Of a stretch of DNA of 64,000 nucleotides, positions 1 to 64,000 are shown in pieces. The stretch spans positions 186,001 through 250,000 of the forward strand of contig NZ_CP009501.1 of NCBI RefSeq assembly GCF_000969885.1, read 5' to 3'. Position 1 is the stretch's first letter; each line of letters begins with the position of its first letter. This stretch comes from Methanosarcina thermophila TM-1. Lineage in GTDB: Archaea > Halobacteriota > Methanosarcinia > Methanosarcinales > Methanosarcinaceae. Both the position numbers and the translations under genes were made by a program. Under the pieces are notes generated by a model. It searched no databases. It was not told where the DNA came from and was given only the letters and a program-made list of their open reading frames with translations.

Positions 1-82
1 CTTAGGTTGTTTCGGATCTGTTGAATTTTATCTTGGTTTTCAGCTGTGAGCCAGCTCACGGTTCAGGCTGGAGGGTTATAAT

Positions 83-1063
83 ATGGAAGTATTATGGCTG
101 GCTCAAGAAGAAGTAAAAAGCGTTATGGATATGAGTTCTGATATGCAGGTAGTGGAACAGGCTTTCAGGCAGCATGGGCTTGGCAGAGTCCAGATGCCTC
201 CCAAATCGTATCTCTATTATACAGCTTATAACGGAGACCTGCGTACGATGCCTGCATATCTTGAGGAAGAGAATATTACTGGCGTGAAAATTGTAAACGT
301 CCACCCTGGAAACCCTGCTCGTGGACTCCCCACAGTAATGGCGCTTATTGTCCTCATTTCCCCGGAAACAGGGACTCCTATAGCAGTTATGGACGGAACC
401 TACCTGACCGATGTCCGGACAGGAGCTGCAGGCGGGATAGCCGCAAAATATCTTGCAAGAAAGGATTCGAAGATTATAGGCATAGTAGGAGCCGGAAACC
501 AGGCAAAGACCCAGCTCGAAGCCCTATGCAAGGTTTTTGAGCCCGAACTGGTAAGAATCACCTCAAGGACAAAAGAAAGTTCTGAGCAGTTTATCCGGGA
601 GATGGCAGGCATTACGCCCTGTGAAATCCGTTATGAAGATAGTATTGAGAAGGTCTGTGATTGTGATATTCTCGTCACGACTACTCCTACCCGGAAACCT
701 ATAGTAAAGGCTCAGTGGATCAAAGAAGGCACCCATATAAACGCAATAGGCGCTGATGCTGTAGGAAAAGAAGAACTTGACCCCGAACTTTTAATTCGGT
801 CCAAGATTATTGTGGACGATATGATCCAAGCCCTCCATTCAGGAGAAGTAAATGTCCCTCTCTCAAAACACTACATCTCGGAAAATGATATTCATGCCCA
901 GCTTGGCGAGGTGATTGTTGGCTTGAAACCAGGCAGGACAAGTGAAGAGGAAATTACTATTTTCGACTCAACTGGTCTTGCTATTCAGGATGTTGCAAGC
1001 GCGCACCTTGTTTATGAGAGGGCTGTCAATAAAGGACTCGGCATGAAGGTCAAGATGTTCTAA
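83..1063 (+). CDS. ala: Alanine dehydrogenase, ornithine cyclodeaminase/mu-crystallin family
   Basis: 326-residue cytosolic enzyme of the ornithine cyclodeaminase/mu-crystallin fold. The archaeal members are mostly NAD-dependent alanine dehydrogenases interconverting pyruvate plus ammonia and alanine. Seen: an N-terminal substrate region with VNVHPGNP near residue 72, TDVRTGAAGG near 109-118, the Rossmann motif GIVGAGNQAKTQ near 133-144, and a C-terminal FDSTGLAIQD segment typical of the family. Length is normal. The ATG follows GGAGGGT with good spacing. It stands alone here, with a repeat element downstream and cobyric acid synthase convergent. Ornithine cyclodeaminase or another imino-acid reductase are alternatives that sequence alone does not exclude. 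Confidence 0.85.
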   Translation: MEVLWLAQEEVKSVMDMSSDMQVVEQAFRQHGLGRVQMPPKSYLYYTAYNGDLRTMPAYLEEENITGVKIVNVHPGNPARGLPTVMALIVLISPETGTPIAVMDGTYLTDVRTGAAGGIAAKYLARKDSKIIGIVGAGNQAKTQLEALCKVFEPELVRITSRTKESSEQFIREMAGITPCEIRYEDSIEKVCDCDILVTTTPTRKPIVKAQWIKEGTHINAIGADAVGKEELDPELLIRSKIIVDDMIQALHSGEVNVPLSKHYISENDIHAQLGEVIVGLKPGRTSEEEITIFDSTGLAIQDVASAHLVYERAVNKGLGMKVKMF

Positions 1064-1093
1064 AATTCGGGCACAGTCTCGCCTGAATTGCGC

Positions 1094-1190
1094 CCCGAGT
1101 TCCGTCTCGCCCGAGTCCCGTCTCGCCCGAGTTCCGTCTCGGGAGGACGGTGCCCTTTTCGCTCACTTCGTTCGCTCAAGAGGGCTTATT
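1094..1190. repeat. Dispersed repeat part A: 16-bp tandem units plus hairpin
   Basis: Three near-identical 16-bp units (CCCGAGTTCCGTCTCG type, 1094-1141) run into GGAGGACGGTGCCC and a terminator-like hairpin in which GCCCTTTTCGCT pairs with AGAGGGC. The same block occurs inverted at about 53296-53352, so this is a dispersed intergenic element. It lies just downstream of ala and could also serve as its 3' end structure. Confidence 0.7.
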
Positions 1191-1224
1191 ATGAGTAGAA
1201 ACTTTGCTTATTTTCTCCCAAACC

Positions 1225-1400
1225 CTATAAGTCTTTAAGAAAAGTTTGATCACAAGCCTTTTTTCAAAAGGCTTGAGCGAAAACCCCAATCAACGGCGTG
1301 GTCAAGCGGCGCAACGTTTGGTGATAAACCGGCGCAACGGTTTCGGTCAAGCATTTTTTGAAACGGGTTATAGGCAACGGTTTCAGGTCAATGCGAGTCA
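1225..1400. repeat. Dispersed repeat part B (GGCGTGGTCAAGC family)
   Basis: A stretch with AAAAGTTTGATCACAAG, a TTTTCAAAAGGCTTGAGC foldback, then GGCGTGGTCAAGCGGCGC and GATAAACCGGCGCAACGG. About 58 bp from 1295 recur at 48651-48710 with one mismatch, and a diverged inverted copy sits at about 53090-53200. Parts A and B are adjacent in the same order here and, as the reverse complement, at 53.1-53.35 kb, so they form one composite element. No convincing coding potential was found. Confidence 0.7.
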
Positions 1401-1520
1401 ACGAATTATGCATGCTTTTTGGTCAGGAGATTTCGGGGGATTTTAGCATAAATGTTAAAATTTGAAATTATAATCGAACAAATTCACAATATATAAATAA
1501 CTAGCAATAAATCAATATTA

Positions 1521-1632
1521 TTGAGCGGTTTCCAGAGGCCGGTTACACCCTCCGCGAACACTGTACCTATTCCCCGATTATATAATTTTTTCTGTCCCAA
1601 CTATTCCCAATACTCTCCTGAAACCGCTCACT
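1521..1632 (+). ncRNA. Candidate structured RNA closed by an 11-bp terminal helix
   Basis: TGAGCGGTTTC (1522-1532) is perfectly complementary to GAAACCGCTCA (1620-1630), closing a roughly 110-nt segment. A TATA-like box AATATATAAATA lies at about 1486-1497, so transcription would start near 1520, at the base of the helix. Pyrimidine-rich CTCCTTTTC follows the 3' arm. No box C/D or H/ACA signature was recognised. The layout resembles the two candidates near 53 kb, but I see no sequence similarity. The cobyric acid synthase gene ends downstream on the other strand. Confidence 0.4.
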
Positions 1633-1734
1633 CCTTTTCTAAAATAAGCTTTATCAGGTTTTTCCATCTGGTAGATCCTGATTGTTGTTGTTATATTTTA
1701 TATTTATACAATGCATATACTGTGAAAACTATTT

Positions 1735-3192
1735 TTAGACTCCAATTATCTCGTAGATTTTTTCCATTTCAAGATTCTGCTCGACTATATTTGCAAGTTC
1801 TTCATAGGCATCGTTTTCGGTCATGACATTATCAGGCTTGTACTCAAGCCCTTTTTTCTCATAGAGGTATTTCATAAGTGCATCTCTTATATTTTTGTTG
1901 TCAAAGAGCCCGTGCAGATAGGTGCCAATTACCAGACCGGCTTCATCAATCGCACCATCATCCCCGAAGACATTGCGGTAGGAGTCGGTTATTCCCATAT
2001 GGATCTCATATCCTTTGATCTCCTCTCCGTCGATGGGAGCCAGTATGGGACCATAAGCATTCACTTTCTTCGTAACCTGAACCGTTCGCTTTTTGTATTC
2101 TCCGAACTTTGTCCTTATATCCAGAAGTCCAAGTCCCTCAAATTGCGCTTCAACTCCGTTTTCGACTCCGGAATCGTAAATTATTTTGCCAAGAATCTGG
2201 TAGCCGCCACAGATCCCGAAAATCGGGACTCTTCCCTTGAAGGCTTGAATTTTTTCAGCCATACCGCTTGCCTTAAGGGCGAGCAGGTCATTAACCGTAT
2301 TCTTTGTGCCCGGGATTATGATTGCATCCGGGTTTCCGAGATCTTCATCAATTTCCACATAGCGAACTTTAGCAGATCTCTCCAGGGGTTCGAAGTCTGT
2401 AAAATTCGAAATCCTGGGCAGGCGGATAACTGCGATTTCTACCGGTTTTTCGTTTTTTGTTTCTTCTTTATCCTCAATTGAAACTGAATCTTCCGAGGGA
2501 ATATTGAGCTTGAAATAAGGAAGGACTCCAAGTACAGGGATGCCGGTCATTTCTTCAAGCTGCTTAAGGCCTGGTTTCAGGATTTCCAAGTCGCCTCTGA
2601 ATTTATTGATAATAAAACCCTTTACATTTTTCCGTACATCCTCAGGAAGAAGTGCAACAGTGCCGTAAAGGCTTGCAAAAACGCCTCCTCTTTCTATATC
2701 CCCAACAAGGATTATGGGAGCCTGCGTAAGCCTTGCAGTGCCAATATTCACAATATCCCTTTCATAAAGGTTAATCTCTGCAGCTCCTCCAGCCCCTTCC
2801 ATAACAATAATATCATGTTCCCTGTAAAGTCTTTCGAGAGCCCCTGCGAGAACTTCATTCATCTCTGCAATGGAATCATAATACTGACCTGCACTCCTGT
2901 CAGCATAAGGCTCTCCCAGCAGGATTACCTGGGATACGCAGTCTCCTTTGGGTTTGAGAAGAACAGGGTTCATATCAGCAGTGGGCTCGGTACCTGCGGC
3001 TTTTGCCTGGATTGCCTGGGCAATTCCGATTTCCTTTCCATCCTTTGTGATCCAGGAATTCAGGCTCATGTTCTGAGCTTTGAAAGGGGCAACCCTGTAC
3101 TCCCTCGACAGGATCCTGCATAGAGCAGTCACGATTGAACTTTTCCCAACGTGGGAGGCGGTTCCCAGGATCAAGATGCTTTTCTTTTCCAT
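1735..3192 (-). CDS. cobQ: Cobyric acid synthase (glutamine-hydrolysing)
   Basis: 485 residues, normal length. The enzyme amidates four carboxylates (b, d, e, g) of adenosylcobyrinic acid a,c-diamide in cobamide synthesis, needed by methanogen corrinoid methyltransferases. Seen: an N-terminal dethiobiotin-synthetase-like P-loop region (GTASHVGKSS, residues 10-19), MEGAGGAAEINL near 130, and a C-terminal class I-like amidotransferase domain with GICGGYQILG (nucleophile Cys) and YLHGLFDN (catalytic His). The ATG is preceded by AAGGTGT. It stands alone, convergent with ala and divergent from the surface protein gene. Also named cbiP. Confidence 0.92.
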   Translation of the reverse strand: MEKKSILILGTASHVGKSSIVTALCRILSREYRVAPFKAQNMSLNSWITKDGKEIGIAQAIQAKAAGTEPTADMNPVLLKPKGDCVSQVILLGEPYADRSAGQYYDSIAEMNEVLAGALERLYREHDIIVMEGAGGAAEINLYERDIVNIGTARLTQAPIILVGDIERGGVFASLYGTVALLPEDVRKNVKGFIINKFRGDLEILKPGLKQLEEMTGIPVLGVLPYFKLNIPSEDSVSIEDKEETKNEKPVEIAVIRLPRISNFTDFEPLERSAKVRYVEIDEDLGNPDAIIIPGTKNTVNDLLALKASGMAEKIQAFKGRVPIFGICGGYQILGKIIYDSGVENGVEAQFEGLGLLDIRTKFGEYKKRTVQVTKKVNAYGPILAPIDGEEIKGYEIHMGITDSYRNVFGDDGAIDEAGLVIGTYLHGLFDNKNIRDALMKYLYEKKGLEYKPDNVMTENDAYEELANIVEQNLEMEKIYEIIGV

Positions 3193-3595
3193 TTTTTACT
3201 ACACCTTCTGCTCGAAAACCGATTTTTAAAACTTATTTTTATACTTACGTTTGTAATTCTAATAAGTTGGCTGTTGTTTTCTCCTGAGGATGCAAATCAA
3301 GTAAACTTGTTTATTTTCAATATTCCTCCTCATATACCTCAACTAAAGAATAAATACTTTCGGATTCAATGCAGGTTTTGTTTATTTACTTTAAAAACTG
3401 ACTGATTTCAGATATTTATCTTCTGAAGTTTGTTTTCTTATTTTTTGCCTTTAATCTGGTGCTTCCTTTCCCATTTTCCATCCCTGATCGGCTTATGTTT
3501 TTCTCCAAACCGAAAAACTATCTTTTCTCAAGTTACATTTCTTTTAAATAACATCAAAACAATCTTTCTGACAATTGAATCGGGGAAAAAAGACA
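3193..3595. other. Divergent intergenic region
   Basis: About 400 bp of T-rich sequence between two divergent genes. It must hold both promoters, but I see no distinct operator, repeat or RNA gene. Short open frames here are composition-driven and look non-coding. Confidence 0.5.
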
Positions 3596-4756
3596 ATGAA
3601 AGCCGTGCTTTTTTTATTTGTTTTATCTATCCTTTCCACCATTCCAGCATTTGCAGCAGACGTTTCTCCTCCCGGAGAGAATAACACGGTTCACGTAACC
3701 GAACTTTATAGTGATATTGAATCCTTTGATGTTACTCTTTATTCGACCCAGCCCGAAGAAAACCTTAGTTTTGAAGTACTCCTTATAAGTTCCGAAAGGA
3801 TGCGTGAGAGAACACTTGACAGGCAGGTGCTTTTACTTGGCAGTTTTCCTGCAGGTGTCGAGGTTAGAAAGGTTGGTTTCTGGAACGTCAGCAATCCTGA
3901 ACGTGGAGCTTATATAGTAAGAGCTCGGCTTCTTGACGGGGGACAGGTTGTTTCAGAGTTGGAATATAACTTTGCTTACGGCAGCAGTTCTGCTCCAAAG
4001 CTACAGGTCAATGATCTGGTCCCTAATTCCCAGGGAATAAGTGTTGCACTTTCACCAAAAGAAGCCTCACTTTTTGACATTGAATACATGCTTATAAGCG
4101 GCTCAGACGTTGTTTACTCCACAAAGTCCGAAAAATTATCTCTTACCAGCGCTCCAGATATCTTTTCCGCTCCCTGGGGTACCCTTCTTGAGAACAATAA
4201 GGAATATGTGGGACGGGTCAAAATTCAGACATATTCTCCTCAGAGGGAATTTATAAGTTCAAGCGAAAGGTTTACTGCCAGGGACGATGCCGAGATTACC
4301 TATATCTACGAAGATGAAACCGGAGCCAGTGCAACGGTTTTTGGGCGCTCCCAAGTGCCCTTTGAGGGAAATCTAACATTTTCTGTATATGGACTGGCTG
4401 AAAATTCAGGAAATAGAACCTCAGGGCTGATAGAATCTATCCGAGCAAGGATTCCTGTGCTCCTGAATAATGAGGATGAAACAATTGAGGTTGCCTGGAA
4501 TGAGAGGCTTCCGGAAGGAGTTTACAGGCTTGAGATTGAGCTTCTGGGAAACGATGGCGACATTATTGAGCGCAGGGAAACTATAATCGAATCCGACCTT
4601 TCAGCGGTTTCAAATGTAAGTCAGATAAATGATACTGACAACGGGGCAGTAACCCCGGGTGAGAATGATGAAGATGGAATTCCCGGGTTTTCTTCAGTTG
4701 CGGGAATTATAGGACTTATTCTGGTGTCGGTTTTTTTGAGGAAAACTCGGAGATGA
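3596..4756 (+). CDS. Secreted surface protein with PGF-type C-terminal anchor
   Basis: 386 residues. The ATG at 3596 begins a signal peptide (KAVLFLFVLSILSTIPAFA); a TTG 21 bases upstream in frame is less likely. The mature part is beta-rich and acidic with no catalytic motif recognised. The end reads IPGFSSVAGIIGLILV, then FLRKTRR: a PGF tripeptide, hydrophobic span and basic tail, the layout of PGF-CTERM proteins processed by archaeosortase (family knowledge). A MacB-like permease gene follows 140 bp downstream, paralleling the surface-protein/permease/ATPase operon at 48.8-52.2 kb, so this may be a substrate-binding or scaffold partner of the transporter (inference). Confidence 0.75.
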   Translation: MKAVLFLFVLSILSTIPAFAADVSPPGENNTVHVTELYSDIESFDVTLYSTQPEENLSFEVLLISSERMRERTLDRQVLLLGSFPAGVEVRKVGFWNVSNPERGAYIVRARLLDGGQVVSELEYNFAYGSSSAPKLQVNDLVPNSQGISVALSPKEASLFDIEYMLISGSDVVYSTKSEKLSLTSAPDIFSAPWGTLLENNKEYVGRVKIQTYSPQREFISSSERFTARDDAEITYIYEDETGASATVFGRSQVPFEGNLTFSVYGLAENSGNRTSGLIESIRARIPVLLNNEDETIEVAWNERLPEGVYRLEIELLGNDGDIIERRETIIESDLSAVSNVSQINDTDNGAVTPGENDEDGIPGFSSVAGIIGLILVSVFLRKTRR

Positions 4757-4780
4757 ATCTGTCATTTAAGTATAAGATTC

Positions 4781-4845
4781 AAAGAAACAGGTTCAAAGAA
4801 ACAGGTTCAAAGAGATATAAAATTCAAAGCGACATAAACTGAGAA
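4781..4845. repeat. Short tandem repeat (14-bp unit)
   Basis: About 2.5 copies of a GTTCAAAGAAACAG-like unit lie between the surface protein and permease genes. No function is evident. Confidence 0.5.
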
Positions 4846-4896
4846 AACTCCAAAATAGGAATGACAGGGAAACTTAAGAAGTAGAGTTGTGAACCA

Positions 4897-6066
4897 ATGC
4901 GCTACGAACTCTTTATTTCGTTAAGGCAGATACGGGCAAGAAGATTTCAGACAATTCTTTCGGTTGGAGCGATAGCTCTCGCCGTTATGATACTTACTGT
5001 TTCCCAGGCGCTTATGGTTGGTTTCACGGACGAACTCTACGACACTACAGTGGATAAACTCCCTCACGTCTTAGTCTCACCGAAGGAAGGTGAAGATTAT
5101 ATCTATCTTTACAGGACTCTGGTAGACGATATATCTAAGATCGAAGGTGTTTCTACGGTTTCTCCCTTTCTTACTGGAGAAGCTTCCTTCAGGTTCAAGA
5201 CAAATTCACTTAACGCCGAGCTAAAAGGTGTACTTCCTAAACAGGAAAACAATATCAGTGGTATTGAAGCCGATATGGTAGAAGGAGATTTCAGGGAACT
5301 TGAATATTCCAGAAACACAATAGTAATCGGCTCGAGGCTGGCAGATAAACTTGAGGTTAATCTGGGCGATTCCGTTGATGTGTCTTTTCCCAATGCAAGC
5401 CCTCTTTCCCTGAGGGTTGTCGGGATCTTTCATACTGGCTCTCCTCTGGATGAATCCCTCACTTATACTTCCCTGGATACCGCCCAGGAGTTTTATGATG
5501 TTGCGGATGTAATTAACGGACTTTCTGTAAGGCTTGAGGATTTTAACAGGGACAGAGAAGTAGCTGCCGAGATCGAAAAAACAGGCTATAATGCAAGAGG
5601 CTGGACTGAAACCAATCCCGAAATTCTCAGGACTATTGCCATTGAGAGCACCTCTAATACCGTCGTGCTCGGCCTCATTGTCGTAATTGCTTCTTTCGGC
5701 GTGGTCAGCACATTGAATCTGGCAGTTATAGGCGCGACACGCCAAATAGGTATGCTTCGCGCAATGGGTGCCACAGTTTCGAGTATCCGGACAATTTTCC
5801 TTCTTCAAAGCGGCATTCTCGGCTTGTTAGGAGCTCTTATCGGTACCCTGACAGGGGTAGTGGTAGCCCTGGCAATAGGTCAGTATGAAATCCCTGGTGC
5901 TTCTTCCGAACTCTATGGGGGACTTACCACAATTCCCGTCATAGTCAGAGCACAGGATATTCTATTTATTATAATTGCGGTTTTCCTTCTGAATTTAATT
6001 GCGGGTATATATCCTGCTCAGCAGGCAGCAAAACTCGATCCAGTAAAAGCCATAAGCTCAAGATGA
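4897..6066 (+). CDS. ABC transporter permease, MacB/FtsX-like
   Basis: 389 residues in the plasma membrane. Seen: an N-terminal membrane helix (residues 18-42), a large extracytoplasmic MacB-PCD-type domain (about 45-240), then three helices with FtsX-type signatures such as ATRQIGMLRAMGA and a final NLIAGIYPAQQAAKLDPVKA. It pairs with a cytoplasmic ATPase in complexes that export or extract lipids and peptides. No ATPase gene lies beside it, so it may use one encoded elsewhere, for example the subunit at 51457. It probably forms an operon with the surface protein upstream. Substrate unknown. Confidence 0.85.
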   Translation: MRYELFISLRQIRARRFQTILSVGAIALAVMILTVSQALMVGFTDELYDTTVDKLPHVLVSPKEGEDYIYLYRTLVDDISKIEGVSTVSPFLTGEASFRFKTNSLNAELKGVLPKQENNISGIEADMVEGDFRELEYSRNTIVIGSRLADKLEVNLGDSVDVSFPNASPLSLRVVGIFHTGSPLDESLTYTSLDTAQEFYDVADVINGLSVRLEDFNRDREVAAEIEKTGYNARGWTETNPEILRTIAIESTSNTVVLGLIVVIASFGVVSTLNLAVIGATRQIGMLRAMGATVSSIRTIFLLQSGILGLLGALIGTLTGVVVALAIGQYEIPGASSELYGGLTTIPVIVRAQDILFIIIAVFLLNLIAGIYPAQQAAKLDPVKAISSR

Positions 6067-6837
6067 AGTCATTAAAATGATGTTATTATGTTGTTACCTG
6101 CGAGCTTATTATAAGTATAAAGTGAGCCTGGCTAATTCTTGTTTGCGAATCAATCAACTATCCACAAATAGCTCAAATCTCACTGGCGAATCTGCACAAT
6201 TATGGCAGTATTTACTGGTGAATCTGCACAATTATGGCAATATTTTTATCTGAACAAGGGAGTATTAAGTTAAAAATTCTTTAAAGATTTTGCAAACTCT
6301 GGTATTCTTTCTTTTTCCCTGCTTCACCCCTTTTTGCACTTTCCCCCTAAATAATTTAATCCGGCAAAAAATTAGCAGCATGGTTAAAATAATCGCTCTA
6401 ATTAAACATTTCAATGCCGACTAATATCTCTCCGGGTTTAAAATTTAATTCCCGTTAATTATATATCGTTTTTAGCTATTGTTTTACATACTAGAGCATA
6501 GCGAACAAGACCTTGTGCAAGAATTCTCATCAACTGATCACTGTATGGGAATTCTATTTTCTTATTTTCTCGTTTTGTATGATATTTTGCAGTGTTTTTA
6601 CACATTCTTCAGAAGCACTTAGTTAATTTTTTATATAACAGTTTTCCTAATAATTATTTTTCACATGAAAATTTTGTAGTTTCTCTTGAGACTTGTAGTT
6701 CATCAGTTTTTTATCAAACTTGTTAGCGGTTTTAACCTCCAAAAAGCTCAGGAAAATTTACGGCAGATGTACTTAACATGTTTTAGTTCATAGTGCAATA
6801 CAAATATTTATATTGATTGGTAGATATTTATAATGTA
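6067..6837. other. Long AT-rich intergenic region
   Basis: About 770 bp without a credible gene. It contains the 32-bp duplication at 6182-6245 and, at its right end, a TATA-like ATATTTATATT (about 6802-6812) some 30 bp before the small gene at 6838. That spacing suggests a leaderless or nearly leaderless transcript. Confidence 0.5.
6182..6245. repeat. 32-bp tandem direct repeat, two copies
   Basis: 6182-6213 and 6214-6245 are direct copies with two mismatches; each contains GAATCTGCACAATTATGGCA. No function was recognised. Confidence 0.8.
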
Positions 6838-7062
6838 ATGGAAAATAATAGTAGAGAATACCAGCTTTTCCTTGAAGCTCTGGATGATGAAAGATCAGCA
6901 TGGGGAAGGAGAACGGCAGTTAGGCGGCTCTGTGACTGTAAAACCGAGGAGGCTCTGTACTACCTGAATGAGCTTATAGTTGACAGATACTGTCTGGTGC
7001 CTGAATGGCTCAAGAAGATCGCAAGAGAGTATTACGTATCGTTATGTCTTGAATTTCTTTGA
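6838..7062 (+). CDS. Small HEAT-like helical protein, function unknown
   Basis: 74 residues from the ATG at 6838; a TTG 21 bases upstream is possible but less likely. The sequence is strongly helical: SAWGRRTAVRRLCDCKTEEA then LYYLNELIVD looks like one HEAT-type helical pair, a fold abundant in Methanosarcina. A TATA-like element about 30 bp upstream and no clear ribosome site suggest a leaderless message. Four cysteines are present but not in a metal-binding pattern. I do not recognise the protein. No operon partner. Confidence 0.5.
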   Translation: MENNSREYQLFLEALDDERSAWGRRTAVRRLCDCKTEEALYYLNELIVDRYCLVPEWLKKIAREYYVSLCLEFL

Positions 7063-7784
7063 TACGGATCTTTAATGAGTCCGATTTTGTAGATGTCTTC
7101 TGACAAAGAAGATCTCTATTATGATAATTCATTTAACCAGAGAGTAACAGGATATTTAATTCTAAGGTGGGAGGTCCCCTTCCTCGGAAGCTTCCGAAGA
7201 GAACCGGAAGCTTGCAGGTTGAGATGAAAGCTGTCATCTTGCCAGCATTCTCTTGATATTGATTTTTCAACGTACTTTAGAGCAGGTATTTAGGTATTTA
7301 TTTTAGATATTAGCCTACTTGCTTAAAGTATTTATATATTTTTTGGTATGATTTTTAGTAGCACAATCTTTAGTATAAGTTTTGGCTAATTTTGTAATTT
7401 CTAGTATGATTTCATAATTTTTAGTATAATTTTATAATTTTTAACGTAATTTTCAATAGTTATGGGCATATTATATTAAAGATGGAGTTTAGTAATATTA
7501 ACGCGTACATTTTTTTGCTGTTTTTAAACAATCTGTTTTCAAAATTTGAGTTTCCCGGTTTATCTGAACTTGAGAATTTCAATTACCTAAGATTTATATG
7601 CAATTACCTCAATTCTTTGATAAATCACAGAAACAATTACGCTTGGCTACAGATTTACGTTATTCATGAGTTTTAGCATCTGGTTTCGGCTATGGAAACA
7701 GTCTATTTCACTAAAATTTAATTAGTTTATTCGGGAATTTGGTATTATAGGTCTTTAAACCTTAATTTGACGACCTGCTTCAGG
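7063..7784. other. AT-rich intergenic region with hairpin cluster
   Basis: Mostly AT-rich. The GC-richer island at about 7160-7262 is described separately. A 64-codon open frame at 7482-7676 is composed of AT-rich codons and is probably not a gene. Confidence 0.4.
7160..7262 (+). ncRNA. Possible small structured RNA (weak)
   Basis: A GC-richer island in AT-rich surroundings carries a 14-bp palindrome TCGGAAGCTTCCGA (7184-7197), a second GGAAGCTT at about 7206 and a hairpin AGATGA/TCATCT (7222-7227 with 7234-7239). These could fold into two or three stem-loops. No clear TATA box or T-run frames it, so this is only a candidate. Confidence 0.25.
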
Positions 7785-8012
7785 ATGGATTGGACGATGG
7801 TTAGGGATACTGGAAAAGCTTTAAAAGGCCCGGCGTTACTCTTGCTGGCTGTTGGAGCTGTACTCAACATTATTTTGTTCGTTTTAATGTTTAGATTTGC
7901 TGACGAGGAAAACCTGCTTATGGTGCTCTTAACTGCAGCGCTTATAGGAATTATTTCACTGGTGGTTGCAAAAGGGCTTGTTTCCATATCTAGGCGTAAC
8001 TACGGTAAATAA
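7785..8012 (+). CDS. Small two-helix membrane protein
   Basis: 75 residues from the ATG at 7785; another ATG at 7797 is possible. Two hydrophobic spans, ALLLLAVGAVLNIILFVLMF and LLMVLLTAALIGIISLVVAK, are separated by a short acidic loop (ADEEN) and followed by a basic tail RRNYGK. A TATA-like TCTTTAAACC lies about 28 bp before the start, again compatible with a short leader. I do not recognise the family. Confidence 0.5.
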   Translation: MDWTMVRDTGKALKGPALLLLAVGAVLNIILFVLMFRFADEENLLMVLLTAALIGIISLVVAKGLVSISRRNYGK

Positions 8013-8563
8013 CAGGATGAGTAAGTGACCTGATTAATATTGATTATAGCAGCTGCATAGTTATAGCAACTGCATAGTAACGTATGTACTGGATACTAAA
8101 CTGTAGCCAAATTAAGCTAAAAAGTCAGCAAATTAACTGGACGATAATAATTGATAATAATTATAATATTATTGAAAAAAAGAAGTACAATTTCCAGCTT
8201 AATTTATTTCTTAAATCCCTATTAGGGTCGGTTTAAGTTCTTGAGAGTTTTTGAGATCTTTAAAACTTCTATGCGATACAGACAGTAGGGGAGCCAAATA
8301 TTGGCACACCTATTGATCTTCCTATATAACTTTTATCTTTTATTTACCTGTCTTAAAGTATTTGCGGATTTACTTAAAATAATATGAAGGTTAATGTTAT
8401 CTCAGTTTAATATTTATTATTTCACGTATCACAGGTATATAATTTCTCAGACCGGGCTGTTAGTTTCCTGATGGAGAACAGGCATAAAGTCGGAGCTCAG
8501 GGAAATGAATTCATAGTGACAGATTCACAATTATAATGAGAAAGAAACGGAAGGAGTTTACTC
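8013..8563. promoter_or_regulatory. Upstream region of AMP phosphorylase with 13-bp palindrome
   Basis: 550 bp without a gene. A perfect palindrome GCCAAATATTGGC lies at 8293-8305 and could be an operator, although it sits about 260 bp before deoA. A short direct repeat (TATAGCARCTGCATAGT) lies at about 8053-8087. A 21-codon frame at 8472 has no ribosome site and is not called. Confidence 0.3.
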
Positions 8564-10084
8564 ATGCAGTTGAAGCTTGAACATTTTAATATAAAGATTG
8601 GGCAGCACAAAGTGTTGCTAAATGTTGCCGATGCAAGGGAACTGGGGGTTAATCCGGGAGATAGGGTTCGTATCCGTGGGCACCAAAGCCTTTCTGCCAT
8701 TGTGGATACAACGGATGATATGGTTCCTCCGGGTACGCTGGGACTTTTTCACGAAGTATATGAGCACTTTCAGGACTGGGATAAACCTGTTGAGGTTGTC
8801 CCAGCATACCGCTCAAAATCTGTATCTGTAATCAAGAAATTCATGGATAAAAAACCTGCAACGCAGGATGAAATCAAAATACTCGTAAACGATATCGTGG
8901 AAGAGAATCTCAGTGATATCGAGCTCTCCGCTTTTATAACATCTTCTTATATCCACGGAATGACAGATGACGAGGTCGAATGGCTGACAAGGGCTATGAT
9001 CGAGAGTGGGGACACGATTGAATTTGATACTCACCCAATAATGGACAAACATTCAATAGGAGGAGTTCCCGGTAATAAGATCTCTTTGCTGGTTGTCCCC
9101 ATTGTAGCTGCAAACGGGCTTCTTATTCCGAAAACAAGTTCCAGGGCGATCACAGGGGCAGGCGGGACTGCCGACCTCATGGAGGTGCTCTGTCCTGTTG
9201 AATTCAGTTCCCAGGAAGTCAAGGAAATAACCGAAAAAGTAGGGGGCGCACTTGTCTGGGGTGGAGCCACCAATATTGCACCTGCTGATGACAAACTCAT
9301 TAGGGTTGAATATCCCCTCTCCGTTGACCCTTACTATCAGATGCTTGCCTCGATTATGGCAAAAAAGGGAGCCATAGGAGCCGACAATGTTGTGATTGAT
9401 ATCCCTGTAGGTCCAAGTACAAAAGTCCCCTCTGTTCAGGAAGGACAAAAACTTTCAAGAGACCTTATTAATCTCGGGCATAGGCTTGGAATGAACGTCG
9501 AGTGTGCAATTACCTACGGCTCCTCGCCTATAGGAAGAAAAGTTGGACCTGCTCTGGAAGTACGGGAGGCTATGAAAGTGCTGGAGAGCATGGAAGGTCC
9601 AAACAGCCTTATTGAGAAGAGTGCCGCAATTGCGGGTATTCTTCTAGAAATGGGAGGTGCGGCTCCAAGAAATCGCGGAAAGGAAATTGCACTTGAAACT
9701 CTGCGGAGCGGGAAAGCTCTTGAGAAGATGAAACAGATCATTGAAACCCAGGGCGGAGATCCGAACATAAAATCGGATGATGTACAGGTAGGGCAATATA
9801 CAGCCGACATCTTTGCTTCTGCAGACGGGTATGTAATCGAATTTGACAATAAATGGATAATCGAAATAGCCAGGCTTGCAGGTGCTCCTAATGACAAGGG
9901 AGCCGGAGTCTCTATCCATAAGAAAATGGGTGAAGCTGTTCGAAAAGGAGACTCAATCCTCACGATCTATGCTGAGAAAGAATTCAAGTTAGAAAACGCA
10001 TTGACAACGGCACAGAGAACAAATCCGATAGTTGTTGAGGGCATGCTTCTAAGAAGAGTTCCCGGAACCTACGGGTTCCAGTAA
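8564..10084 (+). CDS. deoA: AMP phosphorylase (archaeal thymidine phosphorylase homologue)
   Basis: 506 residues, the length of archaeal AMP phosphorylases, which have about 80 extra N-terminal residues relative to bacterial thymidine phosphorylase. Reaction: AMP (also CMP, UMP) plus phosphate gives the base and ribose 1,5-bisphosphate, which feeds an isomerase and form III RubisCO (family knowledge; neither is in this window). Seen: MDKHSIGGVPGNK near 161-173, KTSSRAITGAGGTADLMEVL near 190-209, and GGAAPRNRG near 366. The ATG follows AAGGAG. Trm56 lies 55 bp downstream. Confidence 0.92.
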   Translation: MQLKLEHFNIKIGQHKVLLNVADARELGVNPGDRVRIRGHQSLSAIVDTTDDMVPPGTLGLFHEVYEHFQDWDKPVEVVPAYRSKSVSVIKKFMDKKPATQDEIKILVNDIVEENLSDIELSAFITSSYIHGMTDDEVEWLTRAMIESGDTIEFDTHPIMDKHSIGGVPGNKISLLVVPIVAANGLLIPKTSSRAITGAGGTADLMEVLCPVEFSSQEVKEITEKVGGALVWGGATNIAPADDKLIRVEYPLSVDPYYQMLASIMAKKGAIGADNVVIDIPVGPSTKVPSVQEGQKLSRDLINLGHRLGMNVECAITYGSSPIGRKVGPALEVREAMKVLESMEGPNSLIEKSAAIAGILLEMGGAAPRNRGKEIALETLRSGKALEKMKQIIETQGGDPNIKSDDVQVGQYTADIFASADGYVIEFDNKWIIEIARLAGAPNDKGAGVSIHKKMGEAVRKGDSILTIYAEKEFKLENALTTAQRTNPIVVEGMLLRRVPGTYGFQ

Positions 10085-10138
10085 TCTTCTCTTTTTTCAG
10101 TGAAATCTTTTAATACCTTGCAAGGTGTTAGCACGAGC

Positions 10139-10672
10139 ATGAAAAGGATTGTTTTACTGCGCCTTGGGCACCGCCCGGAAAGAGATAAGAGAATTACCAC
10201 CCATGTGGGCTTAACTGCCCGTCTGCTCGGTGCAGAAGGTATGCTCCTCGCCTCAGACGATCCAGGAATAGTAAAGACGCTTGAGGACGTTGTCAGGCGC
10301 TGGGGTGGGGATTTCTACGTTAAGAATAACGTCAATTTTAAGCAGGAGATCAAGGAATGGAAAGATGCTGGCGGAAAAGTCTGCCATCTTTCTATGTACG
10401 GAGTCAATCTTCCCGGCGTCACTGACGAGCTTAAAAGCTGTGACAAGCTTATGATTGTCGTAGGAGCAGAAAAAGTCCCTCCAGAAATTTACCAGCTCGC
10501 GGACTGGAACGTCGCGGTTGGAAACCAGCCCCATTCCGAAGTTGCAGCAGTTGCTATTACCTTGGACAGGATTGCAGATGGTGAGCCGCTTGAGAGGGAA
10601 TTCCCCAATGCTGAACTGACAATTGTGCCTTCAGAAAGGGGAAAGCACGTTATAGAAAATCCTAATGATTGA
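10139..10672 (+). CDS. tRNA (cytidine(56)-2'-O)-methyltransferase
   Basis: 177 residues. An archaeal SPOUT-class methylase (aTrm56) that 2'-O-methylates C56 in the T-loop of tRNA. Seen: KRIVLLRLGHRPERDKRITTH at the N-terminus, HVGLTARLLGA, HLSMYGVNLPG near 92 and VVGAEKVPPE near 117, all family signatures. The ATG at 10139 has AAGGTG 11 bases upstream; an in-frame GTG at 10100 would add 13 residues of doubtful value. It follows deoA closely, probably in one transcript. Confidence 0.9.
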   Translation: MKRIVLLRLGHRPERDKRITTHVGLTARLLGAEGMLLASDDPGIVKTLEDVVRRWGGDFYVKNNVNFKQEIKEWKDAGGKVCHLSMYGVNLPGVTDELKSCDKLMIVVGAEKVPPEIYQLADWNVAVGNQPHSEVAAVAITLDRIADGEPLEREFPNAELTIVPSERGKHVIENPND

Positions 10673-10940
10673 CTGGCAGGGAAGATAAAACCTAATCTTT
10701 TTACTTTATTAATTTTCGTTATCTTTAATACTCAGCCCTTTAATTTTTCTTAACTTCGGTCTAAGTTCTCAGGAAATCTGTTTTTAATTTTTCAGAATAT
10801 TCCCCTTGATTAGAATGAATATTTTAATTCTATTTAAGCTCTTTTCCTTCAAGTTGTCATTTTTTACCTGTATTTTTTAGTGATAACTTATTTAATAATA
10901 TAATCTAGTATATTTTAATTTATTATTACGATTTATAAGA
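10673..10940. other. AT-rich intergenic spacer
   Basis: About 270 bp of AT-rich sequence after Trm56, leading into the promoter of the candidate RNA at 10978. I see no gene in it. Confidence 0.5.
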
Positions 10941-10977
10941 AAAGTGTTAAATATAAGTTCCATATAGATTTAAATGT

Positions 10978-11172
10978 CTACAGACAGACAATTCCTCCTG
11001 TTAAAGCAGTATCCGGATTTTTCCGTTTCTGTTCCGCCATAAGGGGATGCTAGGCATGAACCCATAACGATTCTCCGGAAATTGCGTTAAGGCTCGGTAG
11101 AGGGATGCAAAGGCAGAAATGTCTTTTGGTCTGATTTCTCGCTTAATGGGCATCCTATCCGGCTATTTTTAT
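10978..11172 (+). ncRNA. Candidate small RNA, about 190 nt
   Basis: A GC-richer segment in an AT-rich gap. A TATA-like TTAAATATAAG (about 10947-10957) predicts initiation near 10979. GGGATGC occurs twice (about 11044 and 11102) and GGGCATCC near 11148, so alternative long-range pairings are possible. A local hairpin AGAAAT/ATTTCT (11114-11119 with 11133-11138) is visible. The segment ends with ATCCGGCTATTTTTATTG, a plausible T-rich terminator. No long open frame. It does not match the RNase P, SRP or guide RNA patterns I know. Confidence 0.4.
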
Positions 11173-11286
11173 TGAACAAATTATTAAAAAGCTTATTTCA
11201 GACCATAAATATTCAAACTTATTTATGAAAATACAAATCCAGAAGTTTTAAAAGTATATATTACATATTATAAATGGGGTGAAATT

Positions 11287-11598
11287 CTGGATTTTAATGA
11301 ACCGAATAGCCAGAAGTACAGCCAGGATAGCCTTGAATAGGAGTTGCACCTTACAAGGCAACTTGTCCTCTGTAAATACGGAGTTCTGCGAGGAAGTAAC
11401 TGCTGCAGCGCCTATAGACCTGAAAACGTTCTGTATCCAACCCGCTGTTGCTGTCTTTACTGTGCAAACTCAATCTGGATAGGGGATGAGAAGAGCGCGA
11501 TAAACCCTTTTGCTGCCCTGAAAGGGGACCCGGTCTATGCAATCGAAGTCGTAAGGGAAGAATCTCCGGATGAGACAGAGATAAAGGCGAGAATCTGA
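11287..11598 (+). CDS. Cys-rich small protein with in-frame amber codon (possible pyrrolysine)
   Basis: One reading frame runs from a GGGGTGA ribosome-like site (about 11276-11282) to TGA at 11598, with a single TAG at 11338-11340. Before it: DFNEPNSQKYSQDSLE. After it: ELHLTRQLVLCKYG, RGSNCCSAYRPENVLYP and TRCCCLYC, then an acidic tail. There is no ATG, GTG or TTG in frame before the TAG; CTG at 11287 sits at the same spacing from GGTGA as other starts in this window. A TATA-like element is at about 11249-11258. The closely spaced cysteines suggest a metal site. Either a gene using CUG initiation and amber readthrough (Pyl is known in Methanosarcina) or a decayed gene. Confidence 0.45.
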
Positions 11599-11867
11599 AG
11601 CCAAAAAGTGGGAATAAAAACGGAATTTCCTTTTTTAAATCGCAGCTTTTAATATTCTTAACTTGCTGTTTCTTGCTCTTCTTAATCCATAACTTTATGA
11701 TTCTATTTATAATTCTATTCTTTTTAATTCGTAACTTTATAATTCATAAATTCATGGCTTTTCTTATTCCAATTGGTGTGCTCTATTGAATTAAAAAACG
11801 ATAAAAAACAATAAATAGGGATAGGGCACGTGTATACACTGACTAGAACGGAAAAAAAGGAGTAAAT
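11599..11867. other. AT-rich intergenic spacer before asnB
   Basis: 270 bp with T-rich runs after the Cys-rich frame (possible terminator at 11629-11660) and an AT-rich leader before asnB. Nothing else recognised. Confidence 0.4.
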
Positions 11868-13334
11868 ATGTGTGGAATAGCAGGAGCAGCTGGAGCTCCT
11901 GATATCAATGAAAAGGTAAAAAGAAGGCTTGTAGCCCTGGGACACAGAGAGTCAAATGCTTGTGGAACATCTCAAGTCGAAGGACTGAGTACAGGAAACA
12001 TTCTGCTTAAAATTACAGGCGATATGCCCCAATCACTGGTTGGAAAAGGGGCTCTTATATTCGATGGAGATATTTTCAATTTTAGGGAACTCGGAACCGA
12101 ACAGGGGATAAAAAGCGATTCTGATATTGAAATGCTCTCTACTCTGGTAGAAAAGAAAATTAAGGAAGGATATTCCCCGATAAACGCAGTCTTTTCCTCA
12201 CTTTCTGGCGCAAACGGAGGTTATGCCCTGGCTTATGCCCTTGATAATGAGCTTGTGCTCGCCAGAGATCCTGTCGGAATCAAATCCCTGTTTTATTCCC
12301 TGGAGAAAGAGGCAGAAAAGCCAATAATCTTCTTTGCCTCTGAAAGAAAAGCTTTTTGCGGTGAAAGAAGTAATATACAGCCTCTCCCTCCTGGCAGCAT
12401 AATGAGTTTCAATGTTTGGAGCGGAGAAGTTAAGGAGAAATTTCTTGGAATTGAACCTCCGAAAGAAAGGATTGTGGAAGAGCATGAGGCGGCTTTCCGA
12501 CTAAAAGCGGCTCTCGAAAAAGCTGTGGAGATAAGGCTCACAAAAACAACAGGAATCGCATTTTCAGGAGGTATTGACAGTACTTTTTTAGCGGCTCTTG
12601 CAAAAAGGATTGATCCCTCGGTTCCACTTTATGCCGTAGGGCTTCCGAATTCTCATGATCTGGTTCAGGCTGAGTTTGCGGCTGAAGCGGCTGGCATGCT
12701 GGATTCCCTCAAAATCCACCTTCTTTCCCCCGAAGAAATCGAAGCCGCAATCCCTGATATAATATACTCGACAGAATCAACAGACCCAATGAAAATTGCA
12801 ATAGGACTTCCCCTTTATTTTGTTGCGAAAACTGTAAAAGAAGATGGAAAACAAGCTCTTCTTACGGGGCAGGGCGCAGACGAGCTCTTTGGTGGTTACA
12901 GCAGATATGAGGGTTTTTTTGAACAGGGGCTTGAGGTTCTTGACAGGGAGATCTACTCTGACCTCAAACAGATTTCAACTATAAACCTTGAGAGAGACAA
13001 TATGGTCACCACAGCTAATTCTGTGAAACTCAGGGTACCTTTCCTGGATAAGGAAGTAATAAGAACAGGGCTTGCAATCCGCCCCGAACTTAAAGTCCTT
13101 AAAAGAAGTGACCGCTATATAAGAAAGTACATCCTGAGAAAAGCTGCCGACAGCTTGCTCCCGCCGGAACTTCTCTGGAAGGAAAAGAAAGCAATCCAGT
13201 ATGGGACAGGAGTTCAGAAGGTGCTCGACAGGCTTGCCCGGGATGCAGGATTTTCAAAAAAGGAAGGAAACCATATTGAGAAGTACCTTAAATGTGTTGC
13301 TGCAGACAAAGGGTTCAATTTTATAGCAAAGTGA
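11868..13334 (+). CDS. asnB: Asparagine synthetase-type glutamine amidotransferase
   Basis: 488 residues, shorter than bacterial AsnB but usual for archaeal forms. It predicts ATP-dependent aspartate to asparagine conversion with glutamine as nitrogen donor. Seen: MCGIAGA with Cys2 as N-terminal nucleophile, and a synthetase domain with the PP-loop FSGGIDSTFLAAL near residues 229-241, GQGADELFGGYSRYEG near 335-350 and LRVPFLDKEV near 386. The usual HRGPD of the amidotransferase is HRESN here, so glutamine handling may differ. The ATG follows AAGGAG. Other AsnB-like amide ligases cannot be excluded. Confidence 0.8.
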   Translation: MCGIAGAAGAPDINEKVKRRLVALGHRESNACGTSQVEGLSTGNILLKITGDMPQSLVGKGALIFDGDIFNFRELGTEQGIKSDSDIEMLSTLVEKKIKEGYSPINAVFSSLSGANGGYALAYALDNELVLARDPVGIKSLFYSLEKEAEKPIIFFASERKAFCGERSNIQPLPPGSIMSFNVWSGEVKEKFLGIEPPKERIVEEHEAAFRLKAALEKAVEIRLTKTTGIAFSGGIDSTFLAALAKRIDPSVPLYAVGLPNSHDLVQAEFAAEAAGMLDSLKIHLLSPEEIEAAIPDIIYSTESTDPMKIAIGLPLYFVAKTVKEDGKQALLTGQGADELFGGYSRYEGFFEQGLEVLDREIYSDLKQISTINLERDNMVTTANSVKLRVPFLDKEVIRTGLAIRPELKVLKRSDRYIRKYILRKAADSLLPPELLWKEKKAIQYGTGVQKVLDRLARDAGFSKKEGNHIEKYLKCVAADKGFNFIAK

Positions 13335-13574
13335 GTTAATTTCCTTTTCATAAAAAGATATGAACTCTTTCTTCGATAAAGAAAAAGTATTTTTAATGCG
13401 TAATCAGGTATTTAATTCCTAAATCTTTATTAAATGGAAGGATTTTGAACAATACTCTGTAAGGTATTACGAAACGAAGTCGGGGATAAATGAACAGATA
13501 TAAACAGTTTGAGGTTCTTATTCCTGCTTAAAAATCACTGTAGTTAATCTGAACAATGTTCAGGGGGAATCCTC

Positions 13575-14354
13575 ATAAAAATAGCAATTACCGGAAAAGG
13601 CGGCGTTGGAAAAACAACGCTCTCAGGTACTCTGGCAAGACTGCTTGCAAGGGATGGATACGAGGTACTGGCAATAGATGCAGACCCGGATATGAATCTG
13701 GCATCTTCGCTTGGGGTAGAAAACCCACCGAAGCCCCTGACAGATTACAAAGACCTTATTCGGGAAAGGGCAGGTGCCGAAGGTGGGGCATTCATCTATA
13801 ACCCTAAAGTCGATGATATTGCGAGCAAATACGGAGTTATAGGCCCCGATGGAGTAAGAATGCTTGTCATGGGTACCGTGGACCGCGGAGGAAGCGGGTG
13901 CATGTGTCCTGCTTCAGCTTTCCTTAGAGCTCTTCTCAGGCACCTTATGTACAGGGAAAAAAGTGCAGTTATCCTTGATATGGAAGCCGGGATCGAACAT
14001 CTCGGGAGGGGCACTACAAGAGGAATGGATCTCATGATCGTGGTAGTTGAGCCCGGAGCAAGATCACTTGAGACGGCTGAAAGAATAAAAAAGCTCTCTT
14101 CAGAAATAGGGGTAAAACACCTTGCTGCCGTAATTAATAAAGGAAGCTCCGGTAAAGTTAATGAAAAACTTGAAGAGCTTGGGATTCCGGTGCTTGGTGA
14201 GATTCCCTTTGACCCCATGTTAATGAAAGCCGACCTCGAAAAACGTGCTCCTCTTGATGTAGGCGGCGAGGCTGTAGACGCCATAGTAAAAATTAAGGAA
14301 AAACTTGTGGAAATTGTTGAAGAGATCCGAAAGGAAAAAGAGAGCAAAAAATAA
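13575..14354 (+). CDS. CooC-type nickel-insertion ATPase, near-cognate start
   Basis: 259 residues from ATA at 13575. P-loop ATPase of the MinD/NifH class, CooC branch, implicated in maturing nickel carbon monoxide dehydrogenase. Seen: IKIAITGKGGVGKTTLSG at the N-terminus (deviant Walker A), IDADPDMNLASSLG near 38-51, GSGCMCPASAFLRALLRHL with the family CxC near 108, and DMEAGIEHLGRG near 135. No ATG, GTG or TTG exists between the upstream stop (13545) and the P-loop; the first in-frame ATG (13692) would delete it. GGGGG (13563-13567) is 7 nt before ATA, so ATA initiation is inferred. Confidence 0.8.
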   Translation: MKIAITGKGGVGKTTLSGTLARLLARDGYEVLAIDADPDMNLASSLGVENPPKPLTDYKDLIRERAGAEGGAFIYNPKVDDIASKYGVIGPDGVRMLVMGTVDRGGSGCMCPASAFLRALLRHLMYREKSAVILDMEAGIEHLGRGTTRGMDLMIVVVEPGARSLETAERIKKLSSEIGVKHLAAVINKGSSGKVNEKLEELGIPVLGEIPFDPMLMKADLEKRAPLDVGGEAVDAIVKIKEKLVEIVEEIRKEKESKK

Positions 14355-14656
14355 ATGCTGGAAACCGGTCCTCTTCACTCCCTTTCAGGAATTTTCCAGT
14401 CCTTTTGGCAATATTGCTTTTTTCTTCAATATTGCTTTTTTTTGCTTTTTTTCTTCAATATTGCTCTACTCTTTATGGTTCTTACATTTCCTTTTTATCT
14501 ATTCTTTCCTTTTTATAATCCGTGCAATTCTTTTAACAACACTTATTTTCTTCTTGTGATCCTTTCAATTCTTTTTTGATCTGCTTACAAATCATCTCTG
14601 ATTTAAAGATCCGTTTCAGGCCTATTAAGACTTTTAAGCTCAGTTTTTAATTAAAT
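14355..14656. terminator. T-rich convergent intergenic region
   Basis: About 300 bp between convergent genes. It contains three near-repeats of TTCTTCAATATTGC followed by long T runs (about 14400-14470), which would act as terminators for the ATPase gene. Downstream T-rich frames are not genes. Confidence 0.5.
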
Positions 14657-15265
14657 TTAGTTATAGCCGATGTCCGGAGAGTTTTCCATTGTTCCTTTTT
14701 TGTAAATCAGCTCAAGAAGTCTCATTTGCTTCTCTCTGACAAGAACATCCGTCGGATCGATCTCAAGTGCTCTGTCGTAACACTTCATAGCTTCCCCATA
14801 TCTATCAAGGCTTTCCAGAGCCATGCCCTTCTGATATAGTGAGAATATATCATCGGGCTTTATTTTCAGTACCTCGTCGTAGGACTCAATCGATTTTTCA
14901 AATTCCTTTAAATTATTGAAGGCAAAGCCCTTGAGGCACTTAATTCCCAGGTTTTCAGGATCAATTTCAAGAGCTTTATCGTAGCAGATAAGAGCCTCTT
15001 TTGATTTTCCAGTCCTGTCCAGGGCAAAACCTTTCTGAACCCACGCCTCGAAGTATAAGGGATCCAGTGTTAAGGCTTTATCATACAGCTTGAGCTTGTC
15101 CTCGTAATTATCAGTCTCACCGGCCTTTGTAAGGAGTTTTTTGGGATCCTCTGGTTCTTCTGTTGTTCCTGCCGCTTTCGACTCCTCTCGCTTTGCCTTG
15201 TTTATTTTCGCATTCGCATTTCCTTCTGTCATATAGGAATCCTCGCTTTTCCAGTGAAAGCCCAT
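14657..15265 (-). CDS. TPR-repeat protein, 202 residues
   Basis: A soluble protein with about 3.5 tetratricopeptide repeats after a charged N-terminus: units such as LYDKALTLDPLYFEAWVQKG, CYDKALEIDPENLGIKCLKG and SYDEVLKIKPDDIFSLYQKG. TPRs are protein-protein interaction scaffolds; no catalytic domain is attached. Two starts are plausible: ATG at 15265 after GGAAGGGG and ATG at 15232 after GAGGAT. A related TPR gene and a PASTA gene follow upstream on the same strand, but a 290-bp gap separates them. Partner unknown. Confidence 0.8.
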   Translation of the reverse strand: MGFHWKSEDSYMTEGNANAKINKAKREESKAAGTTEEPEDPKKLLTKAGETDNYEDKLKLYDKALTLDPLYFEAWVQKGFALDRTGKSKEALICYDKALEIDPENLGIKCLKGFAFNNLKEFEKSIESYDEVLKIKPDDIFSLYQKGMALESLDRYGEAMKCYDRALEIDPTDVLVREKQMRLLELIYKKGTMENSPDIGYN

Positions 15266-15554
15266 TCCGGACCCCTTCCGGGTTTTTGCCGCACCTTGCC
15301 GTTTTTACATCTCATGCATGGAACCAGAGCTAAAACTGGTATTCTGAACTTTTGTTTTCAATGCAATATACCTTTTCTGATTGGATTTTTACCTGACATA
15401 CTGAATGTCTTTTAATTAAAACACAGTTATTTTATGCTCAAAGCCTTGCACACCGGATAATAAGGCTAACAAAATAATATTACGGACAGGAAAATAAAAC
15501 AACAAATAAAAAGAAATTAAATGGTAAAGGAACGATCGAAAAAATTAAAAAAAG
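15266..15554. other. Intergenic spacer between TPR genes
   Basis: 290 bp of AT-rich sequence, probably with the promoter of the 202-residue TPR gene. No structure noted. Confidence 0.4.
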
Positions 15555-16829
15555 TTACTGAGAAGAACAGACCTTCTGCCTCTGGATTTCCGAGAGTATC
15601 TTCACCTTGGTTTCAAGTGCAGGAATGAAGCCTGGTTTCAGTTCGAGAGCCTGGTTGCAATTTTGCAGGGCTTCATCGTGTTTACCAATTTCGGAAAGGA
15701 CAAAACCTCTGGCTGCCCAGAAGCGGGGTTCAGTCGGGGCAAGCTCAAGTGCCTTATCATAAATTTTCAGGGCTTCCTCAAACCTGTGGAGTCTGGAGAG
15801 CAGACTTCCAGCCGAGGTAAGGGCTTCAAGGTAAGTGGGTCTTATTCGAAGAGCGGTACTGTAAGCTTCAAAGGCTTCTTCTTCTCTGCCGAGAGCCGAA
15901 AGTATGGAACCTTTACCTGCCCAGGCTTCAGCGTATCCGGGATATTTCAAAAGGATTTCTTCATAGGTCTCCAGGGCTTCCTCAAACCTGCCAAGCCTGG
16001 CAAGAACAACCCCTTTATTGTCCCAGGCAACCTCAAAAGTCGGTTCAAGCTCAATAGTTCTGTCATAAGCAGCAAGTGCTTCTTCAAGCCTGCCCAGCTC
16101 AGAGAGGATAACGCCTCGGTTATACCATACCCTGTGATCTTCAGGAGCGATCTTCAGAACCTGTGAAGTAAGCTGCAGGGCAGTCTCAAACCGCCTGGCT
16201 TTATACATGAGCACTGCCTTCTGAAAGAGGGCTGTGGCATCCTGAGGATCTTGTTCAAGCCTCTCAGTGCAGTACTGCAGCTCCTTGAAGAACGGGAGGG
16301 AGGCATAAAGGTCTCTTACAGCCAGGAAAATAGGCAGGATTTCATAATTTTCCCCGTGAAATGTAAGTGATTTTGTTACCATATTATATGAGAGAGCTGC
16401 CGATTTCTCCTGACCAGCCTCTCCTTCTGGTACACTCTCCTTTTTTCTATTCTTAGAGGGCTTTTCTATTTTTATAGTCTCTTCCATTTCTTTGGTAGCC
16501 ATTATTTCCACAGTTTTTTCTATTTCTGAATTTTTCTCTTTTTTTATTTCCTTAATCAAAGTTTTCAGCCTGGAGAAGGCTACTGGAGAAATAGGAGAAT
16601 TGCTTGAGATCGAGAGTACAGATCTAAGGTGTTTTCTAAGTTTTTTATCGTTGTTGCGCCATAAGATTGCTGAAATGCCTTGGCATTCGTTGAGAAACTT
16701 TTCCAGGCAGAGCCTCAGGGATGCCTGGCTCCTGGATTGCTCAAATGCGGAAAAGGCTGAAATTGCTGCTCTGCAGTGCTCCCTGAGTTCGTTCAGGGAG
16801 GTCTTTGTTCTGGAAGAAAGAGTCTCCGT
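15555..16829 (-). CDS. TPR-repeat protein, probable 424 residues with ACG start
   Basis: The C-terminal 230 residues hold seven or so TPR units (for example LTSQVLKIAPEDHRVWYNRG and AYDRTIELEPTFEVAWDNKG). The first conventional start is a TTG at 16559 with no good ribosome site, giving 334 residues. The frame stays open 90 codons further, with protein-like content (SLNELREHCRAAISAFSAFE, LCLEKFLNECQGI), up to a TGA at 16850-16848. There GGAGG (16841-16837) is followed after 7 nt by ACG at 16829. I therefore infer ACG initiation and a 150-residue N-terminal helical/charged region. The PASTA gene ends just upstream, so the two are probably cotranscribed. Confidence 0.65.
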   Translation of the reverse strand, partial: TETLSSRTKTSLNELREHCRAAISAFSAFEQSRSQASLRLCLEKFLNECQGISAILWRNNDKKLRKHLRSVLSISSNSPISPVAFSRLKTLIKEIKKEKNSEIEKTVEIMATKEMEETIKIEKPSKNRKKESVPEGEAGQEKSAALSYNMVTKSLTFHGENYEILPIFLAVRDLYASLPFFKELQYCTERLEQDPQDATALFQKAVLMYKARRFETALQLTSQVLKIAPEDHRVWYNRGVILSELGRLEEALAAYDRTIELEPTFEVAWDNKGVVLARLGRFEEALETYEEILLKYPGYAEAWAGKGSILSALGREEEAFEAYSTALRIRPTYLEALTSAGSLLSRLHRFEEALKIYDKALELAPTEPRFWAARGFVLSEIGKHDEALQNCNQALELKPGFIPALETKVKILSEIQRQKVCSSQ

Positions 16830-16852
16830 TTTAAGCCCTCCTCTGCCTCAGC

Positions 16853-17353
16853 TCAGGCTTGCTCGGAAAAATAGTTGCACAGTGAGTCTTTCTTACGTGG
16901 CAAGTGCTTGCCCTTTGCCGCAACTACAAGTTTTACAGCCGATCCAGCAGGGAGCATCGTGCCTGGTTTTGGGTCCTGCCTTAGAACTTCTCCGATCATA
17001 ATCCCTATGGGAAAAACTCCTTTTTGCTCGACTATCTCTCCTGCGGTGAACCCGGATTCTTGCAGGATTTTCACGGCTTTCTCAAGGGGCTGTCTTACAA
17101 CATTCGGAACCTCCACATTTCCTGTTACGGTTCCTTCTCCTGTTCTGATTTCTGGCTCCGATGTGCCCTCTTTTCCTTCCAGCACTTCTTCGAGCAGGTC
17201 GATTGCACCGCTAATGCGGAGGAGGGTTTCATTAAGACCCTTTTTCCGCTTTTCGAGCTCTGCAAGCTTTAACTCGATGTCTTTGAGGATTTTCTGCCCA
17301 GACTCATATTCTGCCTTTAGCTCAGCTAAACGCTGTTCAAGTTGTGCTTTCAT
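16853..17353 (-). CDS. Coiled-coil protein with PASTA domain
   Basis: 166 residues. Residues 1-65 form a highly charged coiled coil (AELKAEYESGQKILKDIELK, then LAELEKRKKG). Residues 80-152 form a PASTA domain: VPNVVRQPLEKAVKILQESG, QDPKPGTMLPAGSAVKLVVA. In bacteria PASTA domains sit on Ser/Thr kinases and penicillin-binding proteins; here there is no kinase, signal peptide or membrane span, so it looks cytosolic. The ATG is preceded by AAGGGG. First gene of a probable operon with the TPR gene downstream. Confidence 0.75.
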   Translation of the reverse strand: MKAQLEQRLAELKAEYESGQKILKDIELKLAELEKRKKGLNETLLRISGAIDLLEEVLEGKEGTSEPEIRTGEGTVTGNVEVPNVVRQPLEKAVKILQESGFTAGEIVEQKGVFPIGIMIGEVLRQDPKPGTMLPAGSAVKLVVAAKGKHLPRKKDSLCNYFSEQA

Positions 17354-17783
17354 ACTTCTACAAACCCCTTCTGATCAATTGCTTCCATTTTATTCAGACT
17401 TCTTCATTTCGTTCTGAATCTCCATTCTATTTAGATTTGCCTTTCATTCTGGATTCAGAATCGACTTTACCTAAGATTTTACCTCGCTTTTGCCTTTATT
17501 TTCTTGCCAGGCTCTCCTGATTTAAGTATGACTTTATCTTTTGATTTTATCTATAGTTTCATTTGCTGTTTTTTAATATAATGTGCTTTTTCCTTTCTGT
17601 AAATTCCAGCCCAATACATTTTAAGTTTTATATTTTTACACGTAACCGGCTTAAAAATATATAATCTCTGAGATGCGGGAAAAAATTTTCTGGATACAGA
17701 AAGAAAAAGAAATATTGCTTCGGAGTCCTATTTAAGCCATCAGTGTTACACTATATATAATAAAGTTATATGAGGGTGATTTT
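17354..17783. promoter_or_regulatory. Divergent promoter region
   Basis: 430 bp between the PASTA gene and the DUF169 gene. Two TATA-like boxes face right: CTTAAAAATATATAAT at about 17650-17666 and CTATATATAATA at 17751-17762. GAGGGTGAT at 17772-17780 is the ribosome site of the next gene. The left half is T-rich and featureless. Confidence 0.45.
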
Positions 17784-18503
17784 ATAGAAACAGCCAGTCC
17801 CGAGCAAATTAAGGAAATCAACGAGTACGGTAAAGAGATGATCGAGTTACTTAAGCTGGAAACTTCTCCTGTAGCAGTTGCCCTGGTGCCGGAAGGTGCC
17901 GAAGTACCTGAGAATATAAAGAAAATTGAAGAAAGTATGAGGCACTGTCAGATGGTTGACCGTGTGCGTAAAACCGGGGAAGAATTTTATGCAACGCTTG
18001 AGGATGAGACCTGCAAAGGAGGAGCAGCAGCCCTTGGCTTGGGAAAGATGCCTCCTAAAGTTGAAAGTGGAGAGTTCTACTACGAGATCCTGAAGCATTT
18101 CAAAACCCTCGAAGCCTCACAAAAAACCGTGGAGAAAATTCCCAGGATCGAAGCCGGGTCAAAGGTCGCAAGCATATATGCACCACTTGAGAGTGCCACT
18201 TTCATGCCTGATGTTGTTGTGATTATCTGTAACGCAAAACAGGTAATGCTCCTGACCCAGGCGATTCTTTATAATGAGGGAGGCAGGCTCGAAGCGGAGT
18301 TTGCAGGCAAACAGAGCCTCTGTTCAGATGCCGTTGCCCTGCCCTACCTTACAGGCAAAATGGGAATAACAGTAGGCTGTTCGGGAAGCAGAAGTTATAC
18401 CGGCATTGAGGAATCAGAGTTAACGGTCGGGATTCCTGTAAACCTGCTAAATGACCTGATAGAGGGCTTGAGGGCAATTGTCGGAAAAGCCCCTGCAAAG
18501 TAA
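17784..18503 (+). CDS. DUF169 family protein, probable ATA start
   Basis: 239 residues from ATA, or 221 from the ATG at 17838. DUF169 (COG2043) proteins are common in methanogens and of unknown function. Seen: LKLETSPVAVALVPEGAEVP, MRHCQMVDRVRKTGE, ETCKGGAAALGLG and GSRSYTGIEESELTVGIP, with conserved cysteines that could bind metal. GGTGAT (17775-17780) is exactly 3 nt before ATA, the same geometry as GTG at 25174 and ATG at 38042, while the ATG at 17838 has only a poor site. No conventional start lies upstream in frame. Single-gene unit. Confidence 0.7.
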   Translation: METASPEQIKEINEYGKEMIELLKLETSPVAVALVPEGAEVPENIKKIEESMRHCQMVDRVRKTGEEFYATLEDETCKGGAAALGLGKMPPKVESGEFYYEILKHFKTLEASQKTVEKIPRIEAGSKVASIYAPLESATFMPDVVVIICNAKQVMLLTQAILYNEGGRLEAEFAGKQSLCSDAVALPYLTGKMGITVGCSGSRSYTGIEESELTVGIPVNLLNDLIEGLRAIVGKAPAK

Positions 18504-18514
18504 CAACCTGAAGG

Positions 18515-18602
18515 AATTAAAAAAAACATGAGGAAATTAAAAAAAAACATGAGGAAATTAAAAAAATCTAAGTAAATTAAAAAAATCTGAGTGAATTAGA
18601 AA
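18515..18602. repeat. Degenerate 22-bp tandem repeat
   Basis: Four imperfect copies of a GAGGAAATTAAAAAAACAT-like unit lie between convergent genes. A-rich on the plus strand, it may help end the leftward transcript. No gene. Confidence 0.5.
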
Positions 18603-18642
18603 TCAGGAAGATGAAAGCAATTCAGGGAAATAAAAAGCCATT

Positions 18643-20037
18643 TTATAAAAAGTACAGGATCACAGGCAGTAAGATGACTCCCATCGCATGAGATTTCCTG
18701 ACATTCATAAAGGAGGCAAGCATGCCTATGGGAGTCGAAATTACAAAAATGAAAAACCCGAAGAGTCCAGTGAAGAGATAAACCATTATTGCAAGCCCTA
18801 TAAGAACCCCTGCGCAGAGCTTGCTGTAGTCGACTTTTTTTAGAATAAGATGTGCATTATCTCCGATCCAGATCGTGGAAAAGTAAGAAAGCAGGGCTGT
18901 TAATACCATGGCGGCAAAGAAAAGCAGTATTGAAGGAAAATCAAGTATATTCGTTCCCAGGATGTCTTCTATAGCAACCATTGCCCCGCTTCGGGTTCTT
19001 CCTATTACTACAAACGCTACCAGCCCGAAAATCGCGTTAGAGGTATTCACTCCGGAATTCGAGATTATGAATTCTTTGGAACTCTCAAGCGTTTCAGGGT
19101 TGTTGGCATAGGGATCAGAATAGAGAGAGGACTTGAGCCTTCCGAGTTTAGGTTCAGGAACTTTTTTCTTAAGGGGGATCCTGTCAAAATCGACTTTTGC
19201 AAAAAGCCCAGTAATAAGTGCGGCAATAGCAGAGGAGAGACCTGGCAGCCATGCCACAAGTGAGCCTGCTGCGCTGCCTGTAAGAATTCCCCTGAGAATT
19301 CTTTTTCGGGAAAGTCTGAGTGCAGACACGGATTCCTCGGGAATTTTAGAGCTTGTGAGAAGGCTTATTATTAGCTGAGATGCACCGAAGAGCCCGCTCA
19401 ACAGGGGCAGGAGTATGGAAGGCTCCCCGAAATTAATAATAGGAGCCATAAGTGATTCCCTGGCAAAAGCGAAGAGTCCAAGCACTCCTGTAATCAGAAA
19501 TAACACCAGGGCAAAAGCTTTGTACTTATATTTTGCAAGTGAACCTTTTTTCTCCTTTGGATCCTCTCCTTTCTCAGTTGCAAGCATAAGAAACACTATT
19601 AGAATAAGAATCGCTGCCATATGCGCTTCAATATAGGGATAGACAGCCTTGAAGAAAAGAGAGAATGGCAGTACGAAAATCAGGGAAGCAACTACTGAGC
19701 CTGCGCTTCCGAGTGCTGAAAGCCGGACTGCCTCAGCTCCTGCCCCTTCAATCAGAAGCCTGTGCCCTGGCAGGACTGTAAGCGCAGTATCCCCATCAGG
19801 CGCCCCTAAAAATATTGAAGGGATAATATCATGAAAAGTCTGTGAAAGTGCATTTGAAAGAATAATCACGGCTATATAAAAAGGTGTAAGCCCTTTTTCA
19901 GCCAGGAAAGGCGCGAGGGCTACAAGGGCAAGTGCAAAATTATTGTTATGTATCCCTGGCAAAAGTCCGGAAATTATACCAAGCAGGTAACCGCCCACGA
20001 CTGATAAAAAAAGTAAAAATAGAGAGATGTCTTCCAC
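18643..20037 (-). CDS. TctA-like (DUF112) membrane permease
   Basis: 464 residues, roughly 11-12 membrane spans. It resembles the large membrane subunit TctA of tripartite tricarboxylate transporters, archaeal COG1784 branch. Seen: GIISGLLPGIHNNNFAL near the start (the conserved GxxPGI region), FLGAPDGDTALTVLPGH near 77-93, and an internal repeat of this signature around GSAAGSLVAWLPGLSSAIAA. No periplasmic binding protein or small TctB subunit lies nearby, as usual for archaeal members. The start is GTG at 20037 after GGTGG. Substrate unknown. Confidence 0.85.
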   Translation of the reverse strand: MEDISLFLLFLSVVGGYLLGIISGLLPGIHNNNFALALVALAPFLAEKGLTPFYIAVIILSNALSQTFHDIIPSIFLGAPDGDTALTVLPGHRLLIEGAGAEAVRLSALGSAGSVVASLIFVLPFSLFFKAVYPYIEAHMAAILILIVFLMLATEKGEDPKEKKGSLAKYKYKAFALVLFLITGVLGLFAFARESLMAPIINFGEPSILLPLLSGLFGASQLIISLLTSSKIPEESVSALRLSRKRILRGILTGSAAGSLVAWLPGLSSAIAALITGLFAKVDFDRIPLKKKVPEPKLGRLKSSLYSDPYANNPETLESSKEFIISNSGVNTSNAIFGLVAFVVIGRTRSGAMVAIEDILGTNILDFPSILLFFAAMVLTALLSYFSTIWIGDNAHLILKKVDYSKLCAGVLIGLAIMVYLFTGLFGFFIFVISTPIGMLASFMNVRKSHAMGVILLPVILYFL

Positions 20038-20734
20038 TCAGCCAACCACCGATACCTTGATTTTAGATTTCAGATTTCAGATTATACACAATAATTACAA
20101 TTATCTCTATTTATAGATATTTTACAAGTAGGCATGAGAAAAAAATTATTTTTAATTTCAGAGTGAGTACAAAAAAACGATTGGAGCTGAGCGGATGATG
20201 GCATTGATTGAACAATTAGAATTAATAAAATAGAGAGAATAACTCTGTGAAAAAATATAGGAATGAATTGCTGAAAGAAGACAGAATGTGTGAGAGGAAA
20301 ACACCATATAAAGAAGAAAATGACCCTATAATATAAATCCAGGTGCTAAATGTATGTTTCAATTTGCAAAAAATAGTATATTAATTTAAAATATTTATAT
20401 AATTAATATATTAATTTAAAACATTTGCATAACTAATATATTAATTTAAAATATAATAAATAAAAAATCTAACCCAATATTTTAGTTATTTGTTGTATAA
20501 ATATTTTATCTTCAAATTTGGACAATTATCAAGGAAATTAGCTAATAGGAATAATTATAGCCCTTCTAGGCGATAAAACGTTCAAAAATTTGAGTTCTCT
20601 TTATCACATCAAAGTAAAAGAAAAATCAATTCCACTTATGTTTTATATAAGACTGATATTTTATATCTTGCTGCTCTAAATGCTAATATTGAATGGGGTT
20701 CGTGAGTAGCATTTAGTGAAATGCAGAGCAAGGG
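20038..20734. other. AT-rich gene-free region with 30-bp repeats
   Basis: About 700 bp upstream of the permease gene. At 20378-20465 a 30-bp AT-rich unit containing ATATTAATTTAAAA is repeated three times in tandem with few changes. Otherwise there is nothing I recognise. Such strongly AT-rich repeats can be protein-binding or curved DNA, but there is no evidence for that here. Confidence 0.5.
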
Positions 20735-20926
20735 TTATGAGGTTCGCCATTCCTCAACCCTGCCTCCATAGATCTGAAGCCCCTCCTGAATAGGAAAGAT
20801 CTTGAGGTTTTGCCATTCCTCAGGTTTGAATTCAGGAGAGGTTTCAAAAAGGAAATGGAGTGAGGTTCGCCATTCTCCTCGCTCCGGATTCCGGAATATT
20901 AGAAGCCAAAAAGAAGTGAGAGGCAA
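20735..20926 (-). repeat. Three degenerate copies of a GAGGTTCGCCATTCCTC motif
   Basis: Copies lie at about 20739, 20803 and 20861, spaced about 60 bp. On the minus strand the frame is open for 63 codons and reads GEWRTSLHF, EEWQNLKIF and EEWRTS at the three copies, suggesting a tandem repeat in a former or very small protein. No ribosome site or family match, so I do not call a gene. Confidence 0.35.
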
Positions 20927-20929
20927 ATC

Positions 20930-21165
20930 CCTCTCTAAGCTATTTTTTACCTCTCACTTCAACTCTTTTCTAAACTTCTCTCAACTTTTTTCGGAATTTC
21001 TTTTATCTCTTTTTAGAACTTTTTTCTCTCTTTTTAGAACTTCTTTTAACCTTTTTCAGAGCTTCTCTTAACTCTTTTTAGGACTTCTTTTAACTCTTTT
21101 CAGAACTTTTTTAACTCCCCTCTAAACTTATTCTCAACCCTTTTCTAAACCTCCCCCTAATCTTT
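20930..21165. repeat. Pyrimidine-rich degenerate tandem array
   Basis: About ten imperfect copies of a 20-22 bp unit of the type AACTTCTTTTAACTCTTTTT run on the plus strand. Stops in all frames make a coding role unlikely. The purine-rich complement resembles the composition of the repeat protein gene next to it. Confidence 0.6.
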
Positions 21166-21246
21166 TTAGGTGCAGCCCTATCTTCAATGCGGGTTCATGA
21201 GCCTGCCTTAATTTCCAGCCAATCCTCTCTTACGACGGTTTGCTTT

Positions 21247-21519
21247 TCATCCACTTCCTCTTCCTGGATGTTCCTCTCTTTTGTCACTCCCCCTGTCAGG
21301 CTGTTTTTCTTCAACTTCCCTTGAGTGTTCTGTTCCTCCATTACTTCCCCTATCAGGCTGTTCCTCTTCGACTTCTACTGAATACTCCTGCTTTCCATTA
21401 CTTCCTCTTCGAGGCAGCTCCTTTTCAACTTCTCCCGATTGCACTCGCTTTCCATTACTCCCTCTTCGAAGTTTTTCGTGCTTTCTTTCACTATCCCTCT
21501 CAACTTGTCTCAGACTCAT
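21247..21519 (-). CDS. Small acidic/basic repeat protein (RGSNG repeats)
   Basis: 90 residues with four consecutive units of 19 residues: each begins RGSNG (last RGSDK) and ends in EVEKELP, EVEEEQP or EVEEKQP followed by R or D. Highly charged, no hydrophobic core, probably disordered. The ATG at 21519 has GAGG 6 nt upstream. Unit-to-unit differences keep the protein pattern better than the DNA, hinting at selection on protein, but this was not measured. It lies downstream of pirin on the same strand. Alternatively it is simply an expressed or silent 57-bp DNA repeat. Confidence 0.4.
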   Translation of the reverse strand: MSLRQVERDSERKHEKLRRGSNGKRVQSGEVEKELPRRGSNGKQEYSVEVEEEQPDRGSNGGTEHSREVEEKQPDRGSDKREEHPGRGSG

Positions 21520-21672
21520 GCAATGCCTCTTTTTCTGCTTTTTATTTTAGCTCATTTTTGTTTTTCTTTATCCATAATTTCTTACTTTCATATTTTTTTA
21601 TATATTTCTATAATTTTTTGTATTTCTATGATTTTTATATATCTTTATTATTTTTTATATATCTTTATGGTT

Positions 21673-22383
21673 TTATATATTTACCTGGTTTACAGGTATG
21701 TCAATCAGCACTAACTCTGCAGAAGTAGCCGTTTCCAGGTGAATGGTTTCTTCCTCATCAAAACGTGCCTGATCTCCCTGCCTGAGACTCTGGCCATTGA
21801 CAGAGAGTTCTCCATTTGAGATATATATGAAAACAAACCTGCCTTCCTTTGAATTAAAATGAAGCTTATTTTCTTTTTCGAGGCTGGCACGATAAATTGT
21901 CACATCTGCATTAATTTTCAGAGCATCTTCAAAACCCTGCCCTGAAGCCAGAGGAAGTAGCCTGTTCTTCCAGCCGGAAGGCTCAAATTTCTTTTTAGAG
22001 TATGCCGGCTCCAGATTATTTTTATAAGGAGAAATCCAGATCTGGTAAAAACGCAGGGGCTCCTTTCCTCTGTTAAACTCCGAATGTTCGATGCCCCTGC
22101 CTGTGGTAATACACTGCACTTCTTCTTTTCCCAGAACCCCCCTGTTTCCCATATTGTCTTCGTGAGTAATCTCTCCTTCAAGCACTATTGTTGTTATTTC
22201 CACTTCGGCATGTGGATGAGATGAGAAACCCTTACCTGGTTCAAGAATAAATTCATTAAATGCCCTCAGGCTGCCGAAATTGAGATTTTTAGGATCATAG
22301 TAATCAGAATAGGATAAAAGAAAATAGCTTTCAACCCAGCCTTTATCCCTGTAGTACCTTGCTTCTGCCGGAATAATTCTGAT
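21673..22383 (-). CDS. Pirin family protein (bicupin), near-cognate start
   Basis: 236 residues from ATC at 22383. Pirins are metal-binding bicupins; some have quercetinase activity, but the role in archaea is unknown. Seen: IRIIPAEARYYRDKGWVESY at the N-terminus, FSSHPHAEVE near 53-62 (first metal ligands) and GRGIEHSEFN near 95 (remaining His/Glu ligands), then a degenerate second cupin. No ATG, GTG or TTG occurs between the upstream TAA and the conserved N-terminus. AGGGGG ends 7 nt before ATC. The first conventional codon, GTG at 22203, would delete both HPH ligands. So an ATC start is inferred. Confidence 0.8.
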   Translation of the reverse strand: MRIIPAEARYYRDKGWVESYFLLSYSDYYDPKNLNFGSLRAFNEFILEPGKGFSSHPHAEVEITTIVLEGEITHEDNMGNRGVLGKEEVQCITTGRGIEHSEFNRGKEPLRFYQIWISPYKNNLEPAYSKKKFEPSGWKNRLLPLASGQGFEDALKINADVTIYRASLEKENKLHFNSKEGRFVFIYISNGELSVNGQSLRQGDQARFDEEETIHLETATSAELVLIDIPVNQVNI

Positions 22384-22753
22384 TGTAAAACCCCCTGCTT
22401 CCCAAGTATTATATTAATTACTTGAGTAATATGTAGATTTTTATTAGCTGAAAAGGATAATACCCCTGGAAACAGAGATTCTGAACTACATTTATAGGGC
22501 TTGAAAGGGGTAGACAGGAAGAACAGAAAGTAAACAAAGGAGTTACAGGGGAGTTTAAAAACAGTTTTTCCATAAAAACATAAAAAGCCATATATATTAT
22601 CGCTTCCTTTCCTAAAAGAATTGTGGCACTGCACAGTTAGAAGTAGTTTATTATATTGCAGCTAAAAATATAATTATATATAAATTATATCTCCGTCTAT
22701 TAAATTTTAATTTTTCAGTTATTTCTTGTTAATTAGCAGAAAAAAGGATTTAA
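22384..22753. promoter_or_regulatory. Divergent promoters of pirin and the tRNA thiolase gene
   Basis: 370 bp. Leftward: a TATA-like ATTAATATAAT at about 22407-22417 gives a short leader with AGGGGG. Rightward: AT-rich TATATAAATTATAT at about 22676-22690. No operator recognised. A leftward 122-codon frame here is not convincing. Confidence 0.4.
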
Positions 22754-23662
22754 ATGACAATCAAATGCAAAAAATGCAATAATGAAGCTATTATTTTTCA
22801 GAAGTATTCCGGGATGCACCTCTGCAAGAAGCATTTTGTGGAGGATGTCGAAAGAAAAATCAAACTAACTATCAGGAAAGAATGCCGTATACGCAAGAAT
22901 GAGGTTATAGCTGTCGCTCTGAGCGGAGGTAAGGACAGCTCGGTTGCCCTGTATGTGGTGCATAAAATTCTGGGAATCAGACCTGACATTGAAATTGTTG
23001 CAATTTCTATCGATGAAGGAATACACGGATACCGTCCGCATTCCCTAGAACTTGCAAAAAACCTCACTGAGATACTCGGAGTACGGCATATTATAAAATC
23101 TTTTAAAGATGTACATGGGGTGACCATGGATGAGCTGGCAGCAATGGATCGAGAAAAAGGCACATGCAGCTACTGTGGTGTACTCAGGAAAAATATCCTT
23201 AATAAGACGGCGCTTGATATCGGTGCAACAAAACTCGTCACAGGGCATAACCTGGACGACGAAGCACAGACAATTCTTCTCAACTATTTCAGGGGAGATA
23301 TGGAGCGTATGGTCAGGCTTGCACCGCCTGCAGCGGTTGAAGGCCTGGTCCTGCGGGCAAAGCCCCTGAGGAATATTCCTGAGAAAGAAGTAGCACTCTA
23401 TGCCCTGGTAAACTCCCTTCCTGTGGACTTCAGCGAATGCCCGTATGCCGGAGAAGCCCTGCGAGGGGAGGTAAGAGAGCTTTTAAATAACTTTGAGGCA
23501 AAGCATCCTGGTACCAAATATTCCCTGCTAAGGGGCTTTGATAAGCTTGTAGGAGCCCTTGCAAAGGAAATACCTCCAGCAAAAATCGAAAAATGCAGGA
23601 TTTGCGGCGAAACCTGCACTGAAGATCTTTGCCAGGCCTGTAAATTGCTTGGCAGGTCTTAA
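22754..23662 (+). CDS. tRNA 2-thiolation enzyme, TtuA/NcsA family
   Basis: 302 residues. ATP-pyrophosphatase (PP-loop) enzyme that adenylates a tRNA uridine and replaces O2 with sulfur: position 54 for TtuA, 34 for NcsA. Seen: N-terminal zinc finger CKKC/CKKH (residues 5-27), PP-loop SGGKDSS near 57-63, catalytic/iron-sulfur cysteines CSYCG near 137 and CPYAG near 225, and a C-terminal zinc finger CRICGETCTEDLC. All expected cysteines are present. The ATG follows AAAGGA. Assignment between TtuA and NcsA is open. Confidence 0.88.
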   Translation: MTIKCKKCNNEAIIFQKYSGMHLCKKHFVEDVERKIKLTIRKECRIRKNEVIAVALSGGKDSSVALYVVHKILGIRPDIEIVAISIDEGIHGYRPHSLELAKNLTEILGVRHIIKSFKDVHGVTMDELAAMDREKGTCSYCGVLRKNILNKTALDIGATKLVTGHNLDDEAQTILLNYFRGDMERMVRLAPPAAVEGLVLRAKPLRNIPEKEVALYALVNSLPVDFSECPYAGEALRGEVRELLNNFEAKHPGTKYSLLRGFDKLVGALAKEIPPAKIEKCRICGETCTEDLCQACKLLGRS

Positions 23663-23706
23663 AAATAAAAATCAAAACAAAAACTGCCCCTCTAGAGACC
23701 TGCTTT

Positions 23707-24612
23707 TCAGAAGCTATCCGGGTCTAAAAGCAGTTCTGAAGGGTCATATAACTTCTTTCCTCTTCGGGTCATGTAGAGGCGTGTCCACAGGACAGCAGTG
23801 AGAGGTTGCAGAATCGCAGGGGGAATGAATAATGTAACTGCTGCAATCATCCCGTTTCCCGGGCCTGCTAATTCGCCGACATAATTGTTGATTAAAACCA
23901 GCCCTATAGTGAATACCCACATAAAGAAAACATCAAGCTTATTGTTTATAAAGAAGATAACGCTAGTACTTAGAGCTTCCAGGGGTCCAAGTTCATCGAT
24001 CACAAGAGCATATGAGCTCAGGGAAAGCACGAGATTTACAATTATTATATACACTGTCCAGAGAATGACTCCTATAACCAGCGCGGTCATGCCATGTATA
24101 GATGCTTCCGGATTTTCAACCAGTGCGCTTAAGTTCCCTACTGCAAGGGCACCGGGTACCAGAAATATGATTCCTACAAGCAGGATCAGGGAAGTCAGCA
24201 GGACTGTCAGGAAGAGCCTGAATATGTTTTTCGAGCCCGAATCCAGCATGTCCGCAATTCTTGTATCCCCTGTCTCGGAGGCTTTCTTTGCCATCCCTAT
24301 CGCCCCTGCCGTGAAATAAGACTGAGTGAGCGCCGCAAACAGGAAAACTGCGAGAAGCAAAGATACTGATAGTCCTAGATTTTTAGAAAATCCTTCCCAC
24401 ATCATAGCAAAAATTTCCTCGTCAGAAAGGGTAGCAGGATCTATAATAGTTCCGGTACTTGAGGTAAAGAACAGCAAGCCCATTATCGCAAAGAAAAGGA
24501 GGTAAAGAATCAAGCTAATAAAAGAATTAAGCATATACGGAATACAGATGTTTAAATTTCTAACCCAGGTTTTGAATCCTCTGTGGAGTACTGTCCCAAA
24601 TTCTTCATGCAT
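23707..24612 (-). CDS. Polytopic membrane protein (glycerophosphoryl diester/DUF7847-like)
   Basis: 301 residues from the ATG at 24612, preceded by GAAGGTCAC. About six membrane spans (for example MLNSFISLILYLLFFAIMGL and LLTSLILLVGIIFLVPGALA), a GMAKKASETGDTRIADML amphipathic link and a short cytosolic tail. It resembles archaeal integral membrane proteins of unknown function with repeated six-helix layout. The frame is open another 160 codons upstream only because of the repeat tract there, which reads as Cys/Leu/Tyr-rich nonsense; I exclude that. The gene is convergent with the thiolase gene. Confidence 0.75.
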   Translation of the reverse strand: MHEEFGTVLHRGFKTWVRNLNICIPYMLNSFISLILYLLFFAIMGLLFFTSSTGTIIDPATLSDEEIFAMMWEGFSKNLGLSVSLLLAVFLFAALTQSYFTAGAIGMAKKASETGDTRIADMLDSGSKNIFRLFLTVLLTSLILLVGIIFLVPGALAVGNLSALVENPEASIHGMTALVIGVILWTVYIIIVNLVLSLSSYALVIDELGPLEALSTSVIFFINNKLDVFFMWVFTIGLVLINNYVGELAGPGNGMIAAVTLFIPPAILQPLTAVLWTRLYMTRRGKKLYDPSELLLDPDSF

Positions 24613-25173
24613 ATGCTGTGACCTTCCAGTATAAAGGCAGTGAGCCTGCATCCCTTTTGCAATCATATCCTGACAGCTTGCAAAAGTATAACTTGTATGC
24701 AGGCTCACAGATACCATTTTTGAGTACATATGCAGAAGATAAATATAAAATCTCTTGTCTTCGTACGAAGAAGCATGCATTGAATACCAAAAGAATACTA
24801 GAAAGTGCTGAGCGAATACCAGAGTTGAACTAAAAGCAATCAGTAAACATACAGAAGGCGACAGTAAACCGACAGAAAGTAAATGGTAAACCGACAGAAG
24901 GCAAATGGTAAACATATCGACGCTGAGTAGTAAACATATAGAGGGCGGACAATAGACATATAAAAAGCAGATGTAGGTAGAAGGCGAATACATATAAAGA
25001 AAGGCGAATATATGTAGGAAGAGTACAGGTAGGCAGATACAGGTAGGAAGAATACAGATAAGGTAGATACGGACAAGAAGAATACAGGTAAGGCAGACGC
25101 AGGTAGGAAGGAACACAGGTAAGGTAGATGCAGTTAGAAAGAACTACAGGTAAGGCGAAACAAAGGTGATGAA
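24613..25173. repeat. Gene-free region with degenerate AGGTAGG-type repeats
   Basis: From about 24835 to 25160 the plus strand is a run of loose 15-20 bp repeats, first of the type GTAAACCGACAGAAGG, then GTAGGAAGAATACAGGTAAG. The polarity is purine-rich plus. It fills the space before the DUF523 gene and makes a spurious long frame on the other strand. No RNA or regulatory function is evident. Confidence 0.6.
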
Positions 25174-25683
25174 GTGAAAAAGCTGGACAATTGTAGATAT
25201 TCTCAAGTTCCTGAAAACCCGACTGCTGGCGGCGATAAAGAAGAGGTTCTGGTTATAAGCCACTGTCTGCTCAACCCCATTGTAAGGGTAAAAGGCGTAA
25301 AACCCGCCCGTCCTATCGACACGTGGGGTGCAAACGTTATCCAGCTTCCCTGTCCCGAAGCCATGTTTTTCGGCATGCGGCGCCGAGAAATCACTAAAGA
25401 CCAGCTCGACCATCCTGCCTACCGGCGCTTTTGCCGGGAAATCTTTACTCATATTGCAGACCTGCTCGAAGACCTCTCAGCCAGGGGCGCAAATATAAAA
25501 ATTGTCGGCGTTCCAAAAAGCCCCTCCTGCGGCGTGAAAATAACATCCGTCGGCGGGGAACCAGGCAAGGTAAAAGAGTTTCATCACAGGCATGAACCGG
25601 AACCTGGGGTGTTTATGGAAGAGATTATGAAGGAGCTTAAGAAGAGGAATGTAAAGTTTGAGATAGAGGATGCGGGAAAGTAA
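25174..25683 (+). CDS. DUF523/TudS-like iron-sulfur protein
   Basis: 169 residues. DUF523 includes thiouracil desulfidase TudS, a [4Fe-4S] enzyme held by three cysteines. Seen: ISHCLLNP near residue 30, LPCPEAMFFGMRRRE near 56-70 and KSPSCGVKI near 115, matching the three-cysteine pattern; an N-terminal extension of about 25 residues is unusual. The GTG start is 3 nt after GGTGAT. A desulfidase role in sulfur-modified nucleobase salvage is possible but unproven; the tRNA thiolase nearby is on its own unit. Confidence 0.7.
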   Translation: MKKLDNCRYSQVPENPTAGGDKEEVLVISHCLLNPIVRVKGVKPARPIDTWGANVIQLPCPEAMFFGMRRREITKDQLDHPAYRRFCREIFTHIADLLEDLSARGANIKIVGVPKSPSCGVKITSVGGEPGKVKEFHHRHEPEPGVFMEEIMKELKKRNVKFEIEDAGK

Positions 25684-25985
25684 GGATAAAGGAGTAGTAA
25701 AATATCAACAAAAGTTGAAGTCGATTTTTACTTCAGTCTACAAAGCCATCAGAGTAAATAGGTTCTTAAAACCCCATGCACTCACCGTCGTCGCAGGCGA
25801 CTGGCTTTCTCATAAAAACACATAGACAAAGACGTAAAAAATGAAGAGATCAACTTTTTAATTGATCTAACTCATATCACATAAAACAAACCTGAATACA
25901 GATCATTTTCCGCTTTTTTGATTTCTTACTTTTTGGGTATATTCTCATTATTTCCCTGAACATCTAGAGGATAACGGAGAAATAG
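25684..25985. other. Intergenic region downstream of DUF523 gene
   Basis: 300 bp with a pyrimidine-poor first half (CGTCGTCGCAGGCGACTGG palindrome-like near 25786-25804) that may form a terminator hairpin. No gene. Confidence 0.4.
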
Positions 25986-25989
25986 TCTC

Positions 25990-26582
25990 TTCTTTGATTC
26001 TCATTTACGCAAATGCTTAATTTCCTTCAACCTCTCCCAGAGATCCTCTTCACCAGTAAGTTTTGCCTGCACCGACGTCTCCTGCCAGTAAAACTTTAAC
26101 TTCGTTTAATGGTTAGATTTCCCATATTCAAGAAACTTAAAATAATTTATAACGTCCTCTCTACCTTTTTTTACAATCTCAATTGGAGGATTTTCAAGAG
26201 GGTTTCCTTCGAGGAATATTCCTTCCTGTAGGAACTGGTACTTCCATTTAATATCCAGACCTAACTCTAATATTTTAGGAGGCAGCGAAGTCAATTGATT
26301 GCAAGATATGTTAAGTGAAGTAAGATTTTTCAGCTTGGATATTTCAGGAGGCAGAGAGGTCAATTGATTTTCAGACATCTCAAGTTCAGTAAGATTCTCC
26401 AACTTGGAGATTTCAGGAGGCAAAGAAATTAATTTATTGCAAGACATGCAAAGTGTCTTAAGATTTTCCAACTTGGAGATTTCAGGGGGCAGAGAAGTCA
26501 GTTTTTGACACGAAAGGTCCAGCATAGTCGCGTTACTTTCTTTAGCTTTTATAATCAGATCTTTGATCTCTCTTAATTCCAT
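25990..26582 (-). pseudogene. Decayed Roco-type gene: LRR domain plus broken GTPase P-loop
   Basis: The intact part (26106-26582, 158 residues) has four 23-residue leucine-rich repeats (LTSLPPEISKLENL) and ends GNPLENPPIEIVKKGREDVI, NYFKFLE, the linker that in Roco proteins joins LRRs to the Roc GTPase. After the TAA, shifted frames continue with EVKVLLAGDVGAGKT, a Ras-like P-loop, then LVKRISGR in another frame, then stops. So a Roc domain began here and was lost by stops and frameshifts, with the rest of Roc-COR absent. The LRR part keeps an ATG with AGGGATG upstream and could still be made. Confidence 0.75.
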
Positions 26583-26825
26583 TGAAAGCCCACATCCCTA
26601 AGAATAATTAAAGACCAATGTTTGTAATAGATCGCAATCTCTGAAAATAAAATAAATAAAATGAAATCAAATTTTTAAACATAGTTTTTTACTTAAATAC
26701 GTTTTCTATCTTAATTAACATTAGTCGATATTGGGAAATATAAGGCAAATAGGACAGTAAATAAAGTTATTTCATCTGGATATTTCAGAAATTTTCGGAA
26801 ATTACCGAGAATATGTGATAACTTT

Positions 26826-27503
26826 TTAATTCAGTTTCTTATTTTTACTCATAGACCCTATAATAATTCTCATATCCTCAACCGTATTAATATTAACAAA
26901 AGTCCTTAATTCAGGATCAATCTCCCTAATTTCCGAAACATCAACAAGCACTACATCCTTCATTTCAAAAACCGGCGTAAGTACAGATCTTTTTCCTTTC
27001 TCAAAGGCTTTTTCGATTTCAGGAATCAGTTTTTTTGAGTAAACCGCATGCAGAGGTTCGAACTTCTTATCCTCCCATTTAGGAAGGGCAGCATCGTGCC
27101 CGCTTGCTTTCTCAAACAGCAGGTCTACAACTCTGGAATTTACAAAAGGCATATCTCCTGCGCAGACAAAAGAGTATTCTGCTCTGGATTCTAGCAGCCC
27201 AGCACGGATGCCTTCAAGAGGACCGGCGTCTTCCAGGGTATCAAAACAGAAACGGATCTCGCACGCAGGGAATTTTTCAAGCACAGGGCTGAACTTTTCT
27301 TCTTGGGTTTTGTCCCGGACTGAGAGAATTACCTCGTCCACAGCTCGGAAAAGGCTTTCTAGCAGGCGTTCAAGAATCGTTTTTTCTTCGAATTTTAGAA
27401 GGGCTTTCTCAACCATGCCCATTCGCCTGCCCCTGCCGCCCGCCAGCACGACAGCGCTTCTGAATTCTATCTGTTCCCTGTCTGGTTCTGTTTTTCCGCT
27501 CAT
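26826..27503 (-). CDS. mobA: Molybdenum cofactor guanylyltransferase
   Basis: 225 residues. Transfers GMP from GTP to molybdopterin to form the guanine dinucleotide cofactor used by formylmethanofuran dehydrogenase and others. Seen: nucleotide motif AVVLAGGRGRRMGMVEKALL near 17-36, and CAGDMPFVNSRVVDLL near 117-132 with the metal-binding Asp. Length is somewhat above the usual 190-200 because of N- and C-terminal extensions. The gene follows mobB-moaE by 104 bp on the same strand, giving a compact cofactor locus. Confidence 0.85.
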   Translation of the reverse strand: MSGKTEPDREQIEFRSAVVLAGGRGRRMGMVEKALLKFEEKTILERLLESLFRAVDEVILSVRDKTQEEKFSPVLEKFPACEIRFCFDTLEDAGPLEGIRAGLLESRAEYSFVCAGDMPFVNSRVVDLLFEKASGHDAALPKWEDKKFEPLHAVYSKKLIPEIEKAFEKGKRSVLTPVFEMKDVVLVDVSEIREIDPELRTFVNINTVEDMRIIIGSMSKNKKLN

Positions 27504-27607
27504 TTGCTCATTTCCGGGGGTTTTATTGCTCTGGTGTAATTTTCTGTTTTTTCTTCTGTTTGCCTAGGGTTTTTAATTCTTGTCTTCTCTCAGGTTTGTT
27601 TCTCATC

Positions 27608-28453
27608 TTATTCTCTGTCGTGCACCCAGAATTCTTCTTTTTCCGTAAATTCCTTCTTCCAGATAGGAGCTTCTACTTTTATGCGTTCTATGGCTTCGCT
27701 GAGTGCAGGGAAAAGTTCAGCCCTGTGGGCGGCTGCGATGACTATGTAGACTATGTCTTCTCCGGCTTTGATAACGCCTGTTTTGTGATGGATCAGGACT
27801 TCAAGGATTCCTTCTTTCTTTTTCAGGTTTTCCCGGATGCGGTCAAGGGCTTTTGAGGCTTCAGGTTCATATTTCTCAAACTCGAGCTTTGAGGTTCTTA
27901 CATACCCTGACAGCTCGCGGACTATTCCGGTAAAGGTGCCGATTGCGCCTGCTTTTCGGATGGCAGGATTTTTCCGGGCTTTCTTTATAAGGGCTTCCAG
28001 GGTATAGCGGTCTGGCTGGGCAAGGGCGATTTCTACAAGGGAAGCTGTAAGTTCTTCATGCATATCAATATCAGCAGGCACTCTAAAAACTACATTTGAA
28101 ACTTCCTGCAGATCGCCAATCACGATTTTCGGAAGCTTGCTTTCTTTAAAACCTTCTACCACGGCAAAATCCATGCCCTGGTCGCAAAGCAGGTCAAGTG
28201 CATGCTCAAGGTCAGAGCCCCTGGAGAAGCTGACAAGCTCGGTACCGGTTGTTTCCGTGCCTGTTATTCCTATTACTACGTCAGCGCCTGCATCAAAGTG
28301 CCTTCCCGTATCGGTATCTGCGGGATTGAGTCGCTGTTCTCCCATATGCTTTATAGTGCCTACGGCTCCGAGCTCGGAAAGGTTTCGGACAAGAGCGGAA
28401 ACAAGGGAAGTTTTGCCTGATTTCTTATACCCAACAACTGAAATGACTTTCAT
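27608..28453 (-). CDS. MobB-MoaE fusion protein
   Basis: 281 residues with two cofactor domains. Residues 1-115: MobB, a P-loop GTP-binding adaptor (VISVVGYKKSGKTSLVSALV; GTIKHMG; VVEGFKESKLPKIVI). Residues 140-281: MoaE, the large subunit of molybdopterin synthase (GAIGTFTGIVREL; VYIVIAAAHRAELFPALSEA; APIWKKEF), which with MoaD inserts sulfur into precursor Z. The catalytic lysine region KKEF is present. The fusion couples an early and a late pathway step. No moaD in the window. Weak ribosome site. Confidence 0.88.
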   Translation of the reverse strand: MKVISVVGYKKSGKTSLVSALVRNLSELGAVGTIKHMGEQRLNPADTDTGRHFDAGADVVIGITGTETTGTELVSFSRGSDLEHALDLLCDQGMDFAVVEGFKESKLPKIVIGDLQEVSNVVFRVPADIDMHEELTASLVEIALAQPDRYTLEALIKKARKNPAIRKAGAIGTFTGIVRELSGYVRTSKLEFEKYEPEASKALDRIRENLKKKEGILEVLIHHKTGVIKAGEDIVYIVIAAAHRAELFPALSEAIERIKVEAPIWKKEFTEKEEFWVHDRE

Positions 28454-28656
28454 TAAAGAGCGTTATATACTTCCCGGTATAAGTAAGGGTCGGCACTTTT
28501 TCTCATCTTCTCTCTTCTTTTTCTTCTTGATTTTACCGGGCATTTGTGAAGATTCAAATATTGAGACTTTGATATTATCTGTAAAGAGTTAACCAGTTTA
28601 ATCCATTCAATCCATATAAATAATTGCAAATAAGATGGGAAAAAGAGGGGGGTAAC

Positions 28657-29346
28657 TTGGCAATAAGTAAGATCAGGATTCGCGATATCCCTGAAGAGGA
28701 GCGCCCTAGAGAGAGGCTTATTCGAAACGGACCGGAATCGCTTTCAAACGCTGAACTGCTTGGAGTTATCCTGAGGACAGGATCAAGGGAAGAAAATGCT
28801 GTCAGCCTGGCTAACCAAATACTCTCGAAATATAATATTAAACAGCTCAGTCTTACAAATGTCTCAACGCTTACGCAGGTTCACGGAGTAGGGAAGGCAA
28901 AAGCTGCCCAGATAGCTGCGGTTTTCGAGCTTGCTCGCCGGCTTGAGACTTTTGTAGAAGAACCGAAAAGGAAAATTTGTTCCCCAAAAGATGTATATGT
29001 CCTTATGTACCCTAAAATGCGGGAACAGAAAAAAGAAAAATTTATAACGCTTTGCCTTGATACAAAAAACCAGGTTCTGAAAGAAGAAGTCGTATCCATC
29101 GGCAGCTTGAATGCAAGTATTGTTCATCCGCGTGAGGTTTTCAAGTCCGCCCTTATGGAATCTTCGGCATCGGTAATTATAGTTCATAATCATCCTTCAG
29201 GAGACCCAAGCCCGAGCCGGGAAGACATAATGGTAACCGAGAAACTAGTAGAAGGAGGAAAACTTCTTGGGATTGACGTGCTTGACCACATTATTATCGG
29301 GGACGGCAGATATGTGAGCCTTAAAGATGAAGGTTTTGTAAAGTGA
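28657..29346 (+). CDS. radC: RadC-like JAB domain protein
   Basis: 229 residues from TTG at 28657, which follows GAGGGGGGT; an upstream in-frame TTG has no ribosome site. Seen: RERLIRNGPESLSNAELLGV and HhH-like GVGKAKAAQIAAVFELARR at the N-terminus, then the MPN/JAMM metal motif VHNHPSGDPSPSREDI near residues 170-185 with an upstream acidic residue. The family is widespread, its link to DNA repair is doubtful and the substrate is unknown. Divergent from mobB-moaE. Stop overlaps the GTG of a short downstream frame. Confidence 0.85.
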   Translation: MAISKIRIRDIPEEERPRERLIRNGPESLSNAELLGVILRTGSREENAVSLANQILSKYNIKQLSLTNVSTLTQVHGVGKAKAAQIAAVFELARRLETFVEEPKRKICSPKDVYVLMYPKMREQKKEKFITLCLDTKNQVLKEEVVSIGSLNASIVHPREVFKSALMESSASVIIVHNHPSGDPSPSREDIMVTEKLVEGGKLLGIDVLDHIIIGDGRYVSLKDEGFVK

Positions 29347-29555
29347 AATCTGGCTTAAAGACCAGAACCCTCAATATAGAGACTATAAATACAGAAACTG
29401 TCAAGATAGTTGAAAACTCTGAAAATGCTGGTAAAACAAAACCCTGTGAAAACAGACAACAATGCGATCCTGCTCAAACCTTATTTGAAAAATTGATAAA
29501 GTGGAAATTTAAACCTGACCCATTTAACTGTCAGGGAAAAACTCATTTAATGTGA
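29343..29555 (+). CDS. Short doubtful gene overlapping radC stop
   Basis: 70 codons starting at a GTG that overlaps the radC stop by four bases, an arrangement typical of coupled genes. The product is polar (NIETINTETVKIVENSENAG) with no recognisable motif or family. It may be a cotranscribed small protein or chance. Low confidence. Confidence 0.2.
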   Translation: MKSGLKTRTLNIETINTETVKIVENSENAGKTKPCENRQQCDPAQTLFEKLIKWKFKPDPFNCQGKTHLM

Positions 29556-29790
29556 GCGAATTTATTAAATCGAAATCTGTAGACTTCTGTTCTCAGGGGC
29601 TATAGTCAACAAATGCCAGAATCAGTTGCTTTACCTTCAGTTTATCATCCTGTAAAACGTGTATTATTGAATTTCGTTTTATCGGACTTTCTAAAATTGC
29701 GATATCTATATATATTTAAAAGAAATGGGCTTTTCGATTAAACAAATTTTCCTCCCAGTCCCTATCCCCTTAAAAAAGGAGGTCTTCTGA

Positions 29791-30777
29791 ATTACAAAAC
29801 ATATAAACGCCTGTACACTGGATAGCAGAGAGATTGAGGAAATAACCCTGGATGACCCTTATACTGTACCTTATAAGGGCATTTACGCTATCTGTGATGC
29901 AGCAAATGAATATGCGGAGATCATTGAGCACTCTAACTGCTACAGCGGGGCTGCGTGGTCCCTTTATCATTATGCAAAAGCACCTCTTGTCCTGAAAGCC
30001 CGTTCAACCGGAAATATGATCCGCTATCTCATGAAAACCGGATCCTCAAAGCTTGAGCTCAAACCATCGGTTGCAGCTGCGGGCATTGAATCCGTGATTG
30101 TGCATGGAGATGAGGTAGAAATTACCTATGTTGGGCTAGGAGGCGGAGGCGTGGGCGCGACCCGCTGCAGAGCATTTGCAAATGGAGTGCTTCGTTATAA
30201 CATCTCTGAGTCGGGAGGCGAAAAATGCGCAAGGGGGACGATTATAGTTCCGCGTAGGGACCGCGTCCTTATAGGCATAGATGACACCGACTCAAAAGAG
30301 ATAGGAGCGACCTGGACCCTGACTCACAATATTGCAAAGAAACTCAACTGTCAGGAAGCTGTTTATCTTTCCCATGCACTTGTCCAGCTTTTTCCGGTTC
30401 CGGAAAGAACCCAGAACTGCATGTCTACCGTGCTCGAATTCGGCTGTGTGGACGAGAAAGCTAAATCATGGCTGGTAAACGCTTTCAAAAAAACCCTTAA
30501 GAAGTACAGTGCTTCAACCCAGACCGGAATGGTTGTCCTTTCGGATTTCTATGCAAAAGGACTATATGAATTCAGCAACCGCAGTCGGACTGAAAGGGTT
30601 TCGAAAGTTGAGGCTTTGCAGTGCGCCAGAGAAAACGGCGTGGGAGTCCTGTTAGATGGCAACGGAGTAATAGGTGCGCTTGCCTCTCTCCCCTGGTTTG
30701 CAAGACCTGATGAGTCTATAATTTCCGGCACTCCGATCAAGCCCCTTATCACGAAAGAGATTAAAAACGGCATTTAA
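29791..30777 (+). CDS. Methanogenesis marker protein 11-like, near-cognate start
   Basis: 328 residues from ATT at 29791. The protein resembles methanogenesis marker 11 and shares the DDTDS signature (VLIGIDDTDSKEIGATW, near 159-175) with TiaS, the archaeal tRNA-Ile2 agmatidine synthase. Seen also: GLGGGGVGATRCRAFANG near 117-134 and STQTGMVVLSDF. Function in methanogens is not established. GGAGG (29778-29782) is followed after 8 nt by ATT; no ATG, GTG or TTG precedes the frame's first Met at 30016, which would remove 75 residues. A TATA box TATATATATTTAAAAG lies near 29703-29720. Confidence 0.72.
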   Translation: MTKHINACTLDSREIEEITLDDPYTVPYKGIYAICDAANEYAEIIEHSNCYSGAAWSLYHYAKAPLVLKARSTGNMIRYLMKTGSSKLELKPSVAAAGIESVIVHGDEVEITYVGLGGGGVGATRCRAFANGVLRYNISESGGEKCARGTIIVPRRDRVLIGIDDTDSKEIGATWTLTHNIAKKLNCQEAVYLSHALVQLFPVPERTQNCMSTVLEFGCVDEKAKSWLVNAFKKTLKKYSASTQTGMVVLSDFYAKGLYEFSNRSRTERVSKVEALQCARENGVGVLLDGNGVIGALASLPWFARPDESIISGTPIKPLITKEIKNGI

Positions 30778-30968
30778 GATTCAGGAAACAGCAAAACAAG
30801 AATCTTGAAATAAAAACCTCAGCCGAGAATGAAAGCTTAATTATTCGAAATTTTAGAGTATAAAAGTAGAGTTATGTGGCTTTGAGTTACATGAAACTTT
30901 GAGCTATATAGCTTACATTATAAAGGTTGAATTCAATATTCTTGAAATTCCATCAGTGTGGGGTCAGT

Positions 30969-32771
30969 TTGAAAAAAGAAAAAGAAGTATCAGAGTGCAC
31001 CGGATTTGAAGCTCTCTACCTTGCAGCCCTTGATAGTGATGTCAGCCTTATAACAGGTGTTCCCGGGTACCCGATTACCTCCCTTATGGAACTTTTTTTG
31101 AGGAAACACGGGGAAAAGGAGCCTGTCGAAGCTTCTAAAGATAAGCCTCGGGTTTCCAGTTCATCTGCTTCCGAAATTCCGAGGGACTACAGCGCCATGT
31201 GGCTGACAAATGAGAAAGTTGCCCTGGAAATGGCTCTTGGGGCATCGGTTTCGGGCAGAAGAGCACTTGTGCTTGTAAAGCATGTAGGGATGAACCTCCT
31301 CTCAGATCCACTTATAACTTCGACTACACACACTATAGGAGCCGGTCTTGTTATAATTGCAGGTGATGACCCTGGTGTAAAAGGTTCTCAGAATGAACAG
31401 GATTCCCGCTGGTACGGCAGGATAGCAGAGGTGGCTGTGTTTGATCCGGCTAACCCAAATACGGCATACAGGGCTCTAAGGCGGGCTTACGAGCTTTCAG
31501 AAGAGACCAGGACACCTGTTATCCTCAGAGTTACTGCAGATCTGAAAAAAAGTAAAGGGAAATTAGAACGCCTTCCAGAAGCCTCAACTCTCCATCCTGA
31601 GTTCGACCGCACAATCTGGAAAAAACGGATGGTAGAAAAACATCAGTTCTTCCACTCCGTAACTTATCCACTGCTGGAAAAGGAAGCTGAGGGCACGTAT
31701 CTAAATGAGGTAAGGGGAAAGGCAGCCGAAAATACGGACCTTAATGAGGTAAAGGAAAAAGCAACTGAAAACACAGGATATGCATCAGGTAAGGAGCATG
31801 AAAAGATAGGGATTATTTCCTCAGGTTTTGCATCTTCGATTGTCGAAGAAATTCTCAAAAAACAGATTAAGCCCCAGGCTGAGGATTCCTGTCCTGAGAT
31901 CTCGCACCTGTCCCTTACCCTTGTGAACCCTCTCCCCCTTGAGAAAATTAAGGCTTTCCTGAAAAGCAACGATAAGGTACTCGTTGTCGAAGAGTCCGAA
32001 CCTTTTATAGAAGAACAGATTCGGATCGCAGGCAAGGTTTACGGGAAAAAGACAGGGCATCTTCCATACGGGCAGGTAAAGCCTGAAGACCTCGAATTCG
32101 CCCTTGAGCATATAGGAGGAGAGATCCCAAAACCTGCAATTTCTGCGGCATTTAAAGCCAGAGGCAGGACTTTAATTTGCAACGACTGCCCCTATCTTCC
32201 CCTTTATCACCTGCTTAGCAAGCTTGACGTGAGGGTTGCAGGCGATATGGGCTGTTCTGTCCTAAGTGCACCCGAACCCATTGCTGCAGTTGATGTTAGC
32301 TTTGCCCTTGGTTCGGCAATCTCGGTTGCCTGTGGTTTTGAGAAAAAAGGCATAGCCGTAATTGGGGATTTTGCTCTTGCACATTCGGGCATTCTCGGGC
32401 TGCTAAATGCCGCGACTACAGGCTGCAATGTGCTTGTGCTCGTTCTCCATAACGAAGTTGCAGCCATGACCGGTGGGCAAACTGTCCCTGATCTCAGGAA
32501 AGTGGTTGAGGCAATAACTCCTGATGTTTCATTTTTTGATATCGACACAGATGAAGAAAGAGTGCCGGACAAGACAGGGGAAGTAATAGATAGAGGGAAA
32601 GTGACATATGAGGTAGAAAAAACGACAGATAGAATCGGGAATGATAGAGAAGCGGGAAATGAAATCGAATACCATATCCTTAATACCAGGCTCTCGGAAC
32701 TGATCCGGACGAAACTTGCACTTCCCGGGCTTTCTGTAATATTCATAAAAGGAAAATGCAGAAAATATTGA
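30969..32771 (+). CDS. ThDP-dependent 2-oxoacid:ferredoxin oxidoreductase-like (IorA-type)
   Basis: 600 residues from TTG at 30969 after GTGGGGTC. It resembles the alpha subunit of indolepyruvate ferredoxin oxidoreductase: an N-terminal pyrimidine-binding half (LITGVPGYPITSLMEL) and a C-terminal ThDP half with GDMGCSVLSAPEPIAAVDVS and VIGDFALAHSGILGLLNAAT, then HNEVAAMTGGQT. The terminal 4Fe-4S domain of classical IorA is absent, so electrons may leave by another subunit. Odd: a low-complexity insert near 240-275 with two 13-residue copies of LNEV-KxAENT, and a charged insert near 545-575. It follows the marker 11-like gene by about 190 bp. Confidence 0.75.
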   Translation: MKKEKEVSECTGFEALYLAALDSDVSLITGVPGYPITSLMELFLRKHGEKEPVEASKDKPRVSSSSASEIPRDYSAMWLTNEKVALEMALGASVSGRRALVLVKHVGMNLLSDPLITSTTHTIGAGLVIIAGDDPGVKGSQNEQDSRWYGRIAEVAVFDPANPNTAYRALRRAYELSEETRTPVILRVTADLKKSKGKLERLPEASTLHPEFDRTIWKKRMVEKHQFFHSVTYPLLEKEAEGTYLNEVRGKAAENTDLNEVKEKATENTGYASGKEHEKIGIISSGFASSIVEEILKKQIKPQAEDSCPEISHLSLTLVNPLPLEKIKAFLKSNDKVLVVEESEPFIEEQIRIAGKVYGKKTGHLPYGQVKPEDLEFALEHIGGEIPKPAISAAFKARGRTLICNDCPYLPLYHLLSKLDVRVAGDMGCSVLSAPEPIAAVDVSFALGSAISVACGFEKKGIAVIGDFALAHSGILGLLNAATTGCNVLVLVLHNEVAAMTGGQTVPDLRKVVEAITPDVSFFDIDTDEERVPDKTGEVIDRGKVTYEVEKTTDRIGNDREAGNEIEYHILNTRLSELIRTKLALPGLSVIFIKGKCRKY

Positions 32772-33308
32772 TCTGGAACTTTCTATTCTTTGGGTCTAGA
32801 ACTTTCTATTATTTGCCCCTTGAGCTTGGTCTGGAGGCAGTAAGGTTCTAATTTCACATAATTCTCTGTTATCTACATAATTCTCTATTATTTCAATAAA
32901 TTTCATTATTTTTTTATCTCGTCTTTGTACTTTCATTTATAATATGACAACCTTCTGCAAGGTTCAGGTATGACCTTAAAGCCCTGTATTCGGAATAAAA
33001 GCTTATTATCCTTTTTATCCTGTGCTTCCTAAGAGATCTGTATACAGGGGACAGATAAGACATAATTTCTCCAGAGAGAACAAGAACTCTTTCAGGCTTA
33101 ATAATATAAATGTGAATACGGGTATCTGGATAATTATTATATGGAGATCAAAATAAAAAATCACAGAGTTTATATATAAAACGATTAATATCTGTTTAAA
33201 GTATTTATAGTGATTAAATAAAAATTATTTCATAAGTTCACTCTTCAGTAAACAGGCGCTGTATAAATCCTCACAACTATTTGGGCTTTAATTTACAGAG
33301 TTGAGATT
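32772..33308. other. Intergenic region with AT-rich short repeats
   Basis: About 540 bp: short direct repeats (GAACTTTCTATT near 32776 and 32802; CATAATTCTCT near 32857 and 32877), otherwise AT-rich. No gene or operator recognised. Confidence 0.4.
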
Positions 33309-34604
33309 ATGAAAAACAAAATAATCGCATTTGACTTTCTCAGGGCTTTAGCAATAGCAATGATCATCCCGGCTCACTTAAGTAACTTTTTGTCTTCTAC
33401 TTACAGCAAGTTAGCCCTTTACGCGGTTGACCCTTATGTCGCAAACATGGGTCTGGGACTTTTTATATTCATGAGTGGGTACTTGCTATACTTTAATAAT
33501 CACTCAATACGTTCATTCCAGAATATATTGTCTTTCTACAGGAAAAGACTTCTGAGGATTTTCCCTCTTTACTGGGCTGCTATTGCCGCTTTTACACTTG
33601 TATTCTTTATATTTGCCCCGAAGTTAAACTCAGGCTTTGTATACCCTAATGCTGAGCAAGTGTTTACTTTTCATAATATAATAGTGCATATACTGGGACT
33701 GCAGATTTTCCTTGCGCCTGCTTATGCATCTCCTATGCTGACACTGTACTTTGTAGGTCTGATTATTGTCTTTTATGCGGTTTATCCATTGATAATAATG
33801 CTTTCAAAGAGTTCAAAGCAGCTGTTACTTTATTCTTCTCTAGTGTTCCTCGGGTTTTTATTAATCTCAAGGAGTTTTAACATTATTGAACACCGTTTTT
33901 TTATGTTTTTCCCTGTATTTATATTTGGAATTCTTACCTGTAAAGAGGGTCTATTTGAAAAGTCAATTACATCTATCTTGAAGATTCCCTTTGTCAAGAT
34001 ATTCCTGGCAGCCCTTCCTATTATATTCGTACTGATTATTGTTCTGGGCTCAAGAGTGACCCTACTCCTCGACCCCAAGGTTTCGTTAACCATTACGTCA
34101 GCAGGCAGCGGCACGATTGGTTCTTCAACAGTTGTATCGATGCTGGAAAGCGTTGCAAACTCTCTGGGTCTGGGGTACGTTACTCTGAAATTTATCATCG
34201 ACACTGTACTTCTTAATGTTTTCATAATTACTTTCTGTATTCTGGAGTACGGGTTTGCAATGAAATTCATTGATAAATTATCAAACTCCTGGAATTCTGC
34301 CCTTACGTATATCGCTACAGCTTCATATTGCATTTACCTCTTCCACAGACCTTTCTTGGCACTCTGGAATACGGCTACAAACTTTATAAGCAATCCATTC
34401 TTGCACGATGCCATCGTAATTTTTGTAGCTTTACCCCTCCTGCTTTTTGTCTCGTACCACCTCCAGATTCTTGAATTAAATCTGAAGAAATCCTTCTCAC
34501 ACAAAAAAGTCCCTCACAGGGATTTCTCCCTTACAGACTCCACAATCGACTCCGGCAAGTTAGCAAGTAACCGGTCGAAAACTGGAAGAAGATCGAAGCT
34601 TTAA
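33309..34604 (+). CDS. Acyltransferase 3 (OafA-like) membrane protein
   Basis: 431 residues, about ten membrane spans. Seen: the N-terminal FDFLRALAIAMIIPAHLSNF with the family His, MGLGLFIFMSGYLLYF (residues 47-62), and YRKRLLRIFPLYWAA near 77-91, all typical of acyltransferase family 3, which acylates cell-surface sugars. A basic cytosolic tail of about 40 residues follows (SGKLASNRSKTGRRSKL). Single gene; substrate unknown but a surface glycan is likely. Confidence 0.85.
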   Translation: MKNKIIAFDFLRALAIAMIIPAHLSNFLSSTYSKLALYAVDPYVANMGLGLFIFMSGYLLYFNNHSIRSFQNILSFYRKRLLRIFPLYWAAIAAFTLVFFIFAPKLNSGFVYPNAEQVFTFHNIIVHILGLQIFLAPAYASPMLTLYFVGLIIVFYAVYPLIIMLSKSSKQLLLYSSLVFLGFLLISRSFNIIEHRFFMFFPVFIFGILTCKEGLFEKSITSILKIPFVKIFLAALPIIFVLIIVLGSRVTLLLDPKVSLTITSAGSGTIGSSTVVSMLESVANSLGLGYVTLKFIIDTVLLNVFIITFCILEYGFAMKFIDKLSNSWNSALTYIATASYCIYLFHRPFLALWNTATNFISNPFLHDAIVIFVALPLLLFVSYHLQILELNLKKSFSHKKVPHRDFSLTDSTIDSGKLASNRSKTGRRSKL

Positions 34605-34771
34605 AACCCTCCATGCCAATACAGCAGTTTTCACTCAAGCCGTTATGTAGTTTAATTTCAGCGGGAGGAAGAATGAGAAAATATTAAGTGGGTAACTGAT
34701 GCGGCAACTCGTAAAATGCAAGGGTAATAATAAGAATGAACTCAACTTCTAGAGAAGTGCATGAGAAAAGG
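34605..34771. other. Short spacer before the tRNA gene
   Basis: Contains GGGAGGAAGAATGAG at about 34659, an isolated ribosome site and ATG that opens only four codons. No gene called. Confidence 0.3.
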
Positions 34772-34856
34772 CGCTGAGGGGGAGATTCGAACTCCCGCAG
34801 CGCGAAGCGCTACCGGTTCTCAAGACCGGCGCCGTAGTCCACTTGGCTACCTCAGC
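34772..34856 (-). tRNA. tRNA-Ser (UGA)
   Basis: 85-nt type II tRNA. Acceptor arm GCTGAGG pairs with CCTCAGC, discriminator G, CCA not encoded. The anticodon stem CCGGT/ACCGG carries the loop CTTGAGA, anticodon UGA. An extra arm of serine type (TAGCGCTTCGCGCTG) and the T arm GGGAG/TTCGAAT/CTCCC are visible. No intron. Decodes UCA. Confidence 0.95.
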
Positions 34857-35003
34857 AGGTTGATAGGATTATCTTTACAGTTCCTAGTAAAGCTATGATC
34901 AAATCACTATGAAATTCCCGCAAGCGTATACAGAAAACCCGATTATGATATATAAAATTTGCGAAGAGGAAGAACCCTTCGCTTTTTTGAAGTTAAGGTG
35001 AAA

Positions 35004-35798
35004 TCAGGCTTCAGATTCTGAGGATCCGCCGGTTTCAACTTCGGGCTCTGGTTCAGTTTCGGGCTCAGCTTCAGCTTTGGTTTCAGCTTCAGCTTTGGTT
35101 TCAGCTTCGGGCTCGGCGGGTACTTCAGCTTCAGGTTCAGCAGTCACCTTTTCAATGAACTGGACTTCCTTAAAGCCGGCGTATTTAATGAGTTCGGATG
35201 CGACTCTGTTCTTTGCCATGAGCCAGCGCTGGTTAAAGGTCAGGCCAGTAGGGATGTAGATTTTTGCGACGCCGTCTGCTGTTTCAACTTCCAGATCCCT
35301 CAAGCCGGTATAGAGGGCGAGCAAGCCCTGAATTTTTTCAATGTCGGTCTCAAGAACCTTTTCGATAGTATAATCATAAGTAACAGTCTTGCCTGCGAGA
35401 GGGCTGTTAAAGTCTACAGTTACCCTGCGGCCTATAACCCTGGTGACAATACCTCTCCTGCCATCTACCTCAACTGCAAGGCCAGGGCGGACGTTACGGT
35501 CTTTTAGTTTTGTAATGGAAATTGTCTCTATAAGTTTGGGGTTGCTTGGGCCAAAGGCTTTTTCCGGAGGGATTACAACGGTCCCACTGTAACCGACTTC
35601 CTTTCCTTCAAGATCCTCATCAAGGCCTTCAATAGTATGACCTGCCCCGACAATAACAACGTCTCCGCCGTAAAGTCCACGCGGGTTAAAAATATCTTCT
35701 TTTTTTGCAAGATCTTCGTCTGTTGTGTCGAAAATCCTGCCATCTTCGAACTTACCTGTGTAGTTCAACTTTATAAAGTCGCCTTTTTGGATTGCCAT
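35004..35798 (-). CDS. FKBP-type peptidyl-prolyl isomerase, long archaeal form
   Basis: 264 residues from the ATG at 35798; an ATG 18 bases upstream is also possible. Residues 1-150 are the FKBP core: IQKGDFIKLNYTG at the start, the IF insert GHTIEGLDEDLEGKEVG, and VVIPPEKAFGP, the SlyD-like class. The segment up to 220 is the C-terminal domain of the large archaeal FKBPs. The tail (220-264) is unusual: a PE/AE-rich acidic repeat run of the type EPEAEVPAEPEAETKAE. Cytosolic folding catalyst and chaperone. Confidence 0.88.
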   Translation of the reverse strand: MAIQKGDFIKLNYTGKFEDGRIFDTTDEDLAKKEDIFNPRGLYGGDVVIVGAGHTIEGLDEDLEGKEVGYSGTVVIPPEKAFGPSNPKLIETISITKLKDRNVRPGLAVEVDGRRGIVTRVIGRRVTVDFNSPLAGKTVTYDYTIEKVLETDIEKIQGLLALYTGLRDLEVETADGVAKIYIPTGLTFNQRWLMAKNRVASELIKYAGFKEVQFIEKVTAEPEAEVPAEPEAETKAEAETKAEAEPETEPEPEVETGGSSESEA

Positions 35799-36313
35799 AA
35801 TTTTCAACTCTTTCATAAATTAACTAAATTGATAAGCAAGATAGCTATTCATTGTCAGCCAATTCAGCATAAACGTGTTTCACGCTATAGAACTCTGCCT
35901 TTAATAATCTTTTGGGAATCCGGGGGGTTACTGCCTATTATAAGAACAGTTCTAAAAACATCAGACTCCTGAACAGCTTTGTCTGAATCAGCACCGGTTG
36001 ACCACAAAATTTACTTTGTATAAAACAACGGTTCTGGAAGTGAACAGATAAAACCGTTTTATATTATATTTATAGTGATCGTCAGCTTTTGCAGAAATGC
36101 GCTCCCCCGCAAATTGCCCGGACAAAAGCAAAAGTTCGGGCACAAAAATTCGTATTACTACGTTTTAAGTCTAATATATTTCTAAGTCTAAATCACTTTC
36201 TGATATTCCATAGGTCTTTCGATTACTATTTATGCCACAAAATTACAATAAAATATTAGAATATAATTCAGGGTATAATTTGGGGAATTCGGGAATGTGA
36301 TATTTATTTTCTC
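35799..36313. other. Intergenic region between FKBP and nikR genes
   Basis: 520 bp. It holds the FKBP promoter side and one strong hairpin: TGCCCGGAC (36115-36123) pairs with GTTCGGGCA (36134-36142), nine pairs with one G-U, 10-nt A-rich loop. No gene. Confidence 0.5.
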
Positions 36314-36362
36314 GTTAAGTATCCTTTTATATTTTATCAGCCGGACTGTGAGGATACTTAAC
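36314..36362. promoter_or_regulatory. Inverted repeat flanking the nikR TATA box
   Basis: GTTAAGTATCCT (36314-36325) is perfectly complementary to AGGATACTTAAC (36351-36362), with 25 nt between. The TATA-like TTTTATATTTTAT lies between the arms at about 36325-36338. The right arm ends 30 bp before the nikR ATG. A symmetric site wrapped round a TATA box is what a dimeric or tetrameric repressor such as NikR would use for autoregulation (inference). It could also fold as an RNA hairpin if transcription started upstream. Confidence 0.65.
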
Positions 36363-36391
36363 AGAAAGTTTCCGTTTCCAAGAGAGGGTAT

Positions 36392-36823
36392 ATGGAAAAG
36401 AAGCTCATGAGAATAGGAATTTCCCTGCCCAGGGAACTTCTGGACAAATTTGATAAAACTCTTCTGAAGAGAGGTTATTCATCTCGGTCTGAAGGAATAA
36501 GGGATTCCATAAGGATATACAACCAGCACTATGAGTGGATGCAGCAGATAAGGGGCAGAAGAGTTGCAACGATTTCGATTGTATACGATTGCTCAAAAAC
36601 AGGGGTATCGAACGAGCTGGCAGAAATTCAACATGAAAACATGGATCTGATAAACTCCTCAGTACGTTTCCATATTGAGCCAAACTCCTGTTTTGAAGTG
36701 ATAATTTTGCAGGGCGAAGGGGAGAAAATTGTAGAGCTGGCTGAAAAAATCTTAAGTTTAAAAGGAGTGAAGCACTCCAGACTAATGACTGTCCCTATAG
36801 AAAAAATTGAAAAGACGTCTTAA
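36392..36823 (+). CDS. nikR: NikR-like ribbon-helix-helix metal regulator
   Basis: 143 residues. N-terminal ribbon-helix-helix DNA-binding domain (MRIGISLPRELLDKFDKTLL, RGYSSRSEGIRDSIR) and a C-terminal ACT-like nickel-sensing domain. Aligned to E. coli NikR ligands His76, His87, His89, Cys95, the positions here are His81, Arg92, His94, Cys100: one of four nickel ligands is replaced by Arg. It may therefore bind a different metal or bind nickel weakly. The ATG follows GAGAGGGT. A palindromic operator-like site lies just upstream. No nickel transporter in the window. Confidence 0.85.
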   Translation: MEKKLMRIGISLPRELLDKFDKTLLKRGYSSRSEGIRDSIRIYNQHYEWMQQIRGRRVATISIVYDCSKTGVSNELAEIQHENMDLINSSVRFHIEPNSCFEVIILQGEGEKIVELAEKILSLKGVKHSRLMTVPIEKIEKTS

Positions 36824-36942
36824 AAGCCTTCCAGTCCTGAAATAGTTCGAAGCATATTTTATTTTCAATTCACGGGATGTGAGATCTAAGAATTAACAAG
36901 AAATAGATTTGCTAATTGTCAATTTGACTAAAAGTGATCTGC

Positions 36943-37512
36943 ATGGATCTGACAAAAGTTCATTTCACTTTAAATGTGTATCTGATTAGTTTTGAGAGAT
37001 TGGTGCGGGATATTATTTCCACTTTATGCATAAGGAAATGGAGACAGGTAGAAAAAGAAAATGTTGTATCTATAGAGGATTCCATGCTTCCTGAGATTAT
37101 CCGAATTCAGGCAGAAGGCTTTGAGACTAAAAGCCGTAATGGTATCAGGCGATACTCAAAACGACTGAGGAAAATCTTTTACGTGGTACTGGACCAGGAC
37201 AGAGTTGTAGGTTACTGCATATATTATATAAAGCCTGTCCTGTCTCTAAAGGGAATTAAGAAAAAGTCTGTAATTTACTCAATTTCAATTGATAAGGAAT
37301 TTAGAAGAAAAGGTTATGGTGAAAAACTCTTAAGAGAAAGTGCCAGAGAAATGGGAGTAAATGGAATAACTTCAATTCTTTTATATGTCAACGTAAATAA
37401 TATTCCTGCTATAAAGTTATACGAAAAAGTAGGCTTCAAGACGACTAATGAAATAAAAGACATATGCGGACTTAAAGAGACATGTTATGAGATGGAATTG
37501 AAAATTCTTTAA
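36943..37512 (+). CDS. GNAT acetyltransferase, copy 1
   Basis: 189 residues from ATG at 36943, preceded by AGTGATC. RimI-like GNAT fold: an N-terminal region of about 50 residues (MDLTKVHF, LVRDIISTLCIRKWRQVEKE) then the acetyl-CoA motif SIDKEFRRKGYGEKLLRESA and NVNNIPAIKLYEKVGFK. Target unknown; the RimI class often acetylates protein N-termini. It is about 50-60% identical by eye to copy 2 at 38042, so a tandem duplication occurred with a long spacer between. Confidence 0.8.
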   Translation: MDLTKVHFTLNVYLISFERLVRDIISTLCIRKWRQVEKENVVSIEDSMLPEIIRIQAEGFETKSRNGIRRYSKRLRKIFYVVLDQDRVVGYCIYYIKPVLSLKGIKKKSVIYSISIDKEFRRKGYGEKLLRESAREMGVNGITSILLYVNVNNIPAIKLYEKVGFKTTNEIKDICGLKETCYEMELKIL

Positions 37513-37640
37513 TCTCAGGCTATCTATAATTCCTTTATCTTCATAACTCTCTTATCTTCATCATTCCCTTATCTTCATAACTCTTTCATCCTCATCATTC
37601 TCTGATCTTCATAACTCTCTTATCTTCATCATTCCCTGAT
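37513..37640. repeat. 34-bp tandem repeat, about three copies
   Basis: Units of the type ATCTTCATAACTCTCTTATC then TTCATCATTCCCTT repeat about three times from 37540 with a few changes. Pyrimidine-rich; follows the first GNAT gene. No known function. Confidence 0.6.
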
Positions 37641-37677
37641 TTTTATCGCTTCCGCAATATTTCTCAAACTTCTTGAT

Positions 37678-37851
37678 ACTAACTTTTAGATGAATAAGTA
37701 GCTATGGGGAAATGATTTTATTCAAATGTCTTTTTACCTGATATAACATTTTTTACCTGGATTTACTAACTTTTAGATGAATAAGTAGCTATGGGGAAAT
37801 GATTTTATTCAAATGTCTTTTTACCTGATATAACATTTTTTACCTGGATTT
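37678..37851. repeat. Perfect 87-bp tandem duplication
   Basis: 37678-37764 and 37765-37851 are identical. Each copy starts ACTAACTTTTAGATG and ends TTTTTTACCTGGATTT, with an internal ATGGGGAAATGATTTTATTC. Perfect identity points to recent duplication or active homogenisation. It lies about 190 bp upstream of the second GNAT gene, so it may affect its expression. Confidence 0.85.
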
Positions 37852-37919
37852 TCTCTCTTTCATGACGATATTTGGGAAAATTTTGTTAAAAGATATATTT
37901 AATAAAGATTGAATTATCT

Positions 37920-38041
37920 ATATATGTCTAATTGCCCGGCTATAGGGAACTTCTGTTGCCTCGGAGGTAATAATTTTAATGGTTCCGAATTAAAAAATTT
38001 TTAAAGCTGATGAAATCAGCTTTTTATTCTAAGGTGATCCT
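37920..38041 (+). promoter_or_regulatory. Leader of second GNAT gene: mini-ORF and terminator-like hairpin
   Basis: Before the GNAT start come, in order, GGAGG (37963-37967), an ATG (37979) opening a 4-codon frame MVPN then TAA, and a hairpin AAAGCTGAT-GAA-ATCAGCTTT (38003-38023) followed by TT. The GNAT ribosome site AAGGTGATCC begins 8 nt later. GGAAC (37946-37950) can pair with GTTCC (37982-37986), which would hide GGAGG. The layout looks like a translation- or attenuation-controlled leader, but the T run is short. Inference only. Confidence 0.4.
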
Positions 38042-38605
38042 ATGGATCTTACAAAAATTCACACTAGATCAGTTATATACTTTTTTAAGAGGCTACTGCA
38101 AGATACCGCTGGCAGTCTTCTTGTAAAACAATGGAAGCTGATAGAAAAAAAAGATATTGTGTCATTTGAGGACTCCATGCTTCCTGATGTTCTTAGAATC
38201 CAGCTTGATGGATTTGAAAACGGGAATGAGGAAAAACTGATAAAATATTCTAAAAAGTCAAGAAATATTTTTTACGTCATCAAGAACAAGGATAAAATTG
38301 TGGGCTACTGTGTTTACTACCTGAAACCTGTACTTTCTCTCAGAGGCTTTGAGAAACAATCCGTAATATCCTCAATTGCAACGGATAAAAATTTTAGAGG
38401 CAGAGGGTTTGCTGAGAGATTATTAAAGGGCAGCATTGAAGAAATGAAGGTAAACGGAATATCCGTCATTCTCTTATATGTCAATGTAAATAATCTTCCT
38501 GCTATAAGATTATACGAAAAAACTGGCTTTCGCATAATTAAACAGGTAGAAAACATATGCGGCCAGAATGAAAAATGTTATCAGATGGGGTTGAGACTCG
38601 CTTGA
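38042..38605 (+). CDS. GNAT acetyltransferase, copy 2
   Basis: 187 residues, ATG directly after AAGGTGATCCT. Same plan as copy 1: MDLTKIHTRS, LLQDTAGSLLVKQWKLIEKK, then SIATDKNFRGRGFAERLLKG and NVNNLPAIRLYEKTGFR, ending NICGQNEKCYQMGL where copy 1 has DICGLKETCYEMEL. Both retain the catalytic fold and the CoA-binding turn. The conserved C-terminal CG...CY pair might be a disulfide or metal site. Regulated perhaps by the structured leader upstream. Confidence 0.82.
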   Translation: MDLTKIHTRSVIYFFKRLLQDTAGSLLVKQWKLIEKKDIVSFEDSMLPDVLRIQLDGFENGNEEKLIKYSKKSRNIFYVIKNKDKIVGYCVYYLKPVLSLRGFEKQSVISSIATDKNFRGRGFAERLLKGSIEEMKVNGISVILLYVNVNNLPAIRLYEKTGFRIIKQVENICGQNEKCYQMGLRLA

Positions 38606-38836
38606 AGCTTTTCCCTGCGTGACCTGTTTTTCTGCTCTGGCAAATTTTCCTTACTTTCTTAGGATATTTCCTAACTTTCTGGTTTTTACTAATAAACCGA
38701 TCTATGTACAGTATTAAGTGAGATAATTTTGATTTTTCATATTTTTCTCGCCTACATTTTCAGATTATTAAGTTCTGCTCATACCAACTTTATGCTTTGG
38801 GATATGTTTAAATAAATCTCGGGCACACATTTCAAT

Positions 38837-39985
38837 GTGCCTGTAATTAATATTCTTGTATTTCTTGCCGGGCTAGTATTGCTCGTAAGAGGAGCAGACC
38901 TTTTCGTATTAACTTCATCCCGAATTGCAAGAAGGTTCGGCGTATCCGAATTCGTAATAGGATTGACTCTTGTATCTATAGGCACGTCGATACCTGAACT
39001 TGCATCCTCCCTTGCGGCATCTTTTCAGCAGGCAAGCGGAATAATCATGGGCAATATACTTGGGTCAAACATTGCAAATATAGGGCTGATTGCTGGTACG
39101 GCTGCTCTCCTGATGAATATCAGAACTGAAGAAGTCATGCTGAGAAGGGACGGCTATATAATGTTATTCTCTTCTTTTCTTCTTTTCCTTTTTATGCTTG
39201 ACTTTAAAATTTCGAGGCTAGAAGCCTTAATTTTTATTTTATTATACCTCATCTATCTTTTGTTCCTGTTTGAAAAAGTGAAAAAGCACGAAGGGGATAT
39301 TTATTTTAAAGATTTTATGATTTATATAATCAAATTCGAATATATTTTTGATCTAATATCAAGAATTAACCTCCAGGCCCGGAAGTCCCGAGAAGAAAAG
39401 CAGGGAGCAGTAAACAAAACTGAAAGGAAAAACGGAACCGAAAAGAGAACTATAACCGAATCAGAGACCGAATCCGTAACCGAGGAATATGAAGATATTG
39501 ATATCGATGTTACAGAAGAACATCTTCAAGAAACCAGCCTTTTAACAGAATTCTTCAAGCTTATTGCAAGCTTAGCTGCAATCATAATTGGGGCAAATTA
39601 CTTTGTTGAAGAGGCAATCTTCTTTGCTCTGCTGCTCGATGTTCCGGAGACAATTATAGGGATCAGCCTTGTTGCGGTTGGGACATCAATTCCAGAACTT
39701 ATGGTAACTGTCTCGGCAGCGCGGAGCGATTACGGTGGAATTGCCCTTGGAAATGTAATAGGATCAAATATTTCGAATATACTTTTGATTCTAGGCTGTT
39801 CAGGGCTTGTCCATCCTATAATGACAACCAGCATCGACATTTATTACGTAGCACCGTTTTTGCTGATAATAAGCACCCTGTTCCTCTTATTTATCCGAAC
39901 GGGCTGGAAAGTAAAACGCTTAGAGGGATTTGTCATGCTCCTTCTTTATTTAGGCTTCATGATAAGGATCGTAGGTATGGGGTAA
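38837..39985 (+). CDS. Calcium/sodium antiporter, CaCA family (YrbG-like)
   Basis: 382 residues in the plasma membrane. Two inverted alpha repeats: SIGTSIPELASSLAAS with GNILGSNIANIGL (residues about 50-85) and AVGTSIPELMVTVSAA with GNVIGSNISNILLILG (about 283-325). Between them a hydrophilic loop of about 65 residues (charged REEKQGAVNKTERKNGTEK) is longer than usual. Start is GTG at 38837; the TATA-like GTTTAAATAAAT is about 25 bp upstream, so the mRNA may be leaderless. Exchanges Na+ or H+ for Ca2+. Confidence 0.88.
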   Translation: MPVINILVFLAGLVLLVRGADLFVLTSSRIARRFGVSEFVIGLTLVSIGTSIPELASSLAASFQQASGIIMGNILGSNIANIGLIAGTAALLMNIRTEEVMLRRDGYIMLFSSFLLFLFMLDFKISRLEALIFILLYLIYLLFLFEKVKKHEGDIYFKDFMIYIIKFEYIFDLISRINLQARKSREEKQGAVNKTERKNGTEKRTITESETESVTEEYEDIDIDVTEEHLQETSLLTEFFKLIASLAAIIIGANYFVEEAIFFALLLDVPETIIGISLVAVGTSIPELMVTVSAARSDYGGIALGNVIGSNISNILLILGCSGLVHPIMTTSIDIYYVAPFLLIISTLFLLFIRTGWKVKRLEGFVMLLLYLGFMIRIVGMG

Positions 39986-40535
39986 GAAGTGCCATTCTAA
40001 GTGTATGCCCAGGAAGATATAGAGATTAAGGGTTAAAAGATAGAAATCCAGCAGGCTCAGAAATTGCGGGCAAAAGCTGTTATCAATAAAAGCTGCTTTT
40101 AATTTTATGATACATGCGGGATAACAGCTCGATAATTATGATGGCGGTTAATAAAGCCGCACTTTATTTATCCAAATTGAATTATTCTGCGTTTTTATCC
40201 AGATTCGAATCATTCTGCGTTTTTATCCAGATTGAATCACTCTGCATTTTGATTCATTATGTCTTATTTAAATTCATTATATCTTATTTCAATTAATCTG
40301 TTTTCAGGATATCTTTATATCTGTTCCATGTCTTTATTATTTTCTCATAAATGTTATACAAATAATGGGGGATATCTGTCTATATGCTGACTGGCACATC
40401 GGAATTCTGGAACACGCTGCAGGAGCATGCATGATGTATAAAAACTGGCTTAAAACGAGACAACAGAATTTCAGTAAGTAAATACATAACAGAATAAAAT
40501 TATATTCGAGAATATTAAAAGGGCAGTGAAGAAAG
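39986..40535. other. Intergenic region with 27-bp tandem repeat
   Basis: About 550 bp. From 40168 to 40250 three units of the type ATCCAGATTGAATCATTCTG repeat with period about 27-28, followed by ATTCATTAT/TTATTT repeats. Otherwise only AT-rich sequence and the promoter of the next gene. Confidence 0.5.
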
Positions 40536-41186
40536 ATGATAACTGAGATGATAACTGGCAACGTTATGTTCTTCATCTATATGTTTACATCTATCTTCGT
40601 AGTTGTTAGCCCAATAAGTGGGGTAGTAACTTTCATTTCCCTGACCAGCAAAATGACTCGTGACGAGAAGAACGAGATTGCAAAAAAATCAGTTACACTT
40701 GCATGTTCAATTGCCCTCTTTTTTGCAATAACAGGAAGTGTAATACTTAATCTCTTTAGCATTAGCGTCGATTCACTGCGGGTTGCAGGTGGGCTCCTAC
40801 TCTTCAGCATTGCCTTTGATATGATGCATGCGAAGATTTCAAGAGAAAGCATAACCGATGAAGAGATCTCAGAGTCTCAGGAACGCGCAGATATCTGGAT
40901 CTTTCCTATAGGTCTCCCGCTTCTGACAGGCCCGGGTACTATCAGCACTGTAATTGTCCTGATGGAAAGTACAGCAAGTCTCGAGCAAAAAATAATAATT
41001 CTTGTATCGATTATACTGACATTTGTACTTTGTCTGTATATCTTCCTTTTCTCAAGAAGAATTCATGAGTTAATAGGATATAACGGAATGCTGGTCTTTA
41101 CAAGGCTTATGGGACTTCTGCTTGCAGCCCTTGCAGTAGACCTGACTTCAACAGGACTAATAAATATTTTTAATTTAACAAATTAA
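40536..41186 (+). CDS. MarC family integral membrane protein
   Basis: 216 residues, six membrane spans. MarC (UPF0056) proteins are of unknown transport function; their once-claimed multidrug role is not supported. Seen: IFVVVSPISGVVTFISLTSK, LRVAGGLLLFSIAFDMM and FPIGLPLLTGPGTISTVIVL, the family signatures. Two ATGs, 40536 and 40551, are 5 codons apart; neither has a strong ribosome site. Single gene. Confidence 0.88.
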   Translation: MITEMITGNVMFFIYMFTSIFVVVSPISGVVTFISLTSKMTRDEKNEIAKKSVTLACSIALFFAITGSVILNLFSISVDSLRVAGGLLLFSIAFDMMHAKISRESITDEEISESQERADIWIFPIGLPLLTGPGTISTVIVLMESTASLEQKIIILVSIILTFVLCLYIFLFSRRIHELIGYNGMLVFTRLMGLLLAALAVDLTSTGLINIFNLTN

Positions 41187-41324
41187 GTACAATCTAGAAA
41201 GGTAAGTAAAAAACCGGCATTTGAAAGAACTGATAGCCTCAGAAGTCAGGAGATTCCTAAGTTAAGTCTCTACCAACCGTTTTCTCAAAATCAAGTTTCT
41301 ACAGCCGATTCTCAACGTGATCTC

Positions 41325-42584
41325 TCAGTTAATTCGGCTTCTACCATACCGCCGGTTAACGTACTCAAGCAAGTCACTGCCTGTGAGTCTTTCGCTGGAG
41401 GGGCCTATCCGGATATAAAATTCTTCTTCTTTGCCTGATTTTAAAAACACAGGGTCGTCACTCTTTTGACAGTCTATCTTCAGGATTTTCTTGCCGTTAA
41501 CAGGTACAAGAGCATAATCGATAAGTGAAGCATAAGCAAGACCTATGTGCTGTTTGAGGAGCTGTTTGAAATGGAGGAGAAACTTGTCTTCATTGAGGAA
41601 ATTATCGCTTTCGATCCCCAGTACTTCTCCGGTATTTGAGACTCCTACAAGCAAAATGCCGCCATCGGTATTAACATAGGCAACAATTGTTTTCAACACT
41701 GCATGTTCAACACTCCAATCCGGCTTGCCGGTCATAAGATTCATGCGAAGGGTGGACTTGAATTCCAGTTTCTTACCTTCTCCCCTGCGGATCAATTCCA
41801 GGATGTAGTCTGAGTCGTTTGCAAGCTTGATAGCCTCGTTGATAAGCTCAAGCTTCTCTTGAATGTGTGTGAGATTCTTAGGATAAGTCGAGAGCCTGTG
41901 CTTGAAAAGGGTAAGCTGGGAAATGAGTGTCTCTGTGAGGTCCTTAATTTCAAGGATTTTAATCTGTGCCTGCAAATCAGGCAGGTACAGTTTACTGTGC
42001 ATAAGAAAATCGATACCGGTCTCTATGGACTGCGAATTTCTGGCAGGAATGGAAGCTGCCTGACCTGGAAACAAATCAATGCTTCCATCAAGCTCTGTAC
42101 ATATATCCTCCACAGAATCCCTGCCTGCAAACCCACCTGTAATGGGAGCTGTTTCAGGAAACCCGTATTCTCCTGAAAACCTGGTCCTTCGGCTGGGAGC
42201 TTCCACTGATCCATGCAAAGAGTCAAGAACCGACTCATGCAGGTTAAACTGGCTCTCTGATTCCCTGATAAAATCCGTCCTTATCCAGGCTTTTCGAATT
42301 CTCATGCCCAGAGAATTATTGAAAAAATCTGCAAGATATTCCGCACTTACTCTTTCGGGATTGAGTACAAACTGGATATAAGCCCGAAATTCAACTTCCA
42401 CATCGGAAAGCGAAGAGAACGCCTGTCTTTCCTCATTGAGAGGAAGATAGAGGGAGTTATCCTGTTCAATAAAACCTCTTTCAAGACTTGCATCTGGCAG
42501 GTTAACTTTTAAAGTAAGCTCTGAGAGACTGGTTAATCTCAGGCCATACTCACTGCATACGGTATTTACTATTTTCTCAATCAT
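41325..42584 (-). CDS. AlbA_2/Schlafen-like ATP-binding domain protein
   Basis: 419 residues. The C-terminal 155 residues are an AlbA_2 (Schlafen) domain: RRGEGKKLEFKSTLR, IVAYVNTDGGILLVGVSNTG and EEEFYIRIGPSSERL. Such domains occur in regulators and defence proteins, often with nucleic acid or nucleotide binding. The N-terminal 240 residues do not match a family I know; they include LPGLSTNW-type acidic patches and a helical segment near 215-240. Start ATG at 42584 with a weak site. Divergently placed relative to MarC (convergent end), zinc ribbon genes upstream. Confidence 0.75.
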   Translation of the reverse strand: MIEKIVNTVCSEYGLRLTSLSELTLKVNLPDASLERGFIEQDNSLYLPLNEERQAFSSLSDVEVEFRAYIQFVLNPERVSAEYLADFFNNSLGMRIRKAWIRTDFIRESESQFNLHESVLDSLHGSVEAPSRRTRFSGEYGFPETAPITGGFAGRDSVEDICTELDGSIDLFPGQAASIPARNSQSIETGIDFLMHSKLYLPDLQAQIKILEIKDLTETLISQLTLFKHRLSTYPKNLTHIQEKLELINEAIKLANDSDYILELIRRGEGKKLEFKSTLRMNLMTGKPDWSVEHAVLKTIVAYVNTDGGILLVGVSNTGEVLGIESDNFLNEDKFLLHFKQLLKQHIGLAYASLIDYALVPVNGKKILKIDCQKSDDPVFLKSGKEEEFYIRIGPSSERLTGSDLLEYVNRRYGRSRIN

Positions 42585-42914
42585 AGATGATCAGATTGTG
42601 AAGGTTATGAAGTATAGGAGTTCCTGAAGTTATCATTTCAGTTACGGGTTTAAATAATATACTTTATCTTCCCGGATAATATGAGAGTTCATTTTCAGGA
42701 AACAGAGATAGTAGGAAAGGTGAAAAACAGTATTAGAAGAGAATCAGGAAAAACGTAAAACAACACGCATGAAAACCAGAATCGAACACAAAAGATTTAA
42801 AGCAAAACCAGCAGGTCATAAACTGGTTAATCGACCAGAGTTTATGAGAACTGGTTTTGCTGAAAGTCTCTGATTCTAAAATAGTTCTTTCAGGATGCCG
42901 ATTTTCAAAATTAA
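42585..42914. other. Intergenic spacer upstream of the AlbA_2 gene
   Basis: 330 bp. It separates the zinc-ribbon pair from the AlbA_2 gene and contains the latter's promoter, with an AT-rich box at about 42650-42664. Frames here are not convincing. Confidence 0.4.
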
Positions 42915-43073
42915 TTATTTGATAAGCTGGGCTGTAGAGTGAGAAGATACACTTGCAAATGCAGCCGAAGAAGTACACCCGCATTTCCTGCAGTAATAAA
43001 ATACATTTGAACCAATTACCTGCTTTTTGAGCGGTGTTCCACATCGAACACATTCTACAGAAGATTCAAACAT
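42915..43073 (-). CDS. Small zinc-ribbon protein, copy 2
   Basis: 52 residues. Two CxxC knuckles, CVRCGTPLKKQ and YYCRKCGC, form a classical zinc ribbon; the tail SSHSTAQLIK is polar. The ATG at 43073 is 7 nt downstream of the stop of the companion gene, and GGAGTGAG overlaps that stop, so translation is probably coupled. Likely a nucleic acid or protein-binding adaptor. Too short for ordinary gene callers. Confidence 0.65.
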   Translation of the reverse strand: MFESSVECVRCGTPLKKQVIGSNVFYYCRKCGCTSSAAFASVSSHSTAQLIK

Positions 43074-43080
43074 CTCAGTC

Positions 43081-43221
43081 TCACTCCATGATTATAAGTG
43101 GTTCAAGCCTCACAGTTTCTTTTTTTGTCCAGTACCCGCAGACGTGGCAGTACTGGAATCCCTCGAAAAGGTTATTTTCAAGTTTGGAATGGCACTCAGG
43201 ACAATATTTTAAGAAAGACAT
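43081..43221 (-). CDS. Small zinc-ribbon protein, copy 1
   Basis: 46 residues: MSFLKYCPECHSKLENN then QYCHVCGYWTKKE, again a CxxC/CxxC zinc ribbon. The ATG follows GGGAGA with 7-nt spacing. First gene of a two-gene unit with the 52-residue ribbon. The two are similar in plan but not close in sequence. Function unknown; such pairs occur around transcription or translation factors. Confidence 0.65.
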   Translation of the reverse strand: MSFLKYCPECHSKLENNLFEGFQYCHVCGYWTKKETVRLEPLIIME

Positions 43222-43304
43222 TTAAATCTCTCCCAGTAAAGATCATTAATTGGAATTCCTTCCATTAAATTTCAGACAATTTTAACTGTTCTAGTTTACT
43301 TTTC

Positions 43305-43367
43305 CAGTTCATCTCATTGAGTTCTCAGTTCACCTCATTGAGTTCTCAGTTCACCTCATTAAGGTCC
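43305..43367. repeat. 21-bp tandem repeat running into the ppsA 3' end
   Basis: Three units CAGTTCAYCTCATTGAGTTCT (43305-43325, 43326-43346, 43347-43367). The third overlaps the last three codons and stop of ppsA on the minus strand, so the repeat probably arose by duplicating the gene's end. Confidence 0.75.
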
Positions 43368-45770
43368 CAGTTCTTTTTCTGTTTCCAGAACTTTAAGAGT
43401 GATTTTCATAACCGAATCAGGATTGAGCGAAATGGAGTCTATGCCTTCCCTTACAAGAAATTCCGCAATCTCAGGGAAGTCGCTCGGAGCCTGTCCACAA
43501 ATTCCGCTGTGCTTTCCATTCCGTTTTGCTCCCTGCACAGCCATTGACATAATCTTCATAACCCCTGGATCCCGCTCATCGAATTCTCCGGCAAGAAGTT
43601 CGGAATCTCTGTCAACTCCAAGGGTCAGCTGGGTCAGGTCATTTGAGCCTATGGAAAAGCCATCGAAAAACTCGCTAAACTCATCGATAAGGAGAACATT
43701 GTTCGGAATCTCGCACATAACATAGACCTGAAGTCCGTTTTCTCCTCTTTTGAGCCCATTTTTCTCCATTTCGGCAATAACCTTCCTTGCCTCTTCAACC
43801 GTCCTGCAGAAGGGAATCATAAGAATAAGATTTGTAAGCCCCATTTCATCCCTGACTTTTTTCATAGCTCTGCACTCAAGGGCATATCCCTCCCTGTAGC
43901 GTTCATCGAAGTAGCGGGAAGCTCCCCTGAACCCTATCATGGGATTGCTTTCCTCCATTTCGAAATAACTGCCCCCTATAAGGCTTGCATATTCATTGGT
44001 CTTGAAATCGCTCATACGGACTACAACAGGCTTCGGATAGAAAGCCGCAGCAATAGTCCCAACTCCCTGAGCAAGCTGTTCGACAAAGTAATCTTCTTTC
44101 CTGTAGCCCTGAGTAAGCTGTTCAATTTCCTGAAGGACTTTAGGGTCTTTGATCTTCTCAGGGTGCACAAGCGCCATAGGATGGATCTTTATATAGCTTG
44201 TAATGATGAATTCAAGCCTCGCAAGCCCTATCCCGTCGTTTGGGATCATGGAAAGACCAAAAGCCTCTTCCGGATTTCCCAGATTCATCATAATCTTGGT
44301 TTTCGGGCGTTTTATGTCTTTCAGGCTAAGAGTGTCTTTATGGAAAGGAAGAATACCGTCATATACAAGCCCATATTCGCCTTCGGCACAGCTCACCGTG
44401 ATCTCCCTGCCTGTCTCAAGCACCTCAGTTGCATTGCCTGCTCCCACAACAGCAGGAATCCCGAGTTCCCGACTGACAATAGCTGCGTGGCAGGTTCTTC
44501 CTCCTTTGTTTGTAACAATAGCAGCCGCGGTTTTCATTACAGGCTCCCAATCCGGAGTTGTGGTATCCGCAACCAGAATCTCCCCGGGTTTAAAAGAAGG
44601 CAGGTCTGAGATATCTGGAATTACATGCGCTTTTCCCGATGCAATCTTGTCGCCTACGCTCCTGCCCCTCACAAGGACTTTTGATCTTTTTTCAAGCACA
44701 TAGGTTTCAAGGACATCTTTGCTCCGCTGGGACTGGACCGTTTCTGGCCTTGCCTGCACTACGAAGAGTTCCCCTGTTATGCCATCTTTTGCCCATTCAA
44801 TATCCATTGGCCTGGGTTCCCCGAACTTTTCAGAGTAATAGTCTTCTATGGCTATTGCATACTCGGCAAGTTTGAGCACTTCGTCGTCATTGATACAGAA
44901 TCGCAGCCTGTCAGCCTCGGGAACCTCAACGTTGCGGGTAAGTATTTTGGAGCCGCCCTGGCCATAGATCATCTTGATTTCCTTGCTCCCTACCTTTTTC
45001 TGGATAATCGGTCTGTATCCTTTCCTGAATGTCGGTTTGAAGACATAGAACTCATCAGGGTTAACCTGCCCTTGAACGATATTTTCCCCGAGCCCGTATG
45101 CGCCTGTGATGAAAACCACGTCCCTAAAACCAGTCTCCGTGTCCAGGGTAAAGATAACCCCGCTGGAAGCCAGATCCGACCTGACCATCTTCATAATTCC
45201 TATGGAGAGAGCTACTTTAAAATGGTCAAAATTGTTGGTTACACGGTAGGAAATAGCCCTATCTGTAAAGAGTGAAGCAAAACAGCGGATACAGGCGTCA
45301 CGAAGCGCGGGATAGCCCCGGATATTCAAATAAGTCTCCTGCTGACCTGCAAAAGAAGCTGTGGGAAGATCCTCAGCCGTCGCTGAACTCCTCACTGCTA
45401 CATCCGTATCTTCCCCGTATTGCTCACAGAGGCGGTCGTAAGCGGCTTTAATTTCCTCCCAGAGGTCATCCGGGATTCCAGCCCCAAGAATTAGGTCTCT
45501 TGCAGCTTTTCCCCTTCTTGCAAGGTCTGCAATGTTTGAGGTATCGAGCCCTTCCATTGTTCTTTTAAGTTTATCCAGAATACCTCCGGCTTCAAGTGTA
45601 TGCCAGTAAGCATCAGCAGTAACTGAAAACCCGTTTGGAATCTTCACCCCCTTCTTGGTAAGCTCCCTATACATCTCCCCAAGCGAAGCATTCTTCCCGC
45701 CCACAAGCGGGATGTCATCAATCGTGGTCTCTTCAAACCAGCGGATGTATTTGTTTTCTTTCTCAAACAT
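43359..45770 (-). CDS. ppsA: Phosphoenolpyruvate synthase
   Basis: 803 residues, full length. Pyruvate + ATP + water gives phosphoenolpyruvate + AMP + phosphate, the first gluconeogenic step from pyruvate in methanogens. Seen: an N-terminal ATP-grasp domain (PLVGGKNASLGEMYREL, AVRSSATAEDLPTASFAGQQ), the phosphohistidine swivel GGRTCHAAIVSRELGIP near residue 427, and a C-terminal PEP-binding TIM barrel with GSNDLTQLTLGVDRDS and SGICGQAPS near 757. All key residues present. Divergent from agcS. Confidence 0.95.
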   Translation of the reverse strand: MFEKENKYIRWFEETTIDDIPLVGGKNASLGEMYRELTKKGVKIPNGFSVTADAYWHTLEAGGILDKLKRTMEGLDTSNIADLARRGKAARDLILGAGIPDDLWEEIKAAYDRLCEQYGEDTDVAVRSSATAEDLPTASFAGQQETYLNIRGYPALRDACIRCFASLFTDRAISYRVTNNFDHFKVALSIGIMKMVRSDLASSGVIFTLDTETGFRDVVFITGAYGLGENIVQGQVNPDEFYVFKPTFRKGYRPIIQKKVGSKEIKMIYGQGGSKILTRNVEVPEADRLRFCINDDEVLKLAEYAIAIEDYYSEKFGEPRPMDIEWAKDGITGELFVVQARPETVQSQRSKDVLETYVLEKRSKVLVRGRSVGDKIASGKAHVIPDISDLPSFKPGEILVADTTTPDWEPVMKTAAAIVTNKGGRTCHAAIVSRELGIPAVVGAGNATEVLETGREITVSCAEGEYGLVYDGILPFHKDTLSLKDIKRPKTKIMMNLGNPEEAFGLSMIPNDGIGLARLEFIITSYIKIHPMALVHPEKIKDPKVLQEIEQLTQGYRKEDYFVEQLAQGVGTIAAAFYPKPVVVRMSDFKTNEYASLIGGSYFEMEESNPMIGFRGASRYFDERYREGYALECRAMKKVRDEMGLTNLILMIPFCRTVEEARKVIAEMEKNGLKRGENGLQVYVMCEIPNNVLLIDEFSEFFDGFSIGSNDLTQLTLGVDRDSELLAGEFDERDPGVMKIMSMAVQGAKRNGKHSGICGQAPSDFPEIAEFLVREGIDSISLNPDSVMKITLKVLETEKELGP

Positions 45771-46115
45771 CTCCCAGAAATCCCCTTTTAAAATTATTTA
45801 CTGTAATGTAAAAGTGCGGCAACACATTTAAACTTTCATGTTAAATTTATAAACCTCGGCTAAGGTCAGGACGTTCCCTATAAAATCCAATTTCCTAATC
45901 GCATGTTTGATACTATCAATGTATTAATGTTCCAAATATATTTATGCGCTAATCAAAGAAATGAGTTTCCTGCCTTGTGAAAGTTAAAAAATGTTCATTC
46001 TCATCGCTTTTCAAATTCTGAATTATGGACATCAAGGTTTAAGATCATCCCTGAACAAATACTGAACCAAAGCTATTTTTTCTAAAACTGTTTCCTTGCT
46101 TATGGGGCTAGCTTT
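45771..46115. promoter_or_regulatory. Divergent promoter region of ppsA and agcS
   Basis: 345 bp. Both starts face outward, so both promoters lie here; AT-rich elements occur near 45840-45850 and 45935-45950. No operator pattern recognised. Confidence 0.4.
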
Positions 46116-47516
46116 ATGGAACTGGCAGGTATCGACATATTTGATATTCTTACAGCGATAGACCAGTTTATCTGGGGACCACCACTTCTGATTTTGCTTG
46201 TGGGGACCGGAATTTTCCTGACATGGAAACTCGGGATGATCCAGGTGTTCAGGCTTCCCCTTGCACTCAAATATGTTTTAAACTCAAGAAAAGCTGAAAT
46301 TGGAGTGCAGGGGGATGTTTCGAGCTTTGCAGCGCTCAGCACTGCGCTGTCCGCAACTATAGGGACTGGGAATATAGTCGGGGTTGCAACTGCACTAAAA
46401 ACCGGAGGTCCGGGAGCTCTTTTCTGGATGCTTTTTGCAGCTTTTTTTGGAATGGCAACCATGTATTCCGAATCCCTGCTTGCAGTCAAATACAGGACTG
46501 TGGATGCAAACGGGCAGATGTCAGGAGGACCCATGTATTATATCAGAGACGGGCTGAAGGAAAAAAAGTACAGCCGCGTTCTTGCATCTGTTTTTGCTTT
46601 CTTTGGAGTAAGTGTATCCCTTTTCGGGATAGGTATTTTTCCGCAGGTAAATGCCATAGTCGATTCAGCAAGGATTGCCTTTGATATTCCTGAAGTCCTG
46701 AGTGCGGCTGTAATAAGCCTGCTTGTAGCATTTGTCACGCTCGGCGGGATCAGGAGAATTGCAGCCGTAGCCCAGTTTTTAGTGCCTTTCATGGCAGCAG
46801 GCTATGTACTGGGCTGTGTGTTAGTTATAGGGTTAAATCTTGAAAAAGTTCCTGAAACCCTTGCCCTGATAATAAGCTCCGCATTTACAGGAACTGCTGC
46901 ACAGGGCGGCTTCCTTGGGGCAGGGGTGATGCTTGCAATAAGAATAGGAATTGCTCGGGGGGTTTTCTCAAACGAATCAGGACTTGGGAGTGCCCCTATA
47001 GCTGCCGCGGCTGCAAAGGTAAAAGAGCCAGCCAGACAGGGTCTTATTTCCATGACAGGAACTTTCTTTGATACCTTTATCATCTGCCTCATGACCGGAA
47101 CAGTACTGATTATAACGGATTCCTGGAAAGGCGAACTTGCAGGTGCCTATATGACAAGCTACGCTTTTTCGACCGTACTCTCAGAAATCGGAAGCTATAT
47201 CGTAACAGTCGGGCTAATTTGCTTTGCCTTTACAACTATTCTAGGATGGAATTACTATGGCGAGCGCTGTACGGAGTTTCTCTTCGGGGTAAAAGGAATT
47301 CTCCCTTACAAGCTAGTTTATATCCTTATTGTCGCCTCAGGCGCTTTCCTGACTCTCGATGTCATCTGGGTGCTTGCAGACATCGTAAACGGTCTCATGG
47401 CAATTCCAAACCTCATTGCCCTGCTGGCTCTTCGGAAAGTAATTGCCTCCGAAACCAGGCAGTATTTTAAGAAGCTGGAAGCTGAAACCTCAAACACGAC
47501 TAAGGTATCGAAATAA
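46116..47516 (+). CDS. agcS: Sodium:alanine/glycine symporter, AGCS family
   Basis: 466 residues, about 11 membrane spans. Seen: WGPPLLILLVGTGIFLTWKL at the start, ALSATIGTGNIVGVATALKT GGPG near 73-95 (the AGCS signature), MSGGPMYYIRDGL near 134-146 and VFSNESGLGSAPIAAAAAK near 277-295. Na+-coupled alanine or glycine uptake. With ala at the left edge it could support alanine metabolism, but the genes are 45 kb apart. A dispersed repeat with an insertion sequence follows. Confidence 0.9.
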   Translation: MELAGIDIFDILTAIDQFIWGPPLLILLVGTGIFLTWKLGMIQVFRLPLALKYVLNSRKAEIGVQGDVSSFAALSTALSATIGTGNIVGVATALKTGGPGALFWMLFAAFFGMATMYSESLLAVKYRTVDANGQMSGGPMYYIRDGLKEKKYSRVLASVFAFFGVSVSLFGIGIFPQVNAIVDSARIAFDIPEVLSAAVISLLVAFVTLGGIRRIAAVAQFLVPFMAAGYVLGCVLVIGLNLEKVPETLALIISSAFTGTAAQGGFLGAGVMLAIRIGIARGVFSNESGLGSAPIAAAAAKVKEPARQGLISMTGTFFDTFIICLMTGTVLIITDSWKGELAGAYMTSYAFSTVLSEIGSYIVTVGLICFAFTTILGWNYYGERCTEFLFGVKGILPYKLVYILIVASGAFLTLDVIWVLADIVNGLMAIPNLIALLALRKVIASETRQYFKKLEAETSNTTKVSK

Positions 47517-47524
47517 ACTGTTGC

Positions 47525-47608
47525 ACTGCGACCGCTGAGCCACAACCCTTTTACGAAAAGGCTTGACCGCAAACTTTTTAGAAAAAAGTTTGATCAAAAA
47601 CCTTTTGA
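47525..47608. repeat. Dispersed repeat, left part split by the insertion sequence
   Basis: AACCCTTTTACGAAAAGGC and AACTTTTTAGAAAAAAGTTT foldbacks, then TTGATCAAAAACC: the same series of imperfect hairpins as in part B. It continues after the insertion sequence at 48618 and reaches the GGCGTGGTCAAGC block, so the element was interrupted by transposition. Confidence 0.65.
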
Positions 47609-48538
47609 GGGCTCTGTAGAAATCCTTAATTTAATCCATAATAATTGTATTACTTTTTTGTTTATATTATAGACTATTAGTTTAACTTTTACTTCTTTTA
47701 CTTGATTTCTAACCTTTCTTGCTCTTAATGTTTCTCCAAATTTTCTTTTTACAACAGATATTATTGTCTCTACTATATTCCTTCTATTGTATTTGATCTT
47801 ATCAAAGTCTTTGTTTAATTGTTTTCTATATTTTCCGTTTATTCTCTTTCTTTTTCTTTCTCTCAAAGGTACTATTGAATCTGCTTTTATCTCTTCTCTT
47901 ATTAGAGTATGAATTTCTTCGGAATCATATCCTTTATCCATCACATAACATTGAGACTTTCTTGACTTGTTTGATTGTCTTATCAGAGTCTTTGCATGCT
48001 TGACATCATGATCTGTTTTTTGGCTAATTTTCCATCCTAATATTACTTTTTTAATAGTGTCTACTGATATTGAAGTTTTAAGGAAGCTCCTTCGGAGCTT
48101 CCCTGTTCTCTTAGAATAATAATGACTTGCATAAGAACTCGTAAATCCTGTTGCATCAATTGCCGTAATGAGAACTTTTTCTCCATGTGAGTAAAATAGT
48201 TTTAGAGTTTTTGACAAAATTAGGTTAAACAATGAAGAGGGAATTCTGGACACAAACTTTTGAAGAGTAGTGTAATGAGGAACCTTATCAAGGTCAAGTT
48301 TTTCCTTTATACTGTTCATGAGGTCAACAAGTTCTACAAAGTCACGGTAGTCTGTACTTATATACTCCTTCAATAAAACAAGAACAAGAAGCTGATGTTG
48401 AGTATAAACACGTTTGGAATATTTGCAGGAGTAAAGGTTCAGTCTGGAAGACTGAACCGTTTTAAGACTGAGATCAATAAATTTAATATACTTATTTGAT
48501 GACAATAGCAATTGCTCCTTTGTTTTTTGTGTGGACAA
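47594..48538 (-). CDS. IS5/IS4-type DDE transposase
   Basis: The frame runs to a TAA just beyond the left inverted repeat and uses TTG; likely starts are TTG at 48538 or, nearer AGGAG, TTG at 48511/48505. Catalytic residues: ITAIDATGF (first Asp), CYVMDKGYD (second Asp), and [19 protein letters not shown] (Glu, with the conserved R...E). About 305-314 residues, complete, so probably active. Because the stop is outside the IS end, the last residues (STEPSKGF) derive from the repeat and flank. Confidence 0.9.
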
Positions 48539-48617
48539 AAAAATTAAGGAGCATTTTTACAATTTTATTTTTATAATTTTTGGGTAAAAACAGAATTTAG
48601 AGGATTTCTACAGAGCC
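47610..48617. mobile_element. IS5-like insertion sequence, 1008 bp
   Basis: Perfect 16-bp terminal inverted repeats: GGCTCTGTAGAAATCC (47610-47625) and GGATTTCTACAGAGCC (48602-48617). An 8-bp direct repeat CTTTTGAG flanks it (47602-47609 and 48618-48625), the target duplication. It carries one transposase gene on the minus strand. The 8-bp duplication fits the ISH1-type branch of the IS5 family (inference). Intact ends, duplication and frame suggest recent insertion, into a dispersed repeat. Confidence 0.92.
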
Positions 48618-48731
48618 CTTTTGAGAAAAGGTTTTATCGAAAATGACATGACGGCGTGGTCAAGCGGCGCAACGCTTGGTGATAAACCGGCGCAACGGTT
48701 TCGGTCAAGCTCTTTTTTTCAAAAGGCTTAT
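48618..48731. repeat. Dispersed repeat part B, right part
   Basis: After the 8-bp duplication CTTTTGAG comes AAAAGGTTTT and then the GGCGTGGTCAAGCGGCGC block (48651-48710), nearly identical to 1295-1352. It ends with a TTTTTTTCAAAAGGCTT foldback. Confidence 0.8.
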
Positions 48732-48804
48732 TAGAAAAATACAACATGTCAGAGATTGCAAATAAAGTGCAAACATTATAAACCAGGTATTAGGACTGTT
48801 ACCT

Positions 48805-50181
48805 ATGAAGCTCTCCTATCCAGAGAAAGGTTCCTGCCCCGGGAAAAAGAAGCATAAACTGATATATCAAGTGCCGGCAAAAAGAGGATCGGTAGATAAT
48901 GAAAAGCTGAGAGACAGAAAATCTGTGTATAAAATGCCTGTAAATAAAACACAGGCATCAGCTCTTCGTTTTGCAGTTGCCGTGTTAATAATATCTGTCT
49001 TTTTGACAGGCTCAGCATCTGCAGTTGTAGTGTCCGGAAGTACACAGCTTGGAGTTGAGGTATCTGAGATCACTCCCAACCCTGCAAGGCCGGGTGAAGA
49101 CCTGCTCATAAGGATCAATATACAGAATATCGGAGATGATCCTGCAGAGGACGTGATAATAGGGATTGAAGAAATTCCTCCTTTCGTTTTTAAGTACAGC
49201 ACGTCAGAAGTGTACGGCTCCGGGACTAACATGGAGCGAACCTTCCAGATTCAACAGATACGGCAGCGTTCCAAAGTCGAACTGAACTTCTATTTCAGGG
49301 TGGACCCGGAAGCTCAGTCCGGAATTTATCAGTTGGAATTTACTGTCAAGGACAAGGGCGGTACAAGTTTTTCGAGAAGAATTCCGATCAGGGTGGAAGG
49401 AAATCCTGACCTTGTGCTTACAGGCACTGAAATTTTTCCTGCAAACGGAGATAATTACTCTTCGGGAGCCATAGTTCCGGGACAGGAGTTTTACCTCAGG
49501 ACAACTGTTAAGAATGCAGGAAATGGGGACGCGAAAAATGTCAGGGTAATGATTAACCTCAATAACTCCTCGCCTTTGATCCCGCTGGAAGATAATGTCC
49601 GTTTTTTTGAGAATCTTAGTGCAGGCAGTTCCGAAAACCTGTCGTTTAAGCTTTTGCTCGGCAGCAATGCCGATGTGCAGCCCTACAGGATCCCCCTGCG
49701 AATAACAGCCTCGAATAACACCGATACCTTCCAGATAGACAAGGTTCAGGAAATCGGGATTAACGTGCTTAACCGGGCGAAAATCGATGTCTCAAGCCTG
49801 AAATTCGATTCTGGCATGCCTGTGAGAGGGCAGCAGGTGTCCATGACTGTCAGGCTTGAAAATGTTGGAGAAGGGGAAGCCCGTTCAGTTAAAGCAAGGC
49901 TTGAAGGGCTTGAAGGTTCAGGAAGTACTGCCGCCTTCCTTGGACGCCTGGATAAGAATGACGATGCCCCTGCAGTTTTTACCTTTACCCCTGAAAAAGC
50001 AGGTGAGCAGGAAGTGACGCTGCTAGTTGAGTATGAGGATGACTTTGGTAAACATCAGCTTAGCGAAGATCTTACATTCAATGTGGAGAGCCAGAATGGA
50101 AACATTCTTCCGCTTGTGCTCGGAGCAGTCCTCATTCTTGCAGCTATAGTTTTTTATATGAAAAAGAAAGGCAAAATCTGA
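48805..50181 (+). CDS. Surface protein with CARDB-like repeats, COG1361 type
   Basis: 458 residues from ATG at 48805, or about 415 from the ATG at 48934 that directly begins the signal-like ALRFAVAVLIISVFLTGSAS. The mature part has about three immunoglobulin-like CARDB/S-layer domains, each with NxGxxxAxxVxVxI patterns (for example NIQNIGDDPAEDVIIGI and TVKNAGNGDAKNVRVMI), followed by LPLVLGAVLILAAIVFYM and KKKGKI as a C-terminal anchor. No PGF motif. It heads an operon with permease and ATPase genes, so it is likely the extracytoplasmic partner of that transporter. Confidence 0.82.
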   Translation: MKLSYPEKGSCPGKKKHKLIYQVPAKRGSVDNEKLRDRKSVYKMPVNKTQASALRFAVAVLIISVFLTGSASAVVVSGSTQLGVEVSEITPNPARPGEDLLIRINIQNIGDDPAEDVIIGIEEIPPFVFKYSTSEVYGSGTNMERTFQIQQIRQRSKVELNFYFRVDPEAQSGIYQLEFTVKDKGGTSFSRRIPIRVEGNPDLVLTGTEIFPANGDNYSSGAIVPGQEFYLRTTVKNAGNGDAKNVRVMINLNNSSPLIPLEDNVRFFENLSAGSSENLSFKLLLGSNADVQPYRIPLRITASNNTDTFQIDKVQEIGINVLNRAKIDVSSLKFDSGMPVRGQQVSMTVRLENVGEGEARSVKARLEGLEGSGSTAAFLGRLDKNDDAPAVFTFTPEKAGEQEVTLLVEYEDDFGKHQLSEDLTFNVESQNGNILPLVLGAVLILAAIVFYMKKKGKI

Positions 50182-50225
50182 GACGTGGAATTAAAAAAGC
50201 TGAAAAGCTGAATTAACCTTAAAGG

Positions 50226-51440
50226 ATGCCTGTTATGCTCGAAAAAATGAGAGTCTCCTTCTTTCTTGCCAGCCGCTCCATAATCAGGGGTAATAAAGGG
50301 ATTACGATCTTTACGGTCTTTGTCCTGACCCTGATCTTTGTGCAGCTTGTGCTCTTTTCAACCATACTTGCAGGAGTTACGGCACAATTCAACAAGCTCC
50401 TTGTAGACTTCCAGACTGGAGACATTGTAATCGAACCCAGAGAAGAGCAAAGATATATTGAAGACGCTTCAGCTATGCAAAGAAAGATAGAGAGTTTACC
50501 TGAGGTCACAGGGACTTCTGCTCGTCTGAAGTCATCGGGCTCCTTCCGCTACAAGGGAAAAGAAATGGGAGCTACTGTGTACGGCGTAAACCCGACGGAT
50601 GAGAGCTTTGTCACGGGGCTTGAAGGAGCTATGATAAGTGGAGAATTCTTAAGCAAATCAGATAGGGGCGAGATCATACTGGGCAGGGAAGTTTCAGGAG
50701 GCTTTGGAGGCCTGATGGAATCTCGTTCCCTTGGGGGTGTAGAAGTCGGAGACAGGGTTGAGGTTACAATCCAGGGCAAAACTAAAGAGTTCAGGGTTAA
50801 GGGAATCTACAGCACTCTCTTTTTTATGATCGATGCTGGTGCCTATATAACCAGAGCTGACATGGAGGAAATGCTCGGTATAGAGAACCAGGGTCTGGCT
50901 CAGGAAATTGCTGTCAGGACTATCCCAGGTACGGACGAGGCTGTAACCCGAGAAAAACTCCTTTCTCTTGGGATAGGAGAAAATGTCCGTACCTGGAGGG
51001 AATTTGCCGGTATACTGGGCATGATAGAAGACACCCTGGGAATGGTCAGGAATATTATGAACTTGATAGGTCTACTGATAGCTTTTGTTATAATTTTTGT
51101 AGTTATCTACGTCAATATTGTAAATAAAAAAAGACAAATAGGCGTTCAGAAAGCTATAGGGATCGAGCAAAACGTAATAATAGCTTCCTTTGTCCTTCAG
51201 GCAATGCTTTATGCAGGTGCGGGTGTGATTTTTGGTTATATACTGATGAATTATGGAATCGTCCCGTACACGGTTTCCCATCCTCTGCAGGTTCCAGCAG
51301 GAGCGATCAGTTTGGAGCTGGATAGCCTTGAAGCCTTAAATCGCGCTATACTACTTTTCCTGGCTTCCGTTGTGGGTTCTGTAATCCCTGCATATAGACT
51401 GGCAAATAAAAACCTCCTGGAGCTTATCTGGGAGAAATGA
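50226..51440 (+). CDS. ABC transporter permease, MacB/FtsX-like
   Basis: 404 residues. N-terminal helix (FTVFVLTLIFVQLVLFSTIL), a large extracytoplasmic domain (about 55-270), and a C-terminal FtsX domain with three helices including NIVNKKRQIGVQKAIGI and VVGSVIPAYRLANKNLLELI. Same architecture as the permease at 4897, though not close in sequence. The start has AAGGATG context. The ATPase gene overlaps by regulatory spacing (17 bp), giving a complete transporter with the surface protein upstream. Confidence 0.88.
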   Translation: MPVMLEKMRVSFFLASRSIIRGNKGITIFTVFVLTLIFVQLVLFSTILAGVTAQFNKLLVDFQTGDIVIEPREEQRYIEDASAMQRKIESLPEVTGTSARLKSSGSFRYKGKEMGATVYGVNPTDESFVTGLEGAMISGEFLSKSDRGEIILGREVSGGFGGLMESRSLGGVEVGDRVEVTIQGKTKEFRVKGIYSTLFFMIDAGAYITRADMEEMLGIENQGLAQEIAVRTIPGTDEAVTREKLLSLGIGENVRTWREFAGILGMIEDTLGMVRNIMNLIGLLIAFVIIFVVIYVNIVNKKRQIGVQKAIGIEQNVIIASFVLQAMLYAGAGVIFGYILMNYGIVPYTVSHPLQVPAGAISLELDSLEALNRAILLFLASVVGSVIPAYRLANKNLLELIWEK

Positions 51441-51456
51441 GACTGAGGTGAAAAAA

Positions 51457-52215
51457 ATGGAATCTCTGACAAAAGCCGGAATTGTGCCTGAAAAAGAAAA
51501 GGAGGGTAAGATTATAACCCAGAACCTTAACCTACCTGCACAGGTTCCGATCATTGAGGGCATCAATATAGTGCGCACCTTCAGAATGGGGGAGGTTCAG
51601 GTTCGAGCCCTGCGCGGCGTAACTGTAAGAATTATGCGCGGAGAATTTATTGCAATCATGGGACCCAGCGGCTCAGGGAAGACAACCCTTTTAAACCAGC
51701 TTGGCTTGCTTGATACTCCAAACTCGGGAAAAGTCATTATAGAAGGCACAGATACCTCTCGCATGTCCGACAGCGAGAAAGGCAAATTCCGGCTGAATAA
51801 CCTGGGTTATGTCTTTCAGGATTATGCCCTTCTTCCCGAACTCAATGCTTCGGAAAATGTCTATATCTCCCTCATGATGCAGGGAAAGAGTAAAGCCGAA
51901 TGCGAAGCCGCAGCCGCAGAAATCCTTACCGCAGTTGGCCTTGGAGACCGCCTGCAGCAGCTTCCTTCCAAAATGAGTGGAGGTCAGCAACAAAGAGTTT
52001 CAATAGCCCGGGCTCTTGCCCACTCCCCAAGAGTCCTTTTTGCAGATGAGCCCTGTGCCAACCTGGACTCCCAAACTTCAAAGGAAGTCCTTGACCTCTT
52101 TAAAAAATTCAACCTGGAACAGGGGCAGACCATTGTAATGGTTACCCATGAAGAATGGCATGCTGATTATGCTGACAGGATAATAAGGTTGAAAGATGGA
52201 CTAATTCAAGAGTGA
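51457..52215 (+). CDS. ABC transporter ATPase, LolD/MacB type
   Basis: 252 residues from ATG at 51457, 4 nt after GAGGTGAAA; an upstream GTG in frame is the ribosome site itself. Walker A GPSGSGKTTLLNQLGLLD near 69-86, Q-loop NLGYVFQDYALLPELNA near 113-129, signature LSGGQQQRVSIARALA-like (MSGGQQQRVSIARALA near 175), Walker B VLFADEPCANLD and the H-loop MVTHE. A 35-residue N-terminal extension precedes the fold. Energises the permease at 50226. Confidence 0.93.
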   Translation: MESLTKAGIVPEKEKEGKIITQNLNLPAQVPIIEGINIVRTFRMGEVQVRALRGVTVRIMRGEFIAIMGPSGSGKTTLLNQLGLLDTPNSGKVIIEGTDTSRMSDSEKGKFRLNNLGYVFQDYALLPELNASENVYISLMMQGKSKAECEAAAAEILTAVGLGDRLQQLPSKMSGGQQQRVSIARALAHSPRVLFADEPCANLDSQTSKEVLDLFKKFNLEQGQTIVMVTHEEWHADYADRIIRLKDGLIQE

Positions 52216-52850
52216 GTATTCTTCACAAGCTTGGGTGTCAACATAAACTGGATGTCCTATATAACACTGGACTTTGAATAAGATCAATATATGTACCAGG
52301 ATCTATTAGGGAAGTCAAAGATACATATTGATTTGCTGGTACCATGCCAGCAACCACAGTGAAGAGGTCTTTGAGCTCTCAAATGGCTGCAGAAAATATT
52401 GCACCTGACATGTTACACATTCTAACATATCGAAGTGCAAATATTCTATTCCCCGTAACTTTGCTCTAATACTCCCTCATCTTCTGAACAGCCGTGAAGT
52501 TAAGTGTGTTTCGCCCTTCAGCGCAAAGTTGATGCCAGACTTACCAAGCACCACCTGTAAGTTCCATCCGAAATGAGCCAAGAGCCTTGCTGGAGTCAAA
52601 CCCGGCTATATCCCCAATAGGGAATAGGATGTATGAATCTTATTAACCCCGGCTATCCTGAAACCAGTTTCAAGTGTTTAATAGTTGAAATTTTTTCATC
52701 CGGTTTAGTGCACAATTCGTGTAATAATATCACCATTAGATCAATGATATAAGCATTAAATCATTGGACTAAGGTTAGAAAGGTATACAAAAAAAGATAA
52801 ATGAAACAATATTAACAGTTAAAAATATTATATATAATAAATGCATAGTA
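52216..52850. other. Gene-free region with broken coding-like traces
   Basis: About 630 bp after the ATPase. On the plus strand a frame with coding-like words (CKYSIPRNFALILPHLL, REVKCVSPFSAKLMPDLP) is broken by stops and shifts, with no match I recognise. It could be a decayed gene. Near 52824-52834 lies the TATA box of the RNA that follows. Confidence 0.35.
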
Positions 52851-52854
52851 TAAT

Positions 52855-53058
52855 CTGCGTTCTCATCTCTTTAATACCCCACTAGCAAATAACACCTACT
52901 TCAAGACATTACTCCACTGTAAAGGGATAAAAAGAGAAACTCACACCCCAGAATTAATAATACCTCAATACCTCTTCCCCAGCTATAAAAAGTGAGTCTC
53001 TTGAACACTGTTCGGAACTCCCAGGATTTTAGGTGAGAACGCTACCTCTCTTTTTTTT
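52855..53058 (+). ncRNA. Structured RNA candidate, copy 1
   Basis: A TATA-like TTAAAAATATTATATAT (about 52818-52834) precedes GCGTTCTCATC (52857-52867), which pairs with GGTGAGAACGC (53032-53042): 11 pairs with one G-U. Inside, AAGAGAAACTCAC (about 52936) pairs with GTGAGTCTCTT (about 52992), and GTTCGGAACTCCCAG lies near the 3' end. A T run follows (53051-53058). Copy 2 at 53.47 kb shares the promoter, the closing helix and the GTTCGGAACTYCCAG box. No protein frame. No known family recognised. Confidence 0.75.
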
Positions 53059-53089
53059 AAAGAAATTTTAGAATCCTCAAGATAAACTG

Positions 53090-53352
53090 TCTAACCGCAA
53101 CCACTGCGCCGGTCGATCACGCCGTCACGCTGATTTTTGATCAAACTTTTTCAGAAAAAGTTTGCGCTCAAGCAGTTTTTTGAAAAGGCTTGTGATCTAA
53201 TTTTTTAGAAAAAAGTACACACTTAAGTTTTTAAGTATGCCTGTTAAAAGGCTTGCAGGATCGGGCAAAAATGAGTAAATTTTCCGTCCAAAAATAAGCC
53301 CTCTTGAGCGAAGCGAAAAGGGCACCGTCCTCCCGAGACGGGACTCGGGTAG
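53090..53352. repeat. Composite dispersed repeat, inverted copy
   Basis: Reverse complement of the 1.09-1.4 kb element: diverged part B (GCGCCGGTCGATCACGCCGT, AAACTTTTTCAGAAAAAGTTT foldback) and then part A (AAGCCCTCTTGAGCG, CCTCCCGAGACGGGACTCGGG). It lies exactly between the two paralogous RNA candidates. Confidence 0.7.
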
Positions 53353-53466
53353 TTCAATGCTATAAGGTTAGGTCGGTGAAGAAAAATTAGAGTCTTATAC
53401 TAAGAAAAGGCAGCTTAAATAACATTATGTGTTAAAAATATTATATATGGTGCGAACATAGTATAA

Positions 53467-53668
53467 TTTGCGTTCTCATCGCAAGACCACATAGCAGACC
53501 TATTCCACAAGAAATACTTCAACGCCTACTCCGAAAAATTACCAGAAAAGCGAAGAGACAATATAAAAACTCGCTATAAGTGAGTCCAGTACCACACCTC
53601 TTACAAGACCTGATAAGTGCCGTTCGGAACTTCCAGAAATTTCCAGATGAGAACGCAATCTTTTCTCT
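53467..53668 (+). ncRNA. Structured RNA candidate, copy 2
   Basis: The same TATA box (GTTAAAAATATTATATAT, about 53431-53448) precedes TTGCGTTCTCATC (53468-53480), perfectly complementary to GATGAGAACGCAA (53646-53658), 13 pairs. An internal ACTCGC-TATAA-GTGAGT hairpin (about 53566) and GTTCGGAACTTCCAG (about 53622) match copy 1 in position, while the rest differs. It ends in TCTTTTCTCT. Conserved ends with a diverged middle indicate a maintained RNA fold. No protein frame. Confidence 0.75.
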
Positions 53669-53854
53669 AAACAAAGTATTACTCTGGTTTTTCAAGATAG
53701 TAAGGATATTGTCTTCAAGATAGTAAGAATATTGAAAGATAATTAAACATCAGAATATATTAGAAGATCAAAAGCGGTAAAGAGCAGTAAAGCAGCAGAA
53801 AACTGCAAAAACAATAAAAAAGAAGTAAAAAGGTAGTAAATTAAAAAAGAGTTT

Positions 53855-54040
53855 TTATACTGAGATTACCTCACTTTTTTTCCGTTTGAAAATCGCGATT
53901 ACTTTCCCTTCTTCATCGATGTGATCCTTTATCCATACCAGTTCCCAGCCTTCGTTTCCGATTCTCTCAAGTTCTCCCATCATCTGTGGCAGACTTAAGC
54001 CATCAAGTTTTCGAGCATCATACTCCCATAGATGTATCGT
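53855..54040 (-). CDS. DUF4177-like small protein, probable ACG start
   Basis: 61 residues: WEYDARKLDGLSLPQMMG, ERIGNEGWELVWIKDHI, AIFKRKKSE, the signature of small DUF4177-like proteins (WEY...GxEGWELV...FKR). The upstream TAA lies directly before ACG-ATA-CAT. GGAGG (54053-54049) ends 8 nt before ACG; ATA is one codon later. The next conventional start would delete the WEY block. So ACG (or ATA) initiation is inferred. Function unknown. Confidence 0.65.
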   Translation of the reverse strand, partial: TIHLWEYDARKLDGLSLPQMMGELERIGNEGWELVWIKDHIDEEGKVIAIFKRKKSEVISV

Positions 54041-54365
54041 TTAATACCCCTCCAAATAATGATAAAGATAAAATTTTTAATGTTTTATAATTGGAATAAA
54101 ACTATAAATAACCTGAACAGAAGGAAAAAAACAATCAGGTACTCACACTGGATTAAACTTTATCTTTCTTATTCCAGGTTCATTTACTCCATTTCCCTTT
54201 TTCTGCGATCTATTTTTAAGCAAGATTTACTCTATCTTAGAATGGTATAATTCCGGAATTTCGGACCGAAAGATGAAAGATTATACCATTTTCATATCTT
54301 GGTCTGCGGATTCCCTCCTTTGCCGTGAAATCTAATATGAGCTCGATTAATTCTCTCCCCTCAGA
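54041..54365. other. Intergenic region with nested inverted repeats
   Basis: 325 bp. AATGGTATAAT (54241-54251) pairs perfectly with ATTATACCATT (54280-54290), and TTTCGG-A-CCGAAA lies inside (about 54259-54271). This could end the solenoid gene's transcript or bind a regulator. A 72-codon frame from 54032 is AT-driven and rejected. Confidence 0.5.
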
Positions 54366-57095
54366 TCAGAATCTTTTTTTCTTGCGGTCTTTTGTTAAGG
54401 ATGACTTCTTTTGCTCAACCCGTTCCAGAAGGGCTTTTCCAAGGTTAGAGTATTCTTTTTTTGCAGGTTTTTCTTTTTTCGCAGTTTTCTGAGTAAAAAT
54501 AACCTCTTCTTCCTTACTTTCTAAAAGCGCTGAATATGTATCAAAAGTTTGAATAGATTCTTGAAGAAGTTTCTTTTGCCCGGGCAGGTCGCCTGGACTG
54601 AGCTTTCCGGCACGTATGAGAAGTTCTGCAAACTGTTCAAAAATTCCAGGCAATTCTCTATCTTCACTGCCGATTTCTTCAGCCATTTTTGAGAGGTATT
54701 TCTCGCTCTCAATTTTTGCTATGCCAGGTCTGTCGCTGAAAAGGATGAATAAGAGAGCCTGATAGAAATGATAATAGAATTCAGGAATATGGAAGCCTAT
54801 AGAAGCTTCGGATGCCTCTTTGAAGTAATTGACTGCTTCTTTTAGCCCAAAAATGTAAGTTGCCTCGTTTTCCGCCCTCAATGACCTCCAGAGGGAAGCT
54901 TTTCCAAGGGAACGAAGAGCATACCTTCGAACATAAATGTACGAATTGTCAGTAAGAGCCTTCAAGTCTCTCCAGGCCTGGGTTTTGTCCGGCACATGGA
55001 AAAAGGCAGATCCAAGCACACGTACCGCCGTCCTCTGCACAAAACTATCGCTGTGATCAGAAAGCCTTACCAGATCCATCCAGGCTTTTCCTTTATCTGG
55101 AACCTCTGCAAAGCCTGAAGATAGAGCGAGAACAGCCCCTTTCCTGACTTCCCGATCTTCAACGGACACGAGTTTGACAAGCTCGTTCCAGGCTGTCTGT
55201 TTATTCTCAGAGTAAACAAAAGCGGCAGCAAGAAGTTCTGCTGCTCTTTTTCGGATGTAGGCATCCTGGCTTTCAGTGAGCCTGACAAGGTCATAAAAAA
55301 TTGCAGATTTATTCTCTACTGCCGGAAAGATATTCTTAAGCAGGTCTGCTGCATCTCTTCTGGTGCCTGTGTCCTCTTCCCCGGTCAATTCAATAAGTTC
55401 ATCCCAGATATCCTGCACTTTGCCGTTATATCGTGAATAAGCCGCAAGCAGAGCTTCTATTTCAGCTTTTCGTCTCTGGGGATCCGAATCAGAACCCAGG
55501 CGTATGAGCTTGCTTATAATTTCTTTCCTGTCCGGAATGGAGCCTGACCCTGCAAACAGGTCAACCATACCTTTCTTGCGTACGTATGCGCTGCTGTCAG
55601 GTTCAGTCCTGGCAGGTTCGGAGGCAAGCTTACTACGACCTTTTTCTTTAATCTGCCACCTGCCGTTTTCCTCATTTTCCCCGGAGAGGACAGAACTCAG
55701 GGAATTAGCTGCTTTCTTTCGAAGAAAAGTACCCTTTTCTGATGCAGTTTCATAGGCTTCCCCAGCCTTGCTTCTTTTTTCGAGCTTAACCTGCGCTTCG
55801 GATTTATCTTTATCTCTGAAGAAATCCTTTTCTTCCGGCTCTCTCCGATCACGTTTTCCTATCTCTTCCCACTCCCTTGCCTCACGTTCCTTGCATAGTT
55901 CGGAATAAGCAGAAATAAGCGTATCTACAAGCTTTTGGAGCACAGAACTCTCTTTCGTTTCAGCCAGGCGTATAAGTTCGGAATATGCCTCGCTTCTTAA
56001 GGAGAGATATGGAAAAACCTTCGTGAGAATGTCAGCCGTTATGCTCTGTACATCTTCTTCCTCATTCTCTGAGAATTCCAAAAGTTCCATCCAGAGTGAG
56101 TCTTTGTTATCCATACCCGGGAATAAAGATATAAGCGCATCAGCTGCCACACTCTTTACATGATTGTCACTCGCCTTTATCAGGCTCAGGAAATCTTCCC
56201 AGACTTTTCTTTTGTCAGGCATATCAGGAGATATAAATATCAGGGCATTAATCGCCTGCTTCCGGATATGCTCATCCTCGTCTCTCGTAAGCTTGAGGAT
56301 ATCGTCCCAGGCTTTTTTCTTATCCGGGACGTGGAAAAAAACCGAGGGTAGAGCCAGAAGGATTTCCCCTTGAACCTCAGGATTTCCCGATACTGCAAGT
56401 TCCAGCAGAATCTCAAGGGTCTCATCCTTCATCTCATCCGGCATCTGGGTGTAAACAGTTCCAAGAACACGCGCAGCCTGTTTCCTGACTTTTTCATCCT
56501 CAGACTCCGTAGCCAGTTCCAATACCTCGTTCCAGGCTTCTTCCTTTTCCTTATCTGTCAGTTCCGCGAAAACAAGACTCAAAAATGAAGTCGACTTCTC
56601 CCGCACATAAGAATACTCCGAAGTTCCCATTGCAAGCAGGTCTCTCAATACCTGCTGTTTATCTGGAACTTCTTTTATCAAATAGTAAAGCGAATTGACA
56701 ATTTCGTTTTTTACATCCTCCATGCTTGATCTGGAGCTTATCAGCCCGGTAAGATCCCTCCATGCCACGGCTTTATCCGGCATGAGAGAAAAAACGCTAA
56801 CCAGAGCACTGGCTGCAGTTCTCATTACATTTTCTTCCGGATAAGCTGTCAGATTAACGAACTTGTTCCACACAAATTCCTTATCCGGGACATTCGGAAA
56901 AACGGTTACAAGGGAATTGATGGCTTCTTCCCTGACTGCACTGTCCCTGTCAGAACAAAGCCTTAGTAAATCATCAAAAGCCTGTCTCCTGTCAGGAAAT
57001 GCCTCAAAAAAGATTCCCAGCTGCTTTGCGGCTTCTATTCTCTCATCTGAAACCTGACTTAAAGTTTTGTTATGTATCTCTGGCTGCTCACTCAA
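54366..57095 (-). CDS. HEAT-repeat protein, 909 residues
   Basis: A long alpha-solenoid. About 17 units of 38-40 residues of the type VPDKKKAWDDILKLTRDEDE, HIRKQAINALIFISP recur in two blocks (1-410 and 530-730), separated by a charged, low-complexity linker (about 410-520, KRDRREPEEKDFFRDKDKSE). The last 180 residues form a different helical domain (YFKEASEASIGFHIPEFYYH). HEAT proteins scaffold complexes; no enzyme domain or signal is seen. Start is TTG at 57095, with GGTGAC upstream. It is divergent from another solenoid gene. Confidence 0.85.
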   Translation of the reverse strand: MSEQPEIHNKTLSQVSDERIEAAKQLGIFFEAFPDRRQAFDDLLRLCSDRDSAVREEAINSLVTVFPNVPDKEFVWNKFVNLTAYPEENVMRTAASALVSVFSLMPDKAVAWRDLTGLISSRSSMEDVKNEIVNSLYYLIKEVPDKQQVLRDLLAMGTSEYSYVREKSTSFLSLVFAELTDKEKEEAWNEVLELATESEDEKVRKQAARVLGTVYTQMPDEMKDETLEILLELAVSGNPEVQGEILLALPSVFFHVPDKKKAWDDILKLTRDEDEHIRKQAINALIFISPDMPDKRKVWEDFLSLIKASDNHVKSVAADALISLFPGMDNKDSLWMELLEFSENEEEDVQSITADILTKVFPYLSLRSEAYSELIRLAETKESSVLQKLVDTLISAYSELCKEREAREWEEIGKRDRREPEEKDFFRDKDKSEAQVKLEKRSKAGEAYETASEKGTFLRKKAANSLSSVLSGENEENGRWQIKEKGRSKLASEPARTEPDSSAYVRKKGMVDLFAGSGSIPDRKEIISKLIRLGSDSDPQRRKAEIEALLAAYSRYNGKVQDIWDELIELTGEEDTGTRRDAADLLKNIFPAVENKSAIFYDLVRLTESQDAYIRKRAAELLAAAFVYSENKQTAWNELVKLVSVEDREVRKGAVLALSSGFAEVPDKGKAWMDLVRLSDHSDSFVQRTAVRVLGSAFFHVPDKTQAWRDLKALTDNSYIYVRRYALRSLGKASLWRSLRAENEATYIFGLKEAVNYFKEASEASIGFHIPEFYYHFYQALLFILFSDRPGIAKIESEKYLSKMAEEIGSEDRELPGIFEQFAELLIRAGKLSPGDLPGQKKLLQESIQTFDTYSALLESKEEEVIFTQKTAKKEKPAKKEYSNLGKALLERVEQKKSSLTKDRKKKRF

Positions 57096-57519
57096 GAATT
57101 GTCACCGACCTCTGCTCTAACACCGTCCTGTTTGCAAGCTCTTATTTACAATCCAATCTGGCAGATTCCCTCTTATAATTATTGATTCCAGATTTCAACT
57201 GGCAGTAAAGAATGATGAAATGACAGACTAAGTAGAAAACTGGACGAATCATATTTGAATCAGAGATCTCTCAGGCAGGAGGCAGGATTATTTCTTTTTA
57301 GGGATACCTGCAAACATAATTCTCAGGAATTGTTCAATCCCATTATTTTTTAAAAACGTTCTTTCAATATAGGATTATTTGAATATGGACTTATATAATT
57401 GTGAATTATGTAGTCATTGAGGGTGTTACACCTGGGGTGCTGCACCTGGCTCTATCAGTTTATTTAGACTGAAGAGGAAAATAAAAATAACATATTATGT
57501 TAAATGGAAGGCTGAAATA
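57096..57519. promoter_or_regulatory. Divergent promoter region of two solenoid genes
   Basis: 424 bp. Rightward AT-rich elements lie at about 57385-57410. Short direct repeats GGGTGTTACACCTGG and GGTGCTGCACCTGG occur at about 57421-57450. No other feature recognised. Confidence 0.4.
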
Positions 57520-58959
57520 ATGCGGCAACAGGACATAATAGCCAGACAACTGGCGCAAAAAGTAACAGATTTTATTGAACCTGTTATCCCCTATCTGGTC
57601 ATAGGGTCCAAAAAAGCGGCTGAGGAAGCCCGCAAACAGGTAGGACCTGAAGTCTGGGAGATTAAAAGAAAATTATGGGGAAAATTATGTTCGACAGGGT
57701 GCGTTGGGTTGAAAGAAGCCGCAAAAGATATGATTGTTGCACCCTCTGATACGGAGGTAAGGCAAGTTCTGACTCAGGAGATTTTAAAATTGCTTGAAGA
57801 AAACCCTGATTTAACTGAAGAAATTTCGTCTTTTATGGAAGATGAATCCATACAGAGGCTGATGACCGAATACAATCCGGCAAGGGCTACAGATCAGAAT
57901 TCAAAACAGGAATCAAAGCAGATCTCAAAGCAAACCCTCATTGATAGACTTAGAGTGTTTGAAGAATTTAACAGACTGCTTGAGGGATTTGCAGCAAGAA
58001 AGGGCACTTCTGAGGGTTTGGAGCGGTCTGAAATGCCTGACACCGAAAAGCTTACTGGTTCGGGCGTTACAGGTAAAAAAAGTGCAAGTGCCCTGAGACT
58101 TGAGCAAATCGCAGAAATTAAACAAATTGAAAAAACGGATTTTGAAAGAGCTTACGTCGCAAAGAATAATCTTGCAAAAATTTGTTTTGGAGATACAGGC
58201 GTTTTGAAAGCCGAGCCTGAGCTCCAAAATGAGTCCGAGAGGACAAAGAACCTTTTATTGCAGATTTCTTATCTGGAGAAGCCGGAAAAACAAGAGGTAT
58301 TGAAAAAAGCCCTTGATTTTGCCTCCCGGATCCAGTACGGGGATCTGAGATCACAGGCTCTTTCCCTAGTTATTCCCCATCTTAACGGACCAGAGAAAGC
58401 CGAACTTATCGGGAAAGCCCTTGAATCCGCCTCCCATATCCATGATGAGGATGAAAGAGCTCTTGTCCTTTCTTCACTTCTTCCCCACCTGAGAGGTCAG
58501 GGCAAAGAAGAGCTTATTGAAAAAATCTTTGGCTTTGCCTATTTCTTTAAGTATGGGGATATAAAATTCCAGATTCTTTCCTCGCTTCTTCCTCATCTCT
58601 ACGGGTCAAGGAATGAAATACTTATTGAGAAAGCCCTTGAACTGGTAACAGTGATCCACTCCAGATACCAAAGGGTACAGGCTCTCTCATCTCTTATTAC
58701 ATACCTGAATGAACAGAGAAAACAGGAAGTTATAGACCAGGCGCTTGAGTTGGCTTTCACTCTTAATGATAAAGACATGAGGCCTGAAGCCCTCTCATAC
58801 ATTCTTCCATATCTGGAGGAACCAGAAAGAAAAGAAATTCTTAAAAAAGCCCTTGATATGGCGTCCGAAATTAAATCAGAATATCAAAAAGCTGAAGCTC
58901 TTTCCTCGCTTGCTCCATACCTTGATGAGCTGGAAAGTGAAGAAGTTATGGGCTCCTGA
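57520..58959 (+). CDS. Alpha-helical repeat protein, 479 residues
   Basis: N-terminal 160 residues: helical, no match recognised (includes KKAAEEARKQVGPEVWEIKR). Residues 230-479: about six 37-residue helical repeats of the type KALEFASRIHDEDERAQALS, SLLPHLRGQGKEEL, found in NB-ARC/NACHT-associated tails of bacteria and methanogens, here without any NTPase. The ATG follows GGAAGG. Divergent from the HEAT gene. Possibly a scaffold or regulator; function unknown. Confidence 0.7.
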   Translation: MRQQDIIARQLAQKVTDFIEPVIPYLVIGSKKAAEEARKQVGPEVWEIKRKLWGKLCSTGCVGLKEAAKDMIVAPSDTEVRQVLTQEILKLLEENPDLTEEISSFMEDESIQRLMTEYNPARATDQNSKQESKQISKQTLIDRLRVFEEFNRLLEGFAARKGTSEGLERSEMPDTEKLTGSGVTGKKSASALRLEQIAEIKQIEKTDFERAYVAKNNLAKICFGDTGVLKAEPELQNESERTKNLLLQISYLEKPEKQEVLKKALDFASRIQYGDLRSQALSLVIPHLNGPEKAELIGKALESASHIHDEDERALVLSSLLPHLRGQGKEELIEKIFGFAYFFKYGDIKFQILSSLLPHLYGSRNEILIEKALELVTVIHSRYQRVQALSSLITYLNEQRKQEVIDQALELAFTLNDKDMRPEALSYILPYLEEPERKEILKKALDMASEIKSEYQKAEALSSLAPYLDELESEEVMGS

Positions 58960-59357
58960 ACCTCTGTTTTTAACTTTCTTAACATTTTCTTAACTTTCTT
59001 AGCTCTTTCTTAATTTTCTTAACTCTTTTTTAACTCATGATGCTCTAATAGAATTATATAATTAACTTCAGCAAGCCAGAAGCGCAGGAAAGACTAATCT
59101 TGAACTCTGATTCAAAAACTTTAGATGTATAAAATCCTGTCACTTCTGAAAAACCAGAATATTCATATGCTCAATAGAAATTCGATAATTAAGAGTGCTT
59201 AAATATATAATTAATCTATTATTAATCCTACAAAAATTAATTTTGATATTATCTATTTGTATTGATTATTTTACTTTATTATATCCATGCATTAGCTGAA
59301 TCAAATAACCGAATAAGTAGCCGAATAAAGTAGCTGAATTCGGAATGGGGGTAAAAA
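58960..59357. other. T-rich terminator and spacer region
   Basis: About 400 bp. From 58966 to 59034 a T-rich tract of repeated TTTCTTAACT units ends the upstream gene. The rest is AT-rich promoter sequence of the next gene. Confidence 0.5.
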
Positions 59358-59702
59358 GTGAAAATCAAACTGGTATTTCTTCTGCCAGTCCTGTTTCTGG
59401 TTTTCTCTGCGGGATTTGCTCAGGCGCAGTTAGGAGGAAGCGGGTGCAAGCCTATTAAATTCGTTAATGTCACGCCTGATAGATTTAAGTGCATGAAGGA
59501 GAGGCTTCAGGACGCTGGAATAACAGTCACGCCTGGGAATGAGGGAGAGCTTTCGGGGCAGGGTTTTACTGCAGAATTCCAGTGGGATGGAGAATCGAAC
59601 CTTACAATTACGGTTACGGACAAACCTCTCATTGTCAACTGTAATAACATAGACCATGCATTAATACGGTTTGTAAAAGAGTGCGACATTACGAGGAGCT
59701 AA
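59358..59702 (+). CDS. Small secreted protein
   Basis: 114 residues with a signal peptide (KIKLVFLLPVLFLVFSAGFA then QAQ). The mature part has four cysteines and ends VNCNNIDHALIRFVKECDI; no family recognised. Start GTG at 59358 after GGGGGT. It stands before the defence-like island. Secreted or anchored in the cell envelope. Confidence 0.65.
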   Translation: MKIKLVFLLPVLFLVFSAGFAQAQLGGSGCKPIKFVNVTPDRFKCMKERLQDAGITVTPGNEGELSGQGFTAEFQWDGESNLTITVTDKPLIVNCNNIDHALIRFVKECDITRS

Positions 59703-59879
59703 TAAAGCTTGTAAATGGGCTGTACAAACCTTATTTTGATGCTTCAGGATTGTCTCTTTAGCCTTTTAACGTGTATTTAGTTTCTATTTTTGAGTACCAG
59801 CGCTCTCACCGGCTGTCAGGCAGCCGGCATTTCTCTAAAAACAAAATAGAAAAAGACTGAACTTTAGAAAGCAGCAATA

Positions 59880-60051
59880 TTATCGTTTCTTCCCGTTTTT
59901 TACTTTCTCTGCCTTTATTCTCTCAAGCAAAACCTCCACCGTCTCATAATCCCTCCCTTCCCTTCTTGCAATCTCAGCCTCTGTCTCAACAAGTTGATCG
60001 GAAAATGCTTTTGCAAGAATGGACTGCCTTAGTTTTTCAGTTTTTTCTCTT
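59880..60051 (-). pseudogene. HsdS C-terminal remnant 1
   Basis: A frame without any start reads EKLRQSILAKAFSDQLVETE, EIARREGRDYETVEVLLERI, KAEK: the C-terminal conserved helix and tail of type I restriction specificity subunits (HsdS). The rest of the gene is absent. A homologous copy with its downstream sequence lies at 61319-61500, so the segment was duplicated. No hsdM or hsdR in the window. Confidence 0.8.
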
Positions 60052-60110
60052 GTTGTTTAGTTTTTGGATTGACAGAGAAGGCAAAGTGCATGCAAGTGCC
60101 AAAATAGTCA

Positions 60111-60535
60111 TCAATATGATCGCAGAATCTTAGAGACGGTATCATACATTTCTTTTGCAAAATTTATAGAAAATACGGCTTCTTCGAAAGTAACAAAAGT
60201 TCCGCGTACTGGACGTTGTGACGAGAGATGCGCATCTTATCGAAGACGTTTACGAGTTTTAGTAGGAGAGGATCATCTTTATACAGATGTTTAAGTGCGA
60301 TACTGAGACAGGAGTGGCTGCGTTCTGTATAGCCTTTTGAGAAAAGTAAAGCTCTAGCACTATGAAATGCACTATTATATGCAGCTAGTTGCACCATTTC
60401 ATACTCGTCAATTTCCAGATTCTTTTGTGCGGAGCGCAGAAAACGTTCTGCCGCTGATATTGATACAGGTATTCTTTCCCAAGCTCGGGAATCATGCTTA
60501 ATCAGTTTTTCGGCTTGGCACTCCTTCCAGTTCAT
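60111..60535 (-). pseudogene. HEPN toxin-like gene with C-terminal frameshift
   Basis: The first frame gives 123 residues: an HEPN fold (VQLAAYNSAFHSARALLFSK, ERSHSCLSIALKHLY) with RISRHNVQY. It ends at TAA (60164). The next frame continues coherently with TFEEAVFSINFAKEMYDTVS, KILRSY (60111-60190), the expected HEPN C-terminal helix. So a small indel near 60195 truncates the toxin. It overlaps the MNT gene by 4 bp, an operon. HEPN proteins are RNases held by MNT partners; this one may be damaged or read by frameshifting. Confidence 0.7.
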
Positions 60536-61077
60536 AGTTCCGCACCCGTGAAAAGAATGTGTTTGGTGAGTACGCTAAGGACAAAGGGATCATCTTTTTT
60601 CTTTCGACTCTCCCATTCATAGTAAGGGATAACAGTCACTTGAAGCTCATGCCCGACATTTGTTTCAATTTCTGGAACGAGTGCATAATTAACGTCCTGC
60701 TCTGTTCCAATTACCAGAACATCAATATCACTTTTTTCATCAAAACTTCCAGATGCTATGCTCCCGTACACTGCAAGAGAAATCGCATTTGGAGCCAGTT
60801 CTTCCAGCTTTCCTTCCCACAGCTTCAGCACCATAAAAGTTTTTTTCAATTCCCTTGCTATATAGCTGGAATTGTTAAGGGTAAACATATGCGCCGTACC
60901 GATTTTTTCCATGTCCACAAGTTGTTCTCTGTAAAACAAATCTGTGAACCTCTTGACGCTGCCGGGTGAAACCTCAAGCTCACGGGAAAGCTCATTAATG
61001 TTTATGGAACTGGTAGGGTGGGAAAGAAACCATCCCAGGATTTTATTACCAACACATTTGTTAAATTCGTCTATCAT
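60532..61077 (-). CDS. MNT nucleotidyltransferase antitoxin with N-terminal winged helix
   Basis: 181 residues. Residues 1-70: a winged-helix domain (INELSRELEVSPGSVKRFTD). Residues 90-160: minimal nucleotidyltransferase motif VYGSIASGSFDEKSDIDVLV with the GS...DxD catalytic pattern intact. MNT proteins can block HEPN toxins by AMPylation; the winged helix suggests it also represses its own operon. The start codon lies inside tandem palindromes, supporting this. Confidence 0.85.
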   Translation of the reverse strand: MIDEFNKCVGNKILGWFLSHPTSSININELSRELEVSPGSVKRFTDLFYREQLVDMEKIGTAHMFTLNNSSYIARELKKTFMVLKLWEGKLEELAPNAISLAVYGSIASGSFDEKSDIDVLVIGTEQDVNYALVPEIETNVGHELQVTVIPYYEWESRKKKDDPFVLSVLTKHILFTGAEL

Positions 61078-61113
61078 TCAATATGTTGAATGATCATTCA
61101 ATATATTAAACGA
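61074..61113. promoter_or_regulatory. Tandem 20-bp palindromes at the MNT start
   Basis: 61074-61093 is a perfect palindrome with arms TCATTCAA and TTGAATGA around a 4-bp centre. 61094-61113 is a second, imperfect one (TCATTCAA then TTAAACGA). The first covers the MNT start codon; the second holds the TATA-like element, read leftward. This is the typical arrangement for an autorepressed toxin-antitoxin promoter. The mRNA is probably leaderless. Confidence 0.75.
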
Positions 61114-61224
61114 TTATGGCATGACCATAAATCCTGGCTGGATCTTCGTTATCTTAAAATCTTAGCAGAAGAAAAATGTCAAACTAATTAATTTTGAGCT
61201 TGCGAACCGGAAAATTATAGAATT

Positions 61225-61318
61225 CTTGGACTCCGAGATACTCAACGGCTGCGCAGCAGGCGGCCTTTCCTGAAAAATAAAGAAGAAAAGAGATTAAATT
61301 CGAAAAGATATAACATTG
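61225..61318. repeat. Duplicated sequence downstream of the hsdS scar
   Basis: ACTCCGAGATACTCAACGGCTG with GGCGGCCTTTCCTGAAAAA resembles the 59790-59845 stretch (CTCTCACCGGCTG, GCCGGCATTTCTCTAAAAA), so scar copies carry a common downstream terminator-like hairpin. Confidence 0.55.
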
Positions 61319-61500
61319 TCATTTTTTCTTGCTTTTCACATTTTCTATTTTCCTCTTTTCCGCTTTTATTCTCTCAAGCAAAACCTCCGCCGTCTCATAT
61401 TCCCTGCCTTCTCTTCTTGCAATCTCAGCCTCTGTCTCAACAAGTTGACCGGAAAACGCAGGTTTTTCGAGTTCGTTCGATTTTTGATTGACATTTTAAC
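61319..61500 (-). pseudogene. HsdS C-terminal remnant 2
   Basis: Frame without a conventional start: PAFSGQLVETEAEIARREGR, EYETAEVLLERIKAEKRK, then KSKKK and TGA. Very similar to remnant 1, including identical ETEAEIARREGR, but with a different upstream junction (replacing LRQSILAK by NELEKP). The two scars bracket the HEPN/MNT pair, suggesting insertion or recombination between duplicated hsdS ends. Confidence 0.8.
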
Positions 61501-61688
61501 TAAATGAATTCTTATTGGACCTAAAGCTTAATGTAATCGTAATCTATAATTTTGCTAGAATCATAATAAATAAAACATTAAAAGTCATTTGGTAAAAATT
61601 TACACAAACTTGCTAATTCAAAAAGAATGTAAAATAATCAAATGAAAATATTCTGAACATAAACAAGCAATCAATAGATGGTAATTTA
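61501..61688. other. AT-rich spacer before the DUF488 gene
   Basis: 190 bp, AT-rich, with the promoter of the next gene. Nothing else seen. Confidence 0.4.
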
Positions 61689-62552
61689 ATGAAAAATTTA
61701 AACCACAAACAAAGAGCTCTTCTTTACACTATATATAAACTACATGAACGGGACTTATCTTCTAAGTTTATGGTAGTGAAGAGTCTTTTTTTGTTAGTGC
61801 ACGTAGAACGAATTGATAAGTTAATTAAATTCTACAATTTTTTCCCTTATAACTATGGACCTTTCTCTATCGTTTGTTATAACGATATTTCCAAGCTGCA
61901 AAAAGAAAGCTATATCATAGAGAAGGATAAGCAACTTGAACTAACCGAAAATGGTAAGGCATTTCTAAAGGGAATTGACAAGAAGGTAGCTCTAAAAATA
62001 AACAGAGTTGTCGGGAAGTTTAATTCTGACAAAGAAATTAAGGCATATGTCTATCGAAAATTCCCTGCTTATACGATAAGAAGTAAGCTTCTACCCCCTC
62101 AAGAGGAGAGAAAACAGGAACCATGTCTTTTCACCATAGGATATGAAGGAAGAGACATTGACCTTTTCCTTAATATCTTAATTCAGAATTCCATAGATAT
62201 TCTTATTGACGTTAGGAAGAATCCCTTCAGTATGAAGTTTAGTTTTACAAAAAATAGACTTAAAAATTATCTTGAGAACTCAGAGATTCAATATATTCAC
62301 ATTCCTGAGCTTGGAATAGAAGGAGAAAAAAGAAAAGCCCTTGCCACATACAAAGATTACGAAAAGCTCTTTGAAAATTACGAGAAAACCACAATAAAAA
62401 AAAACCCTGAACTTTTAGATAAAATTGTGGAGTTAAGCCGAAACCATCGTGCTGCACTAATGTGTTTTGAGGCGGACGTAAATAGGTGTCATCGTGGAGT
62501 TATTGCACGAAATATAGTCCAAAAAGAAAATGTGGAAGTTTTAAATATCTGA
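61689..62552 (+). CDS. DUF488 protein with N-terminal winged-helix-like domain
   Basis: 287 residues. Residues 1-110: a helical/winged region (KQRALLYTIYKLHERDLSSK; FFPYNYGPFSIVCYNDISKL) resembling antitoxin-like domains. Residues 145-287: DUF488 (FTIGYEGRDIDLFLNIL, DVRKNPFSMKFSFTKNRLK, ALMCFEADVNRCHRGVIA), a family with conserved Cys/His found near DNA modification and restriction genes; biochemical role unknown. Followed 54 bp later by its probable partner. Confidence 0.75.
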   Translation: MKNLNHKQRALLYTIYKLHERDLSSKFMVVKSLFLLVHVERIDKLIKFYNFFPYNYGPFSIVCYNDISKLQKESYIIEKDKQLELTENGKAFLKGIDKKVALKINRVVGKFNSDKEIKAYVYRKFPAYTIRSKLLPPQEERKQEPCLFTIGYEGRDIDLFLNILIQNSIDILIDVRKNPFSMKFSFTKNRLKNYLENSEIQYIHIPELGIEGEKRKALATYKDYEKLFENYEKTTIKKNPELLDKIVELSRNHRAALMCFEADVNRCHRGVIARNIVQKENVEVLNI

Positions 62553-62606
62553 AACACATAAATGCCATATAATACTATTGTCATATTTTTTGGAGGCTTT
62601 TCCTGA

Positions 62607-63365
62607 TTGAAACAGGAAACCGAGAGAATCTTAGTTCTGGTGAGGGCTACACCAGAAGAAAGTAAAAAACATGGTTATCTTGTATGTGTTGCCGGAATAA
62701 ATGAGAAGGGAGAGTTCAGGAGAGTTTATCCTTTCGAATTCAGTTATGGGGAAAAGTCAATCGATTTTAAGAAGAAAGACAGGATTGAAGTTGTCCTTAC
62801 AGAACCGGATAACGACCAAAGAAAAGAAAGCAGAAAGCAAATCCGCTACAAGAACCTGCATTCTCCTGTTGAGGACGAAGAGCTAAGAAATTTACTCCGG
62901 TCGAAAGTAAGTTCAATAGAAAAATTAACAGAAGAGAATGCAAGTCTTGGAGTAGTAAAGCCTGAACTTATTGATGTAAAGGTAGAAATAAATAGTACTG
63001 AAATATATGACAAGCAGCAGTACTTTAATTTGATGGGCGATTATCTGGTCGAGAAAAGAGAAAAAGTCAAAATGCCTGTCGAATTAAGATATAATTTCAG
63101 GTGCAAAAACAATCCTGCCTGCAGAGGACACCAGATTATCCTGCTTGACTGGGAATTTAACGAACTTGCAAGAAATATTATGCGGACTGACGCAAATCCT
63201 GCATCCATTGAAAAAAAGATTCGAAACAGGTTTTATGACTTCATGAAGGAAAGAGATCTTTATTTTGTAATGGGAACCCATTTCCGCTTCAAGACTTGGA
63301 TGATTATTGGGATTTTCTATTTAAAGAAAAAAGACGAAAAGCAGAAGGAACTTTTTGATTTTTGA
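62607..63365 (+). CDS. Unknown protein paired with DUF488 gene
   Basis: 252 residues from TTG after GGAGG (spacing 10). N-terminal half beta-rich (ILVLVRATPEESKKHGYLVC, FRRVYPFEFSYG). C-terminal half has FRCKNNPACRGHQIILLDWE, a possible CxxxxxCxxH metal site, then FRFKTWMIIGIFYLKKKDEK. I do not recognise the family. The layout (beta domain, metal-binding C-terminus, beside DUF488) suggests a nucleic acid modification or sensing role, by inference only. Confidence 0.6.
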   Translation: MKQETERILVLVRATPEESKKHGYLVCVAGINEKGEFRRVYPFEFSYGEKSIDFKKKDRIEVVLTEPDNDQRKESRKQIRYKNLHSPVEDEELRNLLRSKVSSIEKLTEENASLGVVKPELIDVKVEINSTEIYDKQQYFNLMGDYLVEKREKVKMPVELRYNFRCKNNPACRGHQIILLDWEFNELARNIMRTDANPASIEKKIRNRFYDFMKERDLYFVMGTHFRFKTWMIIGIFYLKKKDEKQKELFDF

Positions 63366-63651
63366 AAGTTTTTATATCATGTATATTATGAAAATCCAAA
63401 TTGTAAAAAAATTATATAGTTGAAGGTCTATTTTATTAAAAAGATGGATTGATAGAAAGAACAGTTTTATCATCAAATATTGAATCGATAGGTTGTGATG
63501 AGAGTAAAAAGTATTAGAAGTTGAATTTAAATAAGAAAGTATATATCAATATAAAGGCGTTCCTACAATATTCTTCAAAATCTTCTTCGTGCAGGTTCAC
63601 ATGGAAAGTATTTCAATGTGTGTATAAAAGATAAGTACCCAACAGCAAAAA
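63366..63651. other. Convergent intergenic spacer
   Basis: 286 bp of AT-rich sequence between convergent genes. Nothing recognised. Confidence 0.4.
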
Positions 63652-64000
63652 TTAATTAGATAACTTAAGCAATAATTCGTTTATTTCACTAGGGATTTTT
63701 GTTTTATCACAATAATTACCTAATACTTCTCCAAAAATTATTTTCCTGAATTTTTTTCCACTGCCACTATTTAAAGATTGAAGTTCTGAACTGAACTTTT
63801 TGCCAGGATTAGAGCTACATTCCTCTCTTAATTTATTTATGTTTTCCAAAGTCCATCTGGATTTGCTAATATCTTTTCCACACTCGACTAAGTAATTTTT
63901 CCAAGATTCATATATAACATCATCACTAAATGAATCTTCAAATTCTTTTGTTCCTACAGTGATCTGCCTATCTGGGTGGATTTTTAGCTCATCGATTAAT
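63652..64000 (-). CDS. C-terminal part of a probable OLD-family nuclease (runs off the window)
   Basis: About 116 residues, open to the right edge, so the start lies beyond 64000. Seen: VGTKEFEDSFSDDVIYESWK and a helical tail ENINKLREECSSNPGKKF, IIFGEVLGNYCDKTKIPSEI. The KEFEDxFSD segment resembles the end of the TOPRIM domain of OLD-type ATP-dependent endonucleases. If so it fits the defence context. Family call is tentative because only the tail is visible. Confidence 0.45.
   Translation of the reverse strand, partial: LIDELKIHPDRQITVGTKEFEDSFSDDVIYESWKNYLVECGKDISKSRWTLENINKLREECSSNPGKKFSSELQSLNSGSGKKFRKIIFGEVLGNYCDKTKIPSEINELLLKLSN

Follow-up and report, generated by a model that had tools for sequence, protein, structure and literature searches.

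The window analyzed is a 64,000 nt stretch of DNA from Methanosarcina thermophila TM-1, whose genome is one contig of 3,127,379 bases. A small gene at positions 11287–11598 (+ strand) consists of a CTG start codon, 16 further codons, an in-frame TAG, 85 codons and a TGA stop. It is flanked in most genomes by purQ, which is divergent, and by an asnB-like gene. This neighborhood gives no functional clue, and no link to methylamine genes is seen at the locus. The parts of the gene are as follows:

11246–11262, + strand: A+T-rich, TATA-like stretch TTTTAAAAGTATATATT, 25–41 bases 5' of the CTG
11278–11282, + strand: Shine-Dalgarno-like sequence GGTGA, 4 bases 5' of the CTG
11287–11289, + strand: start codon CTG, at a fixed distance from GGTGA
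11287–11337, + strand: N-terminal segment LDFNEPNSQKYSQDSLE, 17 codons
11338–11340, + strand: in-frame TAG, predicted pyrrolysine (Pyl), residue 18
11341–11595, + strand: Cys-rich core, 85 codons here and 73–77 in most other homologues
11596–11598, + strand: terminal stop TGA

The frame from the CTG through the TAG and the core to the stop is read directly from the DNA. An earlier note on this locus had described the TAG with LDFNEPNSQKYSQDSLE before it and ELHLTRQLVL after it, a normal TGA end and closely spaced cysteines, and all of these are present. It had also given the gene a CUG start and a range from 11249. A CUG start is retained, but most likely not at this position, which lies at the upstream in-frame stop; the CTG at 11287 is likelier. 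GGTGA is equally spaced from the start in 14 of the 15 homologues described below and is replaced by GGCGA in L053, a homologue from the sister genus. The start codon itself is CTG in 14 homologues and TTG in one, and the 15 have no common in-frame ATG or GTG that could serve instead. As judged from sequence comparison alone, translation most likely begins at CTG 11287 and not at 11249. The note had also described a TATA-like promoter, without a position. The A+T-rich stretch at 11246–11262 is conserved, i.e., a similar stretch (gttttaaaNgtatata) is seen in nearly all homologues; its promoter function is only inferred. An overlapping frame that begins at GTG 11279 was rejected as coding sequence, since the core's other frames have dN/dS values of 1.6–2.6.

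A separate segment just upstream, at 10975–11180 (+ strand), is probably an independent gene, about 200 nt long, for an unannotated non-coding RNA. Of 31 Methanosarcina genomes, 19 hold similar DNA, as a single copy and mostly at other loci. The segment has a conserved upstream AAAAGTNTTAAATA motif, its 3' end is rich in U, and compensatory change is seen in 8 of 30 consensus pairs. This RNA candidate has no Rfam match, and its single-sequence folding energy is not unusual (z of -0.56).

Homologues of the Cys-rich gene were searched for with the core in 60 genomes, and with a profile across the class (238 genomes) and the phylum (393 genomes). Fifteen intact homologues are present, 11 in Methanosarcina and four in a sister genus within the family. 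The TAG is found at the equivalent place in all 15, in both genera, without a single sense codon, TAA or TGA at this site. The earlier note had suggested a comparison of orthologues for a conserved TAG or its replacement by Lys or another sense codon; only the conserved TAG is found. Four weak profile matches (L056–L059), which were candidates for homologues with a sense codon, represent parts or shadows of unrelated genes. No homologue was found in viral contigs. The presence of the TAG in both genera implies that it is older than their split.

An N-terminal segment of 17 codons is common to all 11 Methanosarcina copies; its counterpart in the sister genus has 10. This difference of seven codons is in frame and preserves the reading frame from CTG to TAG. 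The terminal stop varies between TGA and TAA across homologues, unlike the internal TAG. Directly 3' of the TAG, the residues HLTRQLVLCK are invariant in the 11 Methanosarcina copies and are kept in the sister genus as well, except for one R-to-G change in L053. The three residues that precede the TAG (positions -3 to -1, S-L/M-E) are conserved within Methanosarcina. The core has seven cysteines that are invariant among homologues, in the pattern C-x9-CC-x13-CCC-x2-C. The predicted protein is about 87–103 residues across homologues and probably binds metal, which is inferred from the seven invariant cysteines without binding data. Eleven members were compared with Pfam and show no match at E values up to 10, the MtmB, Dimeth_Pyl and MTTB domains included, and there are no sequence matches to the protein in NCBIfam or PDB. 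AlphaFold2 modeling with seven sequences gives a pLDDT of 38, too low for a comparison of folds; the sole long helix, residues 15–30, spans the TAG and is of low confidence.

The core displays a dN/dS of about 0.07 in the frame of the gene. The N-terminal segment has an in-frame dN/dS of about 0.22 after Jukes-Cantor correction (raw pN/pS 0.37–0.39) and values of about 0.9–1.0 in the other two frames. When the columns of the N-terminal alignment were shuffled, 18 of 1000 shuffles matched the observed ratio. This in-frame constraint before and after the TAG implies that both sides are translated in one frame, in agreement with the earlier description of the sequence as coding-like on both sides. 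Support for translation of the short leader in the same frame as the core is moderate and comes from substitution patterns. The earlier note's proposal would have been refuted if no orthologue spanned the TAG in frame, or if the product were only a short fragment. Neither is the case, and the orthologues are observed to conserve the frame across the TAG.

These comparisons also bear on whether the gene is simply decayed or its TAG a sequencing error. A stop does interrupt the frame, and decayed copies (L012–L014) adjoin the asnB-like gene in three Methanosarcina genomes, two of them 4.87 and 4.53 Mb in size. However, the same TAG is present in 15 genomes together with strong purifying selection downstream, and decay or error, which is scarcely credible here, is refuted by the 15 intact copies. 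The decayed copies do show that loss of the Cys-rich gene is under way in some branches. Its decay in two large Methanosarcina genomes, and its absence from the matches in other Methanosarcina genomes searched, indicate that the gene is dispensable.

Retention of the TAG was compared with the behavior of ordinary stop codons in five 400-kb segments (ORFs of at least 150 codons). TAG is the terminal stop in 67 of 1205 ORFs (5.6%) and is the rarest stop. Among orthologue pairs with a TAG, it is kept as a stop on both sides in 4 of 10 pairs between two sister species, and in none of nine pairs between the thermophila-like pair and acetivorans-like genomes. A three-state model of stop turnover on the gene tree gives a probability of about 6e-4 that all 15 copies have TAG, or 0.015 given one TAG. 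Taken alone, this tree-based argument is of only moderate strength, and TAG can also be conserved as a genuine stop, e.g., in pylB (PMC2933860). A second comparison used a control set of 38 TAG-interrupted frames from 400 kb of the genome that holds the window, none of which overlaps another large ORF. A homologue in another segment is found for 33 of the 38, mostly in the sister species only. The comparison segments represent part of each genome, and for most control frames the sister species was the only one in which a check was possible. The TAG is present in all four other genomes compared for just one of the 38 frames, that of the Cys-rich gene. The conservation pattern of the TAG exceeds that expected by chance.

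The same data can be set against the possibility that the amber codon is neutral, i.e., that it arose by chance, is tolerated through Pyl suppression and has no role. There is a precedent in Thg1 of M. acetivorans, where Pyl is not essential (PMC2933860), and a similar recent event may exist in the genome of the window at G000 ~172010, where the sister species has TGG. With a neutral codon, however, reversion to sense would be expected in some of the 15 lineages and is seen in none, and the TAG predates the split of the two genera. A neutral amber in the Cys-rich gene is thus highly improbable.

The site at ~172010 is an observation separate from the Cys-rich gene. It is outside the window, in a frame of about 614 codons with one TAG (G000:C1 ~170800–172651, + strand), and the sister species codon is for Trp. 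The amber in this frame is recent and represents either a Pyl-suppressed codon or decay.

The machinery for reading UAG as pyrrolysine is present in the genome that holds the window. PylS is encoded at G000:C1:2370006–2370719 (413 bits), and a tRNA-Pyl gene with anticodon CUA adjoins pylS. There are also TAG-bearing methyltransferase genes, one mtmB, three mtbB and two mttB, with one TAG each. PylS is found in all four sister-genus genomes as well. The suggestion in the earlier note that UAG may be pyrrolysine gains support from these genes, but the Pyl residue itself is unobserved. In M. acetivorans, an amber codon introduced into a reporter of no relation to Pyl genes yields Pyl at 20–30% without a special signal; most reading of this UAG results in termination, and UAG is both a stop and a sense codon in these cells (PMC2933860). 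From this suppression, at least partial incorporation of Pyl is expected in the Cys-rich gene. Decoding as Pyl is therefore an inference from the presence of the machinery and from the published suppression in M. acetivorans (PMC2933860).

RNA signals were considered as well. The PYLIS element is not essential for Pyl decoding (PMC2933860), and a search for a PYLIS-like structure downstream of the TAG gave no Rfam match. A predicted hairpin across the TAG folds in only about half of the copies, namely the thermophila clade with a few additional ones. An RNA element was rejected as the reason for TAG conservation, since the hairpin is absent from several copies, the whole sister genus included.

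One property of the sequence counts against Pyl decoding. The second codon after the TAG is start-like, being TTG, CTG or ATG in 14 of the 15 copies. Translation could begin at the CUG, produce a leader peptide of 10–17 residues, stop at the UAG and restart at the NTG codon 3 bases downstream, with no Pyl involved. The leader is under weaker constraint than the core, and UAG mostly terminated translation in the reporter test (PMC2933860), both of which are consistent with re-initiation. However, this codon is TTA in L053 and there is no invariant downstream start. The core is also without a Shine-Dalgarno site, and GGTGA and the TATA-like stretch are situated at the CTG. Any stop would serve to end a leader peptide, yet the rarest one is kept in 15 of 15 copies, and in Methanosarcina the conserved S-L/M-E residues extend right up to it. 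Two successive non-ATG starts would be required in addition. The gene does resemble leader peptides and attenuators (uORFs) in its short translated leader, stop and conserved ORF, but it differs in its fixed TAG stop and in a core that has neither its own Shine-Dalgarno site nor an invariant start. Re-initiation is considered unlikely.

The best explanation is that UAG is decoded as pyrrolysine in one small Cys-rich protein, with an estimated probability of about 0.77. Transcription would begin a short way 5' of the gene, and ribosomes would initiate at CUG 11287 via GGTGA. tRNA-Pyl would decode UAG 11338 as pyrrolysine, and elongation would continue across the Cys-rich core and end at UGA 11596, with a product of 103 residues in M. 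thermophila. The seven cysteines may hold a metal or Fe-S center, which is inferred. Pyl carries an electrophilic imine in its side chain, which may be positioned on an N-terminal helix beside this center and serve in its chemistry. Alternatively, Pyl decoding may function as a gate that allows the protein to form only if charged tRNA-Pyl is available.

The gate represents a sub-case of Pyl decoding in which UAG either terminates translation or is read as Pyl, and the full-length protein is formed only with plentiful charged tRNA-Pyl. Gating at methylamine growth would then be of importance and not the chemistry of the residue. The UAG is near the N-terminus, where termination gives just a 10–17 residue peptide, the cells use UAG as stop and sense (PMC2933860), and the invariant TAG is situated in a poorly conserved leader. 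However, the locus is without a visible link to methylamine genes, and no data here distinguish a gate from a plain Pyl residue. The gate is possible but doubtful, and sequence cannot separate it from a role in chemistry.

Under Pyl decoding, the Cys-rich gene is similar to mtmB, mtbB and mttB in that the TAG is in frame, is conserved across species and is found in genomes with pylS and tRNA-Pyl. The methyltransferases are enzymes of 450–500 residues, in contrast to the ~87–103 residue protein without a Pfam match. The codon context differs as well: GAA TAG GAN in the Cys-rich gene, compared with GTC TAG GGC, ATA TAG ATC and TCC TAG TCT in the methyltransferases. Outside the methyltransferases, TAG is read as Pyl in Thg1 and is presumed to be read in transposases and a TetR gene. 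Among Thg1 genes the TAG is limited to M. acetivorans, TAG-free close relatives exist for the transposases, and the TetR cluster is known from two species (PMC2933860, PMC1914089). The Cys-rich family differs from these in that TAG is universal and no TAG-free homologue was found. Small Cys-rich metal-binding proteins, e.g., zinc-ribbon-like and Fe-S proteins, are similar in having closely spaced cysteines, of which seven are invariant here, but no Pfam, NCBIfam or PDB family matches the Cys-rich protein by sequence.

According to a 2021 review, the Pyl proteins beyond the methylamine methyltransferases comprise only some transposases and one Thg1 (PMC8211752), and Thg1 is the only such protein in which Pyl has been physically observed (PMC2933860). 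The main texts of three computational screens for Pyl do not name the Cys-rich gene; their supplements are not covered by this statement and an earlier mention is possible. The gene is invisible to an ORF search with ATG, GTG and TTG starts, and its CTG start and TAG would hide such genes from screens. M. acetivorans carries a copy, which provides a small and genetically tractable test case, and growth of this organism on methanol or acetate reportedly survives the loss of Pyl decoding (PMC2933860). The broader proposal is of a dedicated family of Pyl proteins beyond the methylamine methyltransferases, with no non-Pyl relatives, where Pyl is selected for its imine chemistry or for expression gating. 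This proposal is favored, but only by a limited degree. If true, a TAG that is never lost in the family would show that pyrrolysine has been recruited for another purpose.
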